Positions 1 to 64,000 of a stretch of 64,000 bases of DNA are shown one piece after another. Origin of the DNA: Acidobacteriota bacterium (GTDB lineage Bacteria; Acidobacteriota; Terriglobia; Acidiferrales; UBA7541). Made by a program: the position numbers and the translations under genes. The DNA lies in assembly GCA_013289855.1 (NCBI GenBank), contig JABCZD010000005.1, positions 186,001 to 250,000 on the forward strand, written 5' to 3'. Each line of letters starts with the position of its first letter. The first letter of the stretch is position 1. The notes beneath the pieces were generated by a model. It saw only the letters and a list, made by a program, of their open reading frames with translations. It was not told where the DNA came from and ran no database searches.

Positions 1-508
1 TGTCGGTGATATATCCGCCTAGCCACGGACCGATCGTGGGCGCCACGACCACCGCGAGGCCGTACACCGCGAAGGCCATGCCGCGCTTGGATAGCGGAAA
101 CGTATCGTTGAGGATGGCCTGCTCGCTGGGCTGCAATCCCCCGCCACCCGCGCCCTGCAAAATGCGAAAAAAGACCAGCACCCCGAGGCTCGGCGCCAAC
201 CCGCACAGGAAAGAACTCACGGTGAAAAGCGCCACGCAGGACATGTAAAAACGCTTGCGGCCCAGGATTCCCGAAAGCCATCCGGAGAGCGGAAGAACGA
301 TCGCGTTGGAAACCAGGTACGAGGTGAGCACCCACGTCGATTCGTCGGCCCCCGCCGAAAGATTTCCCGAAATGTGCGGCAGGGCCACGTTGGCGATGGA
401 GGTGTCCAGCACCTCCATAAACGTCGCCAGCGTAACGGTGACGGCGATCACCCAGGGGTTGATCGAGCCGTCCGGCATGCGCAGTTTCGAGATGAGTTTG
501 TTCTTCAT
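1..508 (-). CDS. DHA2-family drug efflux MFS transporter (EmrB-like), N-terminal part
   Basis: Inner-membrane proton-driven pump expected to export drugs or other small molecules through a HlyD adaptor and TolC channel. I translated the reverse strand from ATG at 508; the frame stays open to the window edge, so only the first 169 residues are present. It shows a hydrophobic first helix with the DHA2 signature LDTSIANVALP, a loop motif GRKRFY (motif A type) between helices 2 and 3, and further hydrophobic segments with the motif RILQGAGGGGLQP. It is the last visible gene of an efflux operon, 50 bp after the adaptor gene. Family assignment is firm; the substrate cannot be inferred. Confidence 0.9.
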   Translation of the reverse strand, partial: MKNKLISKLRMPDGSINPWVIAVTVTLATFMEVLDTSIANVALPHISGNLSAGADESTWVLTSYLVSNAIVLPLSGWLSGILGRKRFYMSCVALFTVSSFLCGLAPSLGVLVFFRILQGAGGGGLQPSEQAILNDTFPLSKRGMAFAVYGLAVVVAPTIGPWLGGYITD

Positions 509-558
509 GCGTCGATGCTGTTGCGCGCCTCATATACATAACTTCTACGTTGTTCCGC

Positions 559-1854
559 TTATTCCGTTATCACCGTGGCATCCACGTTCATTCCCGGCCG
601 CAGCACCGCTTTTTCCGGCGGAATGGGGTCGAGCACGATTTTTACCGGAATGCGCTGCACCACTTTTACGTAATTTCCCGTGGCATTTTCCGGGGGCAGC
701 AAGCTCAGCACCGAACCGGTGGCTCCGGCGATGGAATCGACGTGCCCGCTAAAAGTCTTGCCATAGGTATCGACTTGCACCTCGGCTTTTTGCCCGGGCC
801 TCATGTCGCGCAGCTGGGTTTCTTTGAAATTGGCGGTCACCCAAACGTCTTGCAGCGGCACGACCACCAGCAAGCCCTGACCGATTTGCACGATCTGTCC
901 GTTTTCCACTTGCTTGTGCGTGGCTATACCGTCGATCGGCGCCACCACTTCCGTGTAGCTCAGATTCAGCTTGGCCGCTTCCAGCGCGGCTTGCGCTTGT
1001 TCCACCTTAGCCAGCTTGGAGCGCGCATCCGCGGAGCGCATGATCACCTCATGGCTGCCAGCCTGCGCGGTTGTAACTCCCGCGCGCGCCTGGTCCACGC
1101 GAGCCTTCGCCATGGCTACTTGCGATTGCATCATCTCCAGATTGCGGTTGGCTTGCGTCAATTTTTCCTGGTCCGCGCGCAACGCGCTGCTGGTGGCGTC
1201 GGCGTTGGCTCGCGCGGAGTCGTACAATTGTTGGGAAATTTCTCCCTTTTCGAGCAGCGGTTTGTAACGCGCCAGATCCGCTTTCGCAAATTCCGCGTTG
1301 GCGCGGCTCTTGTCGATGTTGGCCTGCGCGTATGCCAGGTCCGCGGTGCGCGCCTGCTCATACATGGTCTGCGCCCGTTCCAGGTCCGCCTGCGCCGCCA
1401 GCAACCCGGCGTCGGCGCTGGAATTTCCGCTGGCCACGTTGGTCTGGGTGCGTGGCACATCGGCTCCGGCGGACTGCGCATCGCTCTGCGCCACATCCAG
1501 CGCGGCTTGCGCCTGGTCCACGGCCGCCTGGTAATCGCGCGGGTCAATCTTCAATAACACTTGGCCGGCTTTCACCGCTTCATTGTCGTTTACAAAAACT
1601 TGCTGCACGCGCCCGCCGATTTTCGCGGCGATCGGCGTGATGTGCCCGTCCACTTGCGCGTCATCTGTGCTTTCGCGCTGACGGTAGTAAAGAAAAAGCC
1701 CCACGATCACCGTCAACGCCACGATCCCGCCGGTAATCAACAATTTCTGGACACGAGGATTCGCGAGCCCTTTTGGCGCCGGCTTTACCGGCTCTTCCAA
1801 GGGGATAGGGATGCGTGTTGCATTCTCCAGTCCGACTTCGATCTCGACGCTCAT
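559..1854 (-). CDS. HlyD/EmrA-family membrane fusion (adaptor) protein
   Basis: Periplasmic adaptor linking the inner-membrane MFS pump to the TolC channel. The 431-residue product has a short cytoplasmic N-terminus, one membrane segment at about residues 37-57, a first lipoyl-like half motif around VDGHITPIAAKIGGRVQQV, a long Ala/Gln-rich coiled-coil hairpin at about 100-290, and the returning lipoyl half with VVAPIDGIATHKQVENGQ. This is the EmrA/VceA architecture. I chose the ATG at 1854 because it lies 7 bp after the TolC stop and follows a GGGA stretch; a longer frame runs upstream but overlaps tolC. Gene order TolC-adaptor-pump supports one tripartite efflux system. Confidence 0.93.
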   Translation of the reverse strand: MSVEIEVGLENATRIPIPLEEPVKPAPKGLANPRVQKLLITGGIVALTVIVGLFLYYRQRESTDDAQVDGHITPIAAKIGGRVQQVFVNDNEAVKAGQVLLKIDPRDYQAAVDQAQAALDVAQSDAQSAGADVPRTQTNVASGNSSADAGLLAAQADLERAQTMYEQARTADLAYAQANIDKSRANAEFAKADLARYKPLLEKGEISQQLYDSARANADATSSALRADQEKLTQANRNLEMMQSQVAMAKARVDQARAGVTTAQAGSHEVIMRSADARSKLAKVEQAQAALEAAKLNLSYTEVVAPIDGIATHKQVENGQIVQIGQGLLVVVPLQDVWVTANFKETQLRDMRPGQKAEVQVDTYGKTFSGHVDSIAGATGSVLSLLPPENATGNYVKVVQRIPVKIVLDPIPPEKAVLRPGMNVDATVITE

Positions 1855-1861
1855 CGTTCCC

Positions 1862-3676
1862 TCACTTGGCGTATAGCTTTTCCATCTGCCCGATGGACCG
1901 CGCATAGTCCGCTCGCGCCTGATTGAAGCGATACAGCGCGGCGATCTGATTGTCATTGGCGCGCGCCAGCGCATCTTGCGCTTGAATCACCTCGATATTG
2001 TTGGCCACGCCCGCCCGGAAGCGGTCGCGCGCCTGGTCTACTTCCTCGGTGGAAAGTTTGATACCAAGGTTGGCCACCTGCACTTCGTTGCGTGCTGACG
2101 TCAAGTTGATCAGCGCCGTTTTAACGTCCAGCGCGATGGAGTTGCGTAAATCATCCTGCTGCTGCTGCAACAGCTGGATTTCCAGATTGGACCGCACGAT
2201 TTCCGCGTGAATCCTCCCGCCCGTGAACACCGGCATGTTTACCGAAGCTGTGAAGGTGTACGTGGACACCGCGTCGTTCGGATGGGTTCCGAGATAGGCC
2301 CAATTTCCATCCACCCGCAAGTTCGGCAGCCGGGAGTCCGAGGCTTCCTTTTTCTCCGATTCCGCGGCCTTAATCTGCGAGTTCAGCGATTTCCACTCCT
2401 GGCGGTCGCCAAGCGCCTGCTCGATGCTCGGCTCTACTTCCGGCTGCGGCGTGTCAAAAAAGCCCAGCGCATCCCCCAGTTCGATCACTTGGCGCGGATC
2501 CAGATTCAACAGCCGGCTCAGACCGAATAGCGAACGCTCGCGGTCAGCCTCCGCTTCGATGAGCCGCTGCTTCTCATTTTGCAGCTCCACGTTAGCGCGC
2601 AGCGTATCGATGCCCGTGCCCACGCCTTCCTTCTGCAGGTCCGCGGCTTGATCGAACAACGCTTGCGCCAAGTCCACGCGCGACCGCGACGCTTGCACGT
2701 CGGCGACGGCGCGCAGCGTTCCGATGTATTGCGAAACCACCAGCAAAATTACTTGCTCGCGCGTTGAGAGACTGTTGGCTCTCGAAGCATCCAGAGTGTT
2801 TTGTGATGTTTGATAGCGCCGCCACAGCGTTAGGTCAAAAACCGGCGCAACAATCGACGGCCCGGCAGAAAATATCGGAAAAGGTCCTAGCGCCGTGGGA
2901 ATTCCCGGAAATATGCCCTCACCGCCAAATTGCGCACGAACATTTATTCGTTGCGTCTGCTCCTTTACGCTGGCGTCCACTTCCGGTAGCAACGCTGCCC
3001 GCGCCACGTTCTTGTCCTGCACCGCCTGCAGCGCCTGGATTAGGGCGATCTGCGCCGTCGGATTCTGCTTGATTGCCAGACTGACGGCTTGATTGAGGGT
3101 CAGTTGCAGCACCCCTGTCGGTGCGGCGCCGCTGAGTGCGCCGTGGGGTCTCGGCGTCGCGCTTTGACCGCCCGTAGCAATCGTCGCGCTCGAACTTTGT
3201 GCGCGCACCGCTGGCGAGCAAGGTAACAAACTGAAAAAGATCAAATAAAATATGATATGCGACTTTTTTTTGCTCTTCGGCGCTTCTTCGCTTTCCGCCC
3301 CCGATTTATCCGCGCCACGCTCTCCAGCAATTTCTCTGACAATCGCTTGGTTCAAGCAACCCTCGGCAAGCAGGTGGCCGCCTTGGCTGTGAATCTCTTT
3401 CAAAAGCACTTTGCCGGCAGCGTCGATAAAGCTGACACCGCAAAGATTTATACTGAACTTCCCGCCCGGGGATGAAGCGCGGAGATCCCGCCAGCATTGC
3501 TCCAGAGCGGCCACCCACTGCCCGGCGAGACGGCCTTCCACGCTCAGAACCAGCTTGCCTCGTTTTTGTTCGGTGGTGATCCTGAGCAAAGAAATATCTC
3601 CAGTTTGGTGCAGTATGTGCACCCGAGCCTCCAACGCGCATGAAATTTGATTCATGTGTAAGTCTATGCGTAACAA
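1862..3676 (-). CDS. STAS-like domain fused to TolC-family outer-membrane efflux protein
   Basis: Outer-membrane channel component of the efflux operon, 604 residues. Residues about 190-600 look like a TolC/OEP protein: two repeats rich in Asn, Gln and Ala that predict long alpha hairpins, with motifs such as LNQAVSLAIKQNP and SLSTREQVILLVVSQY. Unusually, the frame begins with a cytoplasmic-type STAS-like domain (about 31-115; LVLSVEGRLAG, SINLCGVSFIDAAGKVLL), then a charged linker and an internal hydrophobic signal-like stretch at about 140-151 ending in AVRAQ. An uninterrupted run of eight A residues (minus strand, 3264-3271) lies in the linker. In acidobacterial relatives, as I recall, the STAS part is usually a separate gene. 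Either a true fusion, a slippage site, or a misplaced start. Confidence 0.85.
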   Translation of the reverse strand: MLRIDLHMNQISCALEARVHILHQTGDISLLRITTEQKRGKLVLSVEGRLAGQWVAALEQCWRDLRASSPGGKFSINLCGVSFIDAAGKVLLKEIHSQGGHLLAEGCLNQAIVREIAGERGADKSGAESEEAPKSKKKSHIIFYLIFFSLLPCSPAVRAQSSSATIATGGQSATPRPHGALSGAAPTGVLQLTLNQAVSLAIKQNPTAQIALIQALQAVQDKNVARAALLPEVDASVKEQTQRINVRAQFGGEGIFPGIPTALGPFPIFSAGPSIVAPVFDLTLWRRYQTSQNTLDASRANSLSTREQVILLVVSQYIGTLRAVADVQASRSRVDLAQALFDQAADLQKEGVGTGIDTLRANVELQNEKQRLIEAEADRERSLFGLSRLLNLDPRQVIELGDALGFFDTPQPEVEPSIEQALGDRQEWKSLNSQIKAAESEKKEASDSRLPNLRVDGNWAYLGTHPNDAVSTYTFTASVNMPVFTGGRIHAEIVRSNLEIQLLQQQQDDLRNSIALDVKTALINLTSARNEVQVANLGIKLSTEEVDQARDRFRAGVANNIEVIQAQDALARANDNQIAALYRFNQARADYARSIGQMEKLYAK

Positions 3677-3944
3677 TTACTTGCGAGTACAATGAAACGC
3701 GAGCACACCCATTGGCCTGCCCATATTACGTCAATTGCGCCATTAATGGCATTTTACACATGCCCAAATAAGGGCACAGATAGCTCTCCCCTCGCATTGT
3801 TTCCGACCGGCACTTCTACTCTCCGGGCATCGACGACACTCGTGATACGCGGCAATTGTAGGAATTGTGTCGCGACGCCTTCATCCTCCTTTGGCTAATC
3901 GCGAGCTTAAGCGAACCGCGCATTGTAACGAAGTGAACGAGGTG

Positions 3945-4001
3945 GGGCGAATCTATAGCTTGTCGTTGTTTCGATAGTATTAGTGCTCGTTAGATTCGCC
4001 C
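3945..4001. repeat. Split inverted repeat with 11-bp perfect arms in a 347-bp intergenic gap
   Basis: GGGCGAATCTA (3945-3955) and its exact complement TAGATTCGCCC (3991-4001) flank a 35-bp spacer just downstream of the RidA gene. The arms resemble the stem of the palindrome at 12598 (GCGAATCT/AGATTCGC). It could act as a weak terminator for ridA, without a T-run, or be a palindromic repeat split by an insertion. The rest of the 3677-4023 gap shows no gene I can support. Confidence 0.5.
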
Positions 4002-4023
4002 TAAGGCAGGGCACTGAGACACA

Positions 4024-4500
4024 TTACTGCCCGTGGCGTACGGCGATCGACTGCAATTCGAAGTGCCCCCCGCGCAGCAGCGTGGCGGCACCGACAAATT
4101 CTCTGGCAGGTAAATCCTTGGTCGTGAAATACGTCCGATAGATGGCGTTGAATTTATCGAAGAGCGACAAATCGGTGCACGAAATCTGGACATACACCAG
4201 ATCGTCCATCGTCGATCCTCCCCCCGCCAGCGTCGCCTTCACGCCATCAAGGAGCAAATGAATCTCCGTATCCACGTCGGCGGGAGCTTGCCCGGTTTTG
4301 GGGTCAATACCGATACGACCCGAAAGGTAGAGCGTATTGCCAGACAGAATGGCGTCACTAAACGGCAACTGCGGATTGCTCCCAGGCAGGCGGATTGCCG
4401 TGCGCTGCGGGCTGGTTGGCGCCTGCGAAAACGCTCCGAATGCCACCATCGAACCGGCGAGCGCCAAGCAGCAAAGGGTAACAATAATCCTGCGATTCAT
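4024..4500 (-). CDS. RidA/YjgF family protein with N-terminal signal peptide
   Basis: Members of this family hydrolyse reactive enamine/imine intermediates such as 2-aminoacrylate, or act as related deaminases. The 158-residue product starts at ATG 4500 behind a GGAGGA ribosome site; the first 25 residues (MNRRIIVTLCCLALAGSMVA) form a typical signal peptide, which is unusual because RidA is normally cytoplasmic. The core has the family features LSGRIGIDPKTGQ, VKATLAGGGSTMDDLV and FTTKDLPAREFVGAATL. The canonical Arg binding a carboxylate substrate is replaced by the R in the PAREFVGA segment, so the catalytic class is uncertain. It stands alone between the efflux operon and a permease. Confidence 0.88.
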   Translation of the reverse strand: MNRRIIVTLCCLALAGSMVAFGAFSQAPTSPQRTAIRLPGSNPQLPFSDAILSGNTLYLSGRIGIDPKTGQAPADVDTEIHLLLDGVKATLAGGGSTMDDLVYVQISCTDLSLFDKFNAIYRTYFTTKDLPAREFVGAATLLRGGHFELQSIAVRHGQ

Positions 4501-4608
4501 AAGCAATCCTCCTGAACGCCACGGAATATCCAACGTCGAGAAAATTTGGCCGAGTGTACCTTGGGATCCCGCTTCGTTCAAGGATCAGAAAACACCGCCG
4601 CAAGCTTG

Positions 4609-5538
4609 CTAGAAAGAGATGAATCCAGCACGAATCAGGTACAGCGATCCGCAACCCACCACGATCCACAAGAGAATCGCCTGCAAAAGCGGCCGCCAAC
4701 CAACCTCCCGCAGCGTTTGACGTGATAGACCCGTTCCGATGAGAAATAACGTTGCGGTCAACCCAAGCCGCCCGAGGCCATACAGCGCATGGCAGAGCCG
4801 CAAAAGGCTCGGCAGATACGTATTGACCACCGCCGCGAGGCAGAACAAGAGAATAAACCACGGCAGCGGAACGCGCGATTTGCTGCGCTTCACGGCCGCC
4901 GTAAGCAGCGCCAGCGGCACGATCCACAACGCCCGTGCCAGCTTCACCGTGGTTCCGATCACCAATGCTTGTGGTCCGTACTTGCTCGCGGCCCCTACCA
5001 CGGAACTCGTATCGTGAATCGCCAGCGCCGCCCACAAGCCAAACTGCGGCTGCGATAAATGCAGTGCGCCACCGATGGGCGGAAAAATCAACAGCGCCAC
5101 GGAGTTCAGAATAAACACCGCGCCGAGCGAGACTGCCATCTCTTCTTCATTGGCTCGCAGAATCGGGCCAATGGCGGCGATCGCGCTACCGCCGCAAATC
5201 GCCGTCCCCGTGGTGATCAGAAAAGAGGAGTTTCCGCGTACTTGCAGCAGCGTGCCCAGCGCCACTCCTAGGGCAATCGCGAAAGAAATACTGATCGCCG
5301 TGTAGAAAAAACCGCTGCGGCCGGCCTTTAATACTTCGTGCAAGTTCATCCCAAAGCCGAGTCCCACCACGGACGCTTGCAGCAGAAATCGCGCCGCGCT
5401 CGGGCTTTGCGCGGCGTAGGGGTGCGGGAAGATAAAGCCGAATAGAATGCCGGCGCTTAGCGCCAGCGGCGGCGAAAGCCAGCCGCTGAACGACAAAGCC
5501 AAAATCGCAAAAAATAGTATTTTTGACGTCACCGTCAT
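4609..5538 (-). CDS. YeiH/UPF0324 family putative sulfate exporter
   Basis: Polytopic inner-membrane protein of about 309 residues with nine to ten predicted helices. It shows the family hallmarks ASVVGLGFGMNLHEV, the Gly-rich ITTGTAICGGSAIAAIGP and AIHDTSSVVGAASKYG. Family members are annotated as putative sulfate or organic-anion exporters; the substrate is not proven for most. I chose the ATG at 5538; a TTG 21 bp upstream would add seven residues, and neither has a convincing ribosome site. It reads away from the thioredoxin gene and ends 108 bp before the RidA gene start. Confidence 0.88.
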   Translation of the reverse strand: MTVTSKILFFAILALSFSGWLSPPLALSAGILFGFIFPHPYAAQSPSAARFLLQASVVGLGFGMNLHEVLKAGRSGFFYTAISISFAIALGVALGTLLQVRGNSSFLITTGTAICGGSAIAAIGPILRANEEEMAVSLGAVFILNSVALLIFPPIGGALHLSQPQFGLWAALAIHDTSSVVGAASKYGPQALVIGTTVKLARALWIVPLALLTAAVKRSKSRVPLPWFILLFCLAAVVNTYLPSLLRLCHALYGLGRLGLTATLFLIGTGLSRQTLREVGWRPLLQAILLWIVVGCGSLYLIRAGFISF

Positions 5539-5701
5539 GCTGCAGCAAAAGAGTAACAAGCCCAGCGGCTATTCGCTATCCGCCGTTCGCCCGAGATGCA
5601 AGTGTCGCAAGCTTCCGCGCGTCGCACAGCTGGTCGATGATGATTGTGAGTTCTCGCGTACAGCGAAGGCTCGGAAACCGCACTGCTGCATGCCTATCGC
5701 T

Positions 5702-6607
5702 TCACTTCCGAGGTGATTTTTCCGGCATGGCATCAGACAAATCGCCAGTGCTTGCGGCAGGCGTGCTGCTCTTCGGCACAGCCGTTGCTCCGTTGCCGGC
5801 TGGCTTCGCGGACAAACCAGCAACAATCTTATCAGCCCGCTCCTTGCTGACGCGGCACGCCGAATCGTAAATTCGGCACTGTGCCAGCGTCAATTTGCAT
5901 CCGCACGTGCAGCCTTCGGCATTTAGGGCCCGCAGCGCGCCGGCTCGTTGTTCGGATGTAAGGTTCGCAAGTTCCACGCCGGGCAGTTCGGTTGCACGAT
6001 CGGCGTTCTTCAGAAAAATCTCGCCCGTATCCTCAAACGTCTCCACCTTTAGCGGAATCGCCAAATTAAGCAGCGCCCGCGTTTCCAGCTCGTACAGCCG
6101 CGCATCATAAAGTCCCACATGCTTTTGTACGATGCGGCCCTGCGTGTCCAGCACGAACAACGTCGGCAGCGCCGAGACCCCGCCATATTTGATGCGTACT
6201 TCGTCCGTCGCCACCGCCACGGGATAATTTATGCCCGCGCCGTGCACAAATTTCTTCGCGTCCTCCACATCGTCAACGTCCACCAGCAAGCTGATGATCT
6301 GCAAGCCGTCTTTGTATTGCTTCTGCAACTCAATGAGCTCCGGGATTTCCATGCGGCACGGCCCGCACCAGGTAGCCCAAAAATTCAAAAGCACCACTTT
6401 ACCGCTTGCGTCAGACAGTTTTAGCGGTTTACCGTCCAGCGTCTGCAACTGAATATCTGGCGCTGCCTCCGGATTGTGAACAAAGCGAATGGCGGGCTGA
6501 CGATCTTCCTGTGGATCAGGATGCGCATTCGGAACAGCGGCCCACGCGGTTCCCCACGCAAGCGAACACGCAGCGAAAATCGTCAGGAATGCGGCGATCA
6601 AGCGCAT
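5702..6607 (-). CDS. Exported TlpA/ResA-like thiol-disulfide oxidoreductase with C-terminal Cys cluster
   Basis: Periplasmic thioredoxin-fold protein, 301 residues from ATG 6607, with a signal peptide ending near WGTAWA. The redoxin domain spans about residues 50-195 with the active site WCGPC (Cys 81 and 84) and the cis-proline segment SALPTLFV. Beyond it is a tail with CTCGC followed by LTLAQCR and a further DSAC, a compact five-cysteine motif (about residues 230-250) that could bind metal or a cofactor. The last 45 residues are Ala/Pro/Ser-rich and disordered. A longer upstream frame exists but would bury the signal peptide. Role in cytochrome maturation or disulfide reduction is inferred only from the family. 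Confidence 0.88.
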   Translation of the reverse strand: MRLIAAFLTIFAACSLAWGTAWAAVPNAHPDPQEDRQPAIRFVHNPEAAPDIQLQTLDGKPLKLSDASGKVVLLNFWATWCGPCRMEIPELIELQKQYKDGLQIISLLVDVDDVEDAKKFVHGAGINYPVAVATDEVRIKYGGVSALPTLFVLDTQGRIVQKHVGLYDARLYELETRALLNLAIPLKVETFEDTGEIFLKNADRATELPGVELANLTSEQRAGALRALNAEGCTCGCKLTLAQCRIYDSACRVSKERADKIVAGLSAKPAGNGATAVPKSSTPAASTGDLSDAMPEKSPRK

Positions 6608-6728
6608 CGATGGCGAGGCTTTTTGCCGTTTTGCGGATTGCAGCAGCACCTTGTTAGAAGACCACATTGCCGGGGCTATGCCAAGCGCCACGCGTGCGGC
6701 GTTTCGTCAATCGGGGAAATCGCCCAGC

Positions 6729-7625
6729 TTAGGAGCCAGGCTTTAATAAAAGTTTCTTGACGCGAGCCGCAAGCGCCATGGCATCCGCCGGTGACCGAAC
6801 TTTTAGATCGTTATCGAAATACACGAACACATCGCGCGCCCGCCGCTTGGGCCCGTCGCCTTCAATCACCCGCTCGGCGTCTCGTGGTTCGCGTCCGCAC
6901 GCCCAATCCGTCACCCGCCTCGCCCAGTCATCCAGAGCGGCATCGTCGTAGCCGTTGGCATACAGTTTTTCCGACCCGTGCAGCCGGCAATAAACAAAAT
7001 CGCACGTCACGTCCATCAGCCGCGGCCACTCTACCGTATCCGCGCAAACCAGCGCGATCTTGTAGCGCCGCAACAGCTCCACAAATTCCGCGTTTACAAA
7101 GCTCTTGTTTCGAATTTCAATGGCGTGCCGCACCGGAAACTTTCCCTGAATCTCTAAACCCTCTTCCGTCCGAATCTTCAGGTCATGCTGGCTCGCCACT
7201 CTTGCCGCCTCCACACTGTCGTGCGGCAGTTGCTTAAAGAAATTCTCTAGGAGTTCATGATCGTATTTAAAATTCGGCGGAAACTGCCATAGAAACGGTC
7301 CAAGCTTCCTGCCGAAAAGCAGTGGCCCCGAAGCCAGAAAATTAGCCAGTGGCGTCTCCACTTCGCGCAGCCGCCTTATGTGTGTTATGAACCGCGGACA
7401 CTTTACCGAGAAAACGAAATCGTCCGGCGTGTCCGCCGCCCACCGCTGAAAGCTCGAAGCCCGCTGCAGCGAATAAAATGTGCCGTTGATTTCCAGCGAA
7501 TTGAATTTACTTGCGGCGAAAGCCAACTCTGATTTCTGCGTCAGATCCTCCGGATAAAATGTCCCGCGCCACGGCTCATAGCGCCATCCAGAGATTCCAA
7601 TGCGAATTGTACCGTTGCCTGCCAC
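6729..7625 (-). CDS. DUF72 (YecE-like) family protein
   Basis: A 298-residue TIM-barrel-like protein of the DUF72 family, whose biochemical function is unknown. Recognisable segments are IRIGISGWRYEPWRGTFYP at the N-terminus, FNSLEINGTFYSLQ, FVFSVKCPRFITHIRRL, AIEIRNKSF and VYCRLHGSEKLY. I place the start at GTG 7625 because the conserved fold begins only four residues later; the longer frame to 7805 adds a low-complexity sequence unlike the family. It is transcribed divergently from the membrane-protein gene at 7990, with 364 bp between them. Confidence 0.87.
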   Translation of the reverse strand: MAGNGTIRIGISGWRYEPWRGTFYPEDLTQKSELAFAASKFNSLEINGTFYSLQRASSFQRWAADTPDDFVFSVKCPRFITHIRRLREVETPLANFLASGPLLFGRKLGPFLWQFPPNFKYDHELLENFFKQLPHDSVEAARVASQHDLKIRTEEGLEIQGKFPVRHAIEIRNKSFVNAEFVELLRRYKIALVCADTVEWPRLMDVTCDFVYCRLHGSEKLYANGYDDAALDDWARRVTDWACGREPRDAERVIEGDGPKRRARDVFVYFDNDLKVRSPADAMALAARVKKLLLKPGS

Positions 7626-7989
7626 AGCCAGATAATAAGCGCATTCAGCTCGGAAAATGCAAACTCTCTGCTCCTTCGGCCAAAACGCGACACTTTGACA
7701 CACCACACGAGATACCGCAACTGCCACTTCCGCATACAGTATAGGTTGTATGGACCCTAAACCAGTCTTTTGGCAGCATGTGGGTGCGGTGCTTACCCTC
7801 CGCACAATTGAGGAGCGAAGAGGAAAAGCGTGACACCTCGAGAAATCGAGGTCCTAGGGCTGGGGCGCTTTTTCTCTTCCTCTTCGAGAATTTATTTTCC
7901 TGCAGTCCGTTGCCACACGATTCTGCCGATTCGATCCCTGCTGCGCCGTCAGTCGCGTGTCCGCGACTGCTCCAAAGAAAAGAGGACGC
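7626..7989. other. 364-bp divergent intergenic region
   Basis: Lies between the start of the DUF72 gene and the start of a membrane-protein gene, so it should hold both promoters. A TTGACA occurs at about 7696 on the plus strand without a well-spaced -10 box. A small perfect hairpin CCTCGA-gaaa-TCGAGG sits near 7837-7852. No reading frame here has coding character. Confidence 0.5.
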
Positions 7990-8442
7990 ATGTCCAACAC
8001 TTCCAGTGTGCAATCTTATGCCGCGCAAGATCTCAGTGCGGGGCGGCGCTCTGCTAAAACTATGGTTGCAAGCCGCAAAACTTTAGGCCTCTGCTGGATC
8101 ATTTACGGCCTCGCCCGCATCCTGCTGGCGGTCTGGCTTTTCGCATTCCAGACTACGGCTACTGTGATGTTTGGGTCGCTGCTCACTCGCGTCCCCAACC
8201 CGTTCACGCTGATGGACACGTTCCATCTCTTTTACGCCGTGATTATTTTGTATTCCATCGTTTGCGGTGTGCTCGGCGCTATCGCCGGCTTGGCGTTGTT
8301 AACTGGCTGGTCGTCCGCGCGCATGCTCGCTCTGTGCGCGGCATTTCTTGCCCTTCCTGAGTTGCCGCTCGGCCTAATGTTAGGTGTGTACACGATCGTC
8401 AAGCTGCTGCCGGATGAACGTGAGCGGGCGTTGGACGCCTAG
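7990..8442 (+). CDS. Small membrane protein, four predicted helices, unknown function
   Basis: 150-residue protein that I do not recognise. After a 35-residue polar N-terminus it has four hydrophobic segments (starting around LGLCWIIYGLARILLAVWLF, LFYAVIILYSIVCGVLGAI, AGLALLTGW and ALCAAFLALPELPLGLMLGV) and a short charged tail DERERALDA. ATG 7990 is favoured over an ATG 33 bp upstream by a purine-rich AGAGGA site nearby. It converges with pheT, ending 11 bp from it. No homologous family can be named from sequence alone. Confidence 0.7.
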   Translation: MSNTSSVQSYAAQDLSAGRRSAKTMVASRKTLGLCWIIYGLARILLAVWLFAFQTTATVMFGSLLTRVPNPFTLMDTFHLFYAVIILYSIVCGVLGAIAGLALLTGWSSARMLALCAAFLALPELPLGLMLGVYTIVKLLPDERERALDA

Positions 8443-8453
8443 TTTTCCACCAC

Positions 8454-10577
8454 TCAAACCGAAGCGCGCAGCTGCGCTCCCAGCTGCGTCGTCAACGCCG
8501 CCACAATCTTCGCCGAAAACTCACCGATCTGCGCGTCCGTCAACGTACCTTCGTGACTTTGAAATTTCACGCGCGCCAGCAACGAATATTTTCCCGCCGG
8601 AACGTTCCTCCCGCGAAACAGGTCGCCCGCTTCAACCGCCGCAATCTCGCGAATCGCCAAAGCCCTGATCGCTTCCGCTACCGCGGAAAAATGCACGCCT
8701 TCCGGCAACAACAGCGAAAAATCGCGCTCCACCGCGGGAAAGCGCGGCAACGGCTCATAACGCCGCGCGTTCTTCGTCCCGTAATACGCGCAATAGAACG
8801 GCCCCAACGCCAATTCCGCGAGAAATACTTCCTGGCGCAACTTCAATTTATCCGCCACACGCCGGGAAAGCTGCCCGGCCACGCCAAGATCTTCTTTACC
8901 CAGGAAAATATGCCCGCGCTTTGCAGGATTCAGCCATTCCGGCTCCGCGTGGTTTCCGCCGTCGCTGGCCTTGGCCTCCCAGCGAAAGCCGCCAGCCAAC
9001 ATTCCAATCGCGTCTAAATCGCCCTTCAAGTCCGCAAAAGTAAAATCCCGCGCCCCGTCGTACAAGCCTTGTTCGCGGGCTTCGCCCGTGGCCCCGATGC
9101 TCAACACTCGCGTTTCCACGGATTCCTCGCCCACCAGCCGATACTGCCGTCCAATCTCAAACAGCCGCGCGTTCCGCTGGCTGTGATTCAAATTCCATTC
9201 CAGCGACGCCGCCATGCTGACTGTCCCGGTCGAGCGCAACACCCCCGCCTCTTCCGAAAGCGGATTCGCCAGCCGCGCGGGAGCCACACCACTGGGACGG
9301 AACAATTCATCGCGTTCCTCGGCGACATGCGGAATCGTAAGTATCTCCCGATAACCCAGACCAATCAGACGTTCTCGCAAACGCGCTTCAGCCTCAAAAT
9401 GCGGCAGCCGTACCGCCCCCGCTCGCGCGGCGGGCAAACGCGGCGGGAATTTGTCCAGCCCATGAATTCGTGCAATCTCTTCGATAAGATCGATTTCCCG
9501 CTCCACGTCCGCGCGCCACGAGGGCTGCGCGCATTCCCACGCCGCCAGCAGCGACCCGGCAGCCCCGCGATGATCGTCAATCCGCACTGGCGCAAAACCC
9601 AGCGCGCCGAGTGTGGCTTCCAGTTCCTTGTCGGACACGTCCGCGCCCATCACGCGCAGAAATTCCGTGCGCGTCACGCGGATTTTTCTTGCCGCCTGCT
9701 TGCCCGGATATTCGTCCACCGCGCCGTTCTGCAATTCGCCGCCGGCCACTTGCAAAATCAATTCCGCGCTCCGCCGCGATGCCGCACCCGCCATCTCCGG
9801 ATCGGCGCCGCGCCCGAATCGCGTGGACGCTTCCGTGTGCAGCCGCAGCGCCCGCGCCGCTCGCCGGATCGCGATTGGGTCGAACCACGCGCATTCAATC
9901 AGCACATTTTTCGTCGCGAACGAAATCTCCGTGTCCGCGCCGCCCATAATTCCGCCAATGCCCACCACGCGCGAACCGTCGCCATCGCAGACCACAGCCG
10001 TGCCCGCGTCAAGCACGCGCTCGACGCCGTCCAGCGTCCGCGTTTTTTCCTGCGCGCTCGCTCGCCGCACCACAATCCGTTGATCGCGAATTTTGTCGTA
10101 ATCAAAGGAATGCAGCGGATGCCCCAGCTCCAGCATCACGTAGTTACTCACGTCCACCACGTTGTTGATGCTGGCCACGCCGCAAGCTTCTAGTCGCTCC
10201 TTCAACCACTGTGGCGACGGCTGAATCTTCACCCCGCGAATCACCCGCGCCGTGAACCGCCCGCAAAGCTCCGGCGCCTGAATGTCCACGCGTACTTTTT
10301 GTAACGCATCACCGCCAACCGCCGGCTCAAGTTTTCCTGTGGTGGACGGCAGTTTCTTCAGCGCCGTTTTGTAAATCGCCGAAACCTCCCGCGCGATTCC
10401 CAAATGTCCCAGGCAATCCGGCCGGTTCGACGTCACTTCCGCGTCAATCACCGCGCCGTGCGGCCCATTTTCCACTCCGCCGATATTCGTGCCCGTCAGC
10501 GCCAGCCGCGACGCGAGTTCCTCCGCCGACACCGGCACGTCCACGAATTCTTTCAGCCAATCGTAAACGACTTTCAT
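8454..10577 (-). CDS. pheT: Phenylalanyl-tRNA synthetase beta subunit, short form
   Basis: Beta subunit of the alpha2-beta2 enzyme that charges tRNA-Phe in the cytoplasm. Visible domains: N-terminal region with VTSNRPDCLGHLGIAREV, B3/B4 editing domain with INNVVDVSNYVMLELG and HPLHSFDYDKI, B5 domain, catalytic-like core (PLSEEAGVLRSTGTVSM) and the C-terminal ferredoxin-like anticodon-binding domain (RYEPLPRFPAVERDFSLL). At 707 residues it is about 90 shorter than the E. coli protein: the sequence passes directly from GGVENGPHGAVI to the TSNRPDCLG motif, so the EMAP/OB-like tRNA-binding B2 domain is missing. Start overlaps the methyltransferase stop by 4 bp, indicating an operon with pheS. Confidence 0.96.
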   Translation of the reverse strand: MKVVYDWLKEFVDVPVSAEELASRLALTGTNIGGVENGPHGAVIDAEVTSNRPDCLGHLGIAREVSAIYKTALKKLPSTTGKLEPAVGGDALQKVRVDIQAPELCGRFTARVIRGVKIQPSPQWLKERLEACGVASINNVVDVSNYVMLELGHPLHSFDYDKIRDQRIVVRRASAQEKTRTLDGVERVLDAGTAVVCDGDGSRVVGIGGIMGGADTEISFATKNVLIECAWFDPIAIRRAARALRLHTEASTRFGRGADPEMAGAASRRSAELILQVAGGELQNGAVDEYPGKQAARKIRVTRTEFLRVMGADVSDKELEATLGALGFAPVRIDDHRGAAGSLLAAWECAQPSWRADVEREIDLIEEIARIHGLDKFPPRLPAARAGAVRLPHFEAEARLRERLIGLGYREILTIPHVAEERDELFRPSGVAPARLANPLSEEAGVLRSTGTVSMAASLEWNLNHSQRNARLFEIGRQYRLVGEESVETRVLSIGATGEAREQGLYDGARDFTFADLKGDLDAIGMLAGGFRWEAKASDGGNHAEPEWLNPAKRGHIFLGKEDLGVAGQLSRRVADKLKLRQEVFLAELALGPFYCAYYGTKNARRYEPLPRFPAVERDFSLLLPEGVHFSAVAEAIRALAIREIAAVEAGDLFRGRNVPAGKYSLLARVKFQSHEGTLTDAQIGEFSAKIVAALTTQLGAQLRASV

Positions 10578-11383
10578 GCGTTGATCCCACTGCTCTTCAA
10601 TTGTCCAAAATAAATCTTCGTCTCATATTCCATGCGCAGGCGCCCGTCTTCCTGGTGCGCATCAAAGATCCGTTTTAGCTCCGCCATCATCGGCGCGTAA
10701 TTCGTGTGGCCTTCCGTCGGGGCATACGAGCTGCTGTGCAAACGTCCCGCCAGGCCATCCCAGCCGAATACTTGGCTGTAGCTCAGGTTTCGTTCCCTGC
10801 ACCGCGCCGCGCCAAAAAAGTCTTTTACGTTGTGCGCTTCAGGATACGTCGCGCGCACCTTCAAATAATCCGTTCCGTAATGTACCAGCATGGCTTCATA
10901 GTCGCGCGCGAAGGGCGTATCCATGCGCCGGTGATTCCACACCATCGCCGCCCAGCCGCCGGGCTTCAGAATCCGCGAAAACTCTTCGCGCGTCGCCACC
11001 GGCTCGAACCAGTGAAACGCTTGGCCCGCGATCACCAAATTTACGCTGGTATCCGGCAGTGTCGTTGCCTCCGCCGCGCCCGCCACGCTCACGAAGTTCG
11101 TATACGCTCGCAGATACTCTTCGCCCGCCGCGCGCATCTCTTGATTCGGTTCCACGCCAAACACGCGGTTGCCTTGCTTCAAAAACATTTCCGCCAGCAA
11201 ACCGGTTCCCGACCCAACATCCGCAATCACGCAAGACTCTTCCGCGCGCAATCCACATTCGTCACGCAGCAAATCCAGCAGCGCCGCCGGATATCCCGGC
11301 CGGTAGCGCACGTAATCCTCAACACGATTGGAAAAACGCTCTTTGGAGTCCGAAAAAGTCATCATCGTCGGCGCCCCGCTCAC
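10574..11383 (-). CDS. Class I SAM-dependent methyltransferase
   Basis: A 269-residue Rossmann-fold methyltransferase (Methyltransf_11/25 type). Motif I is CVIADVGSGTGLLAEMF, motif II/acidic residue lies in GVEPNQEMRAAGEEY, and the post-motif region reads LVIAGQAFHWFEP followed by FSRILKPGGWAAMVWNHR. These indicate small-molecule substrates such as lipids or quinone-like compounds, though the substrate cannot be read from the sequence. It sits between pheS and pheT and overlaps each by 4 bp (ATGA), so it is translationally coupled to both. This is an unusual position for a methyltransferase. Confidence 0.9.
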   Translation of the reverse strand: MSGAPTMMTFSDSKERFSNRVEDYVRYRPGYPAALLDLLRDECGLRAEESCVIADVGSGTGLLAEMFLKQGNRVFGVEPNQEMRAAGEEYLRAYTNFVSVAGAAEATTLPDTSVNLVIAGQAFHWFEPVATREEFSRILKPGGWAAMVWNHRRMDTPFARDYEAMLVHYGTDYLKVRATYPEAHNVKDFFGAARCRERNLSYSQVFGWDGLAGRLHSSSYAPTEGHTNYAPMMAELKRIFDAHQEDGRLRMEYETKIYFGQLKSSGINA

Positions 11384-12513
11384 GGAAATTGCCGCAGGAA
11401 GCGCACATCGTTCTGGAAAAACACCTGAATGTCGTCGATCCCATACTTCAGCATGGCCAGCCGGTCGATGCCGATGCCAAACGCGAAGCCGCTCACTTTT
11501 TTTGCGTCGTAATTCACGAACCCGTACACCGCCGGGTCCACCATGCCCGCGCCAAACAGTTCAATCCAGCCCGCGCCCTTGCATTTGCCGCACACGCCGC
11601 CGCTCGCCGCAGTCCCGCTGCCGCCGCAAAATGGGCAGGACACGTCAAACTCCACGCTCGGCTCGGTAAACGGAAAATAACTCGGCCGGAATCGCGTTTT
11701 CACACTTGCGCCGAAAAATTGCCTCACGAAATATTCAATCGTTCCGGTGAAATCGCAAAACGTAATGTCCGTGTCTACCGCCAGGCCTTCGATTTGGTGA
11801 AACGCGAAAGAATGCGTGGCGTCCGGATTGTCGCGCCGGTACACCTTCCCCGGCACGATCACCCGCACCGGCGGCTGCATTTTCTCCATCGTGCGGATTT
11901 GCACCGGCGAAGTATGCGTGCGCAGCAGGAGCGGAGACGCCGCGCCCTTCGGCAGCTCCAGATAAAATGTATCCATGTCGTCGCGCACCGGATGGTGCTC
12001 CGGAATATTCAGCGCCTCAAAATTGTAATAAGGCGTCTCAATCTCCGGCCCCTCAACCACGGAAAATCCAATGGACACAAAAATATCTTCAATTTCTTGA
12101 AATACCTGCCGAACCAAATGCCGCGAACCAATCGGCCGTACCACGCCGGGCAATGACAAATCCACCGCATCGCGCGCCGCCGCCGAACTCTCGGCCCCCA
12201 ACTCAATCGCCACGCGCCGCTCTTCGATTTTCGCTTCTACATGCCCGCGCAGTTCGTTCAGCGCCGCTCCCACCACGCGCTTCAATTCCGGCGACGCCGG
12301 CTTCAGCCAATTGTCCGTGATCAGCGCCAACACCCCAGCCTTGCGCCCCAGCCAAGCGTCACGAAACAGCTTCCACGAACCTTCATCCGACGCCACGGCC
12401 AGCTCCGCGTCGAAGCAAGCCCGCACCTCCGCAAAAAGCGGCGCAAGCCCCTCCGCGTCCGCAACGCCAAGCTCGCTCAACTTCTTGGAAATACTTGTCT
12501 CGATTGATTTCAT
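11380..12513 (-). CDS. pheS: Phenylalanyl-tRNA synthetase alpha subunit
   Basis: Catalytic alpha subunit of PheRS, 377 residues. The N-terminal coiled coil (about 1-90) is followed by the class II catalytic core: motif 1 region GFSVVEGPEIETPYYNF, LNIPEHHPVRD, motif 2 with LLRTHTSPVQIR and KVYRRDNPDATHS, HQIEGLAVD, and motif 3 SGFAFGIGIDRLAMLKYGI. A Cys-rich insertion CPFCGGSG...CGKCKGAG in the domain looks like a zinc ribbon, which is present in a subset of bacterial PheS proteins. First gene of the pheS-methyltransferase-pheT unit, 197 bp after rplT. Confidence 0.97.
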   Translation of the reverse strand: MKSIETSISKKLSELGVADAEGLAPLFAEVRACFDAELAVASDEGSWKLFRDAWLGRKAGVLALITDNWLKPASPELKRVVGAALNELRGHVEAKIEERRVAIELGAESSAAARDAVDLSLPGVVRPIGSRHLVRQVFQEIEDIFVSIGFSVVEGPEIETPYYNFEALNIPEHHPVRDDMDTFYLELPKGAASPLLLRTHTSPVQIRTMEKMQPPVRVIVPGKVYRRDNPDATHSFAFHQIEGLAVDTDITFCDFTGTIEYFVRQFFGASVKTRFRPSYFPFTEPSVEFDVSCPFCGGSGTAASGGVCGKCKGAGWIELFGAGMVDPAVYGFVNYDAKKVSGFAFGIGIDRLAMLKYGIDDIQVFFQNDVRFLRQFP

Positions 12514-12537
12514 GAGCGCGGCAACTTTCCCGGCCGT

Positions 12538-12564
12538 TGTAGCGGCGGGTCTTCAGACCCGTGC
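12538..12564. repeat. TGTAG palindrome, copy 1
   Basis: TGTAG followed by the palindrome CGGGTCT-tc-AGACCCG, between pheS and rplT. Part of a dispersed family with a common TGTAG-type lead-in but different stem sequences. Confidence 0.7.
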
Positions 12565-12597
12565 CTTTGATTCTTCTTATGCCTGTAACTGTTCTTC

Positions 12598-12626
12598 TGT
12601 AGTGGCGAATCTTTAGATTCGCATTC
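12598..12626. repeat. TGTAG palindrome, copy 2
   Basis: TGTAGTG followed by GCGAATCT-tt-AGATTCGC. Only 34 bp from copy 1, with a completely different but again self-complementary stem. Confidence 0.7.
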
Positions 12627-12710
12627 TTCTTGCCGACAGAATTCTGACTCTCAACGCAGCCTGAGAAAACACGGGCGCAGCTCGCACAGAACCGCGCCCG
12701 CCTCCAACCT

Positions 12711-13100
12711 CTAAGCCGCGCTCTTAGCCTTCGCCTTCTTCACCGGAGGCGCCGCTGCTCTTGCCGTCTCCGCCAGCGCCGCAAACCCCGCCGCATCCTT
12801 CACCGCGATGTCCGCCAGAACTTTGCGATCCAGCGTCACTCCCGCCGCCTTCAATCCGTGAATCAGCTGGCCATACGTCAACCCGTTCAACCGGGCCGCC
12901 GCACCCACGCGCTGAATCCACAGCCGCCGGTACTGCCGTTTTTTCACGCGTCGGTCGCGGAACGCATAACGATCCGCGCGATTCGCCGCTTCCTGAGCCG
13001 ACTGGTACAGCTTGCTCTTGGTTAGAAAAAAGCCTTTTGTGCGCTTTAAATACTTTTTGCGCTTCGCACGGCGCTTTGTGCCGCGTTTTACGCGAGCCAT
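12711..13100 (-). CDS. rplT: 50S ribosomal protein L20
   Basis: Assembly protein of the large ribosomal subunit; binds 23S rRNA. From ATG 13100 (ribosome site AGGAG upstream) the 129-residue product begins [19 protein letters not shown] and continues with [36 protein letters not shown] and [20 protein letters not shown], all L20 hallmarks. It ends with an Ala/Lys-rich tail longer than in E. coli. In many bacteria L20 represses its own operon by binding the mRNA leader; a 372-bp gap before this gene could hold such a site but I see no clear one. Confidence 0.98.
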
Positions 13101-13472
13101 AGGGGTTTCTCCTTTTAGGTAGAGACAAACAGGATGCGCGCACACACCAAAATCAGCGTGTGCTGCAACGGGTTTGTCTCAGGTGTACTGCCACCGCGAA
13201 GAGCGCCTCGCATTTCTGCGGGCCTTCTTATGTGCGGCGAATCGGCCGGCAGGCACCCGTGTAGCGCTGCCTGGCTCGATCATCGTTCCCACCGGCTATT
13301 GAAATAAATTTTCAATGCGGCAGAAACAATTGTGGAGTAAACGTGCCCTCCACCTTTCCTTCGAAACCGCCCAGCTGTAGCGGCCGCCTTCTGAGGCGGT
13401 CGCTTTTCGCAACTAGCTACAAGCTGCGCGTTTACGACGAAACTTTTTGTTACGAAACTCTCTAAAAAATTC
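13101..13472. other. 372-bp gap between rpmI and rplT
   Basis: Unusually long for the rpmI-rplT junction, which is usually a few tens of bases. It carries one TGTAG palindrome (13376-13403). No reading frame with coding character. It may contain the rplT leader or promoter; I cannot point to either with confidence. Confidence 0.5.
13376..13403. repeat. TGTAG palindrome, copy 3
   Basis: TGTAGCGGCCGCCTTCTGAG and onward to GGCGGTCGC; the stem is CCGCCT/AGGCGG. Virtually identical to the copy at 14723. Confidence 0.75.
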
Positions 13473-13694
13473 TCATCCGTACGGCAACATCTGCCGCAAC
13501 GTCCGCACGTCCGCCTTGCTCACCAGCGTCAACTTCTTCAGCTTCCGCATGCGCCCGGGCTTCTTCGTCCCCAGCAAATGCCGCTTGCCAGAGTGCATCC
13601 GCTTGATCTTTCCGGTAGCGGTGATCTTAAAGCGCTTCCGCGCCCCGCGATGCGTCTTCAATTTCTTCTTCGGATTCGTCGAATTCCTGGGCAT
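13473..13694 (-). CDS. rpmI: 50S ribosomal protein L35
   Basis: Small basic protein of the large ribosomal subunit, 73 residues. The sequence contains KLKTHRGARKRFKITATGK and MHSGKRHLLGTK, the L35 signature. It lies between infC and rplT in the conserved infC-rpmI-rplT order. The first residues MPRNSTNPKKK give a normal N-terminus. Confidence 0.98.
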   Translation of the reverse strand: MPRNSTNPKKKLKTHRGARKRFKITATGKIKRMHSGKRHLLGTKKPGRMRKLKKLTLVSKADVRTLRQMLPYG

Positions 13695-13716
13695 TCCGTT
13701 ACTTCCTCTCGTCTAT

Positions 13717-13746
13717 TTTGGAGTGCGGCGGCTTGACGCCGCTTTT
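13717..13746. repeat. GGAGTGCGGCGGC palindrome, copy 1
   Basis: TTTTGGAGTGCGGCGGCTTG continuing into ACGCCGC and a T-run. The stem GCGGCG/CGCCGC with T-run could terminate transcription. An almost identical copy lies at 29067-29098. Confidence 0.7.
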
Positions 13747-13833
13747 TCGGTCTAAGCCGAGCACAAAACTCTAACCGCCAGCCGCCAATATTTTTATTGC
13801 GTCTTGGGCGAGTATCGCGCGGCAATAAGAAAG

Positions 13834-14421
13834 CTACGAAGCATGCGTAGCGTTGCCCGTCGTCTGCCCCACCGGCTTCACCGCTCCCGCGCCCTTTTTC
13901 GGCGCCAGCAGCGCCACTAGTACGTTGCCTTCCATGCGTGCCGGAGTTTCAATCAGGCAGCTCTCCCCAATTTCACCCAGCAGCCGCGACATTTTCGCGC
14001 GGCCTACTTCCTGGTGCGCCATTTCGCGTCCGCGATGGAAAATCATCGCGCGCACTTTATGTCCTTCTCCCAGAAAGCGCATGATCTGGTTCTTGCGTAC
14101 CTGATAGTCATGCTCCGCGGTGTTCGGCCGAAACTTCACTTCCTTCAGTTGCGAACCGCGGCTGCTCTTGCGCTGTTCGTGCGCTTTTTTGTTCGCCTGG
14201 TAAAGATACTTGCCGTAATCCGTAATCTTGCAAACCGGAGGATCGGCCGTCGGCGAAATCTCCACCAGGTCCAGCCCTTTTTCCTTGGCCATGCGAATTG
14301 CTTCAAACGGCTGCATCACCCCCAGCTGGCCGCCTTCTTCGTCGATAACTCTGACCTCGCGCGCCCGAATTCGCTCATTGATACGAATGCGGTCGGCCTG
14401 TCGAAAATTCCGTTCAGCGAT
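13834..14421 (-). CDS. infC: Translation initiation factor IF-3 with an ATC start codon
   Basis: Binds the 30S subunit and checks start-codon choice. The N-domain has RINERIRAREVRVIDE and GVMQPFEAIRMAKEKGLDLV, and the C-domain has VKFRPNTAEHDYQVRKNQIM and GREMAHQEVG. The conserved N-terminus extends upstream of every in-frame ATG, GTG or TTG. Between an in-frame TGA and the conserved region the plausible initiator is ATC at 14421-14419, just after AAAAGGGGGAG, giving IAERNFRQADRIR and 195 residues, a normal IF-3 length. Rare AUU/AUC starts are known for infC and underlie its autoregulation, since IF-3 rejects non-canonical codons. An in-frame ATT 33 bp downstream is a weaker alternative. Confidence 0.93.
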   Translation of the reverse strand: MAERNFRQADRIRINERIRAREVRVIDEEGGQLGVMQPFEAIRMAKEKGLDLVEISPTADPPVCKITDYGKYLYQANKKAHEQRKSSRGSQLKEVKFRPNTAEHDYQVRKNQIMRFLGEGHKVRAMIFHRGREMAHQEVGRAKMSRLLGEIGESCLIETPARMEGNVLVALLAPKKGAGAVKPVGQTTGNATHAS

Positions 14422-14624
14422 AGCTCCCCCTTTTGACGAAAAACGCCCACATCAAGGCGCCTGCCCACCCACTTCACGGAGCCGGCCCGATTCACCACAC
14501 CCAGGTCCACAGTGCTGAAAAATCACCGGGGACGGGCTTCAAAGTATAGCACGCCGCCACGTCCGTGCAGCAAGCACCAAAAACCTACCACAAGGTGTCG
14601 CGCCAGCTGGACTCTGCGCCGCAC

Positions 14625-14669
14625 CTGTAGCGCGGGGCGCTTGGGTCTGAGCCCCGCGGTCTTTTCCGC
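14625..14669. repeat. TGTAGCGC palindrome, long form, copy 1
   Basis: TGTAGCGCGGGGCGCTTGGG followed by TCTGAGCCCCGCGG and CTTTTCCGC. The arms GCGGGGC and GCCCCGC are complementary. It matches, with a few compensated changes, the copy inside the sigma-factor gene at 63871-63915. Confidence 0.75.
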
Positions 14670-14722
14670 GCCGAGTCGTTTGCCTGAGCCTCGAAGGCGC
14701 CAGGCGCTTCCTCTTCGGTATT

Positions 14723-14750
14723 TGTAGCGGCCGCCTTCTGAGGCGGTCGC
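14723..14750. repeat. TGTAG palindrome, copy 4
   Basis: Same sequence as the copy at 13376, TGTAGCGGCCGCCTTCTGAG onward, in the same orientation. Confidence 0.75.
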
Positions 14751-14893
14751 CCTTTCGATGCCCCTGGGCTGACTGACGCAATCCCTCCTCCCGTCAAACC
14801 AAAAATTACCGTCATTCGATGATGCCAATCAAAATGCATAGTTTTCCTCAATCGAAACAATTCAAACCATTTAGCGCCTGTACTAAATATATC

Positions 14894-14923
14894 TTGACAA
14901 GATACGTGCCGATTTGATATCTT
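14894..14923 (+). promoter_or_regulatory. Promoter-like TTGACA-18-TATCTT upstream of repeat element A
   Basis: TTGACA at 14894-14899, an 18-bp spacer, TATCTT at 14918-14923, then GTAGAGAAGTACGCC at 14930. The same arrangement recurs at 54827. No plus-strand gene follows before the convergent M50 gene, so any transcript would be non-coding or relic. Confidence 0.55.
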
Positions 14924-15156
14924 AGTGTGGTAGAGAAGTACGCCTGCTCGTCCTGCCGTTCTGAAAAATCCCCAATTATCTGTGGCCAAGCCTGCGGTCT
15001 TTGGCACGCACGACCACATGGAGCTCGCACTGTGGTTTATCCTGGCGTTGCTTCGGAGGGGGCGGACATTTGTAGTTCAGAGGGTGCCGAGTCTTCGAGA
15101 GGCGCATACGCCACGTATAGGAACCAAATGCAAAACATCAACCGCCCCTAAAGCCA

Positions 15157-15223
15157 TTAGAATGAGCACTTGCAAAACTGTATCAAAACAAAAGACTTAA
15201 AGTCGTGCAGAATGAACACTTAC
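15157..15223 (+). repeat. Dispersed hairpin element, copy A (incomplete)
   Basis: TTAGAATGAGCACTTGC (15157-15173), 21 bp, then ACTTAAAGTC (15195-15204), followed directly by a second head AGAATGAACACTTAC. The right stem arm seen in copies at 35536 and 54948 is missing, so this copy looks rearranged. Confidence 0.6.
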
Positions 15224-15297
15224 AAAAAGAACCAATGTGGGTGCCCCTGACCTTCCCGCATATACCACCCAAAAACGCCATCGGCCCCAAAACGCCC

Positions 15298-16308
15298 CTA
15301 TTGCGTCGCAAATCCTTTGCCTGGCATAAGATGCGCGACCATCGCTAGCGCCGCCATCACCCCAACAAAATACCCGGCGACGCGCGGGCTTCCCGCCGGC
15401 GGCAAATCCTGCGTGAACAGCCGGTACACAACTCCCGCAGCAACAATCACGAATACCCATTCCTGGACATACGCCCAAAGCGCCAGGCATGCAATCAACA
15501 CCAACACGCGCTCCACCCGGCTGAGCGCGTTGGCCGCCTGTCCGCCATCAAATATCCACACCGGCGTCAAGTTCAGGATATTCAGCCATGCACTCGAGCG
15601 CGCCAGCGCCGCCCAAATCCCACTGCGGGTGTACCACCACATCGCAGCGCAGAAAATCGCGCCGATAAGTCCCGCGAGCGGACCGGCCAGACTTACCTCC
15701 GCCCGGGTCTGCCGCGTCACCCCTAGCGCCTGCCAACGCACGTACGCGCCCAGCCCTGGTAAAAAGATCGGCATATCCGCCGGCAAACCGCGGCGGCGAA
15801 TATCAATGTAGTGCCCCATTTCGTGCACCAGAATTAGCAGCACAAAACCAATCCCAAATTTCGCCCCGAACAGTTGCCAGTAAATCGCCATGAACGCAAC
15901 CAAACTGAAAAGAAATTTCAATTTGAACAGCGTCAACAGCAGCGCTTGACTCTTCGCCAAGAGAATCGCGATCGGCGCCAGCGGACCCAGCCGCTTGGCC
16001 CACACGTACTTAGGCTTAGCAGGCGGAGCATTCTTCGCCCAAATCTCCAGCTTGTACACATGCCCGCGAATCCATTCGGCTTGCGTGGAATCCGTCGGCA
16101 GCAGAGGCAGCGCCGTCTGCCACGCCTCGCGCGACTTCACCAGATCGCCTTGCTCCTCAAGCGCTTTGGCGCTCCCGGTGATGCGCACCAGCTCCTCGCT
16201 GTGCACCAGCGCGTGACACTGCGCGCACACCACCACGCCGAGCGCCAAAGGCGCGCCGCAGTTATGGCAATTTCGTAGTGCTTCAGTCGGAAAGGTGGTG
16301 GAACTCAC
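15298..16308 (-). CDS. M50-family (site-2 protease-like) membrane metalloprotease with zinc ribbon
   Basis: Intramembrane zinc protease candidate, 336 residues from GTG 16308. The N-terminus carries a zinc ribbon CHNCGAPLALGVVVCAQCH, then an amphipathic helical region (about 40-110), then membrane helices. The catalytic motif is LVHEMGHYIDIRRRG (HEMGH), with the second conserved motif LTPVWIFDGGQ (LxPxxxxDGG). GTG 16308 is chosen because the zinc ribbon starts shortly after and it leaves 16 bp to the upstream stop. It is coupled to another zinc-ribbon membrane protein. Substrate unknown; proteases of this class often cut membrane-anchored regulators. Confidence 0.88.
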   Translation of the reverse strand: MSSTTFPTEALRNCHNCGAPLALGVVVCAQCHALVHSEELVRITGSAKALEEQGDLVKSREAWQTALPLLPTDSTQAEWIRGHVYKLEIWAKNAPPAKPKYVWAKRLGPLAPIAILLAKSQALLLTLFKLKFLFSLVAFMAIYWQLFGAKFGIGFVLLILVHEMGHYIDIRRRGLPADMPIFLPGLGAYVRWQALGVTRQTRAEVSLAGPLAGLIGAIFCAAMWWYTRSGIWAALARSSAWLNILNLTPVWIFDGGQAANALSRVERVLVLIACLALWAYVQEWVFVIVAAGVVYRLFTQDLPPAGSPRVAGYFVGVMAALAMVAHLMPGKGFATQ

Positions 16309-16324
16309 AGTTACGAAGCATGCC

Positions 16325-17110
16325 TCAGGTTGCTGCCGATGGCAAAGCGCTGCCAGGCTTATCCTGGAACGGCCCCAAAATCTCCAGCTTCGGCCCGGCC
16401 GTGAGCTGCCACGCAATGCGTATCCCCACTAACAGGATCACCAGGCCGAGCAGGCCGTTGAGCGGACTCTGCTGCAACTCCAAAAACGGCGAAGCCAGCC
16501 CCACCCAAGCGAGCGTGCCGATCAACGCGACGTAGTTTATTTTCGGTTTAGTTTGCGGAAAATTCTGCTGCTCCAGCGGGGGATTGTCCACGATACCGCC
16601 CTGCTCATCGTCTGGTGGATGTTGTTGGGTTTTTGCGCCGGCGCTGCCGGATTGCGCGGTTGGCGCATGCTCCGTTTTCCCTTTATTGAAGTAGTAGATG
16701 CCAATCGGTATTGCCGTGGTGGACACCGCGACATACGTGAGCGCCGCCGCAATGATCTGATAGCGCCGCCCGCCGATGCCGCCCGAACCCATCTTCATAG
16801 CTTTTCCGATGAGATAGCCGACTGCGAGCGAAATGTAACCGAGCGAAATCCCCGTGATAATCACGAACCCGGCAAACAATATAAAACCCAAAATCGCGGC
16901 CCCGATTCCCATAGTAATGGCGCGAACGTATGCCGCATGGCTGTCTCTCGGAGACTGCTGCCGCACCTGCTCCGCGCAGCGTTGGCAAGCCAGCATTCCA
17001 TTAATGCGGTAATAGTTTCCAGAGATCGCCTGCTTGCAGGATTTGCACGTTTCTGCCGCAGAAGCATACTCCGCGGTGCTGAACTGCGGCGTTGGGCCGG
17101 TGGGGGACAT
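16325..17110 (-). CDS. Membrane protein with N-terminal CxxC-CxxC zinc motif, unknown function
   Basis: 261-residue protein. The N-terminus shows CKSCKQAISGNYYRINGML followed by CQRC, a LIM/zinc-ribbon-like finger. Then come hydrophobic segments around residues 65-100 and 115-140, a Gln/Pro-rich loop (about 145-195), and two more helices near 195-240. It lies 16 bp upstream of the M50 protease gene, so the two are probably co-transcribed. The pair might form a protease with its partner or substrate, but that is only context. I do not recognise a named family. Confidence 0.75.
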   Translation of the reverse strand: MSPTGPTPQFSTAEYASAAETCKSCKQAISGNYYRINGMLACQRCAEQVRQQSPRDSHAAYVRAITMGIGAAILGFILFAGFVIITGISLGYISLAVGYLIGKAMKMGSGGIGGRRYQIIAAALTYVAVSTTAIPIGIYYFNKGKTEHAPTAQSGSAGAKTQQHPPDDEQGGIVDNPPLEQQNFPQTKPKINYVALIGTLAWVGLASPFLELQQSPLNGLLGLVILLVGIRIAWQLTAGPKLEILGPFQDKPGSALPSAAT

Positions 17111-17241
17111 GCGCGGAAAGTATCACACGGCATACGTGCCGAAAAGTAGAATCGCGTTCCTTCATCCGCAAAAGATACGATCGCGCCCCGTCACCGGTTG
17201 CCGTATGCGGTGACGTCACAAGCCGCCGTCACGCCTCGCCA

Positions 17242-17907
17242 TCACAGGCTGATAGCCGCGGCCTTCTGACCGCGCTTGCTCAAATACGCATGCCAGAAAA
17301 TGCGCGCTGCCACCGCGCGCCACGGCCGCCATGGTTGCGACAGTTTCTCCAGCTTTTCCGGCGATGGACGTGTGCGCAATTTCTTTACTTCTTGCACCGC
17401 AATCGCCAGCGCCAAATCTCCGACCGGCCAAATGTCCGGACGCCGCAGCGCGCTCATCAGATAAATGTCCGCCGTCCACACGCCAATGCCCTTTAATCCG
17501 GTCAGTTGCTCGCGCGCGTGATGGTCTTCGAGTTCGTGCAACTTGTGCAACGCCAGCTGGCGCCTCTGCAGCCTTTCCGCCAGCAGCCGCGTGTACAAAC
17601 TCTTCTGCCGGCTGAATCCCAGCTCGCGCAATCGTGTTTCGCTCAGCTTCAGAAAACGCCCCGGCGTAAGCGGTTTCACCGTTTCGAGAACCCGCTGATA
17701 CAGCGCTCGCGCCGACGCCAGCGATACCTGTTGCTCAAGAATGATGTACAGCAGCGTAGGAAAGCCCGGCTCGCGCACCCACAGCGGCGGCGGCCCATAT
17801 AGATCCACCACGCGCGCCAGGTCCGCATCCAGCGCCACCAGCGTGGCAACCGCGTCCGCCAGCGTCACTTCATCTAGAACCACGCGTGCTACCACGCCTG
17901 TCGCCAC
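17242..17907 (-). CDS. DNA-3-methyladenine glycosylase II-like (HhH-GPD) protein
   Basis: Base-excision repair glycosylase removing alkylated purines. The 221-residue protein has the helix-hairpin-helix LTGLKGIGVWTADIYLM and, about 20 residues later, the catalytic Asp in WPVGDLALAIAV, both typical of AlkA/MpgII. It lacks the Cys cluster of endonuclease III, so it is not an Fe-S enzyme. It is flanked by the LIM-like membrane protein gene and thrS, all on the minus strand. Reading starts at ATG 17907. Confidence 0.9.
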   Translation of the reverse strand: MATGVVARVVLDEVTLADAVATLVALDADLARVVDLYGPPPLWVREPGFPTLLYIILEQQVSLASARALYQRVLETVKPLTPGRFLKLSETRLRELGFSRQKSLYTRLLAERLQRRQLALHKLHELEDHHAREQLTGLKGIGVWTADIYLMSALRRPDIWPVGDLALAIAVQEVKKLRTRPSPEKLEKLSQPWRPWRAVAARIFWHAYLSKRGQKAAAISL

Positions 17908-18033
17908 GAAACACTCTCGCGATTTGCAGTACTGATTTAAGAACGGATTGATACTGAACTGATCGTTGATAACCGGCGCACGAATCGAACCACAGGCGAA
18001 CCGCGCTGCACCCGCAGTACGCCAGCGCCCGAT

Positions 18034-20034
18034 CTACGCTAGCGAGCGGTTACGCACTTCTTCGTGCAGCGCGGCAATCACTTCGGCGACCGGCTTCGGT
18101 CCAAGGTCGCCTTTCGTGCGGTGCCGCACGGAAACCGTGCCGGCTTCCGCTTCCTTCGCGCCGACCACCAGCATGTACGGAATCTTTTGCATTTGCGCGT
18201 CGCGGATCTTCGCCGGCAATTTTTCGTTGCGGTCGTCCAGGTGCACGCGCAAACCTTCCTTCTTTAATTGCTCCGTAATCTGTTGCGCGTAATCGATCAC
18301 CTTTTCGCTGACCGGGCAAATCTCCACCTGTACCGGAGCCAGCCACAACGGAAACGCGCCGGCGTAGTGCTCGATCAAAATGCCAAAAAAGCGCTCCACC
18401 GATCCGAGCAGCGCCCGATGCACCATCAGCGGCTGGTGTTTGGCGCCGTCGTCGGCGATATATTCCAGCTTGAAGCGTGCCGGCAAATTAAAATCAAATT
18501 GCACTGTGCCGAGCTGCCAGGGACGCCCAATCGCATCAATCAATTTGATATCGATTTTCGGCCCGTAAAATGCCGCTTCGCCTTCAATCTTTTTGTACGG
18601 AATATTCATCCGGTCCATGGTATTGGCCAGCGCCGCTGTAGCGCGCCGCCAGTCTTCCGGTTTACCGGCATAATTTTCCGGATGCGTGGCGTCCCAGTCA
18701 GACAATTCCACCTCGAATTTGTCGAAGCCGAAATTTTTCATTACCGCGAACGCAAAATCCACGCAGCCTTGCACTTCCGCTTCGATTTGCTCGGGCGTGC
18801 AGAAAATGTGCGCGTCGTCCTGCGTAAATCCGCGCACGCGCAGCAAGCCGTGCAGCACGCCGCTGCGTTCGTAGCGATACACCGTGCCCAGCTCCGCCAG
18901 CCGCACCGGCAGATCGCGATAGCTGCGCAGCTTCGATTTATAAATTAAAATGTGCCCAGGACAATTCATGGGCTTCAGCTGGTAGTCCGCTTTTTCCACT
19001 TCGATGGTGCCGAACATGCTCTCTTTGTAAAAGCCCGTGTGCCCGCTGGTCTTCCACAAATCCTGTAGCATGATGTGCGGTGTAAACACCATGTCGTACC
19101 CGCGCGTTTGCAGCTCTTCGCGCAGCCAATTTTCCACCAGCGTGCGAATCAGTCCGCCCTTGGGATGCCAGAAAATCAGTCCCGGCCCGGCTTGTTCCTG
19201 AATGCTGAAAAGGTCCAGCTCCGTGCCCACTCTGCGGTGATCGCGGCGCTTGGCCTCTTCCAGCCGATGCAGATATTCGTCCAGGTCTTTTTGGTTGTAA
19301 AACGCCGCGGCATAAATACGCTGCAGCTGCGGATTGCCTTCCTGCCCTTTCCAGTACGCGCCGGCCACGCTCATTATCTTGAACGCGTTGATTTTCTTGG
19401 TGGAAGGGATGTGCGGCCCCCGGCAAAAATCAATGAATTTCCCGGTGGTGTAAAAAGAAACCAATAGCTCGTTGGCTTTTTCCTCCACCAGTTCGTATTT
19501 AAACGGCTGGTTGGAATTCTTGTACATCTCCAGCGCTTCTGGCTTAGGAATGTACTTCCGCTCGTTGGAAAGATTTGCGGAAGAAAGATCGTGCATCTTC
19601 TTTTCGATCTTCTCGAGATCTTCCGGAGCGAACGGCTGCTCGCGCAAAAATTCGTAAAAAAATCCATTCTCCACCGGAGGACCAATCCCCAATTTCACGT
19701 TCGGATACAGCTCCATCACCGCCGCGGCCATCAAATGCGCCGCGGAATGCCGGAACACGTACAACGCGTCGGGATCTTTCTCTGTCAAAATCTGCAGTTT
19801 GACGTCGCGGTCCAGCGGGTGCCGCAGGTCGATCAGCTCGCCTTCTTCTTTAGCGCCGCTCTCCTTGATGAAATCCGGCTCGCCCACAAACGGCCCGTCC
19901 TTTGTAAACACCCGCGCCACCAGCGCGGCACTGCCCAGCCGCGGAGAAATTCCATTGGCAATATCCAGCGGCGTGGTCCCCTTAGGGACATCCTTAACGC
20001 TGCCATCGGGTAGTGTGACGTGTATCGTTTCCAT
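18034..20034 (-). CDS. thrS: Threonyl-tRNA synthetase
   Basis: Charges tRNA-Thr. From ATG 20034 the product is 666 residues: TGS domain (ETIHVTLPDGSVKDVPKGT), N2 editing domain with FRHSAAHLMAAAV and the Cys in FIDFCRGPHIPST, class II core with motif 2 YRYERSGVLHGLLRVRGFTQ, and motif 3 LMVHRALLGSVERFFGILIE, then the anticodon-binding domain. The zinc ligands Cys/His/His (MNCPGH among them) are present. An ATG 12 bp upstream is also possible, but AGGTG sits 9 bp before ATG 20034. In many bacteria thrS directly precedes infC; here about 3.6 kb with a repair gene and two membrane proteins intervene. Confidence 0.97.
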   Translation of the reverse strand: METIHVTLPDGSVKDVPKGTTPLDIANGISPRLGSAALVARVFTKDGPFVGEPDFIKESGAKEEGELIDLRHPLDRDVKLQILTEKDPDALYVFRHSAAHLMAAAVMELYPNVKLGIGPPVENGFFYEFLREQPFAPEDLEKIEKKMHDLSSANLSNERKYIPKPEALEMYKNSNQPFKYELVEEKANELLVSFYTTGKFIDFCRGPHIPSTKKINAFKIMSVAGAYWKGQEGNPQLQRIYAAAFYNQKDLDEYLHRLEEAKRRDHRRVGTELDLFSIQEQAGPGLIFWHPKGGLIRTLVENWLREELQTRGYDMVFTPHIMLQDLWKTSGHTGFYKESMFGTIEVEKADYQLKPMNCPGHILIYKSKLRSYRDLPVRLAELGTVYRYERSGVLHGLLRVRGFTQDDAHIFCTPEQIEAEVQGCVDFAFAVMKNFGFDKFEVELSDWDATHPENYAGKPEDWRRATAALANTMDRMNIPYKKIEGEAAFYGPKIDIKLIDAIGRPWQLGTVQFDFNLPARFKLEYIADDGAKHQPLMVHRALLGSVERFFGILIEHYAGAFPLWLAPVQVEICPVSEKVIDYAQQITEQLKKEGLRVHLDDRNEKLPAKIRDAQMQKIPYMLVVGAKEAEAGTVSVRHRTKGDLGPKPVAEVIAALHEEVRNRSLA

Positions 20035-20243
20035 GAACGCATTCACCTGAAAGGGGAAAACTCCAGCTTAACGGCCGCATCATATGCGGTCAAGTAATCA
20101 GGCGCTCCTCGCCGTGCTTGTGGATCCACTCGCATGGACAATCCGTTTCAATTCTCGACGAGCTAACACGTCATCCACGCTCGACACCCTGAAACGAACT
20201 CGCCATAATGTGCGTCCAACCCGGCAACTGGGTGTTGGCCTAC

Positions 20244-23200
20244 ATGTTTATTCGCTCCGTGCAACGCGAAACTCGGGCGAAATTATGCGCTTTGCTTCTT
20301 GTATTGCTCGCCGCGCTCCCGTCTGTGCTGGCGCAGTCCTATCGCGGCTCGTTGCAGGGCACCGTTCAAGACAGCAGCGGAGCGCTTGTGCCCTCCGCGC
20401 GCGTTATCCTCCGCGGTGTTGCAGTTTCGTTTGCGCGTGAAGCCACCAGCGATAGCCGCGGCGCGTTTCGGATGGACGAACTTCCTCCCGGCGCCTATCA
20501 CCTGGTAGTGCAAAGTGCGGGTTTCGCTGAGGCCACTTCGGACGTGCGCGTGGCTGTAAGCTCCGTTCGCGACGTCACCATAACCCTCAAGCCGCAAACG
20601 GTGCAGCAGAGCATCACCGTCTCCGCGCAAGCCTCGTCCATCACTACGCAGCAACTCGACTTCTCCGGCGCCGTCCACCAAGGCGTCGTAACTTCGCGTG
20701 ACTTACAGGACATTCCACTCGCCGCGCGCAGCTTCGCGAATATCGCCTATCTGGCCCCCGGCACCGAGCCCGTCGAGCCTTCCGACCCCACTAAAGCCCG
20801 CATCACTGCCGTTTCCACCGGCGGAAGCTCTGGCCTTAACAACGATCTCTCCGTGGACGGCGCCGACAATTCCGACGATTACATTGGCGGCTTCCTGCAA
20901 AATTTCTCGCCGGATGCCATTCAGGAGTTTGCCTTCCGCACCGCGCAGGAAGATGCGGACACCGGTCGCACCACCGCCGGCTCCGTGGTCCTCACCACGC
21001 GCCGCGGCACCGATCAGTGGCACGGTGATTTCGCCTTTTATGAACGCGCCGCCGATCTCAACGCGCGCTTTCCCATCGAAAATCCCGCGCCCAATCCCAA
21101 GCAGCCTTTTTCCCGGCAAAATTATATCGGAGCGCTCGGCGGGCCTATTGCCCCAGGCAAGCTGTGGTTTTTCTCCTCTTATGAATACGTCAACGAGCAC
21201 GCCAGCATTGCCTACAGTCCGGAAAGCATCTCGCAATTCAATGCTTTAGCTTCTCTTGCGGCGCAGGGCCTTATCCCAGGCGTCAACTCCATCGCTGTTC
21301 CAAGCTTCGTGCCAGTTCCATTCCGCGATACCCTCGGCACGTTTCGACTGGATTGGCAGCAATCCGCAAACTCACAATGGTTCCTGCGCGCCGCCGTCGA
21401 CACCTACGTCACCGACAACGACCTCATCGAGCAGGGCACCTTGCCCACCACGGGCGCAACTTCCCATTCTAATTACTTCAATGTGGCTATAGGCCAGCAA
21501 CACGTCTTCAGTCCCAACTGGGTCGGCAGCTTCCTTTTCGGCGCCAGCGCACTGCATCACACCGAATCCCCGAATGAATACCTGGGTTTCTCGCTGCAGT
21601 TTCCCTTCAGCGCCACGTTTCAGACCATCTCCGGCCTGGACACTTTTGGCGACAACTCCTTCGCCACACCCATCACCGCGTTCCCCATCCTCCGCAATCA
21701 GGAAAAATATCAGCTGCGCTACGACGTTAGCCACTCCGCCGGCAAACACGCGCCTCTATTCGGCGTGAACTTCATCCACGAGCCGGTGCTAAGCGGCGCG
21801 CTAATCGGCACGGCGGAAAACATCACCACCTTCGCCCTCGATCCCACCGTTTACGCCGCCAACCCGTCACAATTTTCCGCCGACTTAAACTGTTCAGGCC
21901 AAGGCGGCTTGCCCGTCACCAGCGGCACCGTGTGTATTTCCGTGCCCGCGAGCGATGGCAGCTTTTCGCAAAATGTGCAGCGTCTCGGCCTCTACGCGGA
22001 AGATTCTTGGCGTATCACTCCGGGCCTCACCGTAAACTACGGCCTGCGTTACGACACCACCTTCGGATTGTTCGAAGCCTCGGGTCGCAGCCAATTGCAG
22101 AATCCCAGTTACATAACGCTGCAAGCGTTGGGAATTCCACTCATCAACGGAGCACCGCATGATTACCGCAAAGCTTTCGCCCCACGTCTAGGTATCGCGT
22201 ACGCGCCGGGAAACTCAAACAAAACCGTACTGCGCGCCGGCATTGGCCTCTACTATAACGATCTGGCGCAAAACGGCTGGGTCTCCGCATTTCAAGCCGT
22301 AAACACCGCGCCCGGCCCGTGCATCAATCCGCTCAACCCGCCGAGCGCCACCAACAGCGGCTGCGTCCCAGCCGGCGCCACGGGTGCGTTAATCGACCCC
22401 AACTACCACACGCCCTACGCCCTGCACGTCACCGGCGGCGCGCAACACGCCTTCAACGCCAACTGGAGCCTCAGCGCCGACTACACCCACGAGCAAGGCG
22501 AGCATGGCTACCGCCGCTACCAATACACCGCCGGATTCACCATCGCCGCCGACGCCCCCAGCGTCGCCGTTTTTCGCAGCGATAATCGCTCCAGCTACAA
22601 CGCCCTCATGCTGCACCTGCAGGGCAACGTCACTCGACACTTCAATCTCGTCGCCAACTACACGCTCTCCAGCGCCAAAACCTGGGGCTGCGTCCTCGGC
22701 GAACTTTTCGATTACGTCAACGGGGTCTGCAATCCACTCAATCCTTTCGGTCCTGGCGATTACGGTCCTTCCGGTGAAGACGTCACCAATCGCGGCGTAA
22801 TCGCCGGAACATTTTTCGTTCCCGGCGGTGTGCAACTCTCCATGCTCTTCCAGGCGGAGAGCGGCCGCCCCATCACGCTCACCACGCCCGTGGACGTAAA
22901 TGGTTTTGGTGACACCCTCGACGATCGCGCCGTCGTTAACGGCGTGCAAACCACGCTCGACCAATTTCGCGGCACGCCCTATATTCAAATGGATCTCCGC
23001 GTCTCGCGTCCCTTCAATCGCGAACGTTGGTCGCTTACCCCGTTCGTCGAATTCTTCAACCTCTTCAATCGCAACAATCCCGGCGCCAACTACGTCACCA
23101 ACATCGCCGCCCTGCCTACTCCGGTCAACAGCCTCACCAACGCCACGGCCTTTTGCCTCAATGCCGCTTGCACGCAAACCAAGCCCATCACCAATCCCAA

Positions 23201-23303
23201 CCAACTCCTCGTCCCCGCCGGCGCTCTCGGCGACTTCTTCGGCCCCGGCACCACAGTAGGCATTCCCTTCGCCGCGCAAGTTGGCGTTCGCTTCACCTTT
23301 TAA
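20244..23303 (+). CDS. Oar-like TonB-dependent receptor with carboxypeptidase-regulatory domain
   Basis: Large outer-membrane beta-barrel protein of about 1,019 residues. After a signal peptide (LCALLLVLLAALPSVLAQS) comes a CarboxypepD_reg domain (GTVQDSSGALVPSARVIL, GAFRMDELPPGAYHLVVQSA), then a plug-like region (VTSRDLQDIPLAARSFANIA, GLNNDLSVDGADNSDDYIGG) and a barrel ending in the aromatic-terminated strand QVGVRFTF. This architecture is abundant in Acidobacteriota and resembles Myxococcus Oar. I use ATG 20244; an ATG 36 bp upstream is possible. Typical roles are polysaccharide or protein uptake; the ligand is unknown. It stands alone, reading away from thrS. Confidence 0.92.
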   Translation: MFIRSVQRETRAKLCALLLVLLAALPSVLAQSYRGSLQGTVQDSSGALVPSARVILRGVAVSFAREATSDSRGAFRMDELPPGAYHLVVQSAGFAEATSDVRVAVSSVRDVTITLKPQTVQQSITVSAQASSITTQQLDFSGAVHQGVVTSRDLQDIPLAARSFANIAYLAPGTEPVEPSDPTKARITAVSTGGSSGLNNDLSVDGADNSDDYIGGFLQNFSPDAIQEFAFRTAQEDADTGRTTAGSVVLTTRRGTDQWHGDFAFYERAADLNARFPIENPAPNPKQPFSRQNYIGALGGPIAPGKLWFFSSYEYVNEHASIAYSPESISQFNALASLAAQGLIPGVNSIAVPSFVPVPFRDTLGTFRLDWQQSANSQWFLRAAVDTYVTDNDLIEQGTLPTTGATSHSNYFNVAIGQQHVFSPNWVGSFLFGASALHHTESPNEYLGFSLQFPFSATFQTISGLDTFGDNSFATPITAFPILRNQEKYQLRYDVSHSAGKHAPLFGVNFIHEPVLSGALIGTAENITTFALDPTVYAANPSQFSADLNCSGQGGLPVTSGTVCISVPASDGSFSQNVQRLGLYAEDSWRITPGLTVNYGLRYDTTFGLFEASGRSQLQNPSYITLQALGIPLINGAPHDYRKAFAPRLGIAYAPGNSNKTVLRAGIGLYYNDLAQNGWVSAFQAVNTAPGPCINPLNPPSATNSGCVPAGATGALIDPNYHTPYALHVTGGAQHAFNANWSLSADYTHEQGEHGYRRYQYTAGFTIAADAPSVAVFRSDNRSSYNALMLHLQGNVTRHFNLVANYTLSSAKTWGCVLGELFDYVNGVCNPLNPFGPGDYGPSGEDVTNRGVIAGTFFVPGGVQLSMLFQAESGRPITLTTPVDVNGFGDTLDDRAVVNGVQTTLDQFRGTPYIQMDLRVSRPFNRERWSLTPFVEFFNLFNRNNPGANYVTNIAALPTPVNSLTNATAFCLNAACTQTKPITNPNQLLVPAGALGDFFGPGTTVGIPFAAQVGVRFTF

Positions 23304-23392
23304 GCAAGCCGTTTGGAAGTGGCCTTCGGGGTGAGGTACGCTAGAGAAGTAAATCGCGCGCAATCAATTCCGAATCTGCATACCGGTTAACC

Positions 23393-24733
23393 ATGTTTGA
23401 AAACCTCACAGAAAAGCTCCAACGCACCTTCAAAAATCTTCGCGGCCAAGGCAAGCTCACTGACGAACACCTCGACGCCGCCCTCGCCGAAATTCGCGAC
23501 GCCTTGCTCGAAGGCGACGTCAACGTTGGCGTAGCCGACGAACTCCTCGCCAATATTCGTGCCAAAGCCATCGGCACCGAAGTGATGATGCAGCTCTCGC
23601 CGGATCAGCAAGTCGTCAAGGTCGTTCGCGACGAGCTGAGCGCCCTGCTCGGCAAGCACGCCAAGCCGCTCTTCGCTTCAAAGCCGCCATCTGTCTGGAT
23701 GATCGTCGGCCTGCAAGGCTCCGGCAAAACCACCACCACCGGCAAGCTCGCCAAATGGCTCACCCAGCACGGCCATCGTCCGCTCGTTGTCTCCACCGAC
23801 GTCTACCGCCCCGCCGCCCGCGAACAGCTCGCGCAGGTCGCCAAAGCCGTCGGCACGCATATCTGGCCCGGCACTGGCACCAACAAACCACTCGAAATCG
23901 TCCGCGGCGCCATCAAGGAAGCCAAGCTCAGTGCCAGCGACGTAATTCTTGTCGACACCGCGGGCCGCTTGCACATTGACGACGAGTTGATGAACGAGCT
24001 CAGCTACCTCAAAAAGGAATTGCAGCCCAGCGAACTCTTATTCATCGCCGATTCGATGATCGGTCAGGACGCCGTCCGCTCCGCTGGTGAATTTCACAAA
24101 CGCCTTGGCCTCACCGGCGTAATCCTAACCAAACTCGACGGCGACGCCCGCGGCGGTGCGGCGCTTTCCATCGGCAAAGTCACCGGCGCACCGGTAAAAT
24201 TCGTCGGCCTCGGTGAAAAGTACGACGCCCTCGAAGGCTTCTATCCCGAGCGCATCGTCTCCCGCATTCTCGGCATGGGCGACCTCATGTCCCTCATCGA
24301 GCGCGCCGAGCAAGCCGTCGACAAAAAAGCTGCCATCGAACTCGAACGCAAGCTACGCACCGAACAATTCACGCTGGAAGATTTTCGCGATCAGCTAAAA
24401 CAGATTCGCAAAATGGGTCCGCTCGAACAATTGGTAGACATGCTTCCAAAAGTAGGACCGCTGCAGAACTTGCCCAAAAACGCCCAGGTCGACGAAGGCA
24501 AACTCAAGCAAGTCGAAGCCATCATCAACTCCATGACCAATCAGGAGCGCCGCGACCACAACGTCATCGACGGCAAGCGCCGCAAACGCATCGCCGCCGG
24601 CAGCGGCACCACCGTCCAGGACGTCAACTCCGTCGTCAAGCAATACATGCAAATGCGCCAAATGATGAAGCAATATGGCGCCCTCACAGCCCGCGCCAAA
24701 ATGAAAGGCCTCGGCAAACTCGCCGGTATGTAG
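23393..24733 (+). CDS. ffh: Signal recognition particle protein
   Basis: GTPase that binds signal peptides on the ribosome and delivers nascent chains to the membrane with 4.5S RNA and FtsY. Visible: N-domain (1-85), P-loop GLQGSGKTTTTGKLA, DTAGRLHIDDELMNE, TKLDGDARGGAALSI, GLGEKYDALEGF, and a Met-rich M domain from about 300 with MKQYGALTARAKMKGLGKL. Length 446 is normal. Start ATG 23393. A TTGGAA-N18-TACGCT sequence lies about 60 bp upstream and could be its promoter. It ends in a clear terminator. Confidence 0.98.
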   Translation: MFENLTEKLQRTFKNLRGQGKLTDEHLDAALAEIRDALLEGDVNVGVADELLANIRAKAIGTEVMMQLSPDQQVVKVVRDELSALLGKHAKPLFASKPPSVWMIVGLQGSGKTTTTGKLAKWLTQHGHRPLVVSTDVYRPAAREQLAQVAKAVGTHIWPGTGTNKPLEIVRGAIKEAKLSASDVILVDTAGRLHIDDELMNELSYLKKELQPSELLFIADSMIGQDAVRSAGEFHKRLGLTGVILTKLDGDARGGAALSIGKVTGAPVKFVGLGEKYDALEGFYPERIVSRILGMGDLMSLIERAEQAVDKKAAIELERKLRTEQFTLEDFRDQLKQIRKMGPLEQLVDMLPKVGPLQNLPKNAQVDEGKLKQVEAIINSMTNQERRDHNVIDGKRRKRIAAGSGTTVQDVNSVVKQYMQMRQMMKQYGALTARAKMKGLGKLAGM

Positions 24734-24748
24734 TCACATTGGATCCCG

Positions 24749-24777
24749 GCACAGGCACTCTTGCCTGTGCGATTTTT
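24749..24777 (+). terminator. Rho-independent terminator after ffh
   Basis: Perfect 9-bp stem GCACAGGCA-ctct-TGCCTGTGC followed by GATTTTT, 15 bp after the ffh stop. Confidence 0.85.
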
Positions 24778-24803
24778 CGCCGCCCTTCCGGGGATTCCGC
24801 CAC

Positions 24804-24831
24804 TTGTTAATCTCCCCGTAACAGCTATAGG
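24804..24831 (+). promoter_or_regulatory. Possible promoter of ppk
   Basis: TTGTTA (24804) and TATAGG (24826) spaced by 16 bp, 28 bp upstream of the ppk start and after the ffh terminator. Confidence 0.4.
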
Positions 24832-24858
24832 CTATCTCTCTTTGTCCCGAGATAACTC

Positions 24859-27054
24859 ATGACCCGCAACAACCTCGACGACCCACGCTACTACCTCAAC
24901 CGCCACCTCGAATGGCTGGAATTTAACCGCCGCGTCCTAGAAGAAGCCCGCGACCTCGGCAATCCTCTCCTCGAACGCGTCAAATTCCTCGCCATTACCG
25001 CCAACAATCTCGATGAATTCGTCGAGGTCCGCGTCTCCAGCTTCCTCCAGCGCATCGAGCATGGCTCCAACGAAGTCGGCCCGGATGGCCACACTACCGT
25101 CGAGGAACTCCAGAGCGTTTCTGCAGCCATGCAAATCCTCGTTCGCGATCAGTACAAATGCTGGAACGAAGAACTCCTTCCCGCGCTCGCCAAACAATCC
25201 ATTCGGGTTCTCTCTCTCAACGAACTCGAACCCAAAGCCAGCAACACCGCCAAACTCTTTTACGACCGTCGCGTTTCCCCCATGCTCACGCCGGTCACTG
25301 TGGATCCTTCCCATCCGTTCCCCCACGTCCTCAACAAAGCTCTGTGCATCGCCTTCCTCCTGCGCAAACGTCGCGGCGGAAATGGCAAACCCTATTTCGG
25401 CGTGCTCACCGTACCGCGTACTTTGCCTCGCTTGCTCCGCGTGCCCTCCGGCGACACCATCGACTACGTTTTCCTGCACGACATCATCTCCAGCTACGCC
25501 GCCAAACTTTATCGCGGCTTTGAAATTCTCGGCTCCGCGCCCTTCCGCATCACCCGCAACAGCAATCTCTACCTCGAAGAAGAGGAAGTGCGCAGTCTGC
25601 TGGAAGCCGTGGACTCGCAAGTCGCCCAACGCCGCAAAGGCGAACCCGTGCGCCTGGAGATCGATGCTTCCGCGCCTCAAGAAATTGTCGAACGCCTGGT
25701 GACCACCTTCGAGCTGGACCAATCGCTGGTCTTCCGCTGCAAAGGCCCGGTAAATCTTCAGCGTCTTTTTCACTTGTATGAAGAGACCCCTCGCCCCGAT
25801 CTGAAATATCCGCCCTTTGCTCCGCGCCAGGTGCGCATCGGCCACGATGCCGATTCCATGTTCGAAGCCATACGTCGTCAGGACCACCTCGTTCATCATC
25901 CCTACGAATCTTATGACGCCGTCGTAAACCTCCTGCACACCGCCGCCAACGATCCGCGCGTCCTCTCCATTAAGCAAACTCTCTATCGCACCAGCTCCGA
26001 CTCGCCCATTGCCGGCGCGCTGATTGAGGCTGCCGCAAAAAAAGAAGTCACCGTGGTCGTGGAACTGAAAGCCAGTTTCGACGAAGCCACCAACATTCGC
26101 TGGGCCCGCAGCTTTGAAGACGCCGGCGTGCAGGTCTCCTACGGCCTGGTGGACCTTAAAACCCACGCCAAGCTCCTGCTGATCGTCCGCAACGACCCTG
26201 ATGGCAAGATTCGCCGCTACGCGCATCTTGGTACCGGCAACTACAACCCCTCCACCGCGCGTTTCTACACCGACCTCAGCCTCTTCACCGCCGACAACGA
26301 AATCACCGCCTCCGTTCAGGACGTCTTTAACCTGCTTACCGCCAACTCCGAACAGAATCACTACAAGCCGCTGCTGGTAGCCCCGCGCGACATGTTCAAG
26401 GGTTGTGTCGCCCTGATCGATCGCGAAACCCGTCATGCCCGCCGCGGACGTCCCGCCCGCATCATCGTCAAAATGAACGCGCTCATCGATAAGCGCGTCA
26501 TCCAAGCCCTCTATCGTGCTTCACAAGCCGGCGTGGAAATCGACCTCGTCGTCCGTGGGCAATGCTCCTTGGTTCCCGGCCTTCGCGGTGTTAGCTCGCG
26601 CATTCGCGTGCGTAGCATCATCGGCCGCTATCTAGAACACAGCCGCATCTACTATTTTGAAAATGGCGGCAAGCCGGAAATGTTTCTTGGCAGCGCGGAC
26701 TGGATGCCGCGCAATCTCTACGAACGCGTTGAGGTAATTTTTCCGCTCAAAGATCCCGCACTTTGCCACCGCGTCTACAATGAAATTCTCTCTTCCTATC
26801 TCACCGATACCCGCAAAGCCCGGCTGCTCTCCGCCGACGGCACCTATTCACGCCCGCGCGCGCAGCGCGGCCGCTATCATTTTTCCGTCCAGGAGTACTT
26901 AATGGGTATCGCCGACGGTACCCGTGACGAGACCGGCACTCGCCCCCCTAGGAAGTCCACCGTCGTTTATACTCAAAGTGCGGCGGCCTCTTCTCCCTCA
27001 ATCATCTCCCCCGACGAGCCAGCCACGGAGGATTCCGAGAATGCAGCCGTTTGA
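24859..27054 (+). CDS. ppk1: Polyphosphate kinase 1
   Basis: Makes and degrades polyphosphate from ATP through a phosphohistidine intermediate. The 731-residue protein has the N-terminal LNRHLEWLEFNRRVLEEA signature, the H-domain, and two PLD-like catalytic domains: RTSSDSPIAGALIEAAAK, VDLKTHAKLLLIVR with the catalytic His, YAHLGTGNYNPSTAR, and the C-terminal SADWMPRNLYERVEV. Length and motifs match PPK1. The C-terminal about 45 residues are an extra Ser/Pro/Thr-rich tail. The 3' end overlaps the start of sthA by 14 bp, so the two are probably co-transcribed. Confidence 0.97.
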   Translation: MTRNNLDDPRYYLNRHLEWLEFNRRVLEEARDLGNPLLERVKFLAITANNLDEFVEVRVSSFLQRIEHGSNEVGPDGHTTVEELQSVSAAMQILVRDQYKCWNEELLPALAKQSIRVLSLNELEPKASNTAKLFYDRRVSPMLTPVTVDPSHPFPHVLNKALCIAFLLRKRRGGNGKPYFGVLTVPRTLPRLLRVPSGDTIDYVFLHDIISSYAAKLYRGFEILGSAPFRITRNSNLYLEEEEVRSLLEAVDSQVAQRRKGEPVRLEIDASAPQEIVERLVTTFELDQSLVFRCKGPVNLQRLFHLYEETPRPDLKYPPFAPRQVRIGHDADSMFEAIRRQDHLVHHPYESYDAVVNLLHTAANDPRVLSIKQTLYRTSSDSPIAGALIEAAAKKEVTVVVELKASFDEATNIRWARSFEDAGVQVSYGLVDLKTHAKLLLIVRNDPDGKIRRYAHLGTGNYNPSTARFYTDLSLFTADNEITASVQDVFNLLTANSEQNHYKPLLVAPRDMFKGCVALIDRETRHARRGRPARIIVKMNALIDKRVIQALYRASQAGVEIDLVVRGQCSLVPGLRGVSSRIRVRSIIGRYLEHSRIYYFENGGKPEMFLGSADWMPRNLYERVEVIFPLKDPALCHRVYNEILSSYLTDTRKARLLSADGTYSRPRAQRGRYHFSVQEYLMGIADGTRDETGTRPPRKSTVVYTQSAAASSPSIISPDEPATEDSENAAV

Positions 27055-28423
27055 TCTGATTGTTATTGGTTCAGGACCCGGCGGTCAGCGCGCCGCCATC
27101 CAGGGCACTAAGGCCGGCAAGCGCGTCGCGGTCATTGAAAAGCAATCCAGCATTGGCGGCGTGTGTATCAATTCCGGAACGATCCCCAGCAAGACCATGC
27201 GCGAAGCCGTGCTCCATCTTTCTGGTTTCTACGACAAAATTTTCTACGGCACCAACTACAACGCCAAGGATACCTGCACCATGGCGGACCTCAACTTCCG
27301 CGTCCAGCACGTGGTCGAAAACGAAGTTGGCGTCATCCAGAGCCAGCTGCGCCGCAATAATGTCACCGTCGTTCACGGCACCGGCCGCTTCATCAACCCG
27401 CACCACATTCGCGTAGACAACGTCGACGCTTCCGCCGAACTCGAAGGCGAGTACATCATCATCGCCACCGGCACCAAGCCCGCCGTCAACGCCAAAGTTC
27501 CCATCAACGGCCGCAACATCATCAACAGCGATCAGATTCTTACCATGCCGCATATTCCGCGTACCCTGATCGTCGTCGGTGGCGGCGTTATCGGTGTCGA
27601 ATACGCCTGCATGTTCGCCACCCTTGGCGTGCGCGTGATCATCGTCGAAAAGCGTCCCCGCCTGCTCGAATTTGCTGACACCGAAATGGTCGAAGCGCTT
27701 ACCTACCACATGCGCGACCAGCGCGCCACGCTGCGCCTCAACGAAGAAGTCGAAAGCGTTGAAGAATTACCAGACGGAAAAGTCGCCGCCAATCTCGTCA
27801 GCAAAAAACGCATTATCGCCGACGCCCTGCTCTACGCCGTTGGCCGTCAGGGCAATGTCGACGCCCTGGACCTCGCCGCAGCTGGCGTCGAATGCGACGA
27901 TCGCGGCCGCATCAAGGTCAACGAAGACTATCGCACTTCACAGCCACATATCTTCGCCGTTGGCGACGTCATCGGCTTCCCCAGCCTCGCTAGCGTCTCC
28001 ATGGAGCAGGGCCGCATCGCCAGCGCCCGCGCCTTCGACCTCCCGGTCAAGACCGACCCCGCCGGCTACCCCTACGGCATTTACACCATTCCGCAGATCT
28101 CATTTATTGGCAAAACAGAAGAGCAGCTCACCGACGAAGACGTTCCGTACGAAGTTGGCGTGGCCTACTACCGCGAAATGGCGCGCGGCCAAATCAGCGG
28201 CCACACCAACGGCCGCCTGAAACTCCTCTTCCATCGCGAAACTCTCGAACTCCTCGGCGTCCACATCTTCGGCGAAGACGCCGCCGAACTCCTCCACATC
28301 GGCCAAGCCGTCTTCACCCTAAAGGGCAAAGTCACCTATTTCATCAACACCGTCTTCAACTACCCCACCCTAGCCGAATGCTACAAAACAGCCGCCTTCA
28401 ACGGCCTAAACCGCCTCTCTTAG
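27041..28423 (+). CDS. sthA: Soluble pyridine nucleotide transhydrogenase (FAD-dependent)
   Basis: Flavoprotein of the pyridine nucleotide-disulfide oxidoreductase family that moves reducing equivalents between NADPH and NAD+. From ATG 27041 (GGAGG 9 bp upstream) it has 460 residues: FAD-binding IVIGSGPGGQRAAIQG, active-site segment GGVCINSGTIPSKTMRE, NAD-binding VVGGGVIGVEYACMFATLG, second FAD motif IFAVGDVIGFPSLASV, and a C-terminal dimer domain. Only one Cys is present in the segment where dihydrolipoamide dehydrogenase has CxxxxC; this is the SthA pattern. It overlaps the 3' end of ppk1. Confidence 0.93.
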   Translation: MQPFDLIVIGSGPGGQRAAIQGTKAGKRVAVIEKQSSIGGVCINSGTIPSKTMREAVLHLSGFYDKIFYGTNYNAKDTCTMADLNFRVQHVVENEVGVIQSQLRRNNVTVVHGTGRFINPHHIRVDNVDASAELEGEYIIIATGTKPAVNAKVPINGRNIINSDQILTMPHIPRTLIVVGGGVIGVEYACMFATLGVRVIIVEKRPRLLEFADTEMVEALTYHMRDQRATLRLNEEVESVEELPDGKVAANLVSKKRIIADALLYAVGRQGNVDALDLAAAGVECDDRGRIKVNEDYRTSQPHIFAVGDVIGFPSLASVSMEQGRIASARAFDLPVKTDPAGYPYGIYTIPQISFIGKTEEQLTDEDVPYEVGVAYYREMARGQISGHTNGRLKLLFHRETLELLGVHIFGEDAAELLHIGQAVFTLKGKVTYFINTVFNYPTLAECYKTAAFNGLNRLS

Positions 28424-28607
28424 TTTTAGTTTTTGGCGAGACCATTGTCGCTGACCCGTACCGTCGCATCCATTCTGCTTTTCGTTCTAGCTCCTCTTTC
28501 AGAGTAGCGACGACCTCCTCGCTTATCGTCCGATTATTCTCTTTCGCTCGCCGACCAATTGCCTTGTACAAGGCCATTGGTACGTTTGGAACTCGCAGTC
28601 TCTTCAT
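28398..28607 (-). CDS. Ribbon-helix-helix (FitA/Arc-like) small DNA-binding protein
   Basis: 69-residue protein starting MKRLRVPNVPMALYKAIGRR, with ENNRTISEEVVATLKEELER. The short strand followed by two helices is the ribbon-helix-helix fold of FitA/VapB-type antitoxins. No toxin gene is adjacent, so it is an orphan regulator or a remnant of a toxin-antitoxin pair. Its last 26 bp overlap the 3' end of sthA on the opposite strand. I prefer ATG 28607 to an ATG 27 bp upstream because the conserved fold begins at once. Confidence 0.75.
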   Translation of the reverse strand: MKRLRVPNVPMALYKAIGRRAKENNRTISEEVVATLKEELERKAEWMRRYGSATMVSPKTKTKRGGLGR

Positions 28608-28693
28608 GGATTCACCTGTGACATCCGACCGCAAAGGTTCGTCTGCATCCCGAATTCCAAATCACTGCGAAAAATGAGCCGCCACTCTTTCAA

Positions 28694-28723
28694 TTGCCAC
28701 CAACCCTCGATTCACGCTACAAT
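28694..28723 (+). promoter_or_regulatory. Promoter of the rpsP operon
   Basis: TTGCCA (28694) and TACAAT (28718) with an 18-bp spacer, 24 bp before the rpsP start and its GGAGGAG ribosome site. Confidence 0.6.
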
Positions 28724-28747
28724 CAAGGGTTCCGGAGGAGTGATTTA

Positions 28748-28987
28748 GTGTTAACGATTCGTCTAGCTCGTATTGGCAAGAAAAAGAAGCCCTTTTACCG
28801 CGTGGTGGTCATCGAACGCACCCGTCCTCGTGACGGCCGCACCCGCGAACTCGTCGGCACCTACGACCCGCTCAAGAAGCCCGCGGAAATCAAGCTCGAC
28901 GCCGAGCGCATCAAGTATTGGCTCGGCCAAGGCGCACAACCCAGCGACACCGTCCGCAGCTTCCTGAAGCGCGAAAAAATCGCGTAA
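28748..28987 (+). CDS. rpsP: 30S ribosomal protein S16
   Basis: Small-subunit assembly protein, 79 residues. It reads LTIRLARIGKKKKPFYRVVV, then ERTRPRDGRTRELVGTYDP and LDAERIKYWLGQGAQPSDTV. The start is GTG 28748, placed 7 bp after GGAGGAG; the longer in-frame ATG upstream adds sequence unrelated to S16. First gene of the rpsP-khpA-rimM unit, followed by a terminator. Confidence 0.97.
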   Translation: MLTIRLARIGKKKKPFYRVVVIERTRPRDGRTRELVGTYDPLKKPAEIKLDAERIKYWLGQGAQPSDTVRSFLKREKIA

Positions 28988-29008
28988 TCGGCGCAGGCGC
29001 AAGGATCC

Positions 29009-29036
29009 AGCGGCCCAACCCACCGGGCCGCTTTTT
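29009..29036 (+). terminator. Terminator after rpsP
   Basis: AGCGGCCC-aacccacc-GGGCCGCT followed by TTTT, 22 bp after the rpsP stop. khpA-rimM downstream must use readthrough or its own promoter. Confidence 0.85.
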
Positions 29037-29066
29037 CATGCCTCAATGTAGGGTCGCTCTCGGCGT

Positions 29067-29098
29067 CTTTTTGGAGTGCGGCGGCTTGACGCCGCTTT
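29067..29098. repeat. GGAGTGCGGCGGC palindrome, copy 2
   Basis: TTTTTGGAGTGCGGCGGC followed by TTGACGCCGCTTT, nearly identical to 13717-13746. Intergenic between rpsP and khpA. Confidence 0.7.
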
Positions 29099-29120
29099 CG
29101 CGCGGACAGCGACTAGCTTT

Positions 29121-29210
29121 ACAGTGTGCGGAGAAACATTCCGTTTTGTGGGTCGGAGCTTTGGCTCCGACATTGAGTGCTTGGCTACCAATAAGCTTTA
29201 GCGCCTGAGG
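29121..29210 (+). repeat. 90-bp dispersed repeat, copy 1
   Basis: Contains TTTTGTGGGTCGGAGCTT, the palindrome GTCGGAGC-ttt-gGCTCCGAC and ends with GCTTTAGCGCCTGAGG. A second copy lies at 34437-34541, so the two bracket the block between khpA and trmD. Confidence 0.7.
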
Positions 29211-29254
29211 CACGGCTTCAACACTGGTTCATCAGATCCAAGAAGAGGCCCACG

Positions 29255-29488
29255 ATGAAAGAACTCGTCAACGTCATCGCCAAAGCCCTGGTAGATCGCC
29301 CGGACGAAGTCCGCGTGGACACTCACGGCGGCGCCCCCGTCACCATAATCGAATTACGCGTCCACCCCGACGACCTCGGCAAAATTATCGGCCGCCAGGG
29401 CCGCACCGCCAAATCCATTCGCACGCTTCTTGCCGCCGCCGGCTCCAAACACCACAAACGCTTCACCCTCGAAATCGTCGAAGACTAG
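29255..29488 (+). CDS. khpA: KH-domain RNA-binding protein KhpA
   Basis: 77-residue single KH domain with the RNA-contacting [20 protein letters not shown] loop (GxxG) and start [19 protein letters not shown]. It is the usual partner of rpsP and rimM. KhpA with KhpB binds many RNAs in other bacteria and affects cell division and small-RNA networks; that role is inferred. Its stop lies one base before the GTG start of rimM. Confidence 0.95.
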
Positions 29489-29489
29489 C

Positions 29490-30116
29490 GTGCCCGACCA
29501 ACCTCGCTTCTTCGCCGTCGCGCACCTGCTCCGTCCTCGCGGCAACAAAGGTGAACTCGCCGCCGAACTCCTGACAGACTTTCCCGAGCGCCTAACAAAA
29601 TTAAAGGAAGTTTTTCTCTCCGACGCGAAAAGCAAAACCGAACCACGCCCCATAACCGTAAAAAACTGCTGGCTAAGCCAAAATCACCAAGGCCAAGCCG
29701 TCTTCCATTTTGAAAACATAAATTCCATCAACGACGCTGAAAAGTTGCGCGGCCTCGACGTTCTTCTTCCCATCGACCAGCGCGTCACGCTGCCCGCCGG
29801 CCGCTATTTTGTCTCGGACTTGGTCGGCTGCACCGTATTTGAACTTCCCCTCGCGCCGCCCGCCTTCTCATCGCCGGCGTGTTCCATCGCCCAGGTTCCG
29901 TCAATTCTCGGCGAAGTCGCCGACGTCGAATTTCCCGGCGAGCAATTCTCCGGAACCCCGCTCCTAGTCGTCGAGCTAGCTGCCAAGCCGCGCACCGGCG
30001 ATGCCGAACTCCTGATCCCGCTAGCCGAAGATATCTGCACGCGCATCGATATATCCGCCCGTCGCATAGAAGTCATTCTTCCCGAAGGACTCCGCGAACT
30101 AGATCAACGGGACTGA
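29490..30116 (+). CDS. rimM: Ribosome maturation factor RimM
   Basis: Binds S19 and helps maturation of the 30S head. The product, 208 residues from GTG 29490, contains the N-terminal RFFAVAHLLRPRGNKGELAA (RimM typically has G-I/A-HG-x-x-G-E-x) and a PRC-barrel C-domain with LPAGRYFVSDLVGCTVF, LLVVELA and LIPLAEDICTRIDISARRIE. An internal loop (PPAFSSPACSIAQVPSILGE) is longer than usual. GTG 29490 is preferred over upstream ATGs since it starts at the conserved fold and couples to khpA. Confidence 0.92.
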   Translation: MPDQPRFFAVAHLLRPRGNKGELAAELLTDFPERLTKLKEVFLSDAKSKTEPRPITVKNCWLSQNHQGQAVFHFENINSINDAEKLRGLDVLLPIDQRVTLPAGRYFVSDLVGCTVFELPLAPPAFSSPACSIAQVPSILGEVADVEFPGEQFSGTPLLVVELAAKPRTGDAELLIPLAEDICTRIDISARRIEVILPEGLRELDQRD

Positions 30117-30119
30117 TGT

Positions 30120-30632
30120 ATGCGCATCGCAGAAGTTTTATGGGTACTGTTCAAGACCGCGATTTTTACCGTCGTGGTGCCTTGTACCGTCGGCTGGTGG
30201 CTGCCTGGCGCGGTGCATCGCCGTTATGCAACTCCGGCGCTTCCGTATTCGTGGTGTTTCCACGGTCTCGGCACACAGCATCTCGCCAATTTTCTGCTGT
30301 CGCTCGGAGCACTCATCTATCTCTGGTGCGCGTGGGATTTTTCCGTTAAGGGACTGGGAACGCCGGCGCCGATCGATGCGCCCAAAAATCTAGTCGTCAA
30401 CGGTCTCTATCGCTACGTCAGAAATCCCATGTATCTCGGCGTAGCTTGCATCGTTGTTTCACGCGCAATTTTCTTTTGCTCCCTGCCCATACTTTTCTAT
30501 CTTGTTTTCATCCTGCTCTGCGCCAATCTCTTCGTCCGATTCCACGAAGAGCCGCACCTGCGCGCCGTCTTCGGCGAACCATACCTCGATTACTGCCGCC
30601 GCGTTCCTCGCTGGCTTCCTCGGTTTCGTTGA
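30120..30632 (+). CDS. ICMT/PEMT-like membrane methyltransferase
   Basis: 170-residue protein with four hydrophobic segments and the isoprenylcysteine-carboxyl-methyltransferase family motif LVVNGLYRYVRNPMYLGVA followed by EEPHLRAVFGEPYLDYCRRV. Substrates of the family include prenylated or phospholipid-like molecules; the bacterial member here could methylate a lipid. It starts 3 bp after rimM, so it is probably transcribed with it, although it has no known tie to ribosome biogenesis. Confidence 0.88.
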   Translation: MRIAEVLWVLFKTAIFTVVVPCTVGWWLPGAVHRRYATPALPYSWCFHGLGTQHLANFLLSLGALIYLWCAWDFSVKGLGTPAPIDAPKNLVVNGLYRYVRNPMYLGVACIVVSRAIFFCSLPILFYLVFILLCANLFVRFHEEPHLRAVFGEPYLDYCRRVPRWLPRFR

Positions 30633-30656
30633 TCGTTTGATTTACGTTGTGATGGC

Positions 30657-33600
30657 TTAGTTTACGTCGATGGTCGTAACGCTCAGCGCCGGCAGCGTAA
30701 TCGTAAACGAAGTCCCGCTCACCGCCATCGTCCCCGCGGCGACCGGCTGCACCTGACTTCCCCCACTCACCTGCGTCTGCGCCGAAGCCGCCGTCATCTG
30801 ATAAATATGCGCCGTCCCAGAAACACTCTGCCCGCTAATCGCCGTCACCTTCGTCGAGGTCGAACGATTGATCGCCACAAATACCGCGCGCCCCGGAGTC
30901 GCGCTATCCAAACTTGCATACACCATCACGCTCGAGACGTCGCTGGAAGTGGCCTGCAGCGAAGTATCTCCAAAGCAAGCGCTGGCACCATCAAATCCGC
31001 GATACGCTCGGAAGCCCGCCAGCGCGTAAGAATACGTTCCATTCGGAGGCCAGAAGCTCGCCGCAAAAACGGATTGCATGCCAAAAATTCCCAGGTTGTC
31101 CGCCTGCGCAATCGTTCCCGCAATGTGATTGAAGCCGCCGCTCTCATACTCCGTCACCGCCAGTTTCATGCCCGGATTTTCCGCATTAATCTTCGCCTGC
31201 AATCTTCCCAAAATGTTGATCGGCGTTTGTCCCAGTTCGTTGTAAATCCACGGATTGCTGTTCCCCGCGTCGTTCCACGTGGGATCCCACAAATTCCGCG
31301 GACTCTGCACAATCAGCTGCACCTGCGCATCGGTCAGCGTCGTACCCGTCAAATCCAGAATGCGCGTGCCATTCACGTCGTAGTCTTCCGCGTACCAATG
31401 GAAGTCGTACACATCCACCAGCGGCTTGCCATAAGTCGTCGAGGCCGCTTTTATCCCCGCAAGATATTTGTCGGGAAACCAGTTCGCTCCATTTGGCGTG
31501 GCGCTAAGTTCGCCTTGCCAGTTATAAATTCCCTGGAATCCGTAGTGTACCGGCCCAAAAATCACCACGTCCGGGAACTGATCCTTCAGCGCTTCGGTCA
31601 GCGTGATGGTCTTCGCGATATACGCATCGGAAGTCACGGGATTCGGCCCCTGCACTTCCAGATGCGTGGAGTTCCACAGTTCCGGCTCGTTATCCAAATC
31701 CACAAACGTCGGATGCGTGGGACTCGTTCCAAAGATCCCCATCCCAGAAAATTTCTGGTCCAGCGCCCAGATGAATTCATCCATATAAACGTTGGCGTCC
31801 GTCGTCACCGGCGTAAGCGTGAACGGCGCGGAAGAAACCGTGCTCTTCTTGTCCACCACGGTTTTGAAGCGCGTCAGGTCCGGCGGATTGGCCACGCTCA
31901 CCGGCCCGCTTTCATCCGCGGACACCAACCCTTGCATCTGAAACGTCACTAAACTCGCCAGCCCGTTGGCCTGATCCCCGGCAATGAAGCTGCGCACTGC
32001 CTCCGCCGCCACGTTGCTGCTGCTCAAGTAGTCGTCGTTCTCGTAAAGATAGTCGCTCCCGGCATTCGACGCGTTCGTCTCCCAGTTGTACGCGGTCCAG
32101 CGATTGCCGCCATCGCGGTCAAACGTCAGCAGCGGCGGCGCCCCGGTATTTCCGGAATAAAAATTCGTCCCGTAAATGTACGGTGAAATCGCGTGCGTAT
32201 TCGTGGGGTCAATCGTGATGGTCACGTCCGGCACAACGCCCGCCGCCGGCGTTGCGTTAACCTCGCCGGAATTCGCGCTCTCGCCCGCGCCGTTCAGCGC
32301 CGAGACCACGTAGAAATATGTTGTTCCATTCGTCAGTCCCGTGTCCGTGTCGCTCGCCGCGGTTGGCGCCGCAACCTGCGTATACGGTCCGCCGCTCACC
32401 GTCGCGCGCTTCACGTGGTAACTCGTCGCTCCGCTGCTGGCATTCCAGCTAAGCGCGACTTGCGCATTACCCGCCGTCGCGGCGAGTCCCGTTGGCACCG
32501 CCGGAATCGTCACGGGCACGGCCGGCGTCGCATTCACCTCGGTAGAATTCGCGCTCTCGCCCGCCGAATTTACCGCCGAAACCACGTAAAAATATTTCGT
32601 GCCGTTCGTCAGTCCCGTGTCGGTGTAATTTGCGGAAGTCGGCGCAGCAATCTGCGTATACGGTCCGCCGCTAACCGTCGCACGCTTTACGTGATAACCC
32701 GTCGCCCCGGCGCTGGCATTCCAGCTGAGCGCCACCTGCGCATTCCCCGCCGTCGCCGCAACGCCCGTGGGCACCACGGCAATCACCACCGGCGCCGCGG
32801 GGGTTGCATTTACTTCGGCTGAATTCGCGCTTTCACCCGCCGAATTCAGCGCGGACACCACATAAAAGTATTTCGTTCCGTTGGTTAATCCGGTGTCCGT
32901 AAAGCTCGCCGTCGTCGGTGCAGCGATTTGTGTGTACGGCCCGCCACTAACTGTCGCGCGCTTCACGTGGTAACTTGTCGCGCTGCTGCTCGCGGTCCAC
33001 GCCAGTATCACTTGGGCATCTCCCGCCGTCGCCGAGAGCCCCGTCGGCACCGCTGGAACCGTCACGGGCGCGCTCGGAGTAGCGTTCACCTCGCTAGAAT
33101 TCGCGCTCTCCCCCGCCGAATTCACCGCCGAGACTACATAAAAGTATTTCGTACCGTTGGTTAATCCAGTGTCCGTGAAGCTCGCCGCCGTCGGCGCAGC
33201 GATCTGCGTATACGGCCCTCCGCTACCCGTCGCGCGCTTCACGTGATAACTCGTTGCGCCAGCGCTCGCGGTCCACGCCAACACCACCTGCGCATTCCCC
33301 GCCGTCGCAGACAATCCTGCAGGCACGACCGGAATCACCACCGGTGCCGCAGGCGTCGCGCTCGCTTCCGAAGAGTTCGCGCTTTCCCCAACCGAGTTCA
33401 CGGCGGACACCACGTAAAAGTATTTCGTTCCGTTCGTTAGCCCGGTATCTGTGAAGTTTGAAGCAGCAGGCGCCGCAACCTGCGTGTAAGGTCCACCGCT
33501 AACCGTCCCACGCTTCACGTGATAGCTCGTCGCGCCGGCGCTGGCGTTCCAGCTGAGCGCCACCTGCGCATTGCCCGCCGTCGCCATCAAATTCGCAGGC

Positions 33601-34301
33601 ACCGCGGGAATCGTCGCTGGCGTGGCCGGCGTCGCATTCACTTCCGACGAATTGGCGCTCTCCCCCGCCGAATTCAGCGCTGACACCACGTAAAAATACT
33701 TCGTTCCGTTAGTCAGCCCAGTATCCGTAAAGTTCGCCGCCGAGGGAGCAGCGATCTGCGTGTACGGCCCGCCGCTAACGATCGCGCGCTTCACGTGATA
33801 ACTCGTCGCTCCGGCGCTGCCATTCCAGCTGAGCGCCACTTGCGCATTCCCCGCAGCCGCCGCCAACCCCGTAGGCACCGCAGGAACCGTTACCGGCGCA
33901 CTCGGTGTCGCGCTCGTCTCCGCGGAGTTCGCGCTCTCGCCTTTGGAATTTACCGCCGAGGCCACATAAAAATATTTTGTCCCGTTCGTTAGCCCGCTGT
34001 CCGTAAAGCTCGTGCCAGCAGGCGCAGCGACTTGCGTATACGGCCCACCGCTAACGGTCGCGCGTTTCACGTGATAGCTGGTCGCGCCGGTGCTGACGCT
34101 CCACGTCAAACTCACCTGCGCGTTTCCCGCCGTAGCAATGACCCCGGAAGGCACCGCCGGAACGCTAAGCGGCGCATCCCCGTTTCCAGACGTGCTGCCG
34201 CTGACTCCCGCGCAACCCGCGATCCCGCGCACCCCGACAACGCAGCAAGCCAGCCACGCCATCATCGTCAAACTACGCTGTCGAAGCGCAACAATGCGCA
34301 T
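30657..34301 (-). CDS. Lipoprotein with seven FN3 repeats and a GH44-like C-terminal domain
   Basis: About 1,214 residues from ATG 34301. The N-terminus has a membrane-anchoring signal and a lipobox RGIAGC. Then come seven fibronectin type III repeats of about 92 residues (each with SYHVKRATVSGGPYTQ, TDTGLTNGTKYFYVVSA). The C-terminal half (from about residue 690) resembles glycoside hydrolase family 44: ISPYIYGTNFYSGNTG, DRDGGNRWTAYNWE, PTFVDLDNEPELWNSTH with a candidate acid/base Glu in DNEPELW, VDVYDFHWY and LAVTEYESGG. GH44 enzymes act on beta-glucan or mannan; the activity is inferred. An ATG 57 bp upstream is possible but would weaken the signal peptide. Confidence 0.85.
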   Translation of the reverse strand: MRIVALRQRSLTMMAWLACCVVGVRGIAGCAGVSGSTSGNGDAPLSVPAVPSGVIATAGNAQVSLTWSVSTGATSYHVKRATVSGGPYTQVAAPAGTSFTDSGLTNGTKYFYVASAVNSKGESANSAETSATPSAPVTVPAVPTGLAAAAGNAQVALSWNGSAGATSYHVKRAIVSGGPYTQIAAPSAANFTDTGLTNGTKYFYVVSALNSAGESANSSEVNATPATPATIPAVPANLMATAGNAQVALSWNASAGATSYHVKRGTVSGGPYTQVAAPAASNFTDTGLTNGTKYFYVVSAVNSVGESANSSEASATPAAPVVIPVVPAGLSATAGNAQVVLAWTASAGATSYHVKRATGSGGPYTQIAAPTAASFTDTGLTNGTKYFYVVSAVNSAGESANSSEVNATPSAPVTVPAVPTGLSATAGDAQVILAWTASSSATSYHVKRATVSGGPYTQIAAPTTASFTDTGLTNGTKYFYVVSALNSAGESANSAEVNATPAAPVVIAVVPTGVAATAGNAQVALSWNASAGATGYHVKRATVSGGPYTQIAAPTSANYTDTGLTNGTKYFYVVSAVNSAGESANSTEVNATPAVPVTIPAVPTGLAATAGNAQVALSWNASSGATSYHVKRATVSGGPYTQVAAPTAASDTDTGLTNGTTYFYVVSALNGAGESANSGEVNATPAAGVVPDVTITIDPTNTHAISPYIYGTNFYSGNTGAPPLLTFDRDGGNRWTAYNWETNASNAGSDYLYENDDYLSSSNVAAEAVRSFIAGDQANGLASLVTFQMQGLVSADESGPVSVANPPDLTRFKTVVDKKSTVSSAPFTLTPVTTDANVYMDEFIWALDQKFSGMGIFGTSPTHPTFVDLDNEPELWNSTHLEVQGPNPVTSDAYIAKTITLTEALKDQFPDVVIFGPVHYGFQGIYNWQGELSATPNGANWFPDKYLAGIKAASTTYGKPLVDVYDFHWYAEDYDVNGTRILDLTGTTLTDAQVQLIVQSPRNLWDPTWNDAGNSNPWIYNELGQTPINILGRLQAKINAENPGMKLAVTEYESGGFNHIAGTIAQADNLGIFGMQSVFAASFWPPNGTYSYALAGFRAYRGFDGASACFGDTSLQATSSDVSSVMVYASLDSATPGRAVFVAINRSTSTKVTAISGQSVSGTAHIYQMTAASAQTQVSGGSQVQPVAAGTMAVSGTSFTITLPALSVTTIDVN
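32250..34160 (-). repeat. Seven tandem 276-bp FN3-coding repeats
   Basis: The repeats encode almost the same 92-residue unit; differences are few (NASAGATSYHVKR, TASSSATSYHVKR and similar). The high similarity favours unequal recombination and domain-number variation. Confidence 0.85.
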
Positions 34302-34436
34302 GTCTAAAGACGGTCCGCCACACATGTCGTAAGGATGCGTTCTGGATGCAACCCGCACAAGCTGTCCACTAGGACAGATTCAGGCGCTGGTCCGCTAGTA
34401 CTGCGAGCGCCGATCACCCTCGGAAACACCACTCTA

Positions 34437-34541
34437 CAGGCTGCGGAAAGACCCTCTGTTTTGTAGGTCGTATGTTTTGTGGGTCGGAGCTTAAGCTCCG
34501 ACATTAATCGCTTAGCTACCAATGCGCTTTAGCGCCTGAGG
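34437..34541 (+). repeat. Dispersed repeat, copy 2
   Basis: Counterpart of 29121-29210: TTTTGTGGGTCGGAGCTT, then AAGCTCCGACATT and GCGCTTTAGCGCCTGAGG. Occupies most of the 274-bp gap between the GH44 lipoprotein gene and the next gene. Confidence 0.7.
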
Positions 34542-34575
34542 AACTGGCTTCGCCCTCTTTCGGCAGTCTCCTTAG

Positions 34576-35310
34576 TCAATCTTGTATCGGGTTCAGCTCA
34601 GCGACAATGGTCTGCACTCCTCCGGACGGAATCCGAAGGATTTTGCCGTGCCCATTAGCGTCCTTCCATTCATGGAATCCCTTGGCCCTGATGTGCACTT
34701 TCACCGCTATGTCCGGGGGCACGGTGAAAGTTCCGCCATCACACGTGAAATCAGCAGATTCGCCGCAAGAGAGTTCCACCCGCCGTTTTCGGTTGACCCT
34801 AATCTCCAGCTCCCCACGCGGAATAGCGGTCTTCGTCGTGCCATTCACCAAATGCATAATAAGCGTTCCAGGCTTCGGTGGCGCATGAACGTCCACCCGA
34901 ACATCCAGATTCGTATCTGTGATTTTCAGATCGGGGGGAATGCTGCCATACAGAAATTTGTTCATATACCGCCCGCAATCGGGGCAACCAGCTTGCACAT
35001 CCTGGACGAATACGCCCCACGTTCTGTTGCAAACTTCCTCGAAACGAAATTCTCCGCGATCATTCGATTTAGTGTGAGGAAGCATGTAGCTAAGATCACC
35101 AGGTGGGTCGAGGATCAGATTAATCCCGCCCCACGGCTTGCCATCTTGTCCAAACAAGGTGCCGTGTACCACGCCTTTGCATTCCGCGGCCGACTCCTGC
35201 GGCTTGCCGCCGTGCGTCTGACCAAACGCGCAACACCCGAAAAACAACGCGACGATAGTTACGAAAAGTCTCACGTTCAGTCCTGACGATTGTTCCAGCT
35301 TCCAGAGCAA
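34576..35310 (-). CDS. Secreted protein with carboxypeptidase-regulatory-like beta domain, unknown function
   Basis: 244 residues. A signal peptide (VRLFVTIVALFFGCCAFGQ) is followed by an Ig-like fold with VVHGTLFGQDGKPWGGINL, a CxxC-type pair in AGCPDCGRY, and a C-terminal domain with SCGESADFTCDGGTF (two Cys, possible disulfide). No catalytic residues are recognised. A GTG 36 bp inside, at the start of the signal peptide, would be an alternative start. It lies upstream of the GH44 lipoprotein on the same strand; a functional link is not shown. Confidence 0.75.
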   Translation of the reverse strand: MLWKLEQSSGLNVRLFVTIVALFFGCCAFGQTHGGKPQESAAECKGVVHGTLFGQDGKPWGGINLILDPPGDLSYMLPHTKSNDRGEFRFEEVCNRTWGVFVQDVQAGCPDCGRYMNKFLYGSIPPDLKITDTNLDVRVDVHAPPKPGTLIMHLVNGTTKTAIPRGELEIRVNRKRRVELSCGESADFTCDGGTFTVPPDIAVKVHIRAKGFHEWKDANGHGKILRIPSGGVQTIVAELNPIQD

Positions 35311-35376
35311 GCAGCGGTCTGTGCGATGACCCTGCGATTGAACGGGTTGCCAGCCCCCAATCCTAGCATTTTTCTA

Positions 35377-35405
35377 TTGACATCAGGTATAAATATATAT
35401 AAAGT
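35377..35405 (+). promoter_or_regulatory. Promoter-like TTGACA-17-TAAAGT upstream of hairpin copy B
   Basis: TTGACA at 35377-35382, 17 bp, TAAAGT at 35400-35405, in an A/T-rich stretch. Same order of elements (promoter, then hairpin element) as at 14894 and 54827. It may serve trmD or a small RNA. Confidence 0.5.
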
Positions 35406-35535
35406 ATACTTGTTCAGCGATGCGTCTAGCCGACTGGCTACGCTTCCGAATTCCTTCTTCGCAGTGGGATTCAGCGTTCCATGCGGTGCGACGGAACTGT
35501 TAACTACCTGTGTATCATTTTTCTCCGCTAACCCA

Positions 35536-35603
35536 TTTAGAATGAACACTTGCACATCATACTGAAAACAATCAACTTTAAGTCCCCTGCGCTCTGTATG
35601 ATG
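35536..35603 (+). repeat. Dispersed hairpin element, copy B
   Basis: Head TTTAGAATGAACACTTGC (35536-35553), left arm CATCATAC (35555-35562), conserved TGAAAACA and ACTTTAAGTC, right arm GTATGATG (35596-35603). The arms are perfectly complementary and differ from those of copy C. Confidence 0.65.
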
Positions 35604-35695
35604 CGAAATTAAAGCGCTTTCGTACTACCCGTTTTGCCCCCGACCTCCGCACCCGCCATAGCCGCCACCCGCAGCTTTGGCTACACTGGCACCTC

Positions 35696-36487
35696 ATGCG
35701 CTTCGACCTAATCACCATCTTTCCCGAATTTTTTGTCGGACCGCTCGACCACGGCATCCTCCGCCGGGCCCGGGAAACCGGCCTGGTCGACGTAAATATC
35801 CAGGATCTGCGCGAGTTCACCAAAGACCGCCATCGCACCGTCGACGATCGCCCTTTCGGCGGCGGCGAAGGCATGGTCCTCAAACCCGCGCCGCTCTTTG
35901 AAGCGGTCGAATCTCTTCTCGGCCACGGCGTCGGCGACGCCGCGCAGCCGGTTGAGCAAGATTTAAAAACTGCCATCGTCTTGCTTTCGGCGGCAGGCAA
36001 ACTTTTCGATCAGAGAACCGCCCGCCGTTTTGCGCAGCTCGATCGCATCTTGTTCATCTGCGGCCGTTACGAAGGCGTGGACGAACGCGTGGCCGCGAAT
36101 CTCGCCACCGACGAAATCTCCATCGGCAATTACGTTCTTAGCGGCGGCGAACTTCCCGCCATGCTCATTCTCGACTCCGTCACCCGATTGCTTCCGGGTG
36201 CTCTCGGCAACGAAGCCTCTTCGCAAAACGAATCGTTCGCGGCGCCGATGCACCGCGCTGAAACTGAGCTAGCGAAAAATGATTCGCCGGGGATGCCGGA
36301 ACCCGCGCAGGCCAGCGCCGCCCGCCTGCTTCTGGATTTTCCGCATTACACACGTCCTGCGGAGTATCGCGGCTGGTCCGTTCCGGAAGTTTTAATTGGC
36401 GGCAATCACGCGGAAGTCGCCAAATGGCGCAACGAAGCCGCGCTGGAAAAGACGCGGCGCAACCGCCCCGACCTTCTGGGGGAATAA
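35696..36487 (+). CDS. trmD: tRNA (guanine-N1)-methyltransferase
   Basis: Makes m1G37 in tRNA, preventing frameshifts. The 263-residue SPOUT protein has [56 protein letters not shown] and [20 protein letters not shown] (trefoil knot). Normal length is about 250. A TACACT -10-like box lies only 8 bp before the ATG, and no ribosome site is visible, so a leaderless mRNA is possible. It is separated from rimM by about 5.6 kb and from rplS by two metabolic genes, unlike the usual compact operon. Confidence 0.96.
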
Positions 36488-36576
36488 GGGACCGTGAATT
36501 TCAGTCGTAACTCTTGCCGTCAACCGACATCTCACGAGATGATGAATTGCGTTCCAGAAAAGAAGGCCAACCCAGA

Positions 36577-37671
36577 ATGAGTACCGCATCAAATGACAAC
36601 AAGGGCGGCAGCAAGCGCCAGCCGGAAAAACCCATCGCCATTTATTACGAGCACCCGGACTGGTTCCGTCCGCTCTTTCAGCAGCTCGATGAGCGCGGCG
36701 CGCCCTGGCTGAAAATTCACGCGCGCGATCATCAATACGACGTTGCTTCGCCAGAGCGTGACTATTCGCTGCTCTTCAACCGCATGAGCCCTTCGGCGTG
36801 GCAGCGCGGTCTGGGCCACTGCATTTTCTACACTTTGAATTATCTGGCGCACCTGGAAGAAAAAGGCCTGCGCGTGGTCAATGGCCACCGCTGCTTCGCG
36901 CATGAAATCTCCAAGGCGCATCAGCTCACCAATCTGGAAAAGCTTGGCCTGCCTTATCCCAAAGCCATCGTGATCAATCATCCGTCGCAGGCGATGGCCG
37001 CGGCCGCGGCCATCGGCTATCCCGTGGTCATTAAGCCCAACATTGGCGGCAGCGGCGCGGGCATTGAGCGTTTCAGTTCTCCGGAAGCCTTGAGCGCCGC
37101 CGTAAGAGAAAATCGCCTGTACTTCGGCATCGATTCGACGGCGTTGGTGCAGGAGGCTTTCACCGCGCGCGACGGCATCATCACGCGCGTCGAAGTGATC
37201 GGCGGTAAGTTTATTTACGCCATCAAGATTCACATCACCGGCGACAGTTTCAATCTGTGCCCCGCCGATATTTGCCAAAACACCAAAGGCGAGGAATTGA
37301 CGCGCATCGCCTGCCCCGTCGACGCGCCGAAGACCGGCATGACCGTGGAAGGCTACGACCCACCCCGGCAGGTGATTGAAGACGTCGAGCGCATCATGGC
37401 CCTTGGCAACGTGGAGGTTGGCGGCATTGAATATGTGATCGACGACCGCACCGGTCGCCAGCTTTATTACGACGTAAACGCGCTTTCCAATTTCGTGGCC
37501 GATCCCGTGCGCATCGTCGGCTTCAATCCTTATGCGCGCCTCGCCGATTTTCTAATCGCCGAAGCCGTCCATCACGAAACACGTGGCCGCGAGAAGTCGT
37601 CTTCGTCTGCGACGTCGTCTTCACCTGCAACTCCAGCTGCACCGCTCGTCAACGCGAAGGTCTCGGCATGA
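36577..37671 (+). CDS. RimK-like ATP-grasp enzyme
   Basis: About 364 residues from ATG 36577 (AGAAGG 9 bp upstream). The ATP-grasp fold shows IYYEHPDWFRPLF at the N-terminus, AIGYPVVIKPNIGGSGAGI (P-loop-like Lys and Gly-rich segment), VQEAFTARDGIITRVEVI and the metal-binding end VGGIEYVIDDRTGRQLYY DVNALSNF. Such enzymes join a carboxylate to an amine or thiol using ATP. The start overlaps no gene but its 3' end overlaps the flavin oxidoreductase by 4 bp. The N-terminal cap is a low-complexity Asn/Gly/Lys stretch; a Ser/Ala/Pro tail closes the protein. Product unknown. Confidence 0.87.
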   Translation: MSTASNDNKGGSKRQPEKPIAIYYEHPDWFRPLFQQLDERGAPWLKIHARDHQYDVASPERDYSLLFNRMSPSAWQRGLGHCIFYTLNYLAHLEEKGLRVVNGHRCFAHEISKAHQLTNLEKLGLPYPKAIVINHPSQAMAAAAAIGYPVVIKPNIGGSGAGIERFSSPEALSAAVRENRLYFGIDSTALVQEAFTARDGIITRVEVIGGKFIYAIKIHITGDSFNLCPADICQNTKGEELTRIACPVDAPKTGMTVEGYDPPRQVIEDVERIMALGNVEVGGIEYVIDDRTGRQLYYDVNALSNFVADPVRIVGFNPYARLADFLIAEAVHHETRGREKSSSSATSSSPATPAAPLVNAKVSA

Positions 37672-38711
37672 GATACGGCTACTGGCTCCCCGTCTTCGGC
37701 GGCTGGCTGCGCAACGTGGTCGATGAAAATATGCCGACCACCTGGCCCTACGTAAAACGCGTGGCCCAGCGCAGCGAAGAGCTTGGCTTCGATTGCACCC
37801 TCGTTGCGGAATTAAATCTCAACGACATTAAAGGCCCGGAAGCCCCATCGCTCGATGCTTTTTCCACCGCCGCGGCTTTAGCTGCCGTTACCGAGCGTAT
37901 TGAACTCATGGTCGCCGTCCGTCCCACGTTTCATCTTCCGGCATTGCTGGCCAAGCAAGCCGCCAACATCGATCACATCAGCAACGGCCGCCTCACGCTG
38001 AACGTGGTTTCTTCCTGGTGGGCCGACGAAGCCCGCAAATACGGCGTCCATTTCGAGCAACACGATGACCGCTACGCGCGCACCAGCGAATGGCTCGACG
38101 TGCTCGACGGCGTCTGGAAACAAAATAATTTTTCCTTCACCGGAAAATATTACCGCGTGGACGACAACATTCTCGCGCCCAAGCCGGTCTCCAAGCCACG
38201 TCCCACGCTCTATGCCGGAGGCGAATCCACCGCCGCGAAAGAATTAATCGCCGAAAAATGCGACGCCTACCTGATGCATGGTGATCCTCCGGAGCGCGTC
38301 GCCGAAAAAATTGCCGACCTGAAAGCGCGCCGTGCCAAGCACAATCTTCCGCCCATGAAATTCGGCGTGGCCGGCTACACCATCGTTCGCGAAACCGAAC
38401 GCGAAGCCCAAGATGAACTTCGCCGCATCACCGATGTGCACCAATCCGCCGCGGGCTACGCCAACTACCAGCAATGGCTAGCTGGCACGCAGCTCGAACA
38501 AAAAGTTTCCCTGGAAGATTATTCCGTAAGCAATCGCGGCCTGCGCAGCGGCCTGGTCGGCACCCCCGAACAAGTGTCGGAGCGCCTGGCCGCCTTCGAA
38601 GCCGCCGGCGTCGACCTGGTCCTCCTGCAATTCAGCCCACAACTCGAAGAAATGGAGCGCTTCGCCGCCTCCGTAATCCGCCGGCCGGCGCCAGCCTCCG
38701 CGAACGACTAA
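37668..38711 (+). CDS. LLM-class flavin-dependent oxidoreductase
   Basis: 347-residue TIM-barrel flavoprotein of the luciferase-like superfamily close to SsuD/alkanesulfonate monooxygenases. Seen: MRYGYWLPVFGGWLRNVVDE, ERIELMVAVRPTFHLPALLA, VSSWWADEARKYGVHF, LYAGGESTAAKELIAE and GLVGTPEQVSERLAAFEAAG. It should use reduced flavin and oxygen. It overlaps the ATP-grasp gene by 4 bp (ATGA), so they are translated together and may act on the same molecule. Confidence 0.9.
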   Translation: MRYGYWLPVFGGWLRNVVDENMPTTWPYVKRVAQRSEELGFDCTLVAELNLNDIKGPEAPSLDAFSTAAALAAVTERIELMVAVRPTFHLPALLAKQAANIDHISNGRLTLNVVSSWWADEARKYGVHFEQHDDRYARTSEWLDVLDGVWKQNNFSFTGKYYRVDDNILAPKPVSKPRPTLYAGGESTAAKELIAEKCDAYLMHGDPPERVAEKIADLKARRAKHNLPPMKFGVAGYTIVRETEREAQDELRRITDVHQSAAGYANYQQWLAGTQLEQKVSLEDYSVSNRGLRSGLVGTPEQVSERLAAFEAAGVDLVLLQFSPQLEEMERFAASVIRRPAPASAND

Positions 38712-38779
38712 CGCATTTCGACCGGTTCTCGAGGCAATGTCGCCACGAAAATCCGTTAGGAAAATCCCGCCAATTCCCC

Positions 38780-38785
38780 TATAAT
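38780..38785 (+). promoter_or_regulatory. TATAAT -10 box of rplS
   Basis: Perfect TATAAT 59 bp before the rplS start; the -35 region is poor. Confidence 0.45.
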
Positions 38786-38843
38786 TAGTGATTGTCTATA
38801 GAGCGCATGCCCCGCCTGAGTGGGTCTGCAAGGAATCAAGCAC

Positions 38844-39248
38844 ATGAACCCGGTAATTCAGAAACTGCACGACGCGCAACTGCGCACCGATCTTCCTGAC
38901 TTTCGCGTTGGCGACACCATCCGCGTGAACGTCCGCCTCAAAGAAGGTGAAGGCGAAAAGGAAAAAGAACGCCTCCAGGCCTTCGAAGGCGTAGTCATCT
39001 CCAAAAAGGGCCGCGCTTCCGGCGCCACTTTCACCGTCCGCCGCGTAAGCTTCGGCGTAGGCATCGAGCGCATCTTCCCGCTGCACTCGCCCTCGATCAG
39101 CACGGTAGACATCGTAGGCAAAGGCAAAGTTCGCCGCGCCCGCCTGTACTACCTGCGCGACCTCAAGGGCAAAGCCGCCCGCATCAAGCGCGCCGACCGC
39201 GTAGTCGCGGTCCCAGAGACCGCCGCGGCCGCTGAAGCCAAAGCTTAA
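38844..39248 (+). CDS. rplS: 50S ribosomal protein L19
   Basis: Large-subunit protein at the 30S/50S interface. 134 residues: [59 protein letters not shown] and [19 protein letters not shown]. The C-terminus has an Ala-rich extension. ATG 38844 follows AAGGAA. Followed by a strong terminator. Confidence 0.97.
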
Positions 39249-39305
39249 GCGCGCTAGCATCGCGCCAAAACGCGTCGCTATCGCACTCATCTTGTTGCAA
39301 GAAAG

Positions 39306-39333
39306 AAAGACGGGCCAGCGCCCGTCTTTTTTT
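39306..39333 (+). terminator. Terminator after rplS
   Basis: AAAGACGGGC-cagc-GCCCGTCTTT followed by more T residues; perfect 10-bp stem. Confidence 0.9.
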
Positions 39334-39391
39334 GTGTCAGCACGCCGCACACGCGTCTTGCTCGCGCCGTCGCCATGCTACTATCACGACG

Positions 39392-40039
39392 ATGTCTCGC
39401 CAGTGTTGTTCACGTTTTGAACGCGCCGCCCGCCAGCAAGGCTGGATGCGCATCGCCGGCCTTGACGAAGCCGGCCGCGGCGCGCTCTTCGGACCAGTAG
39501 TCGCCGCCGCGGTAATCCTCAATCCCAAGCGCCGCATCGTCGGCCTGGACGATTCCAAGAAACTCACGCCCGACCGCCGCGCCGAATTAGCCCCGCGCAT
39601 CCGCGAACATGCCCTCGCCTGGGCCGTCGCCGAAATCGACGCGCAGCGCATCGACGCCTGGAACATCTACCAAGCCAGCCGCCAGGCCATGACCGCCGCG
39701 CTCGAGCAACTCTCCATCGTCCCGGACTATCTGCTCCTCGACGCCATGCAGCTGGACGTGCTCATCGAACAAAAATCCTTGATTCACGGCGATGCCCGCA
39801 GCGTCTCCATCGCCGCCGCATCCATCCTCGCCAAAACCCATCGCGACACGCGCATGGAAGAATGGCACGCCGTCTACCCGCAGTATGGCCTGGCGCAACA
39901 CAAGGGCTACGCCACCGCCGAGCACCTGGCAGCACTACGCCAGCATGGTCCCTCGCCGCTGCACCGCAACTCTTTTGCCCCGGTCCGCGAATCCCGCTGC
40001 TGGGCCGCCAACGCGCAACAGACGCCGCTGCCGCTCTAA
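39392..40039 (+). CDS. rnhB: Ribonuclease HII
   Basis: Removes single ribonucleotides and RNA primers from DNA. The product, 215 residues, contains the active-site motif IAGLDEAGRGALFGPVVAAA, VGLDDSKKLTPDRR, and the third acidic region LLLDAMQLDVL with DARSVSIAAASILAKTHRD. ATG 39392 is chosen; the longer frame begins inside a Cys/His-rich non-conserved stretch. It is next to rplS, as in many genomes. Confidence 0.95.
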   Translation: MSRQCCSRFERAARQQGWMRIAGLDEAGRGALFGPVVAAAVILNPKRRIVGLDDSKKLTPDRRAELAPRIREHALAWAVAEIDAQRIDAWNIYQASRQAMTAALEQLSIVPDYLLLDAMQLDVLIEQKSLIHGDARSVSIAAASILAKTHRDTRMEEWHAVYPQYGLAQHKGYATAEHLAALRQHGPSPLHRNSFAPVRESRCWAANAQQTPLPL

Positions 40040-40162
40040 ACCTGCGGCTTGGCCGCGCATTTCGACGGAAATTCCTTTCTCAGCCGCTTCGCCTGGTATT
40101 CGCCGGCAAGTTTCCTCCTCCGCACGGGGATAACTGCCTGCTCACAACCCCATCCACGTTCG

Positions 40163-40192
40163 TTGACTTGCCTTTTTCCCGCCTGCTAGCGT
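40163..40192 (+). promoter_or_regulatory. Promoter-like sequence for the TPR gene
   Basis: TTGACT (40163), 18 bp, TAGCGT (40187), about 120 bp before the TPR protein start, in a 274-bp gap without another gene. Confidence 0.45.
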
Positions 40193-40313
40193 ACCAACAT
40201 GGCGTTGCGGCGCCGCCAACTTCCGCAGCGATGCTCAGGAGAACGTCTCGGACGTTTCACCACGGCAGGCTCGTCTGCATTGCAGGCGCAGCTTTCCACG
40301 TCCCGGTTTTCGC

Positions 40314-43300
40314 ATGGCCTATAACAAAAGCAAATTCGTTGAAGCCGCACAAAAGCTCCTGAATCAGGGCAAAGTTCCGCAGGCGATCAGCGAATACCAG
40401 CAGATCCTGAAGTACGAGCCGCGCGACCAGGTCACCTTGATGACCGTCGGCGAGCTGTACATTCGCCAGGGCGAGACCTTTCAGGCCATCGACTACTTTG
40501 AGCGCCTGGCGCAAATCTTCGTGGGAGACGGTTTCCTCACCAAAGCCATCGCTGTTTACAAACGCATCGCCAAGCTGGCCCCGGAAGAAATTCGTCCGCT
40601 GGAAAAACTCGCCGATCTGTACGTCCAGCAAGGGGTAATGAGCGAAGCCCGGCCGCTATTTCTGCAGCTGGCGGAAATTCACTTAAAAAACAATCGCCAG
40701 CCGGAAGCCGTGGGCCTGCTCAAGAAGCTGCTGCTCGCCGAGCCGGATAATCTGCGCATTCAGATTCGCCTGGCCGATCTGTACCAGGCCATGGGGCAAA
40801 CGCGCGAGGCCATCGACACCTACGTATCCGCTGCGCAACGCGCCATCGCACGTGGCGACCACGCCGAATGCGAAAAGCTTGCCGACAAAGCCATCAAACT
40901 CGAACCGCACAATCTCGCAGCGCTAATCGTCAAAGCGCGTTCCGCTTCCGCGCAGGGCAATTCAACGGCGGCCGCAGCGCTTCTCGAACAGGTTCCTGAC
41001 CTCGAAAAAGGCGGCGAGCAGACCGAACTGCTCCTCGACCTCTATCTCAAAAATGCCCGGTGGGAGCCCGCCACCGCTCTGGCCCTCCGCGTTTTCACCG
41101 CTGACGAGAAAAATTTCGGCCCCACGCAAAAACTAATTGAAGCGCTGCTAGAGTCCGGCCAGGGCGAAAAAGCCATGGCCATCCTTGAGAAATCGCGCAC
41201 GCCGATGATTGACGCCGGCGAACACGAAGTCGTGAGCCGCTTGCTCAACGAACTGGCCGCGCGCTTGCCTGGGCGCATCGAGCCTCTGGAGTGGCTCGTC
41301 GAAACCTACGGCCGCACCAGCGATTCTTTCCGCATGCCGGACGCCCTCGCGCAGCTTGGCGACGCTCTGGTGGCCGCCAAGCAATACGATCGCGCCAAAC
41401 AAGTCTTCGAGCAGCTGGTCGATCGCGAGCCAGAAAGCGATTCCGCCAAGCGCAAACTCAATGACGTTCTTCGCAAGATGGGTTTGCTGTCCGGAGAAGA
41501 GCCACCGCCGCCTCCGGTGGAGCATCACGAGCTGGAACTTCCCAAGGCTCCCGCGCCCAAAATTCGCCCGGATATGCCATCGGCAGAGCCGGTGGAAGTG
41601 GCCGCGTCTAGCACGCCTTCCGAGCCACCGCTAGATAAAGACACGCAGAAATTTATCGCTCAATCGCTGACCGACGTCGATCTATTCGCCAGCTACGGGC
41701 TTACGCAAAAAGCCATCGGGTTGCTGGAAGCCATTTTGCGCCGCGCTCCGCGGCACACGCCCACGCTCGAAAAACTTTTGGACTTTGTCCTCGGCGCGGG
41801 CGACGACCGCCGCACCGCGGAACTAGCCTCGCACCTTGAACAAATTCATCAGGAGCGCGGAGATCTGCGCAGCGCCGAACGCTTTGGCGAATTGCGCCGC
41901 CGCTTCCAGCGCGCCGCCGGCCTCACCGATGATGAGTTGACCGCCGCGCCGGCCGCGCTTTCGGCCGTCCCTGAAGCCGCCATCGATTCCGCGGAAGCCG
42001 CACCGGGATTGTTGGCGTTACCCGAACTCGATGTCACTTCCGAGCCTGCCGCGGCTGAACAATCGATTGAAGAAGGAGAGATCGCGCCGCAAGCTCCCGC
42101 GGCTCGTCACTCGACTCCCGAACGCTCCGACGAGATAAGCGCTTCGCAACCAGCGGCTGCCCAGGAAATGCACGAAGTGGACTTGTCCGACGAGTGGGCT
42201 TCGCTGCTCGACGGCTCGGCGGAAAACCAAGTCGTATCGCCCGCGCCGGAAGCACCGGCCCATCGTGCCGCCCCGGCCAGCGCGGCTCCCCCGCAAGAGG
42301 TCGAGGAGTTTTCTTTCGGCGATGACTCTCCGGAGCAGAACCTTCCGGTGCCAGCGTCACCGGAGGTGCATGCGGAGGCGCCTGCCACCTCTCTTCCACT
42401 CGAAGCGCCTGAAGAACCCGAGTTTGCCGGTCCCGATTCGTCACCTGTAGCTTCGTCCGAGTCCAACGCCTTTGCCGAAATCTCCGCACAACTCCCTGGC
42501 GGCGCTCACCACGAGCCGGAAGCTCACGAACAGGCCACTGAAGCGGCGGGACCTTCGGAAGTCGAAGAGATCGCTTTGGATCTTTCTTCGCTGGAACAGC
42601 CTGCAGCGGAACAACCCGCGGTGAAACATGCGGAATCTCTTGAAGACCATTTGGCTTCCCTGCATCAGCCGGACATTTCCGCCACGCCACCAGCCGCTCA
42701 TTCGGTCACACCGGCGCCCGTCGATCAGCCTCTGGAACTCGAACTCGATCAGGACTACGAACTTGTTCTCGATGCCGAGCCGCTGGTTCCGGCCTACGAT
42801 CAAAAGCCTCCGGAAATTCCGTTGGTTGTTGACCCGTCGGCTGGTGAAGCGGCCCATGCTCACGAAGGGGCGCCCGCGGATTCCGCGCCGGCCGAAACCG
42901 TTCCTGCTGCCGCAAAAGATTTCACCGCCGATCAATTCCTGGCGGAGTTGGCTTCGGAAATGGGCGAGCTGGGCATCGGTGAACTCAGCCCCGAATTTTC
43001 GCAGCCCGCCGAAGCCCATGCTCCCGCTGCGCCGGACTCTCAGAATGTGTCGCTTGGCGACCGCTCCGCGCCACTCAAGGAAGTTTTTGACGAATTCCGC
43101 GCCGAACTCGGTGAAATGGGCTCGGAAGACGAGGATCTTGAGACGCACTACAATCTCGGCGTGGCCTTCCGCGAAATGGGTTTGCTCGAAGAAGCCATCA
43201 GCGAATTTCAGAAAGTCGCCCAAGCCTGCGATCGCGGCCGTCCCTTCCGTTACATCATGCAATGCTGCACGCTGCTTGGTCTGGCCTTCATTGAAAAGGG

Positions 43301-43520
43301 CCAGCCGAATATGGCCGCCATCTGGTACGAGCGCGCTTTGCAGACTCCCGGCCTTGGACCGGACAACGCCCTGGCCTTGCGGTATGATTTAGGTCTGGCG
43401 CAGGAATCGGCGGGGAATTACGAAGCTGCACTCAAGAGTTTCTCCCACGTCTATGCGATGCACATTGACTATCGCGACGTGGCCGAGCGCATTGCTGCTC
43501 TGCAGAAGCCCAGCCGCTGA
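40314..43520 (+). CDS. Large tetratricopeptide-repeat protein
   Basis: 1,068 residues, acidic and Ala/Glu/Pro-rich. The N-terminal third (about 1-380) holds TPR-like helix pairs (AQKLLNQGKVPQAISEYQQI, YFERLAQIFVGDGFLTKAI, ETYGRTSDSFRMPDALAQLG); a second TPR block lies around 420-560 and a third at about 950-1060 (LETHYNLGVAFREMGLLEEA, AIWYERALQTPGLGPDNALA). The stretch between them is low-complexity Ala/Glu/Pro-rich and probably disordered. No signal peptide, so a cytoplasmic scaffold is likely. The first repeat begins with MAYNKSKFVEAAQKLL, a pattern I have seen in acidobacterial-type TPR proteins. Function unknown. Confidence 0.85.
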   Translation: MAYNKSKFVEAAQKLLNQGKVPQAISEYQQILKYEPRDQVTLMTVGELYIRQGETFQAIDYFERLAQIFVGDGFLTKAIAVYKRIAKLAPEEIRPLEKLADLYVQQGVMSEARPLFLQLAEIHLKNNRQPEAVGLLKKLLLAEPDNLRIQIRLADLYQAMGQTREAIDTYVSAAQRAIARGDHAECEKLADKAIKLEPHNLAALIVKARSASAQGNSTAAAALLEQVPDLEKGGEQTELLLDLYLKNARWEPATALALRVFTADEKNFGPTQKLIEALLESGQGEKAMAILEKSRTPMIDAGEHEVVSRLLNELAARLPGRIEPLEWLVETYGRTSDSFRMPDALAQLGDALVAAKQYDRAKQVFEQLVDREPESDSAKRKLNDVLRKMGLLSGEEPPPPPVEHHELELPKAPAPKIRPDMPSAEPVEVAASSTPSEPPLDKDTQKFIAQSLTDVDLFASYGLTQKAIGLLEAILRRAPRHTPTLEKLLDFVLGAGDDRRTAELASHLEQIHQERGDLRSAERFGELRRRFQRAAGLTDDELTAAPAALSAVPEAAIDSAEAAPGLLALPELDVTSEPAAAEQSIEEGEIAPQAPAARHSTPERSDEISASQPAAAQEMHEVDLSDEWASLLDGSAENQVVSPAPEAPAHRAAPASAAPPQEVEEFSFGDDSPEQNLPVPASPEVHAEAPATSLPLEAPEEPEFAGPDSSPVASSESNAFAEISAQLPGGAHHEPEAHEQATEAAGPSEVEEIALDLSSLEQPAAEQPAVKHAESLEDHLASLHQPDISATPPAAHSVTPAPVDQPLELELDQDYELVLDAEPLVPAYDQKPPEIPLVVDPSAGEAAHAHEGAPADSAPAETVPAAAKDFTADQFLAELASEMGELGIGELSPEFSQPAEAHAPAAPDSQNVSLGDRSAPLKEVFDEFRAELGEMGSEDEDLETHYNLGVAFREMGLLEEAISEFQKVAQACDRGRPFRYIMQCCTLLGLAFIEKGQPNMAAIWYERALQTPGLGPDNALALRYDLGLAQESAGNYEAALKSFSHVYAMHIDYRDVAERIAALQKPSR

Positions 43521-43598
43521 TTCTGCCTCCGTTATCTCTGAATTGATTTTCGGATCCGGTCACTTCAGCCGGCCCGATCAGGCGGGTTCTGCTCACCT

Positions 43599-43841
43599 AT
43601 GAATCGTGTCTTTCGCGCATTGCTGGTCGTGCTCTGTTTTGAGATGGGCGCGCTGCTGCTTTATCTTCCCTGGTCGATTTTCTGGGATCAGAATTATTTT
43701 TTGAGCCACTTTCCAACGCTCATTCCAGTGTTGTTGCATCCTTCGTTTCGCGGAGGCGTCAGCGGCCTTGGAGTATTGGATATTCTTTTGGCCTTCAACC
43801 TGATCACCAACCGCAGGCCGTTGCCCAGTGCTACCCCGTAA
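43599..43841 (+). CDS. Small two-helix membrane protein, unknown
   Basis: 80 residues with hydrophobic segments at about 6-30 (ALLVVLCFEMGALLLYLPWS) and 50-70 and an aromatic-rich loop (FWDQNYFLSHF). Its last 14 bp overlap the start of thiE, so co-transcription is likely. No family recognised. Confidence 0.7.
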   Translation: MNRVFRALLVVLCFEMGALLLYLPWSIFWDQNYFLSHFPTLIPVLLHPSFRGGVSGLGVLDILLAFNLITNRRPLPSATP

Positions 43842-44535
43842 GACATCCGCGCCGATTTTCTGTTACGTCACGGACCGCGCCGGTCTCCGTAGCCCCGAGC
43901 CGCGCGATGCGCTGAGAGCGCTGCTGGATTGCATCGCGAGCGCTGCCGCCGCGGGGGTTCCGTGGATTCAGTTGCGTGAAAAGGATCTTGCCGCCAGGGA
44001 TTTGGCGCGCCTTACCAGTGCGGCGATAGACCGCTGCGCACCAGCGCATCCTGGCGTGGCAAATTCACCGTCTTCGCGAACGCGTATTTTCCTCAACGAC
44101 CGTCTCGATGTGGCCATCGCCGGGCGCGCCGCTGGCGTCCACCTGGGCGAAAATTCCTTGCCAGTGGACGAAGCCAAGCGTCTGCTGCAAAATCTTTCTC
44201 CGGAAAAACGTCCCGCGGAATTTCTCGTCGGTGTGTCGTGCCACTCGCTCGCGTTCGCGCAAGCCGCGACGGCCGCTGGCGCCGACTATATTTTCTTCGG
44301 CCCGATTTTTCCTACGCCATCGAAGCAGATATACGGTCCGGCGCAAGGTTTGCAACGTCTTGCGGAAGTGTGCGGTGCCGTAAATATTCCAGTCCTCGCG
44401 ATTGGTGGCATCAACATGGAGAATGCCGCCGACTGCCTGGACTCCGGGGCTTCTGGAATCGCCGCCATAAGATTGTTTCAGCAGTCCAGCCAGCTTCAGG
44501 CTGCGGCCGGTTTTTTGCGTTCCTTTAATCCGTGA
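43828..44535 (+). CDS. thiE: Thiamine-phosphate synthase
   Basis: Couples HMP-pyrophosphate and HET-phosphate to give thiamine phosphate. The 235-residue TIM barrel shows PWIQLREKDLAARDLARL, RIFLNDRLDVAIAGRAAGVH, VGVSCHSLAFAQAATAAGAD, IFFGPIFPTPSKQIYGPA and VLAIGGINMENAADCLDSGA. It lies after a small membrane gene and is not near other thi genes. The start at 43828 overlaps that gene by 14 bp. No TPP riboswitch is visible upstream. Confidence 0.95.
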   Translation: MLPRKTSAPIFCYVTDRAGLRSPEPRDALRALLDCIASAAAAGVPWIQLREKDLAARDLARLTSAAIDRCAPAHPGVANSPSSRTRIFLNDRLDVAIAGRAAGVHLGENSLPVDEAKRLLQNLSPEKRPAEFLVGVSCHSLAFAQAATAAGADYIFFGPIFPTPSKQIYGPAQGLQRLAEVCGAVNIPVLAIGGINMENAADCLDSGASGIAAIRLFQQSSQLQAAAGFLRSFNP

Positions 44536-44545
44536 TTGCCTTCGC

Positions 44546-45793
44546 CTACCCTCGCCGGCTCCGCACCGCCGCGTCCATCTTGCTTCCCGCTTTGTACTCT
44601 TTTTTTCTTAGATACATCGCTCGGTCCGCGACGGACAGCAACTCCTGCGCGTTCCGGCCGTCCTCCGGATACAAACCGATGCCGATGCTCACGCTTAACT
44701 CCGGCTCCTCGGTATCGCCTTGCAAGCGCGTCTCGATACGTCGCGCCACCATTTGCGCCATCCCCAGGTCCGAGTCGATTAGCAATATGCCAAACTCGTC
44801 GCCGCCATACCTGGCCACCAGGTCCGTCCCGCGAGATTGCTCCTTCAATATTCCCGCCAGCCGTTTCAACGCGCGATTCCCCGCCAGATGTCCTTGCCGG
44901 TCATTGATCCCCTTCAGGTCGTTCACGTCCAACAGCAACACCGTGAATTGCCGTAAGCTTCGCTCCGTGCGTCGCACTTCCCGCTCCAGTACGTCCATGA
45001 ATTCCCGATAATTTGAAAGACCGGTTAGCGCGTCATGCGTCGCCTGAAAACGTAGTTCATCTTCGTTTTTTTTGCGATCCGTGATGTCCAACCGCAATCC
45101 AATGCAACCGATAATCTCCACGCTCGCCGAGCGCAATGGCGACACGCGTACTTCGTACGACCGGTCTTTCTTCACGTACTCAAAATGCGAGGGCACTCCC
45201 TGCAGCGCTTCGTAGTGCTGCGTCATCGGCGGTGCGTGCCGGTCGGCACATTCCAGAAATTCGCACACGGTGTGCCCCGTTAACGCCCCGGGCCGAATCC
45301 TGGACCACGGCTGCCCCGCTCCCCAGTTGGAAGTAATCCGCAGCTCGCGATCCGTGGTCCACAGCAGCGCAGGCATCTGTTCGGCCACCAGCCGCAACTG
45401 CGCGTCTGCCGGCACCTCGCTTCCCGCCCATTCCAGTGCTTCCGCCCTTTCCAGCACGCCAATCATCTTTCCGTCCTCATCCCGAATGGCGCTTCGTTTG
45501 GCCATCACCCGCACGCGCATTCCGCTTTTCGTCAGTCGTTCCGTACTGTCCCAATTCATCAGTTCGCCCTGCCGTGTCTTGTTCAGCAGTGCTTCGAGTC
45601 CCGGAGTCTCATACAGCGGTACCAGCCGCCGCAGTGGCTCGCCTACCATTTCTTCCGCGCTATAGCCGTAGAGCGTCTCCGCGCCCTGACTCCATCGCTC
45701 AATCGTTCCGTCCAGCGTTATCGCGAGGACTGCGTCCTCGTTCAATTCCAAAATGGCGGCAAGCAACTGCTCGGAACGCAGTGAGTTGGGCAT
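44546..45793 (-). CDS. Diguanylate cyclase with two PAS domains
   Basis: 415 residues. PAS1 (about 10-120: LELNEDAVLAITLDGTIERW, GYSAEEMVGEPLRRL), PAS2 (about 128-250, ending LRLDITDRKKNEDELRF), then a GGDEF domain (about 255-410) with an intact YGGDEFGILL at 329-338 and an RxxD allosteric site RGTD at 321-324, so both synthesis of c-di-GMP and product inhibition are expected. No membrane segment. The PAS domains should sense a cytosolic signal; no heme or flavin ligand pattern is obvious. Confidence 0.95.
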   Translation of the reverse strand: MPNSLRSEQLLAAILELNEDAVLAITLDGTIERWSQGAETLYGYSAEEMVGEPLRRLVPLYETPGLEALLNKTRQGELMNWDSTERLTKSGMRVRVMAKRSAIRDEDGKMIGVLERAEALEWAGSEVPADAQLRLVAEQMPALLWTTDRELRITSNWGAGQPWSRIRPGALTGHTVCEFLECADRHAPPMTQHYEALQGVPSHFEYVKKDRSYEVRVSPLRSASVEIIGCIGLRLDITDRKKNEDELRFQATHDALTGLSNYREFMDVLEREVRRTERSLRQFTVLLLDVNDLKGINDRQGHLAGNRALKRLAGILKEQSRGTDLVARYGGDEFGILLIDSDLGMAQMVARRIETRLQGDTEEPELSVSIGIGLYPEDGRNAQELLSVADRAMYLRKKEYKAGSKMDAAVRSRRG

Positions 45794-46113
45794 CAGATCC
45801 TGGAGTTTTTTGCAGAACGGAGAGGGCGTTCGCAGTTATACCGCTGGTTAACCGCGGCCGAGAGGAGGGAGCCGGCGGCTGAATCGCACGCTGCCAAGTC
45901 GTCGGCAGCTTATCTGTCACGCAGTCTAGCATCGCGTCGCGAGTGAACAAGGCACGCTGCCGCGCGCTGTAGACAAGCAGTCACCCGCTCCGAGGTACAG
46001 GGTTTAGCGTTGTGGAAGGCCAATTTCGTACCCATCAATAGCGGTAGTACATGTGTGAAATCGTTAGCGGATCTCGCGCGCTATGCGTCCATTAAGCGCC
46101 CATTAAGCGATTG
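45794..46113. other. 320-bp gap between GGDEF gene and AI-2E family gene
   Basis: Holds only a short direct repeat CCATTAAGCG twice at about 46090-46110 and no supported gene or clear terminator. Confidence 0.4.
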
Positions 46114-47220
46114 TCACGCGCTCAGCCAGCGTCCAAACGGTTTGAGTGATTCCGTGTGATCGCACACCACGCGCAACACTGCGGTCAGCGGAATCGCCAG
46201 CAGCAAACCCATTCCGCCCCACAACCAGCCCCAGAAGAGCAACGCAATTGTGATGGCCACGGCGTTCAACTGCACGCGCTTGCCCACGATATGCGGCGCC
46301 ACCAGGTTCAACGCAAAAATGTGAATCCCCATCAGCGCCCCGGCGATCAGCAAAAACCATCCCACGGTCGTAAATTTGGTCAACGCCAGCAAAAATGCCG
46401 GCAGCCATGAGAGCACCACGCCGATATACGGCACCATATTCAGCAATCCGGAAACGATTCCTAGCAGCACTGGATATTCCAGCCCGATGGACCAGAAAAA
46501 CAAACTACTCGCCGCAATCACAATCAGCGTCAAGATGCACATGCCCGCCAGATAGTCGCGCAGCACCGAGCGCAAATCGTCCAGCGTCTCCTTCACCGCC
46601 GTTCGCCGCGACGCGGGAAACAATCGCAACGTGGTGTGCCACACCTCGCGCTTCCCCGCCAGCATGAAGAACACCAGGAACGGCACAAACGTAACTTCCA
46701 GAACTACTTCGTACAACGAACCCACCACGCGCAAAATCAATCCGTGAATCAACCCGGGCTCGTTGCGCGGTTCTGGCGCGGGTTTCGCGCCTTGTTCCTG
46801 TGGCGCCAGTTGCCCCTCGAACCCGTTTAGCTTGCCTTCCACATTGGTGGTTACCTGCCGCAGCACTGCGCTGTACCGCGGCCAGCTATCCGCAAAATCC
46901 GTGGTCCGCGACCACATCCCGTATCCCACTGCCGCCAACGCCACAATTAAAATGAGCACCATGATCATCGCGCCAATCGTGCGCGCCACGCCGGAGCGCT
47001 CCATCAACTCCACCGCCGGATCCAGAAAATACGCCAGCAAAATCGACAGCAGCAGCGTGATCACCACGCCCGCCGCGTAATAGAGAAAAAGCACCACCGC
47101 GCCGGTGGCTAATATCCGCAAGCTGGTGCTTCCCGCGCTCGGGCGAGTTTTTACCGCGTGTTCTTCCAGAGTTTCCACGCTCGCTCCACGCTTCCCGCGG
47201 CGCCAACGTTCGCTCAGCAT
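46114..47220 (-). CDS. AI-2E family (PerM-like) transporter
   Basis: 368-residue polytopic membrane protein from ATG 47220. Helices near ILATGAVVLFLYYAAGVVIT, ARTIGAMIMVLILIVALAAV, then a periplasmic segment, and the C-terminal half with LLGIVSGLLNMVPYIGVVLS and AITIALLFWGWLWGGMGLLL typical of the family. Described members export peptides or transport ions; AI-2 export by TqsA is one case. I place the start at 47220 because the much longer upstream frame encodes a Gly/Asp-rich sequence without hydrophobic character. It converges on nothing; glmM starts 184 bp away in the opposite direction. Confidence 0.88.
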   Translation of the reverse strand: MLSERWRRGKRGASVETLEEHAVKTRPSAGSTSLRILATGAVVLFLYYAAGVVITLLLSILLAYFLDPAVELMERSGVARTIGAMIMVLILIVALAAVGYGMWSRTTDFADSWPRYSAVLRQVTTNVEGKLNGFEGQLAPQEQGAKPAPEPRNEPGLIHGLILRVVGSLYEVVLEVTFVPFLVFFMLAGKREVWHTTLRLFPASRRTAVKETLDDLRSVLRDYLAGMCILTLIVIAASSLFFWSIGLEYPVLLGIVSGLLNMVPYIGVVLSWLPAFLLALTKFTTVGWFLLIAGALMGIHIFALNLVAPHIVGKRVQLNAVAITIALLFWGWLWGGMGLLLAIPLTAVLRVVCDHTESLKPFGRWLSA

Positions 47221-47403
47221 CTTGCGCAGCGCCACTTCTTTCGCTCCAAGGTAACATATCGCGCAAGCTCGCCCCCGCCGCTGATCTTGACGGTTTCGAC
47301 CGCAGCCACAGCGCTCCTCGCCAGCCCGCGCGGAGCCCTGTGCTACACTTTTTTTGCTCCGGACGCTCACGCAACTCTTGACGACGCCTCCGGCCCTCTC
47401 TTC

Positions 47404-48771
47404 ATGCCTAAACAATTTTTCGGCACCGACGGCATCCGCGGCATCCCTGGCACTCCGCCTTTGGACGACCGCACTCTCTTCGCGATCGGCCGCGCCCTCG
47501 GCGACTATCTTCACGATGCGGACCGCGCCGCCAACGTCCTCATCGGCATGGATACGCGCGAATCCGGCGCCCACATCGCGCAAATTCTCGCCGCTGGCCT
47601 GGCCAAAAGTGGCGCCACCGTGGCCTTTGCCGGAGTCATCACCACTCCCGGCATCGCCTGCCTCGTTCGCCAGAACGATTTTCAGGCCGGCGTGGTCATC
47701 TCCGCCTCGCACAATCCCTATCACGACAATGGCGTAAAACTTTTCTCCCACGCCGGAATGAAATTCCCAGACGCTGTGGAAGAAGCCATCGAAGCCAACA
47801 TCGCGCGCCACCTCGCTTCGGGCGATCTTTCCGACGAGAAAATTTCTTCCGAAGTATCCGCCATTACCCTCACCCCCGACGAATCTCTCGACGCTGAGTA
47901 TCTCGCCTTTCTACGCGCTCGCGTCATCCAAGGCGCCAGCCTCACCGGCTTTCGCATCGTCCTCGACTGCGCCAACGGCGCCGCCTACAAACTCGGCCCC
48001 GAGCTTTTTCGCTCCTTCGGCGCCAAGGTAATCGCCATCGGCGACGCCCCGGACGGCCGCAACATCAACGCCAACTGTGGCTCGCTCCATCTCGAAAATC
48101 TTCAGCAGCGCGTCATCGCGGAAAAAGCCCAGCTCGGCGTAGCCTTCGATGGCGACGCCGACCGCGCCATCTTTATCGCCGACACCGGCCGCATCGTCAA
48201 CGGTGACGGCATCCTCCTGGCCGTCGCGCGTTACCTCAAAATGTTCAACCAGCTCCCCGGCAACCGCGTGGTCGCCACTTCGATGTCCAACCTCGGCCTC
48301 GAACGCATTCTCTCGAACGAGGGCATCACCCTCGCCCGCACCGACGTCGGCGATCGCTACGTCCTCGAAGAGATGCTGCAATCCGGCAGCACGCTCGGCG
48401 GCGAGCAATCCGGTCACATCATCTTCCTGAACGATAGCCCCGCCGGCGATGGCCTCCTGACCGCCCTCAAAGTAGCCTCGCTAGTTTCCTTCTGCGGCCG
48501 CCTGGAGCATCTCGTCGTCGGCTTCAAGGACTACCCGCAAACCATCGTCAACGTAAAAGTCCGCAGCAAGCCCCCGCTGGACTCCATTCCAGAGGTCGCC
48601 CAAGCCCTCGCCGAAGCCGAAACCGCGCTCGGCCAGAACGGCCGCATCGTCCTCCGCTACTCCGGAACCGAGCCCCTGGCCCGCGTAATGGTCGAAGCCG
48701 AACATGACGCCGACGTCCAGCGCTTCAGCCAGTCCATCGCCGCCGCCCTCAAATCCGCGATTGGTGCCTGA
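47404..48771 (+). CDS. glmM: Phosphoglucosamine mutase
   Basis: Converts glucosamine-6-P to glucosamine-1-P for peptidoglycan and lipopolysaccharide. 455 residues from ATG 47404: FGTDGIRGIPGTPPLDDRTL, the phosphorylatable serine in VVISASHNPYHDNGVK (Ser 102), metal loop VAFDGDADRAIFIADTG, sugar loop GGEQSGHIIFLNDSPAGDG and phosphate-binding RYSGTEPLARVMVEAE. Normal GlmM length is about 445. An in-frame upstream extension is non-conserved and is not used. Confidence 0.97.
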   Translation: MPKQFFGTDGIRGIPGTPPLDDRTLFAIGRALGDYLHDADRAANVLIGMDTRESGAHIAQILAAGLAKSGATVAFAGVITTPGIACLVRQNDFQAGVVISASHNPYHDNGVKLFSHAGMKFPDAVEEAIEANIARHLASGDLSDEKISSEVSAITLTPDESLDAEYLAFLRARVIQGASLTGFRIVLDCANGAAYKLGPELFRSFGAKVIAIGDAPDGRNINANCGSLHLENLQQRVIAEKAQLGVAFDGDADRAIFIADTGRIVNGDGILLAVARYLKMFNQLPGNRVVATSMSNLGLERILSNEGITLARTDVGDRYVLEEMLQSGSTLGGEQSGHIIFLNDSPAGDGLLTALKVASLVSFCGRLEHLVVGFKDYPQTIVNVKVRSKPPLDSIPEVAQALAEAETALGQNGRIVLRYSGTEPLARVMVEAEHDADVQRFSQSIAAALKSAIGA

Positions 48772-49081
48772 TCGCCCCGGGTAGCCCCGTGTAGCTCAGG
48801 AGCGCTTAATCGATTTACCCAGCGCTCGCCTCAGCCTCGTCCCAAGTCCTCGCCCGACCCTAACCTTCCTCGTCCCTATCTCGTTGTCAGGAATATCGTT
48901 ATTTCGTTTGCGCCGCTGCGCCTATCTTTTGCCTCGGTATCCCAAAGACTGTAGAACCACCTATGACCGAATGTGAGATTTTGTAGATTTTCCACCCATT
49001 TTCGCCGCATCCAACCGTTCCTTCGATGCTAACTATCCTGATTTCAACTCCCTTCCATTTCCTCCGCTCCTAACCCCACAC

Positions 49082-49098
49082 TGGCACACGACTTGCAT
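49082..49098 (+). promoter_or_regulatory. Sigma-54 promoter
   Basis: TGGCACACGACTTGCAT: GG at -24 (49083-49084) and GC at -12 (49095-49096) separated by exactly 10 bp, matching TGGCAC-N5-TTGCA. The start of transcription is expected near 49108. No enhancer site was recognised. Confidence 0.75.
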
Positions 49099-49107
49099 TC
49101 TTTCTGG

Positions 49108-49217
49108 CCAACGAAGCACAAGATTGGCTTCCCGGGGTGGCCGGAATCGGTCCTCGACCCGATTCATGGCTTTGGGGCGTCAATTGCGAAAAAGGGGCTT
49201 TGCACCAGCCCCTTTTT
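49108..49217 (+). ncRNA. Probable sigma-54-dependent small RNA
   Basis: Predicted transcript of about 110 nt from the expected start to the terminator. It would contain a hairpin GAATCGG-tcctcgac-CCGATTC (49144-49165) flanked by complementary GCC/GGC, a CCAA/TTGG pair at the 5' end, and the terminator hairpin at the 3' end. There is no reading frame with a ribosome site. Sigma-54-driven small RNAs are known in other bacteria, for example myxobacterial Pxr; no homology is claimed. Evidence is promoter plus terminator plus structure, without expression data. Confidence 0.55.
49189..49217 (+). terminator. Intrinsic terminator of the sigma-54 transcript
   Basis: AAAAAGGGGCT-ttgcacc-AGCCCCTTTTT, an 11-bp perfect stem with flanking A and T tracts, so it can work in both directions. 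Confidence 0.9.
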
Positions 49218-49287
49218 CAAAAAGCTTTAAATAGGTGACCTTTAGGGTGTGTCACCGAAGTGGTTTTGCAAATTCTTGAAGTGGTTT

Positions 49288-49317
49288 AAAGGGCGGCCTC
49301 GAACCGCCCTTTTTTTA
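49288..49317 (+). terminator. Second intrinsic terminator
   Basis: AAAGGGCGG-cctcgaa-CCGCCCTTT followed by TTTTT. Between the two terminators lie GGTGAC/GTCACC arms (49234-49256) and a repeated GAAGTGGTTT, hinting at a second short RNA segment or readthrough structure. Confidence 0.85.
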
Positions 49318-49330
49318 TTGCCTTGGCCGT

Positions 49331-49358
49331 TGTAGCGGACGCCTCCTGAGGCGGTCGC
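49331..49358. repeat. TGTAG palindrome, copy 5
   Basis: TGTAGCGGACGCCTCCTGAG and onward to GGCGGTCGC; stem CGCCTC/GAGGCG, a diverged member of the family at 13376 and 14723. Confidence 0.7.
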
Positions 49359-49461
49359 CGTTTCTTTTCTCTGCGGTCTCTGCGTTAAATCCTTATTGTT
49401 TCGACGCAGCGCGAATCGCGCGAATCGAGACGCCCGCTCCCAGCACATAACTCGTTCACCC

Positions 49462-49499
49462 AAAAAAAAATGAGCGGCCGGTGGGGGTTCCGGCCGCTC
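49462..49499 (-). terminator. Terminator of the small-peptide transcript (minus strand)
   Basis: On the minus strand GAGCGGCCGG-aacccccа-type loop-CCGGCCGCTC followed by A/T then nine T residues. A 10-bp GC-rich stem. It closes the transcript that includes the 25-residue peptide gene. Confidence 0.85.
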
Positions 49500-49533
49500 G
49501 GGCGTGGGGGATTGGAGGGTCGCAACCGAAAGC

Positions 49534-49611
49534 TCAGTCCAGCTGATCCGACCGAACCGCTGCGCTCGCAAGCAGCAGTCCGACGCACAGGAGCAAACAA
49601 GTAATCACCAT
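49534..49611 (-). CDS. 25-residue hydrophobic peptide
   Basis: ATG 49611 lies 4 bp after GGAGGTGA, one of the strongest ribosome sites in the window, and the frame ends at TGA 49534, about 35 bp before a strong terminator. The peptide begins MVITCLLLCVGLLLASAAV and ends RSDQLD: one hydrophobic helix with two Cys and a short polar tail. It may be a small membrane protein, a signal-peptide-only product or a type I toxin. It lies 112 bp after the RHH antitoxin gene on the same strand and could share its transcript. Not experimentally known. Confidence 0.5.
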   Translation of the reverse strand: MVITCLLLCVGLLLASAAVRSDQLD

Positions 49612-49723
49612 GTTCACCTCCACCAGCAGAACCAACTCCCGATTACATTTCCCATCCTGCTCCCCGCCCCCGCGCGCGTCGATAGCCCACCAGCATCATT
49701 CGCACCAGTACCAACGTACTCGT

Positions 49724-49993
49724 TCATTTGCGCGGCGCTTGCAAATCCTGGCCCCGCCGTTTCAATTGCTCAAAAAACTCTTCTCCATCCACGCCCTGGC
49801 CGGCGTCCAGCTGCGCCAGGCCTCGCGCGATTTTGCCGTCAATCTCCGCGCGCGTGTACTCTTCCCCAAACTCCCGCGCTATCAGGTCATGCTGCAGAGC
49901 CGTACCCACCACCGCGGCGGCATCGGGGAAGCGGCCCGTTTCAATTTCTTTCTGCACCAGCTTTTCGGTATCCGCGTCGAGCTTCACTTCCAT
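49724..49993 (-). CDS. ParD-like (RHH) antitoxin, apparently without a toxin
   Basis: 89 residues: MEVKLDADTEKLVQKEIETG, then RFPDAAAVVGTALQHDLIA, the ribbon-helix-helix dimer region, and a C-terminal helix (EFFEQLKRRGQDLQ) of the type that wraps around a ParE toxin. No ParE-like gene follows; the next minus-strand gene is a 25-codon peptide. It may be an orphan antitoxin or regulate something else. Confidence 0.8.
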   Translation of the reverse strand: MEVKLDADTEKLVQKEIETGRFPDAAAVVGTALQHDLIAREFGEEYTRAEIDGKIARGLAQLDAGQGVDGEEFFEQLKRRGQDLQAPRK

Positions 49994-50150
49994 GGTCGGC
50001 CTCGCACTTCTGTCTGCGTGTAGCCCCGTTATACTAGCTTACCGGCCAGCAAAAAAATCAACGCCCTCTCCATCTTCCTCACCGGTTCTCCGTGTCACCG
50101 ACTAGCGCGTTCGCGAATACGATTGAGGTTCGACCTAATCGAGTTTCGCC

Positions 50151-50179
50151 TTAGGAAACCTAGGCCCTAAGTTTCCTAA
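50151..50179. promoter_or_regulatory. Inverted repeat, operator-like, upstream of the DNA methylase gene
   Basis: TTAGGAAAC (50151-50159), 11 bp, GTTTCCTAA (50171-50179); perfect 9-bp arms. The centre also contains CCTAGG. It ends 27 bp before the methylase ATG, where a repressor would block transcription. It could be bound by the winged-helix protein of the same operon. Confidence 0.6.
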
Positions 50180-50206
50180 ATAATGTTAATATTTCGCTCG
50201 TAGACA

Positions 50207-51079
50207 ATGGCGCACGCTATCCAGGCAACGCATTTACGGATTCAGGATATCGTCGACGCTACTCCATTTTTGAAGTGGGCGGGCGGAAAGAACCAAATCT
50301 TTGATCAGCTCCTGCCATTTTTCCCGAACAAATTCGAGAACTACTTCGAAGCGTTTGTCGGCAGCGGAGCCGTTTTCTTCAATCTCCGCAGACTTCACGG
50401 TCACTTTCCGGCGTCTTTGACAGACAGGAACGCGGAGCTAATCAATTGCTACAAAGCGATTCGGGACGAACTTGCCAAACTCATTCCCAACCTAGAAAGT
50501 CACAAGCGCAATCACGATGAGAAGCGTTACTATCGCATCAGAGAGCAGGATCCGAGCGGCCTGTCCTCCGTTGAGCGGGCGGCAAGATTCATATACCTGA
50601 ATAAGACCTGTTACAACGGACTGTATCGGGTTAACAGGAGCGGCAAATTCAACGTGCCGATCGGCTCGTACAGCAATCCGTCGGTCTTCGACGAAGACAA
50701 TCTGGCCGCAGTATCGGCAGTCCTTAACGGAGTCAAATTGCGCGTTGCTGACTTTAGCGCAGTACTCGACTCCGCGAAGTCCAACGACTTCGTCTACTTT
50801 GATCCCCCGTATTATACGGAGGACAACGGTTTCACCGGCTATGCCGTATCCGCGTCTGGCGCCGCGAGTTTTGGTGCAGACGAACACCGGCAGCTGAGGA
50901 ACGTGGTCGATGAACTCAGCGATCGCGGCTGCCACGTCGTCGTCAGTAACAGTGATACAGACTATGTGCGGCGTTTATACCGCGAATACAAGAAAAATAC
51001 AGTCAAGGCGCGTAGATACATAAATTGCAACGGCGCTGGACGTCATCAAGTTTCTGAGCTAGTCATCACGAACGAATGA
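50207..51079 (+). CDS. Dam/DpnM-type DNA adenine-N6 methyltransferase
   Basis: Type II methylase of 290 residues, alpha class (order FxGxG then DPPY). AdoMet pocket: FLKWAGGKNQIFDQLLPFFP and FEAFVGSGAVFFNLR (FVGSG 50-54); catalytic DPPY at 199-202 in VYFDPPYYTEDNGF; the family segment ARFIYLNKTCYNGLYRVN. GATC is the usual target for this group, but specificity is inferred only. Codon choice differs from the neighbouring housekeeping genes (more AGG, ATA-type and A/T-ending codons), suggesting acquisition. It overlaps the next gene by 4 bp. Confidence 0.93.
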   Translation: MAHAIQATHLRIQDIVDATPFLKWAGGKNQIFDQLLPFFPNKFENYFEAFVGSGAVFFNLRRLHGHFPASLTDRNAELINCYKAIRDELAKLIPNLESHKRNHDEKRYYRIREQDPSGLSSVERAARFIYLNKTCYNGLYRVNRSGKFNVPIGSYSNPSVFDEDNLAAVSAVLNGVKLRVADFSAVLDSAKSNDFVYFDPPYYTEDNGFTGYAVSASGAASFGADEHRQLRNVVDELSDRGCHVVVSNSDTDYVRRLYREYKKNTVKARRYINCNGAGRHQVSELVITNE

Positions 51080-51516
51080 AAAGAATCGAGACCACGGACG
51101 TCCCCCAGGCCAACAGCCTGCACCGCGTCTGTGATTTGCTCGCGCTGGTGGGCGAAGGAATCGAAGATAAGCAGGAGTTGACGCGCCAGCTTGGCCTCGT
51201 CACCCGCGAGCTAGATTACTATAAACACGCAGCTCGCATTTTAGGCTTCGCACATTTCGAGCCACCAGAATTTTATCTCACCGCTAATGGGAAGGGCTAC
51301 CTTGCTGGGTTGAGAGCCGAGGAGAAGCGCCTGATGCTAGCAAGTGCGGTGCGGGAAGCCTACGTTTTTCGTGAGCTTCTCTCGCAATTTCCAGAGAAAG
51401 ACCTCGATAAAGATCGAGTCACAACTTTTTTAATGGAAAGAACGGGGCTCAATAAGACGACCGCCCGGCGCCGCGCCGATACGATGATTGCTTGGCTCAA
51501 GTACACGCGGGACTGA
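51076..51516 (+). CDS. Winged-helix-like protein of the restriction-modification operon
   Basis: 146 residues, helical, with a putative winged helix at the N-terminus (VCDLLALVGEGIEDKQELTR, QLGLVTRELDYYKHAARIL) and a second HTH-like segment at the C-terminus (MERTGLNKTTARRRADTMIA). I cannot name the family with certainty. It overlaps the methylase gene by 4 bp and ends 20 bp before the nuclease start. It could be a specificity or DNA-binding subunit of the nuclease, or the control protein acting on the inverted repeat at 50151. Confidence 0.75.
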   Translation: MKRIETTDVPQANSLHRVCDLLALVGEGIEDKQELTRQLGLVTRELDYYKHAARILGFAHFEPPEFYLTANGKGYLAGLRAEEKRLMLASAVREAYVFRELLSQFPEKDLDKDRVTTFLMERTGLNKTTARRRADTMIAWLKYTRD

Positions 51517-51536
51517 GCACCGAAGGAGCGCCAATA

Positions 51537-51935
51537 GTGGCTGGAAAAGCAAAAGCGGTCTCTTCTGGCAGCGCTCTTACCAAGAAAGTCAGAACACTCG
51601 CCGAGAAGCTTGGGCTGGAAGTGCATGAACAATTTCGCGTGGGTCACCGGCTCTGGGGCGCGGGCAGAAGGATCGATGTCATTCTGAAGGGCGGACCAAA
51701 CTCAAAAACGCTCGGGATCGAATGCAAATTCCAGAAAAAATCGGGTACCGTGGAAGAGAAAATCCCAACAACCATACGCGATATCGAAGCATGGCCCATC
51801 GACGGGATTGTTGTTTTTTCGGGGGAAGGCTTTACAGAGAACATGAAGGCCTTCTTGATCTCTACCGGCAAGGCGATCGAACTCAAGGATTTAGAGCCCT
51901 GGCTGAGACTCTATTTCGGGCTGCCCTTGGAGTGA
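51537..51935 (+). CDS. PD-(D/E)XK restriction endonuclease
   Basis: 132 residues from GTG 51537, with GAAGGAG 9 bp upstream. Active-site pattern: RRIDVILKGG with Asp 47, then LGIECKFQKKSG with Glu 62 and Lys 64 (ExK), followed by a helix with VEEKIPTTIRDIEAWP, the PD-(D/E)XK fold. Very short for a whole restriction enzyme, so DNA recognition may be supplied by the upstream winged-helix protein. A longer frame from 51492 overlaps that gene. Together with the methylase it makes a Type II restriction-modification unit. Confidence 0.83.
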   Translation: MAGKAKAVSSGSALTKKVRTLAEKLGLEVHEQFRVGHRLWGAGRRIDVILKGGPNSKTLGIECKFQKKSGTVEEKIPTTIRDIEAWPIDGIVVFSGEGFTENMKAFLISTGKAIELKDLEPWLRLYFGLPLE

Positions 51936-52331
51936 AGCAATCCTTCAGGGTCTGCAACCGTCGTACATCTTGAGGCGTGGGAACTCCAAACGCATATCTC
52001 GCCACGTGAGGCGATCCGCGGTTAGTTCCGCTTTTCCATTGTTGATATGGAAGCAGAAGGCAAATACCCAGCAACGGTCCTCATAGGCCGTGAGTGTCAC
52101 CAAACGTCGAGTACGTCCCGCGCCGTTCGCCCTGGTAGTCCTCATTGACCCTCTCATATCCAAAATGGATCTGTTAAACCAAAGTGATCCGTTTCGGAAA
52201 CAGGCCCCCGTCACATTTCAACGACTTGATGAGGCCCACACCAGGAATTGCATTCGGGCTGCCAAATTCCCGCGAGTGTGTAACCGAATCCGGTGCTTGC
52301 TATTCGCACCTAAATCGTATACTAGTAGGCT
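51936..52331. other. 396-bp gap between the two defence cassettes
   Basis: No plus-strand gene. A minus-strand frame is listed separately as weak. The gap ends with AT-rich TATACT-like sequence (about 52318-52325) just before the zinc-ribbon gene, which may be its promoter. Confidence 0.5.
51945..52214 (-). CDS. Weak hypothetical frame, possibly a gene remnant
   Basis: 89 residues from GTG 52214, with a regular alternation of hydrophobic and charged residues (LVTLTAYEDRCWVFAFCF, LTWRDMRLEFPRLKMY). The frame continues upstream past one in-frame TGA into another 67-codon open stretch, so it may be the tail of a broken gene. No ribosome site, no family recognised. Confidence 0.3.
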   Translation of the reverse strand: MTGACFRNGSLWFNRSILDMRGSMRTTRANGAGRTRRLVTLTAYEDRCWVFAFCFHINNGKAELTADRLTWRDMRLEFPRLKMYDGCRP

Positions 52332-52652
52332 ATGTCCACTTGTGAACATGGCAATACGGCTCCCGATCGTACACTGGCTGGGCTCCATGAGTCGCAAGCC
52401 GGACCCGGCATCCAGCGACATAAATGCACAGAATGTGCGTACGAGCGCGGTTACCAGTTCGGTCTACAGCACGCGGTCGCGCCAGGCGGCAATGCTGAGT
52501 GCAAGCAAGAGGGACGTCGCGCCCCTAAAGACGTGATCGAGGGCCTTCCGTCGTCCCAAGCGGGACCCGGCCGTCACAAGTGCGCGATTTGCGCCTACCA
52601 TGAAGGGTTTCAGCAAGGGAGGTTGGAGGCGGAGCAACACTCGAAGACATAG
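52332..52652 (+). CDS. Duplicated zinc-ribbon protein with SQAGPG-HKCxxCAY motif
   Basis: 106 residues made of two copies of the same unit. Copy 1: CEHG, then HESQAGPG, then HKCTECAYERGYQFG. Copy 2: C-KQEG, then PSSQAGPGRHKCAICAYHEG. Each copy has four Cys/His positions (C-x-H/E, HKC, xxC) fit for zinc, plus an invariant SQAGPG loop. I recall similar HKCxxCAY units near nucleases in defence regions but cannot name a family. It is 44 bp before a ParB/Srx-like gene and an Mrr-like nuclease on the same strand. A DNA- or protein-binding adaptor is the simplest guess. Confidence 0.75.
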   Translation: MSTCEHGNTAPDRTLAGLHESQAGPGIQRHKCTECAYERGYQFGLQHAVAPGGNAECKQEGRRAPKDVIEGLPSSQAGPGRHKCAICAYHEGFQQGRLEAEQHSKT

Positions 52653-52696
52653 AAATACCTACCCGGTTTCTGACCAAGATAGTTCAGGAGCAGATC

Positions 52697-53809
52697 ATGG
52701 CTGATATCTCAGGGCTTCTAAGTCCTCTTCGCGTGAGCATAGGAGACTTGCTTCTCGATCCCAATAACCCTCGATTCCTTGATCTAGAAGTTCAGTCTGG
52801 CAAGACGCCGGAGGCGCGGTTTAACGAGCCGGGCGTCCAAAGAACGACCTTCGAGCGTCTGAAAGATCGCAGATTCGACGTGTCATCACTACGGGACACG
52901 ATTAAGACCATAGGATTCTTACCCATAGATAAGATTGTCGTTAGACGCTGTAGATTCCCCGAAGGGCAACCCGAAAAATATGTCGTATTAGAGGGGAACA
53001 GAAGGGTAGCAGCGCTGAAATGGTTACTCGATCTAAATGAAGCTGGCCAAGAGCAACTGAGCCAAGAACAGATCCAGAACTTTTCAAATCTCGAGGTTCT
53101 CTTATTAAGCGCCGAGGCAGACAACACCGTTGGGCAATGGATCATTCCCGGCCTACGGCATGTGTCGGGAATCAAGGAATGGGGAGCCTATCAACAGGCG
53201 ATAGCCGTTAAGACACTCCGAGATTCCGGTATGTTGCCCTCCGAGGCCGCACAAAGTATCGGCCTATCTACCAAAGCAGCTAACAAGCTTTGGCGTTCGT
53301 ACTGGGCATTGGAACAAATGCGTAACGACGACGAATTCAGTGAAGGTGCTAAGGAGACTCTATTCAGTTATTTCGATGAGCTACTCAAGAGACCGAACCT
53401 GAAGGCCTGGTTTGGATGGGATGACAACGCGAAACAGTTCACAAATACCGAAAGGATTAGAGAATTCTATATGTGGATTGCTGGGTCCCCAGATGAGGAG
53501 GGGGACGAGGAACGTCAGCCGCCCAAGATAGGGCGGGCTATCGACGTTAGAGACTTGGCCAAGATCGTAGGCGAACCACTAGCGCTAGGCGTCCTCAGGG
53601 GCGCCAACTCGACGCTTGAAGACGCGCTAGCTACGTTTAAGTCCATTCATCCAGAGGACTGGCGCTCGTACGTTGCAACAACCGAAAGCCTGCTCACCAG
53701 ACTCAGTCCGGATTCGCTACGCGCGCTTAGCGCAGAAGACCTGGCGGCCCTGGAGAACTTATCTTTACGACTTCGCCGAGTTATTGAAGACAGGCAGCGA
53801 CTGGTCTGA
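52697..53809 (+). CDS. ParB/sulfiredoxin-fold protein
   Basis: 370 residues. N-terminal ParB/Srx domain with DPNNPRFLD (21-29), SLRDTIKTIGFLPIDKIVV and the signature YVVLEGNRRVAALKWLL (EGNRR 99-103). A helix-turn-helix follows at about 175-200 (MLPSEAAQSIGLSTKAANKL). The C-terminal region (about 265-370) is helical. Some ParB/Srx proteins bind or hydrolyse CTP or act as DNA nucleases; which applies here is unknown. The codon pattern is unlike the housekeeping genes. It is followed 7 bp later by an Mrr nuclease gene, so the two form one unit. Confidence 0.87.
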   Translation: MADISGLLSPLRVSIGDLLLDPNNPRFLDLEVQSGKTPEARFNEPGVQRTTFERLKDRRFDVSSLRDTIKTIGFLPIDKIVVRRCRFPEGQPEKYVVLEGNRRVAALKWLLDLNEAGQEQLSQEQIQNFSNLEVLLLSAEADNTVGQWIIPGLRHVSGIKEWGAYQQAIAVKTLRDSGMLPSEAAQSIGLSTKAANKLWRSYWALEQMRNDDEFSEGAKETLFSYFDELLKRPNLKAWFGWDDNAKQFTNTERIREFYMWIAGSPDEEGDEERQPPKIGRAIDVRDLAKIVGEPLALGVLRGANSTLEDALATFKSIHPEDWRSYVATTESLLTRLSPDSLRALSAEDLAALENLSLRLRRVIEDRQRLV

Positions 53810-53816
53810 ATCGTCC

Positions 53817-54587
53817 ATGCCAGAGCCGAAACCAACCCAAACCGCGTTTTGGCTCCAAAATCTTGCCACAAATGCAGACTTTCGATCCCTAACAAGCCTC
53901 ATCGTCGAGACATTGGAAACAAAGCTCCCGGGAAAATCCCTCGAGGAACTCAGTGATATGGCGGAGGATCAATTCGACGCAGTAGCGACATCACTTGAGC
54001 TCGAAAGAGAAAGGCAGAAGGACGATGGCATCGAACCGACGTTTGAACTTTCCTATGAATCCGGAGCTCCTTATTTCCGCAAGATCGCGTCAGACGCCGA
54101 TAAATTTCTCCAAGCACTCTTTAGGATCTCCGATCGAGATTTCGTGGATTTCTGCGTGTCGTTACTTGGGGCGCTCGGCGGAGACGCCTTGAACATTGAC
54201 GGTCCTCACGACGGCGGATTGGACTTCGTGGCCAGAAATCTTTCCTTCTCGAGCCTCAATGCGGAAGCGATGAGGAAGGCTCGGGTGCTCGTGGTCGGCC
54301 AAGCTAAGCATTATCAGAAAGAGAATCTTGTAAACGAGCCCGAGATGAGGGATTTCGTCGGCGGAGGGCTGAAAAGAATCTCGGACCACACGGACAGAGT
54401 GACCCATAGAGGCCCCGCCTTGGCTCCTGTAGTTTTCGCATTTTGGACTACAAGCGACTTCAATTCCTCAGCTAAAGACTATGCCAAGTCAGTTGGCGTC
54501 TGGACGCTAAATGGAATTGCACTATCTCAGCTTGCTCTGAAGGCCCGCTTCGGCCTGAACGACGCTGGGAAAATACTCAGCCCCTAA
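53817..54587 (+). CDS. Mrr-like restriction endonuclease
   Basis: 256 residues. The C-terminal half is an Mrr-type PD-(D/E)XK domain: FVDFCVSLLGALGGDA, the Asp in DGPHDGGLDFVAR (Asp 136) and the core VLVVGQAKHYQKEN (Gln 162-Ala-Lys 164) in place of the classical ExK. The N-terminal half (1-100) is helical. Mrr-type enzymes cut methylated or foreign DNA. ATG 53817 lies 7 bp after the ParB-like gene stop; a longer frame runs back into that gene. The methylase upstream may mark the host DNA, but a link is only contextual. Confidence 0.87.
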   Translation: MPEPKPTQTAFWLQNLATNADFRSLTSLIVETLETKLPGKSLEELSDMAEDQFDAVATSLELERERQKDDGIEPTFELSYESGAPYFRKIASDADKFLQALFRISDRDFVDFCVSLLGALGGDALNIDGPHDGGLDFVARNLSFSSLNAEAMRKARVLVVGQAKHYQKENLVNEPEMRDFVGGGLKRISDHTDRVTHRGPALAPVVFAFWTTSDFNSSAKDYAKSVGVWTLNGIALSQLALKARFGLNDAGKILSP

Positions 54588-54826
54588 CCGCTGGGCGTCG
54601 GGTGTCACGTTCCTCCCATTTGAGGCTAGAGCTTTTGAAGTTGCTTGGTGGACGGCGCAGCCTTAAATTCTGCGACCCTTAACCTTGCTCCCGCCATTCT
54701 CCACGCACCAACCCTCTTTCTGCGCACCAACCTAATCTCCACCCGACTTAACCTGTTTGCCCTGAATAACGAAAGGAGCCTCGGAGGGCCATCCGGAGGT
54801 CGGGCAGATAATTCCCAAAATGGTGC

Positions 54827-54856
54827 TTGACAAGGTAACTGCTAATCTGTTAATGT
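54827..54856 (+). promoter_or_regulatory. Promoter-like TTGACA-18-TAATGT upstream of hairpin copy C
   Basis: TTGACA at 54827-54832, 18 bp, TAATGT at 54851-54856, then GTAGAGAAGTGCGCC at 54864, matching the unit at 14894-14944. Confidence 0.55.
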
Positions 54857-54947
54857 TATCGACGTAGAGAAGTGCGCCCAGCCGTCAGCAAAATCTCGGC
54901 CCAAATCCTAGTAACCACTTTCTAACTAAAATCAGCTTGTAACTCCT

Positions 54948-55018
54948 GTAGAATGAACACTTGCGAAAGGTTGTGAAAACACAGGTACTTAAAGTCCCTT
55001 TGTTTTCACATCCTTTCG
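54948..55018 (+). repeat. Dispersed hairpin element, copy C
   Basis: Head GTAGAATGAACACTTGC (54948-54964), left arm CGAAAGGTTGTGAAAACA (54964-54981), conserved ACTTAAAGTC (54988-54997), right arm TGTTTTCACATCCTTTCG (55001-55018). The 18-bp arms pair with one mismatch. Confidence 0.7.
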
Positions 55019-55118
55019 AGAATCCCCAGGGGTCACCCCCCGTCCATGACCATTTTCCCGAGGCGCTCATCTCCGGCCAGGCCGTGCTTTTACCTCTTTC
55101 TTCCGGTATCCTGAACCC

Positions 55119-55385
55119 ATGCAGCACATAACCATTTCGCTTCCGGACGAGCTCTTAGCAGCCTTTTCGTCGCACGGCCAGGACTTCTCCCGTGCCGCGC
55201 TGGAAGCGCTGGCTCTCGAAGCCTACCGCACCCGTAAAATCTCCGCCGCCCAACTGCGCACGTTGCTCGGTCTTAAGAACCGCCCCGAAGTCGATGCCTT
55301 TCTGAAGGACCATGGCGTCGAGCTGGAATACTCCCTCGAAGACCTCGAGCGCGACCGCGAAACCCACCGCCAGCTTGGCATTTAA
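55119..55385 (+). CDS. UPF0175-family antitoxin-like protein
   Basis: 88 residues: ITISLPDELLAAFSSHGQDF, FSRAALEALALEAYRTRKIS, then LGLKNRPEVDAFLKDHGVE. This is the UPF0175 pattern (small HTH-like antitoxin). It ends 3 bp before the PIN-domain gene, the usual antitoxin-then-toxin order. Confidence 0.88.
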   Translation: MQHITISLPDELLAAFSSHGQDFSRAALEALALEAYRTRKISAAQLRTLLGLKNRPEVDAFLKDHGVELEYSLEDLERDRETHRQLGI

Positions 55386-55388
55386 AAA

Positions 55389-55892
55389 ATGCCTCTGGTT
55401 GTCGCTGATACTACGCCGCTGAATTATCTGGTCTTAATACAAGCGATTGATATTCTTCCCCGACTCTACGGTAGCGTTCTAATACCGCCAGCCGTAAAGC
55501 TGGAACTGTCCGATCCGCACGCTCCCGGGCAAGTGCGCGCTTGGGTGGCAGGACCGAACTCGTGGCTGATAGTTGTGGCCCCAGTGGCCCCTGCTGATGC
55601 TTCTCTCGCTCATCTGGACGCCGGCGAGCGCGATGCCATTGCCCTCGCAACCGAACAGCAAGCCGCGGTGCTACTGATGGACGAACGCGACGGTGTCGCC
55701 GCAGCCCGCGCCCGCCATCTGAAAGTTGTTGGCACTCTCGCTATTTTGGATATTGCCGCGGAGCGAGGCTGGATAAATTTGCCCGCGATGTTCAGCCGTC
55801 TGCGTCAGACCACGTTCCGCTCACCACAGCGCCTGATGGCCATCATGCTCGAGCAGGATGCGCAACGAAGGAGGCAATTCAAGAAAGACTAA
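55389..55892 (+). CDS. DUF3368 PIN-domain toxin-like nuclease
   Basis: 167-residue PIN-domain protein: VVADTTPLNYLVLIQAIDIL with the first acidic residue, then LDAGERDAIALATEQQ and VLLMDERDGVAAARARHL with further acidic residues, and GTLAILDIAAERGWI. DUF3368 proteins are RNase-like partners of UPF0175. It forms a pair with the preceding gene. Confidence 0.9.
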   Translation: MPLVVADTTPLNYLVLIQAIDILPRLYGSVLIPPAVKLELSDPHAPGQVRAWVAGPNSWLIVVAPVAPADASLAHLDAGERDAIALATEQQAAVLLMDERDGVAAARARHLKVVGTLAILDIAAERGWINLPAMFSRLRQTTFRSPQRLMAIMLEQDAQRRRQFKKD

Positions 55893-55922
55893 CCGCCAAG
55901 CTCCGTTTGAGGCAGCCGGACG

Positions 55923-56336
55923 TTAACCCTTGGCCCAATCTTCCCAATGCAAACCCTCCACCCGCCCGAACTCACGGACATTCAGCGTAACCAGCGTCAG
56001 TCCCCGGCTCAACGCCTGACCCGCAATCAACAGGTCGTAGCCCCCAATCGGCTTGCCTGCGCGCTCGAGAGCCACGCGAATTTCTCCCGCACGTCGTGCG
56101 TCCTCTTCTCCAAATTCCAGCACGCGCACCGGACCTCTGAGAAACATCGCTAACCGCCGCGTATTCGTCTCGGTTTGCACACTCTTTGCCACGCCATACC
56201 ACAGCTCAAACAAGGACACCGCTGGCACCCATAACGGCTCCGTCGCTGCCGCCGCTTTCGCGAATCGCTTGCGCGCCGCTTCCGATGTGCCGTTAATCAG
56301 CGCGATGCAAACATTGGTGTCCAGCAAATACGCCAT
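55923..56336 (-). CDS. vapC: VapC-type PIN toxin
   Basis: 137 residues starting MAYLLDTNVCIALING, the PIN active-site Asp, followed by SLFELWYGVAKS, IRVALERAGKPIGGYDLLIAG and LVTLNVREFGRVEGLHWEDW with the remaining acidic residues. ATG 56336 lies 11 bp after the antitoxin stop; a longer frame begins inside that gene. VapC toxins cleave tRNA or rRNA. Confidence 0.92.
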   Translation of the reverse strand: MAYLLDTNVCIALINGTSEAARKRFAKAAAATEPLWVPAVSLFELWYGVAKSVQTETNTRRLAMFLRGPVRVLEFGEEDARRAGEIRVALERAGKPIGGYDLLIAGQALSRGLTLVTLNVREFGRVEGLHWEDWAKG

Positions 56337-56346
56337 GGCACGGAGC

Positions 56347-56592
56347 TCACTCAAAAATCTTGCGTCGCTGCGCACGCGGCTGCTTCCGCCCGCCCTTCAG
56401 CAGCGGATCCCCGCCCAGCCGGTCCATCGCCGCAAACCACTCCTTGGGGTCCGCGATTATCGGCTCCAGCAAAACGCCTTCAGGGACGCGCCGCACCCGC
56501 ACGCTATCGCCTTCAAAGCGAAATTCGCGCGGCAGCCGTACCGCCTGGCTCCGTCCATTGCGAAACAGCTTGGCAATATTGCTCTTAGCCAT
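56347..56592 (-). CDS. vapB: VapB-type antitoxin (SpoVT/AbrB-like)
   Basis: 81 residues: AKLFRNGRSQAVRLPREFRF, then EGDSVRVRRVPEGVLLEPII, the AbrB-fold DNA-binding region, and a basic C-terminal tail that should hold the VapC toxin. Precedes vapC on the minus strand. A CCTCCTG ribosome site lies upstream (minus strand GGAGG). Confidence 0.92.
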   Translation of the reverse strand: MAKSNIAKLFRNGRSQAVRLPREFRFEGDSVRVRRVPEGVLLEPIIADPKEWFAAMDRLGGDPLLKGGRKQPRAQRRKIFE

Positions 56593-56670
56593 AGTCAGAA
56601 CCTCCTGTCGTTGGTATATATTAAGAGTCTATACCACTATTGAGTGTCCGTCAACGCGCCGCGTGCCCCA

Positions 56671-56766
56671 CTAGAAAAACAGCTCCGGCGACACATGAAA
56701 CCGCGCGCTCAACCGCGCAATCTGCTCCTTATTTAATTTTCGCTTGCGGCTCAACACTTCCGACAC
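56671..56766 (-). pseudogene. C-terminal remnant of an HTH (HigA-type) antitoxin
   Basis: 32 codons reading VSEVLSRKRKLNKEQIARLS then ARFHVSPELFF and stop. This matches the end of Xre-type antitoxins, where the pattern is SEVLSGKRxL...I..L...F.VSP..F. The 5' part is absent; a terminator T-run lies immediately upstream, so the fragment is not a gene start. Remnant of a deleted toxin-antitoxin pair. Confidence 0.7.
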
Positions 56767-56797
56767 AAAAAAAAGAGGGGGCCAACTTCGCCCCCTC
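56767..56797 (-). terminator. Terminator of the A/B-barrel gene at 56819
   Basis: On the minus strand GAGGGGGC-gaagttg-GCCCCCTC followed by eight T residues. Confidence 0.9.
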
Positions 56798-56818
56798 TCA
56801 CGAACGGAAACTCAGTGC

Positions 56819-57139
56819 TTAGTGCGTTGCCGCAAAGGCAACTTTGTGAAACGTCGAGTATTCCGCTTCAAACCTCTTCACCACCGGGACGCCGTCAATG
56901 AACCGCGCCATGATCTTCTCGATCTGTGGATACAGTTCCCGATTGTACGTCTCCGCATACTCCTTGGTCTCCCACAGGCTGATCGCTTCGGCTTCGCGTT
57001 TTTCCGGGGTTACCAGCAACAGCTCATCCACGAACCCCTTCTGCCGGCGCAGCAAGGGCAGAATTTCCTTTTCAAACGTTACCGGAAGTTCCTTGACCAG
57101 ATTCGGCTTCAGTTGCAACACGACTTCACGTGCGAACAT
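56819..57139 (-). CDS. ABM/Dabb-like dimeric alpha-beta barrel protein
   Basis: 106 residues: MFAREVVLQLKPNLVKELPV, FEKEILPLLRRQKGFVDELL, ISLWETKEYAETYNREL and FIDGVPVVKRFEAEYSTF, a pattern of the ABM fold of monooxygenases and stress proteins. ATG 57139 follows GGAAGG by 5 bp. No catalytic residues can be named, so the reaction is unknown. It ends in a strong terminator. Confidence 0.8.
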   Translation of the reverse strand: MFAREVVLQLKPNLVKELPVTFEKEILPLLRRQKGFVDELLLVTPEKREAEAISLWETKEYAETYNRELYPQIEKIMARFIDGVPVVKRFEAEYSTFHKVAFAATH

Positions 57140-57505
57140 ATAAACCTTCCTTCTTTTCGTTGGGAGGGCGATGCCGCTCATTCCCCTACGTTCCGTTCAG
57201 GACTCCGTAGGCTTAAGAGTTCATTCCGTCCCCACATGCTACGTTTACGCCAGCTAGCGCACCATTTCCGTGCCCGTCATCACCCACTCCTGTGCCCGTC
57301 GTCACATTTCCGACTCCGCGCTCTTCCGTCGGGTTTTTGAGGTCGGCGTTTTGACTCCCTCTGCTTTGCGTGGCAGTCTCAAGCGCTCACCGGCTGCACC
57401 TGCCGCTCAATCTCCGAAACCTTCCCGGATCTTCGCGTCTTTACTGTTAATGCGCCGTATTTCGTTGCTGTTCACCGTCGCTCCAACCTTTGCCATAATG
57501 TCTCC
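57140..57505. other. 366-bp divergent region between two A/B-barrel genes
   Basis: Serves both promoters. Nothing else recognisable; a short repeated GTGCCCGTC occurs near 57271-57300. Confidence 0.4.
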
Positions 57506-57796
57506 ATGATCATCCATACCTTCGCGTTCCGCTGGAAACCCAACGTCACAGACGAGCAAAAGCGCCGCGTCCAAACCGAAATCCGCGCGCTGCAAGGACA
57601 AATTCCTGGACTGCTCGAAACTCACGTTGGTGTGAACTTCTCCCCGCGCTCTCAAGGCTACGAATTAGGTGGCATCATGAAGTTCGCGTATCGCGCGGCT
57701 CTCGAGGCCTACACGGTACATCCAATCCACCAAAAGCTCCTAAGCTGGCTGCTTCCCCTTATCGATCCCATCGAGGTAGACTTCGAGAGCCCATAG
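57506..57796 (+). CDS. Dabb (stress-responsive A/B barrel) domain protein
   Basis: 96 residues: HTFAFRWKPNVTDEQKRR, ALQGQIPGLLETHVGVNFSP, then AYTVHPIHQKLLSWLLPLID. Dabb fold with the usual HPxHxxL motif near the C-terminus. Biochemical role unknown. It is a single-gene unit between intergenic regions. Confidence 0.87.
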   Translation: MIIHTFAFRWKPNVTDEQKRRVQTEIRALQGQIPGLLETHVGVNFSPRSQGYELGGIMKFAYRAALEAYTVHPIHQKLLSWLLPLIDPIEVDFESP

Positions 57797-57998
57797 TCTC
57801 CCGACACCGTTCGTGAGCCCCGTTGCCACTCTACTAACTCTCATAGAATCAATCTGCTACCCGAGGGTCTGCGAATCAGCCCTCTCGGACTGACCCATTC
57901 TGGCGGCTTTTGCAGCGTAGCGTCGCTTCCCTCCGGGCTCCGCCGCCTTGTCACCATCCACCAACCGCCCCTCGGCAATCTGCTATTCTTCTCAAGCT

Positions 57999-59285
57999 AT
58001 GCATGACCTCAGCTACTTCCGCGAGCACCTGGAGCTCTTTGCCGAGATGGCCAAGAATCGCGGTTTCGCGCTGGACCTTGAATCCTTTCGCGTTTTCGAC
58101 CGCGAACGCCGCGAACTCATCACGCAAACTGAGCAGCTCAAAGCCAAACGCAACAAGGCCAGCGACGAAATTGCCCGCCTCAAAAAAGAAAAGCAAAACG
58201 CCGACGCCATTCTCGCGGAGATGCAGACCGTCTCCAAAACCATTAAAGAGGCGGACGAACGCATCGCCAATCTGGACAACATCCAGCGCGAAATGTTGCT
58301 CGGCATTCCCAATATTCCGCACGTCAGCGTGCCCGTGGGCAAAGGCGCCGAGGACAACGTGGAGGTTCGCCGTTGGGGCGCCGCGCCAACGTTTGATTTC
58401 GCACCCAAGCCGCACTGGGAAGTTGGTGAACGCGCGGGAATTCTCGATCTGCCGGCCGCCACAAAAATCACCGGCGCACGTTTTGCCGTGTACAAAAGTT
58501 GGGGCGCGCGACTGGAACGCGCGCTCGCCAATTTTTTCCTGGACATTCACACACGCGAACACGGCTACACGGAAATTCTGCCGCCATTCCTGGTGAACAC
58601 CGCCAGCCTCATGGGTTCCGGACAACTGCCGAAATTTGCGGCGGATTTATTCAAAATCGCCGACACCGATTTTTGGCTCACGCCGACCAGCGAAGTCGAG
58701 CTGCACAATATGTATCGCGACGAAACCGTCAGCGAAGATGTACTGCCCATCAATCTGACGGCGTGGACGGCGTGCTTCCGTTCGGAAGCCGGCGCCGCCG
58801 GGAAAGATACCCGCGGAATTTTGCGGCAGCACCAATTTCAAAAGGTGGAGCTATTTAAATTTACGCGCCCGGAAAAAAGTTACGAGGAACACGAAAAACT
58901 CGTAGCCAACGCCGAATCGATTTTGCAGAAACTTGGGCTGCACTATCGCACCATGCTGCTCTGCACCGGCGACATGGGTTTCGCCTCCGCAAGAACGTAC
59001 GACATTGAAGTGTGGCTGCCCAGCGCCAAAGAGTTTCGCGAGATTTCCAGCTGCTCCAATTGCGAATCCTTCCAAGCGCGCCGCGCCGGAATCCGCTACA
59101 AACCGAAAGCCGGCGGCAAGTCCGACTTCGTGCATACCCTTAACGGCAGCGGGCTAGCGGTCGGCCGCACCTGGATCGCGGTGGTGGAAAACTACCAGCA
59201 GGCTGACGGTTCCATCCTGATTCCAGAGGCTTTGCGGCCCTATATGGGTATCGAGCGTATCCCGGCGGTCGGAGAGGCCAAATAG
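57999..59285 (+). CDS. serS: Seryl-tRNA synthetase
   Basis: Charges tRNA-Ser. The N-terminal long coiled coil (about 20-105) binds tRNA; the class II core shows motif 1 [20 protein letters not shown], motif 2 [20 protein letters not shown] and motif 3 [16 protein letters not shown]. 428 residues is normal. ATG 57999 is chosen from several in-frame starts upstream, since the conserved N-terminus [14 protein letters not shown] begins there. Confidence 0.97.
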
Positions 59286-59418
59286 GATGAATTCGGCCCG
59301 TTCCCGTATATCGTTGAATAAAAAAGAGTTAGTTCGTTACGGCCACGCGACGACGCGGGGTGGCAAAAGCGCCATGGCCGGATACGTCGCGCAACTCGTT
59401 GAAATTACACATTTTCGT

Positions 59419-59448
59419 TTGACGCGCCCTTTTCGCGTTGCATACACT
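59419..59448 (+). promoter_or_regulatory. Promoter-like sequence for the YHS-like gene
   Basis: TTGACG (59419), 18 bp, TACACT (59443), about 80 bp before the ATG at 59529. Confidence 0.5.
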
Positions 59449-59528
59449 CGCCTCATTGCGCGCATTGCGCTTTCGGGCGCCGCGGCACCTATTTACGCTG
59501 CCGGCAGTCCAATAGATGGGCGCAACCT

Positions 59529-59903
59529 ATGAACGTGATAGCTCGTTTCGTGCGATTTGTGGTTTGGGTGCTGGTGCTTTCGTGGGTTTTTAAGCTGTTC
59601 GGCAAGTTCGCGATGTGGGCTTTGCGGCGCGCAGTAGATCCAGCGCAGCAGTCCGGCGCAGCCGGTAATGCAGGCGGAAGTCCAGCGCAAAGTTGGGCAG
59701 AAAGTCTGCGAGGTGGCGCGGACGCACCGGAGGAAACGCAAACGGCCACGCGGCGCCTGGTGCGCGACCCGGTTTGCGGGATGCATTTGGCGGAAACGCT
59801 GGCCATTCCGTTTCGCGAGCGCGGTGAACTGATGCATTTCTGTTCCGCGGAATGCCGCGACAAGTACGCCAGCGGAATTTTGCCGCGCGCGGCAAACGGC
59901 TAG
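59529..59903 (+). CDS. Membrane-anchored YHS/TRASH-like metal-binding protein
   Basis: 124 residues: a hydrophobic N-terminal helix (about 6-33, RFVRFVVWVLVLSWVFKLFG), a Gly/Ala/Ser linker, and a C-terminal Cys motif VRDPVCGMHLAETLAIPF followed by MHFCSAECRDKYASG. The PVCGM...FCSxxC arrangement is the YHS/TRASH heavy-metal (copper-like) site. A role in metal sensing or trafficking is possible. Encoded upstream of glutamate dehydrogenase with 173 bp between. Confidence 0.87.
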   Translation: MNVIARFVRFVVWVLVLSWVFKLFGKFAMWALRRAVDPAQQSGAAGNAGGSPAQSWAESLRGGADAPEETQTATRRLVRDPVCGMHLAETLAIPFRERGELMHFCSAECRDKYASGILPRAANG

Positions 59904-60076
59904 TGAGTCGCCGCTTGAATTTGTGGCAATCAGGATTTGTGGCAAGAAGATTTTCGGCCCAGTGACCACCTGCACCAACTGATGCAGTAACTGAAGACAA
60001 CCGAAACGTACGACTCGAGAAACAAGAGAGAAATAAATTCGAGACTCGCAGCGGTTAAGAAAAGGATTTCAAAAAA

Positions 60077-61399
60077 ATGGCCACGGTAGCTAAGCCCACA
60101 ACGCCGATTCGACCGGTCGGAGCGCCTCCGATGGTGCCGCGCATTGCACCTCGGGAAGATCTAAATCCCTTTCGCATTGCGCAACTGCAATTCGACATGG
60201 CCGCGGAATTTTTGAAGCTGGACCAGGGGCTGCGGCAGATTTTGCGCACGCCGAAGCGCGTGCTGGAAGTCGCCATTCCCACGAAGATGGACAACGGGCA
60301 AGTGAAGCTGCTCACCGGCTATCGCGTGCAGCACAACACCGCGCGCGGTCCCGCCAAAGGCGGCATACGATTCCATCCCAACGTCACGCTGGATGAAATT
60401 AAAGCGTTAGCTTCGGCGATGACGTGGAAAACCGCGGCCGTCAACATTCCATTCGGTGGCGCCAAGGGCGGCGTGATCTGCGACCCCAAGCGCATGTCCA
60501 AGAGCGAACTGGAGCGCATGACGCGGCGTTACGCCAGCGAGATTCTGCCGCTGATTGGGCCGGACCAAGATATTCCCGCGCCGGACATTTACACCGACGC
60601 GCAAACCATGGCGTGGATGATGGACACCTACGCCATGACCACGGGTCACGCATCGCACGCGGTGGTCACCGGAAAGCCTATGAGCATTGGCGGCTCCGCG
60701 GGCAGCTCGGAAGCCACGGCGCAGGGTTTGGTGCACGTGGTGGAAGAAGCCTGCAAGCTGAAGAAAATTTCGCTGCGCGGCGCGACCATTGCGATTCAGG
60801 GATTTGGCAACGCTGGCGCCACGGCCGCGCGTCTTTTCGCTGACAAAAAAGCGAAAATCATCGCGCTGAGCGACACGCGGGGCGGCGTGACGAATTCACG
60901 CGGCATCGATCCCATCAAAGCGTTTCGCTATAAGGAGCGTTCCGGCACGGTGGTGGGCATGCCGGGCGCTTCGCGCATTTCCAACGACGATTTGTTGACC
61001 ATGAAGTGCGACATTCTGGTTCCCGCGGCGCTGGAAAACGTGATCACGCTGCAAAACGCCGATACGATTAAAGCGCGCATCGTCGCGGAAGCCTCCAACG
61101 GGCCGACCACACCGCACGCGGACGAAATTCTCGCGCGCCGCGGCATCATCGTCCTGCCGGATATTTTGGCGAACGCCGGCGGCGTGACCGTCAGCTATTT
61201 TGAGTGGGTGCAAAATCAGCAAGGTTTGGTGTGGGACGCGGAGGAAGTTGCCGCGCGCCTGCAAAAAACCATCGTGCGCGCGTTCCACGAAATGGTGGAA
61301 ACCATGCGCAAGCACCACGTCCCGCCGCGCGCGGGCGCGATGATCCTCGCCGTCAACCGCGTGGCCGAAGCTACGCTTGTCCGCGGCCTCTTCCCCTGA
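60077..61399 (+). CDS. gdhA: Glutamate dehydrogenase
   Basis: Interconverts glutamate and 2-oxoglutarate plus ammonia. 440 residues of the Glu/Leu dehydrogenase family: YRVQHNTARGPAKGGIRFHP, ALASAMTWKTAAVNIPFGGA KGGV (substrate Lys), DIPAPDIYTDAQTMAWMMDT, and a Rossmann domain with ATIAIQGFGNAGATAARLF. The residue after the second beta strand (LSDTRGG) suggests either cofactor. The N-terminus has a 20-residue Pro-rich extension. AAGGA lies 9 bp before the ATG. Confidence 0.95.
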   Translation: MATVAKPTTPIRPVGAPPMVPRIAPREDLNPFRIAQLQFDMAAEFLKLDQGLRQILRTPKRVLEVAIPTKMDNGQVKLLTGYRVQHNTARGPAKGGIRFHPNVTLDEIKALASAMTWKTAAVNIPFGGAKGGVICDPKRMSKSELERMTRRYASEILPLIGPDQDIPAPDIYTDAQTMAWMMDTYAMTTGHASHAVVTGKPMSIGGSAGSSEATAQGLVHVVEEACKLKKISLRGATIAIQGFGNAGATAARLFADKKAKIIALSDTRGGVTNSRGIDPIKAFRYKERSGTVVGMPGASRISNDDLLTMKCDILVPAALENVITLQNADTIKARIVAEASNGPTTPHADEILARRGIIVLPDILANAGGVTVSYFEWVQNQQGLVWDAEEVAARLQKTIVRAFHEMVETMRKHHVPPRAGAMILAVNRVAEATLVRGLFP

Positions 61400-61459
61400 T
61401 CCGCAAAAGTGCGTCACACAAAGCTAAAGAACAAATCAATGCGACAGGATGAGTTCGGC

Positions 61460-62383
61460 ATGCGCTGGCTAAGTTTCGTATTGCTGTTTTGCTTGTCGCC
61501 CATTCTCGCGACCGCCCAGCAGCAACAGCAAGTTGAGAAGCACGTCGCCATCACCGTGGATGATCTTCCGGAGCACGGCGCTTTGCCTGCGGGCGTGACA
61601 CGAACCGACATCGCAAAGAGCATGCTCGCGACCTTTAAGGCGAAGGGCGTTCCGGAAGTCTATGGCTTCGTGAATGCGAAGAAAATCGGCAGCGACGAGG
61701 ACAAGAGCGCGTCTTTGAAGGTGTGGGTCGACGCGGGATTTCCGCTGGCTAATCACACCTATTCGCACATCGATTTAACCACGCACAGCGCGGAGGAATT
61801 TGACGGCGAAATAGCAGAGAACGAAGCCTTTTTGCAGGCGCTGATGGGAACGCGCGACTGGCACTGGTTTCGCTATCCGTACTTGCACGAAGGGGACACA
61901 CTGGAAAAACGCCACGCGGTGCGGAAATATTTGCAGGAGCACCAGTACCAGGTGGCGCAGGTGACGCTCGATTTTGAGGATTATGCCTGGAACAGTCCGT
62001 ACGCCAGATGCATGGCGAAGCAGGATACCGAGGCCATTGCGTGGTTGAAGTCCAGCTACTTGAGTACCGCGGCGGAATACATCTCGCTGGGGCAAAAAAT
62101 GGCGGGGCAAATTTATGGCCGCGACATCAAGCACGTTTTGCTGCTGCACATAGGCGCGTTCGACAGCGTGATGCTTCCGGAGCTGCTGAATTTGCTTACC
62201 AAGCAGGGATTTCATTTTGTGACACTCGAGGAGGCGCAGAAAGATCCCGCGTACCTGAGCGATCCTGATACGCCTTTTCAAGACGGCGGAACGTTGTTGG
62301 ATCAATTGGCGAAAGCACGGCATCTGAAGTATCCGCCCGCCACAGAAAAGCCCATGAAGAAACTGGCCGAAATTTGCCGGTAG
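61460..62383 (+). CDS. Secreted polysaccharide deacetylase (NodB-like)
   Basis: 307 residues from ATG 61460 with AGGA upstream and a signal peptide (LSFVLLFCLSPILATAQ). The NodB domain shows HVAITVDDLPEHGA with the catalytic Asp pair, GFPLANHTYSHIDLTTHS (metal His pair HxxxH), then FRYPYLHEGDT and LHIGAFDSVMLPELLNLL. It should deacetylate a carbohydrate. A start 21 bp earlier would also be in frame. Confidence 0.9.
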   Translation: MRWLSFVLLFCLSPILATAQQQQQVEKHVAITVDDLPEHGALPAGVTRTDIAKSMLATFKAKGVPEVYGFVNAKKIGSDEDKSASLKVWVDAGFPLANHTYSHIDLTTHSAEEFDGEIAENEAFLQALMGTRDWHWFRYPYLHEGDTLEKRHAVRKYLQEHQYQVAQVTLDFEDYAWNSPYARCMAKQDTEAIAWLKSSYLSTAAEYISLGQKMAGQIYGRDIKHVLLLHIGAFDSVMLPELLNLLTKQGFHFVTLEEAQKDPAYLSDPDTPFQDGGTLLDQLAKARHLKYPPATEKPMKKLAEICR

Positions 62384-62412
62384 GCTTTCGGCCGCTTGTC
62401 GCGTTTGGCGGC

Positions 62413-63822
62413 TTAGATGGCTGACGCGAACGCGCGCTGGCTACGACGCCAGAACCACCATGTGGGGATCCCCAGAATCGCCAGCCAGAAAAGAATTGGC
62501 GGCAAATATTCCGCGAACCACAGCATTAGTCCTAGCGCCGAATCGGTGACGTTTGTGAAGCCGGCGATGGCGGCGTTGTGAAAGCGCGTGGCGGTTCCGG
62601 GCGTGCTGTCGCCGACTTTGGCTTTGTATTCTTCCAGCAGCGATAAGGTTACGGTGGCGAAGTCCACGCGGTGTTCGAGAGTTTTGCGTTCGGATTCCAT
62701 CGCTTCAATTTCGCCGCGAACGCGTGCGATTTCCTGTTCCACTTCCAGGACGTCGCTGACTTTTCCGGTGCGGTTGCGCAAGATATCCTGCAAACGGATT
62801 TCGGTTTCGCGGGAATTCTTCAGCCGCGCCACCAGATCCGCGTGTGCGGCGGTGACTTCTACTCCCGCTTGCGATTCGTTGGTCACGTGGCCAAGCGCCT
62901 TGAGGTCACTCAGCGCCGCCGCCAATTCCTGCGACGGAATGCGCAGTGAAGCGTTTAGCGTGCGCGCGGCATTGTCCGTGTCACTCGCGTTCAGGCTGGC
63001 CGCATAGCCCTGATGAAGCAACAGAATGGATTGCACCGTGGAACGCGCGTCGTCGAATTTCTTTACCACAATTTGCAGCTCGACCGTGCGCGCGATCATG
63101 GGTGCGGTCACTGCCCCTTCGGGGTGTTCCTCCTTACTCACTGGGGCGGACTGGGGTGCGAGGACTAGTCCGGGCCGTGGAGTGTGCAGTGGGGCGTGCA
63201 ATAGGTCGTCGCCCTCGTCACCACCTCCTGCCTTCATCGCGCCAGCGGGCAATTTGTCGTAGCCACCAAGGGTTAGTGCAGTGTCGTCCTGCTGGCTACT
63301 CGAACCAGGCGTTTTGCTATCCGTAGAGGGAGAATTCTGATTCGGCGCAAGCCATTGCTGGTACGGTTCGCCCGTGACTTCGGGGCGTTTTTTCTCAAAC
63401 TGGGTGCGAGGCGGCCGTGCGACCTTCGCGTTGTCAACACTGACGGAGTACAGGGAGATGTCTCTTGCGGCATGCCTAGGCGCGGTGATTCCAAGCAGAG
63501 CCAGCAACACCACAGCGAATGCACTCCCCAAAACTAAAGCAGTACGACGGTTCCGCAATTGCCAGAACGAGGTCGTGCTGGTTGAGTTGGCGCGACCGAT
63601 CAGCGACGAGGGGTTGTAAGTGGAGCTCAGCAATTTCGGGGTCGCGTTGATGGTCCAGCCCGCCAGCGATTGCGAGGTGGAACTGAGAGAGCGGGCCAGG
63701 CCGCGGCATTCAGCGCAGGTTTCGAGGTGTGCCGAGACCAGTTGATCGCGTTCGGCAGAGAGTTCGCCGTCGTGGTGGGCCATGATTTCTTCTGGCGTGA
63801 TTTCGTGGATCGTGGCGATCAT
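62413..63822 (-). CDS. Anti-sigma factor with zinc finger and DUF4349 domain
   Basis: 469 residues. N-terminal zf-HC2: HHDGELSAERDQLVSAHL followed by ETCAECRGLA (His-Cys-Cys ligands). One membrane helix around residues 93-113 (TALVLGSAFAVVLLALLGI), a Gln/Ser/Pro-rich linker, the DUF4349 domain with a coiled coil (EIRLQDILRNRTGKVSDVLE, VEQEIARVRGEIEAMESER), and a second membrane helix near 430-455. It begins with ATG overlapping the stop of the upstream sigma gene by 4 bp, so it is the partner of that factor. Confidence 0.9.
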   Translation of the reverse strand: MIATIHEITPEEIMAHHDGELSAERDQLVSAHLETCAECRGLARSLSSTSQSLAGWTINATPKLLSSTYNPSSLIGRANSTSTTSFWQLRNRRTALVLGSAFAVVLLALLGITAPRHAARDISLYSVSVDNAKVARPPRTQFEKKRPEVTGEPYQQWLAPNQNSPSTDSKTPGSSSQQDDTALTLGGYDKLPAGAMKAGGGDEGDDLLHAPLHTPRPGLVLAPQSAPVSKEEHPEGAVTAPMIARTVELQIVVKKFDDARSTVQSILLLHQGYAASLNASDTDNAARTLNASLRIPSQELAAALSDLKALGHVTNESQAGVEVTAAHADLVARLKNSRETEIRLQDILRNRTGKVSDVLEVEQEIARVRGEIEAMESERKTLEHRVDFATVTLSLLEEYKAKVGDSTPGTATRFHNAAIAGFTNVTDSALGLMLWFAEYLPPILFWLAILGIPTWWFWRRSQRAFASAI

Positions 63823-64000
63823 GAGCGTTCGCCTTTCTTGGCGCGGGTGGATTCGTCACCAGTTTGTGGTGCGGAAAAGGCCGCAGGGCTCAGAACCGAG
63901 CGCCCTGCGCTACAGGTTGCTGGTGCGGGCGGCGTGTTTGGCGGGACAAGGAGTTCGCGGAGGGCCTCGCGGGCGCGGAATAGGCGAGAGCGGACGGTGT
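63819..64000 (-). CDS. ECF sigma factor, C-terminal fragment
   Basis: Only 59 codons before the stop are inside the window. The region begins GTVRSRLFRAREALRELL-like (TVRSRLFRAREALRELLVP), the sigma-4 helix 3 region. It ends with an about 40-residue tail that includes a palindromic repeat (63871-63915). The stop overlaps the anti-sigma ATG. The start lies beyond the right edge. Confidence 0.85.
   Translation of the reverse strand, partial: TVRSRLFRAREALRELLVPPNTPPAPATCSAGRSVLSPAAFSAPQTGDESTRAKKGERS
63871..63915 (-). repeat. TGTAGCGC palindrome, long form, copy 2, inside the sigma-factor gene
   Basis: On the minus strand TGTAGCGCAGGGCGCTCGG, then TTCTGAGCCCTGCGG and CCTTTTCCGC. Same order as 14625-14669 with G/A changes on both arms (GCGGGGC versus GCAGGGC and GCCCCGC versus GCCCTGC), so the pairing is kept. 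It is read in frame as CSAGRSVLSPAAFSA. Confidence 0.75.

Follow-up and report, generated by a model that had tools for sequence, protein, structure and literature searches.

A conserved pair of ParB-like and Mrr-type nuclease genes, a candidate restriction-type module, in an Acidobacteriota genome and in other bacteria and phages

The locus and its neighbours

The window, the whole 64,000-nucleotide stretch of DNA analysed here, comes from an Acidobacteriota genome. An earlier note on this DNA had described three adjacent genes as a candidate undescribed defence cassette. The three open reading frames (ORFs) are present on the plus strand at 52332-52652 (106 aa), 52697-53809 (370 aa) and 53817-54587 (256 aa, with its ATG at 53817). 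The intergenic gaps are 44 bp between the HKC and ParB-like genes and 7 bp between the ParB-like and Mrr genes. The motifs ascribed to the three proteins were also found, namely two HKC units in the first, EGNRR in the second, and DGGLD and GQAK in the third. The features of the locus are listed below.

50207-51935, plus strand: Dam-type restriction-modification unit (methyltransferase 50207-51079, DUF7226 protein 51076-51516, PDDEXK_11 nuclease 51513-51935), from Pfam, PADLOC and NCBIfam
52332-52652, plus strand: HKC-CAY protein, 106 aa, PHROG 3941, a neighbour judged to lie outside the module
52697-53809, plus strand: ParB-like protein, 370 aa, with a ParB N-domain, a helix-turn-helix (HTH) domain and a further alpha-helical C-terminal part
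52754-52774, plus strand: LDPNNPR (aa 20-26), counterpart of ParB box I, aligned with the canonical ParB of the same genome
52991-53005, plus strand: EGNRR (aa 99-103), P-motif (GxxR) of the predicted nucleotide pocket, counterpart of GERR, invariant in 36 relatives
53150-53170, plus strand: GLRHVSG (aa 152-158), at the probable place of ParB box III (ENxQR), from motif order against the canonical ParB L159
53228-53311, plus strand: predicted HTH region, about aa 178-205, from the profile, the relative L066 and the helices of the model
53817-54587, plus strand: Mrr-type PD-(D/E)XK nuclease, 256 aa, from Pfam Mrr_cat, the predicted structure and Foldseek
54210-54224, plus strand: DGGLD (aa 132-136), catalytic aspartate motif, with D136 and G134 invariant in 19 relatives and D132 conserved in at least 90%
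54297-54308, plus strand: GQAK (aa 161-164), QxK catalytic motif, with G161, Q162 and K164 invariant in 19 relatives

The codon choice of the locus is unlike that of housekeeping genes, as had been noted, with a GC3 of 0.55-0.62 against 0.63-0.77 in thiE, glmM, serS and gdh. The segment from 50 to 55 kb dips locally to a GC content of about 52%, against 57-61% in the genome region around it. Within it the HKC gene has a GC content of 60%, and the ParB-like and Mrr genes one of 52%. Promoter and terminator scans of the locus gave signals at chance level only. Both flanks described earlier were recovered: the Dam-type unit upstream and a UPF0175/DUF3368-like pair at 55119-55892 downstream of the Mrr gene, where the DUF3368 score lies under the Pfam cut-off. 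The DUF7226 protein of the Dam-type unit aligns to the C-terminus of one PADLOC type II REase model. Judged by this single REase_II model, the unit resembles a type II system whose restriction subunit is divided between two proteins (DUF7226 and PDDEXK_11). Its methyltransferase scores 50 bits to PD-Lambda-5_B versus 290 to the type II methyltransferase. The unit is regarded as a separate neighbour of the pair and as a possible functional partner.

The HKC protein holds two units, SQAGPGIQRHKCTECAY and SQAGPGRHKCAICAY. It matches PHROG 3941 over two stretches (E 5e-15), a small phage and plasmid family with no assigned function. Relatives of it occur on their own in phages and in plasmids of enterobacteria, Aeromonas and the Vibrio family; one of them lies between the CI repressor and N in a P22-like phage. 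Both HKCxxC units are intact in the window protein; the others in a seven-row alignment keep the cysteines in the first unit only. When 297 genomes of the phylum were searched for this protein, scores beyond the window genome were at chance level only.

The ParB-like protein

The 370-aa protein does not attain the Pfam ParB_N threshold and falls far under the cut-off of NCBIfam parB_part. Despite these scores, its designation as ParB-like in the earlier note is correct, because the structure matches KorB, ParB and Noc. With the predicted structure (pLDDT 91.5) as query, Foldseek returned KorB (8qa9, the best match, E 2.8e-7), ParB-CDP (6sdk) and Noc (7ol9), in alignments that include the N-domain and the HTH. 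Among PDB chains, a profile built from the relatives of the protein matches those of Noc and ParB (E 1e-5 to 3e-4), and viral ParB/Spo0J-like models match the protein likewise.

Ten residues are invariant across 36 relatives with 21-50% identity, including N24, R26 and the entire EGNRR. In the LDPNNPR motif, N24, P25 and R26 are all invariant in a 10-row ParB alignment. EGNRR occupies the place of AGERR in the alignment with the canonical ParB of the same genome, and GxxR is the P motif of the ParB fold (PMC12704722). At box III the residues EN appear to be replaced by RH, with GLRHVSG standing for the canonical VENIQRE; this is our reading from motif order, the automatic alignment being gapped there. 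G152 and H155 of this motif are conserved in at least 90% of the 36 relatives. The assignment of the HTH region draws on profile matches of the relatives to the HTH chains 8vd6 and 2x48 (aa 166-197), a weak HTH_23 match in the relative L066 and the helices in the model of the window protein. Because of the change from EN to RH, the window protein may not share the CTP/Mg chemistry known from ParB. When 28 purified ParB-fold proteins were screened, 11 bound CTP, ATP or GTP and 17 bound no nucleotide (PMC12704722).

The Mrr-type nuclease

The 256-aa protein scores 33.2 bits to Pfam Mrr_cat against a cut-off of 21 (E 6e-8). Its predicted structure (pLDDT 88.4) is nearest in Foldseek to the modification-dependent enzymes MspJI (9e-6) and AspBHI (8e-4), with TM-scores that are low (0.34-0.38) because the alignment is limited to the catalytic domain. 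By its motifs and its model it is identified as a Mrr_cat-type PD-(D/E)XK nuclease with D..QxK intact. A second Mrr_cat protein is encoded elsewhere in the genome of the window (G000:C22:31078-31419, minus strand, 56 bits).

Pairing of ParB-like and Mrr genes across genomes

A scan of 84,980 species genomes yielded 80 loci with a ParB relative. These fall into a closest tier (44-50% identity, n=11), an intermediate tier (28-37%, n=21) and a most distant tier (21-28%). The 11 closest relatives are from Pseudomonadota, Thermodesulfobacteriota and Bacteroidota. With the window Mrr sequence alone as query, a homologue was found directly 3' of the ParB gene at ten of them, nine intact (E 3e-30 to 2e-44) and one split in two frames by decay or assembly error (L067:2506-3302). 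At the eleventh (L075) the contig ends 155 bp past ParB, and the remnant matches the Mrr profile. Genes upstream of ParB and genes past Mrr are not common to the closest loci, barring single weak matches.

In the intermediate tier the Mrr profile matches downstream of ParB at 13 of the 21 loci, and another locus (L080) has Mrr_cat in Pfam. Four loci have ParB fused to an OLD/AAA ATPase in place of the Mrr pairing. One fusion was tested, L090, which scores 845 bits as a full-length PDC-M38A; PDC-M38B comes next after another (L094). Two further loci are fragments. All Mrr-profile matches within the 80 loci adjoin ParB, the spacing being -47 to 17 bp at the majority of loci. Some of the pairs (L068, L071, L091 and L093) lie amid ordinary genes. 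The pair also occurs on three viral contigs, beside a repressor-like gene in L172 and between recombinase-like genes in L171. A scan of viral contigs with a single ParB sequence as query gave no match, and one with the Mrr alignment gave no confirmed relatives. A DNA-level search of E. coli genomes likewise gave no match. In the Mrr search of its own phylum the window genome was the sole match; thus close pairs turn up sporadically within Acidobacteriota and were probably acquired horizontally.

The two proteins have diverged together. Distances between ParB sequences correlate with those between their Mrr partners (r 0.86, 0 of 5000 permutations), also within the closest clade alone (r 0.64, 41 of 5000). 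The ParB tree places the window in a clade of 12 rows, starred in the tree, with Mrr in every row. The ParB-fold and nuclease genes, with their conserved motifs, are a conserved two-gene module that is inherited jointly and is spread over phyla and phages. The unit is one of two genes and not of three. The co-occurrence search that the earlier note had proposed finds ParB and Mrr together across phyla, often near restriction or phage genes, and an HKCxxCA[YF] ORF beside 0 of the 80 ParB loci. The pair within the supposed cassette is therefore borne out, and the membership of the HKC gene fails on its GC content and its absence from the other loci. Nor is a role of the HKC protein, be it as a third component or as a sensor, supported, as it belongs to a phage and plasmid family of its own. 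Its context, with stand-alone relatives in plasmids and phages, rules it out as a module member.

The wider ParB family

ParB relatives of the most distant tier are accompanied by a different nuclease-like protein of about 290-340 aa with a D..GQCAxGxxW-type motif. Searching with an iterated profile located this second family at 46 loci (L098-L145, L040, L042, L043 and L044), always directly downstream of ParB and with a median gap of 0. The members tested had no Pfam or PADLOC match. Its profile matches the Mrr profile weakly (hhalign probability 68% across the catalytic motifs), so that the two nuclease families may have a common ancestor. A Dam, Dcm or N4/N6 methyltransferase or Vsr gene lies within 2.5 kb at 45 of 53 distant loci, mostly abutting. 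The loci with ParB, the second nuclease and a methyltransferase or Vsr gene probably represent an unnamed type of restriction-modification operon. The methyltransferase of one locus (L099) scores 364 bits to PD-Lambda-5_B. In two Gemmatimonadota loci (L110 and L113) a PD-Lambda-5_A-like ParB protein is followed by Dam and Vsr genes.

ParB, a nuclease of the second family and a convergent cytosine methyltransferase also stand together in three P2-family phages, Wphi, vB_EcoM-12474III and PaeM-D14A. The operons are located as follows.

L164:96-3266: operon of Wphi
L165:4471-7507: operon of vB_EcoM-12474III
L166:4498-7465: operon of PaeM-D14A

The operon of vB_EcoM-12474III directly follows the portal gene Q. 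The P2 defence hotspot was located by means of the P2 portal gene (PMC9519451).

A search with seven seed proteins placed a methyltransferase within 2.5 kb at 0 of the 32 loci of the two closer tiers, which is an undercount, since it missed a type III methyltransferase 0.3 kb upstream at L073. Other loci lie beside a type IIG/DrmMI-like enzyme (L072) or a type I REase (L083). Genes of dnd phosphorothioation adjoin ParB-like genes at L080:2029-3498 and L085:8480-10474 (dndC or dndD at these two) and at L057:6297-11056.

Comparison with known systems

The earlier note had taken the three genes for a candidate undescribed cassette, unlike any known standard defence system. The pair is indeed not a PADLOC system. 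However, its ParB half is known from PDC-M38A and PD-Lambda-5_A, and ParB/Srx-fold NTPases that drive nucleases are known from GmrSD, BrxU and SspE (PMC10952713). Since PADLOC covers the ParB half in PDC-M38A and PD-Lambda-5_A, the sensor is of a known kind and the ParB-Mrr combination is what is new here. No description of a ParB and Mrr pair was found in the literature, a search of open-licence papers only and thus weak evidence of absence.

The N-terminal half of PDC-M38A is homologous along about the whole of the window protein (172 bits in PADLOC), and PDC-M38A proteins nest within its ParB clade. PDC-M38A is, however, a fusion of ParB with an OLD/AAA ATPase (715 aa), and its alignment with the 370-aa window protein is confined to positions 11-363. 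Downstream in the window there is no PDC-M38B match and a Mrr_cat nuclease is found instead. The PADLOC family PDLC04607 was also followed across the phylum and set aside; its matches are mostly unrelated ATPases, reached through the C-terminal half of PDLC04607.

PD-Lambda-5, which shields E. coli against almost every phage tested (PMC9519451), shares a ParB-like N-terminal region with the window protein (best E 5e-12). The match to PD-Lambda-5_A covers only about aa 13-177 (43 bits), whereas a true member (L110) scores 188 bits. The C-terminal part carried by PD-Lambda-5_A is another one. PD-Lambda-5_B is a D12-class methyltransferase, while the window operon has no cognate methyltransferase and the nearby Dam enzyme belongs to another unit.

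In GmrSD, BrxU and SspE a ParB/Srx-fold NTPase controls a nuclease for defence (PMC10952713, PMC4619093). The window pair resembles them in coupling a ParB/Srx-type protein, a predicted NTPase, with a nuclease. It differs in that its proteins have no DUF262 or DUF1524 match in Pfam, and in having EGNRR where those have DGQQR, a nuclease of the PD-(D/E)XK and not of the HNH kind, and a ParB-type HTH. With Mrr, MspJI and AspBHI the nuclease shares the fold and the D..QxK motif. Unlike these, the 256-aa protein has no recognisable domain for reading modified bases and is always paired with a ParB-like gene. The canonical CTP clamps ParB, Noc and KorB share the N-domain, the HTH and the GxxR P-motif with the window protein, which departs from them in the RH for EN at box III, the extra C-terminal part and the nuclease partner. 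The type II restriction-modification loci of the distant ParB clades have a cognate methyltransferase and the second nuclease family; the window has Mrr_cat, and its nearest methyltransferase belongs to another unit.

Alternative explanations

We consider it probable, though well short of certain, that the ParB-Mrr pair is a compact module of the restriction type, directed against phages or plasmids. Speaking for this are the constant gene pair and its joint divergence, the clamp and MspJI-type folds, the second nuclease family and the methyltransferase or Vsr genes beside distant ParB relatives, the operons of P2-family phages, and the kinship with PD-Lambda-5 through the ParB N-half and the methyltransferase of L099. 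The reading is weakened by the lack of a dedicated modification gene in the closest clade, which leaves self-protection without an explanation. The change at box III, the ParB-fold proteins that bound no nucleotide and the pairs amid ordinary genes also count against it. One alternative is a unit resembling abortive-infection or toxin-antitoxin systems, in which a triggered Mrr attacks the DNA of the host and the ParB-like protein is a nucleotide-sensing inhibitor or regulator. The tight arrangement of the two genes would suit such a unit, as would the OLD/AAA-fused ParB relatives, which occur with a second protein (PDC-M38A/B) and without Mrr, so that the ParB part behaves as an exchangeable sensor. 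We nevertheless regard it as unlikely, as the site-specific methyltransferases beside ParB in the distant clade (45 of 53 loci) follow the logic of restriction and not of toxin-antitoxin pairs. Slightly less likely again is that the pair is an auxiliary of a neighbouring modification system, here the Dam-type unit, and cuts DNA that lacks or bears its mark. That unit lies 0.4-2.5 kb upstream of the HKC and ParB-like genes, and relatives of the pair are found beside type IIG/DrmMI-like (L072), type III (L073), type I (L083) and Dnd (L080 and L085) systems. Yet the neighbouring system varies from locus to locus and none is in reach at most loci of the closest clade. A Dam homologue is linked at 0 of the 11 closest loci, and the Dam-type unit of the window possesses nuclease subunits of its own.

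The original proposal of a three-gene cassette, with the HKC zinc protein as a sensor for ParB and Mrr, is strongly disfavoured and very improbable. The common strand and the 44 bp gap speak for it; the 80 related loci without the ORF, the relatives that occur alone in plasmids and phage immunity regions, the differing GC content and the chance-level scores in the 297 genomes of the phylum speak against it. Least credible of all is that a partition or regulatory ParB merely happens to lie next to a Mrr gene. Its fold is indeed that of ParB, Noc and KorB, but the pairing with the nuclease is constant in more than 60 loci, the two proteins diverge jointly, and no ParA was recognised near the pair in the window or, by eye, among the neighbours listed for the loci inspected.

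Proposed mechanism and significance

As a restriction-type module, the pair may work in the following way. Using its ParB N-domain and HTH, the ParB-like protein would bind a nucleotide as well as DNA, and would recognise a DNA site or a DNA state typical of incoming DNA. The Mrr-type nuclease would be recruited or licensed by it and would then cut the recognised DNA. We infer that the ParB-like protein may load the nuclease, as had been suggested earlier, and that the two would form a physical complex, use nucleotide, have a DNA target and act in defence. In the distant clades of the wider family, the linked methyltransferase would mark the DNA of the host as self. The clade of the window is usually without a methyltransferase in the operon, and discrimination there could depend on foreign base modification, as in type IV systems, or alternatively on the mark of a neighbouring restriction-modification or phosphorothioation system.

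More tentatively, and with the balance somewhat against it, the family may form an as yet unnamed superfamily of NTP-gated restriction modules. A ParB-type clamp would be its constant part, serving as recognition element and switch. The nucleases (Mrr, the second PD-(D/E)XK-like family or an OLD-type ATPase) and the modification enzymes (D12 m6A, m5C or N4/N6 methyltransferases, phosphorothioation or none) would be exchanged around it. CTP-type clamp loading or sliding would gate cleavage.

The published survey of the ParB fold rested on the Pfam ParB_N model (PMC12704722). Because the window protein scores below that model, the survey would probably have missed it. If the restriction reading is true, the clamp switch that ParB provides in chromosome segregation would be tied to DNA restriction by a PD-(D/E)XK nuclease. 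It would also account for many pairs of "hypothetical proteins" that lie beside DNA methyltransferases in bacteria and in P2-family phages.
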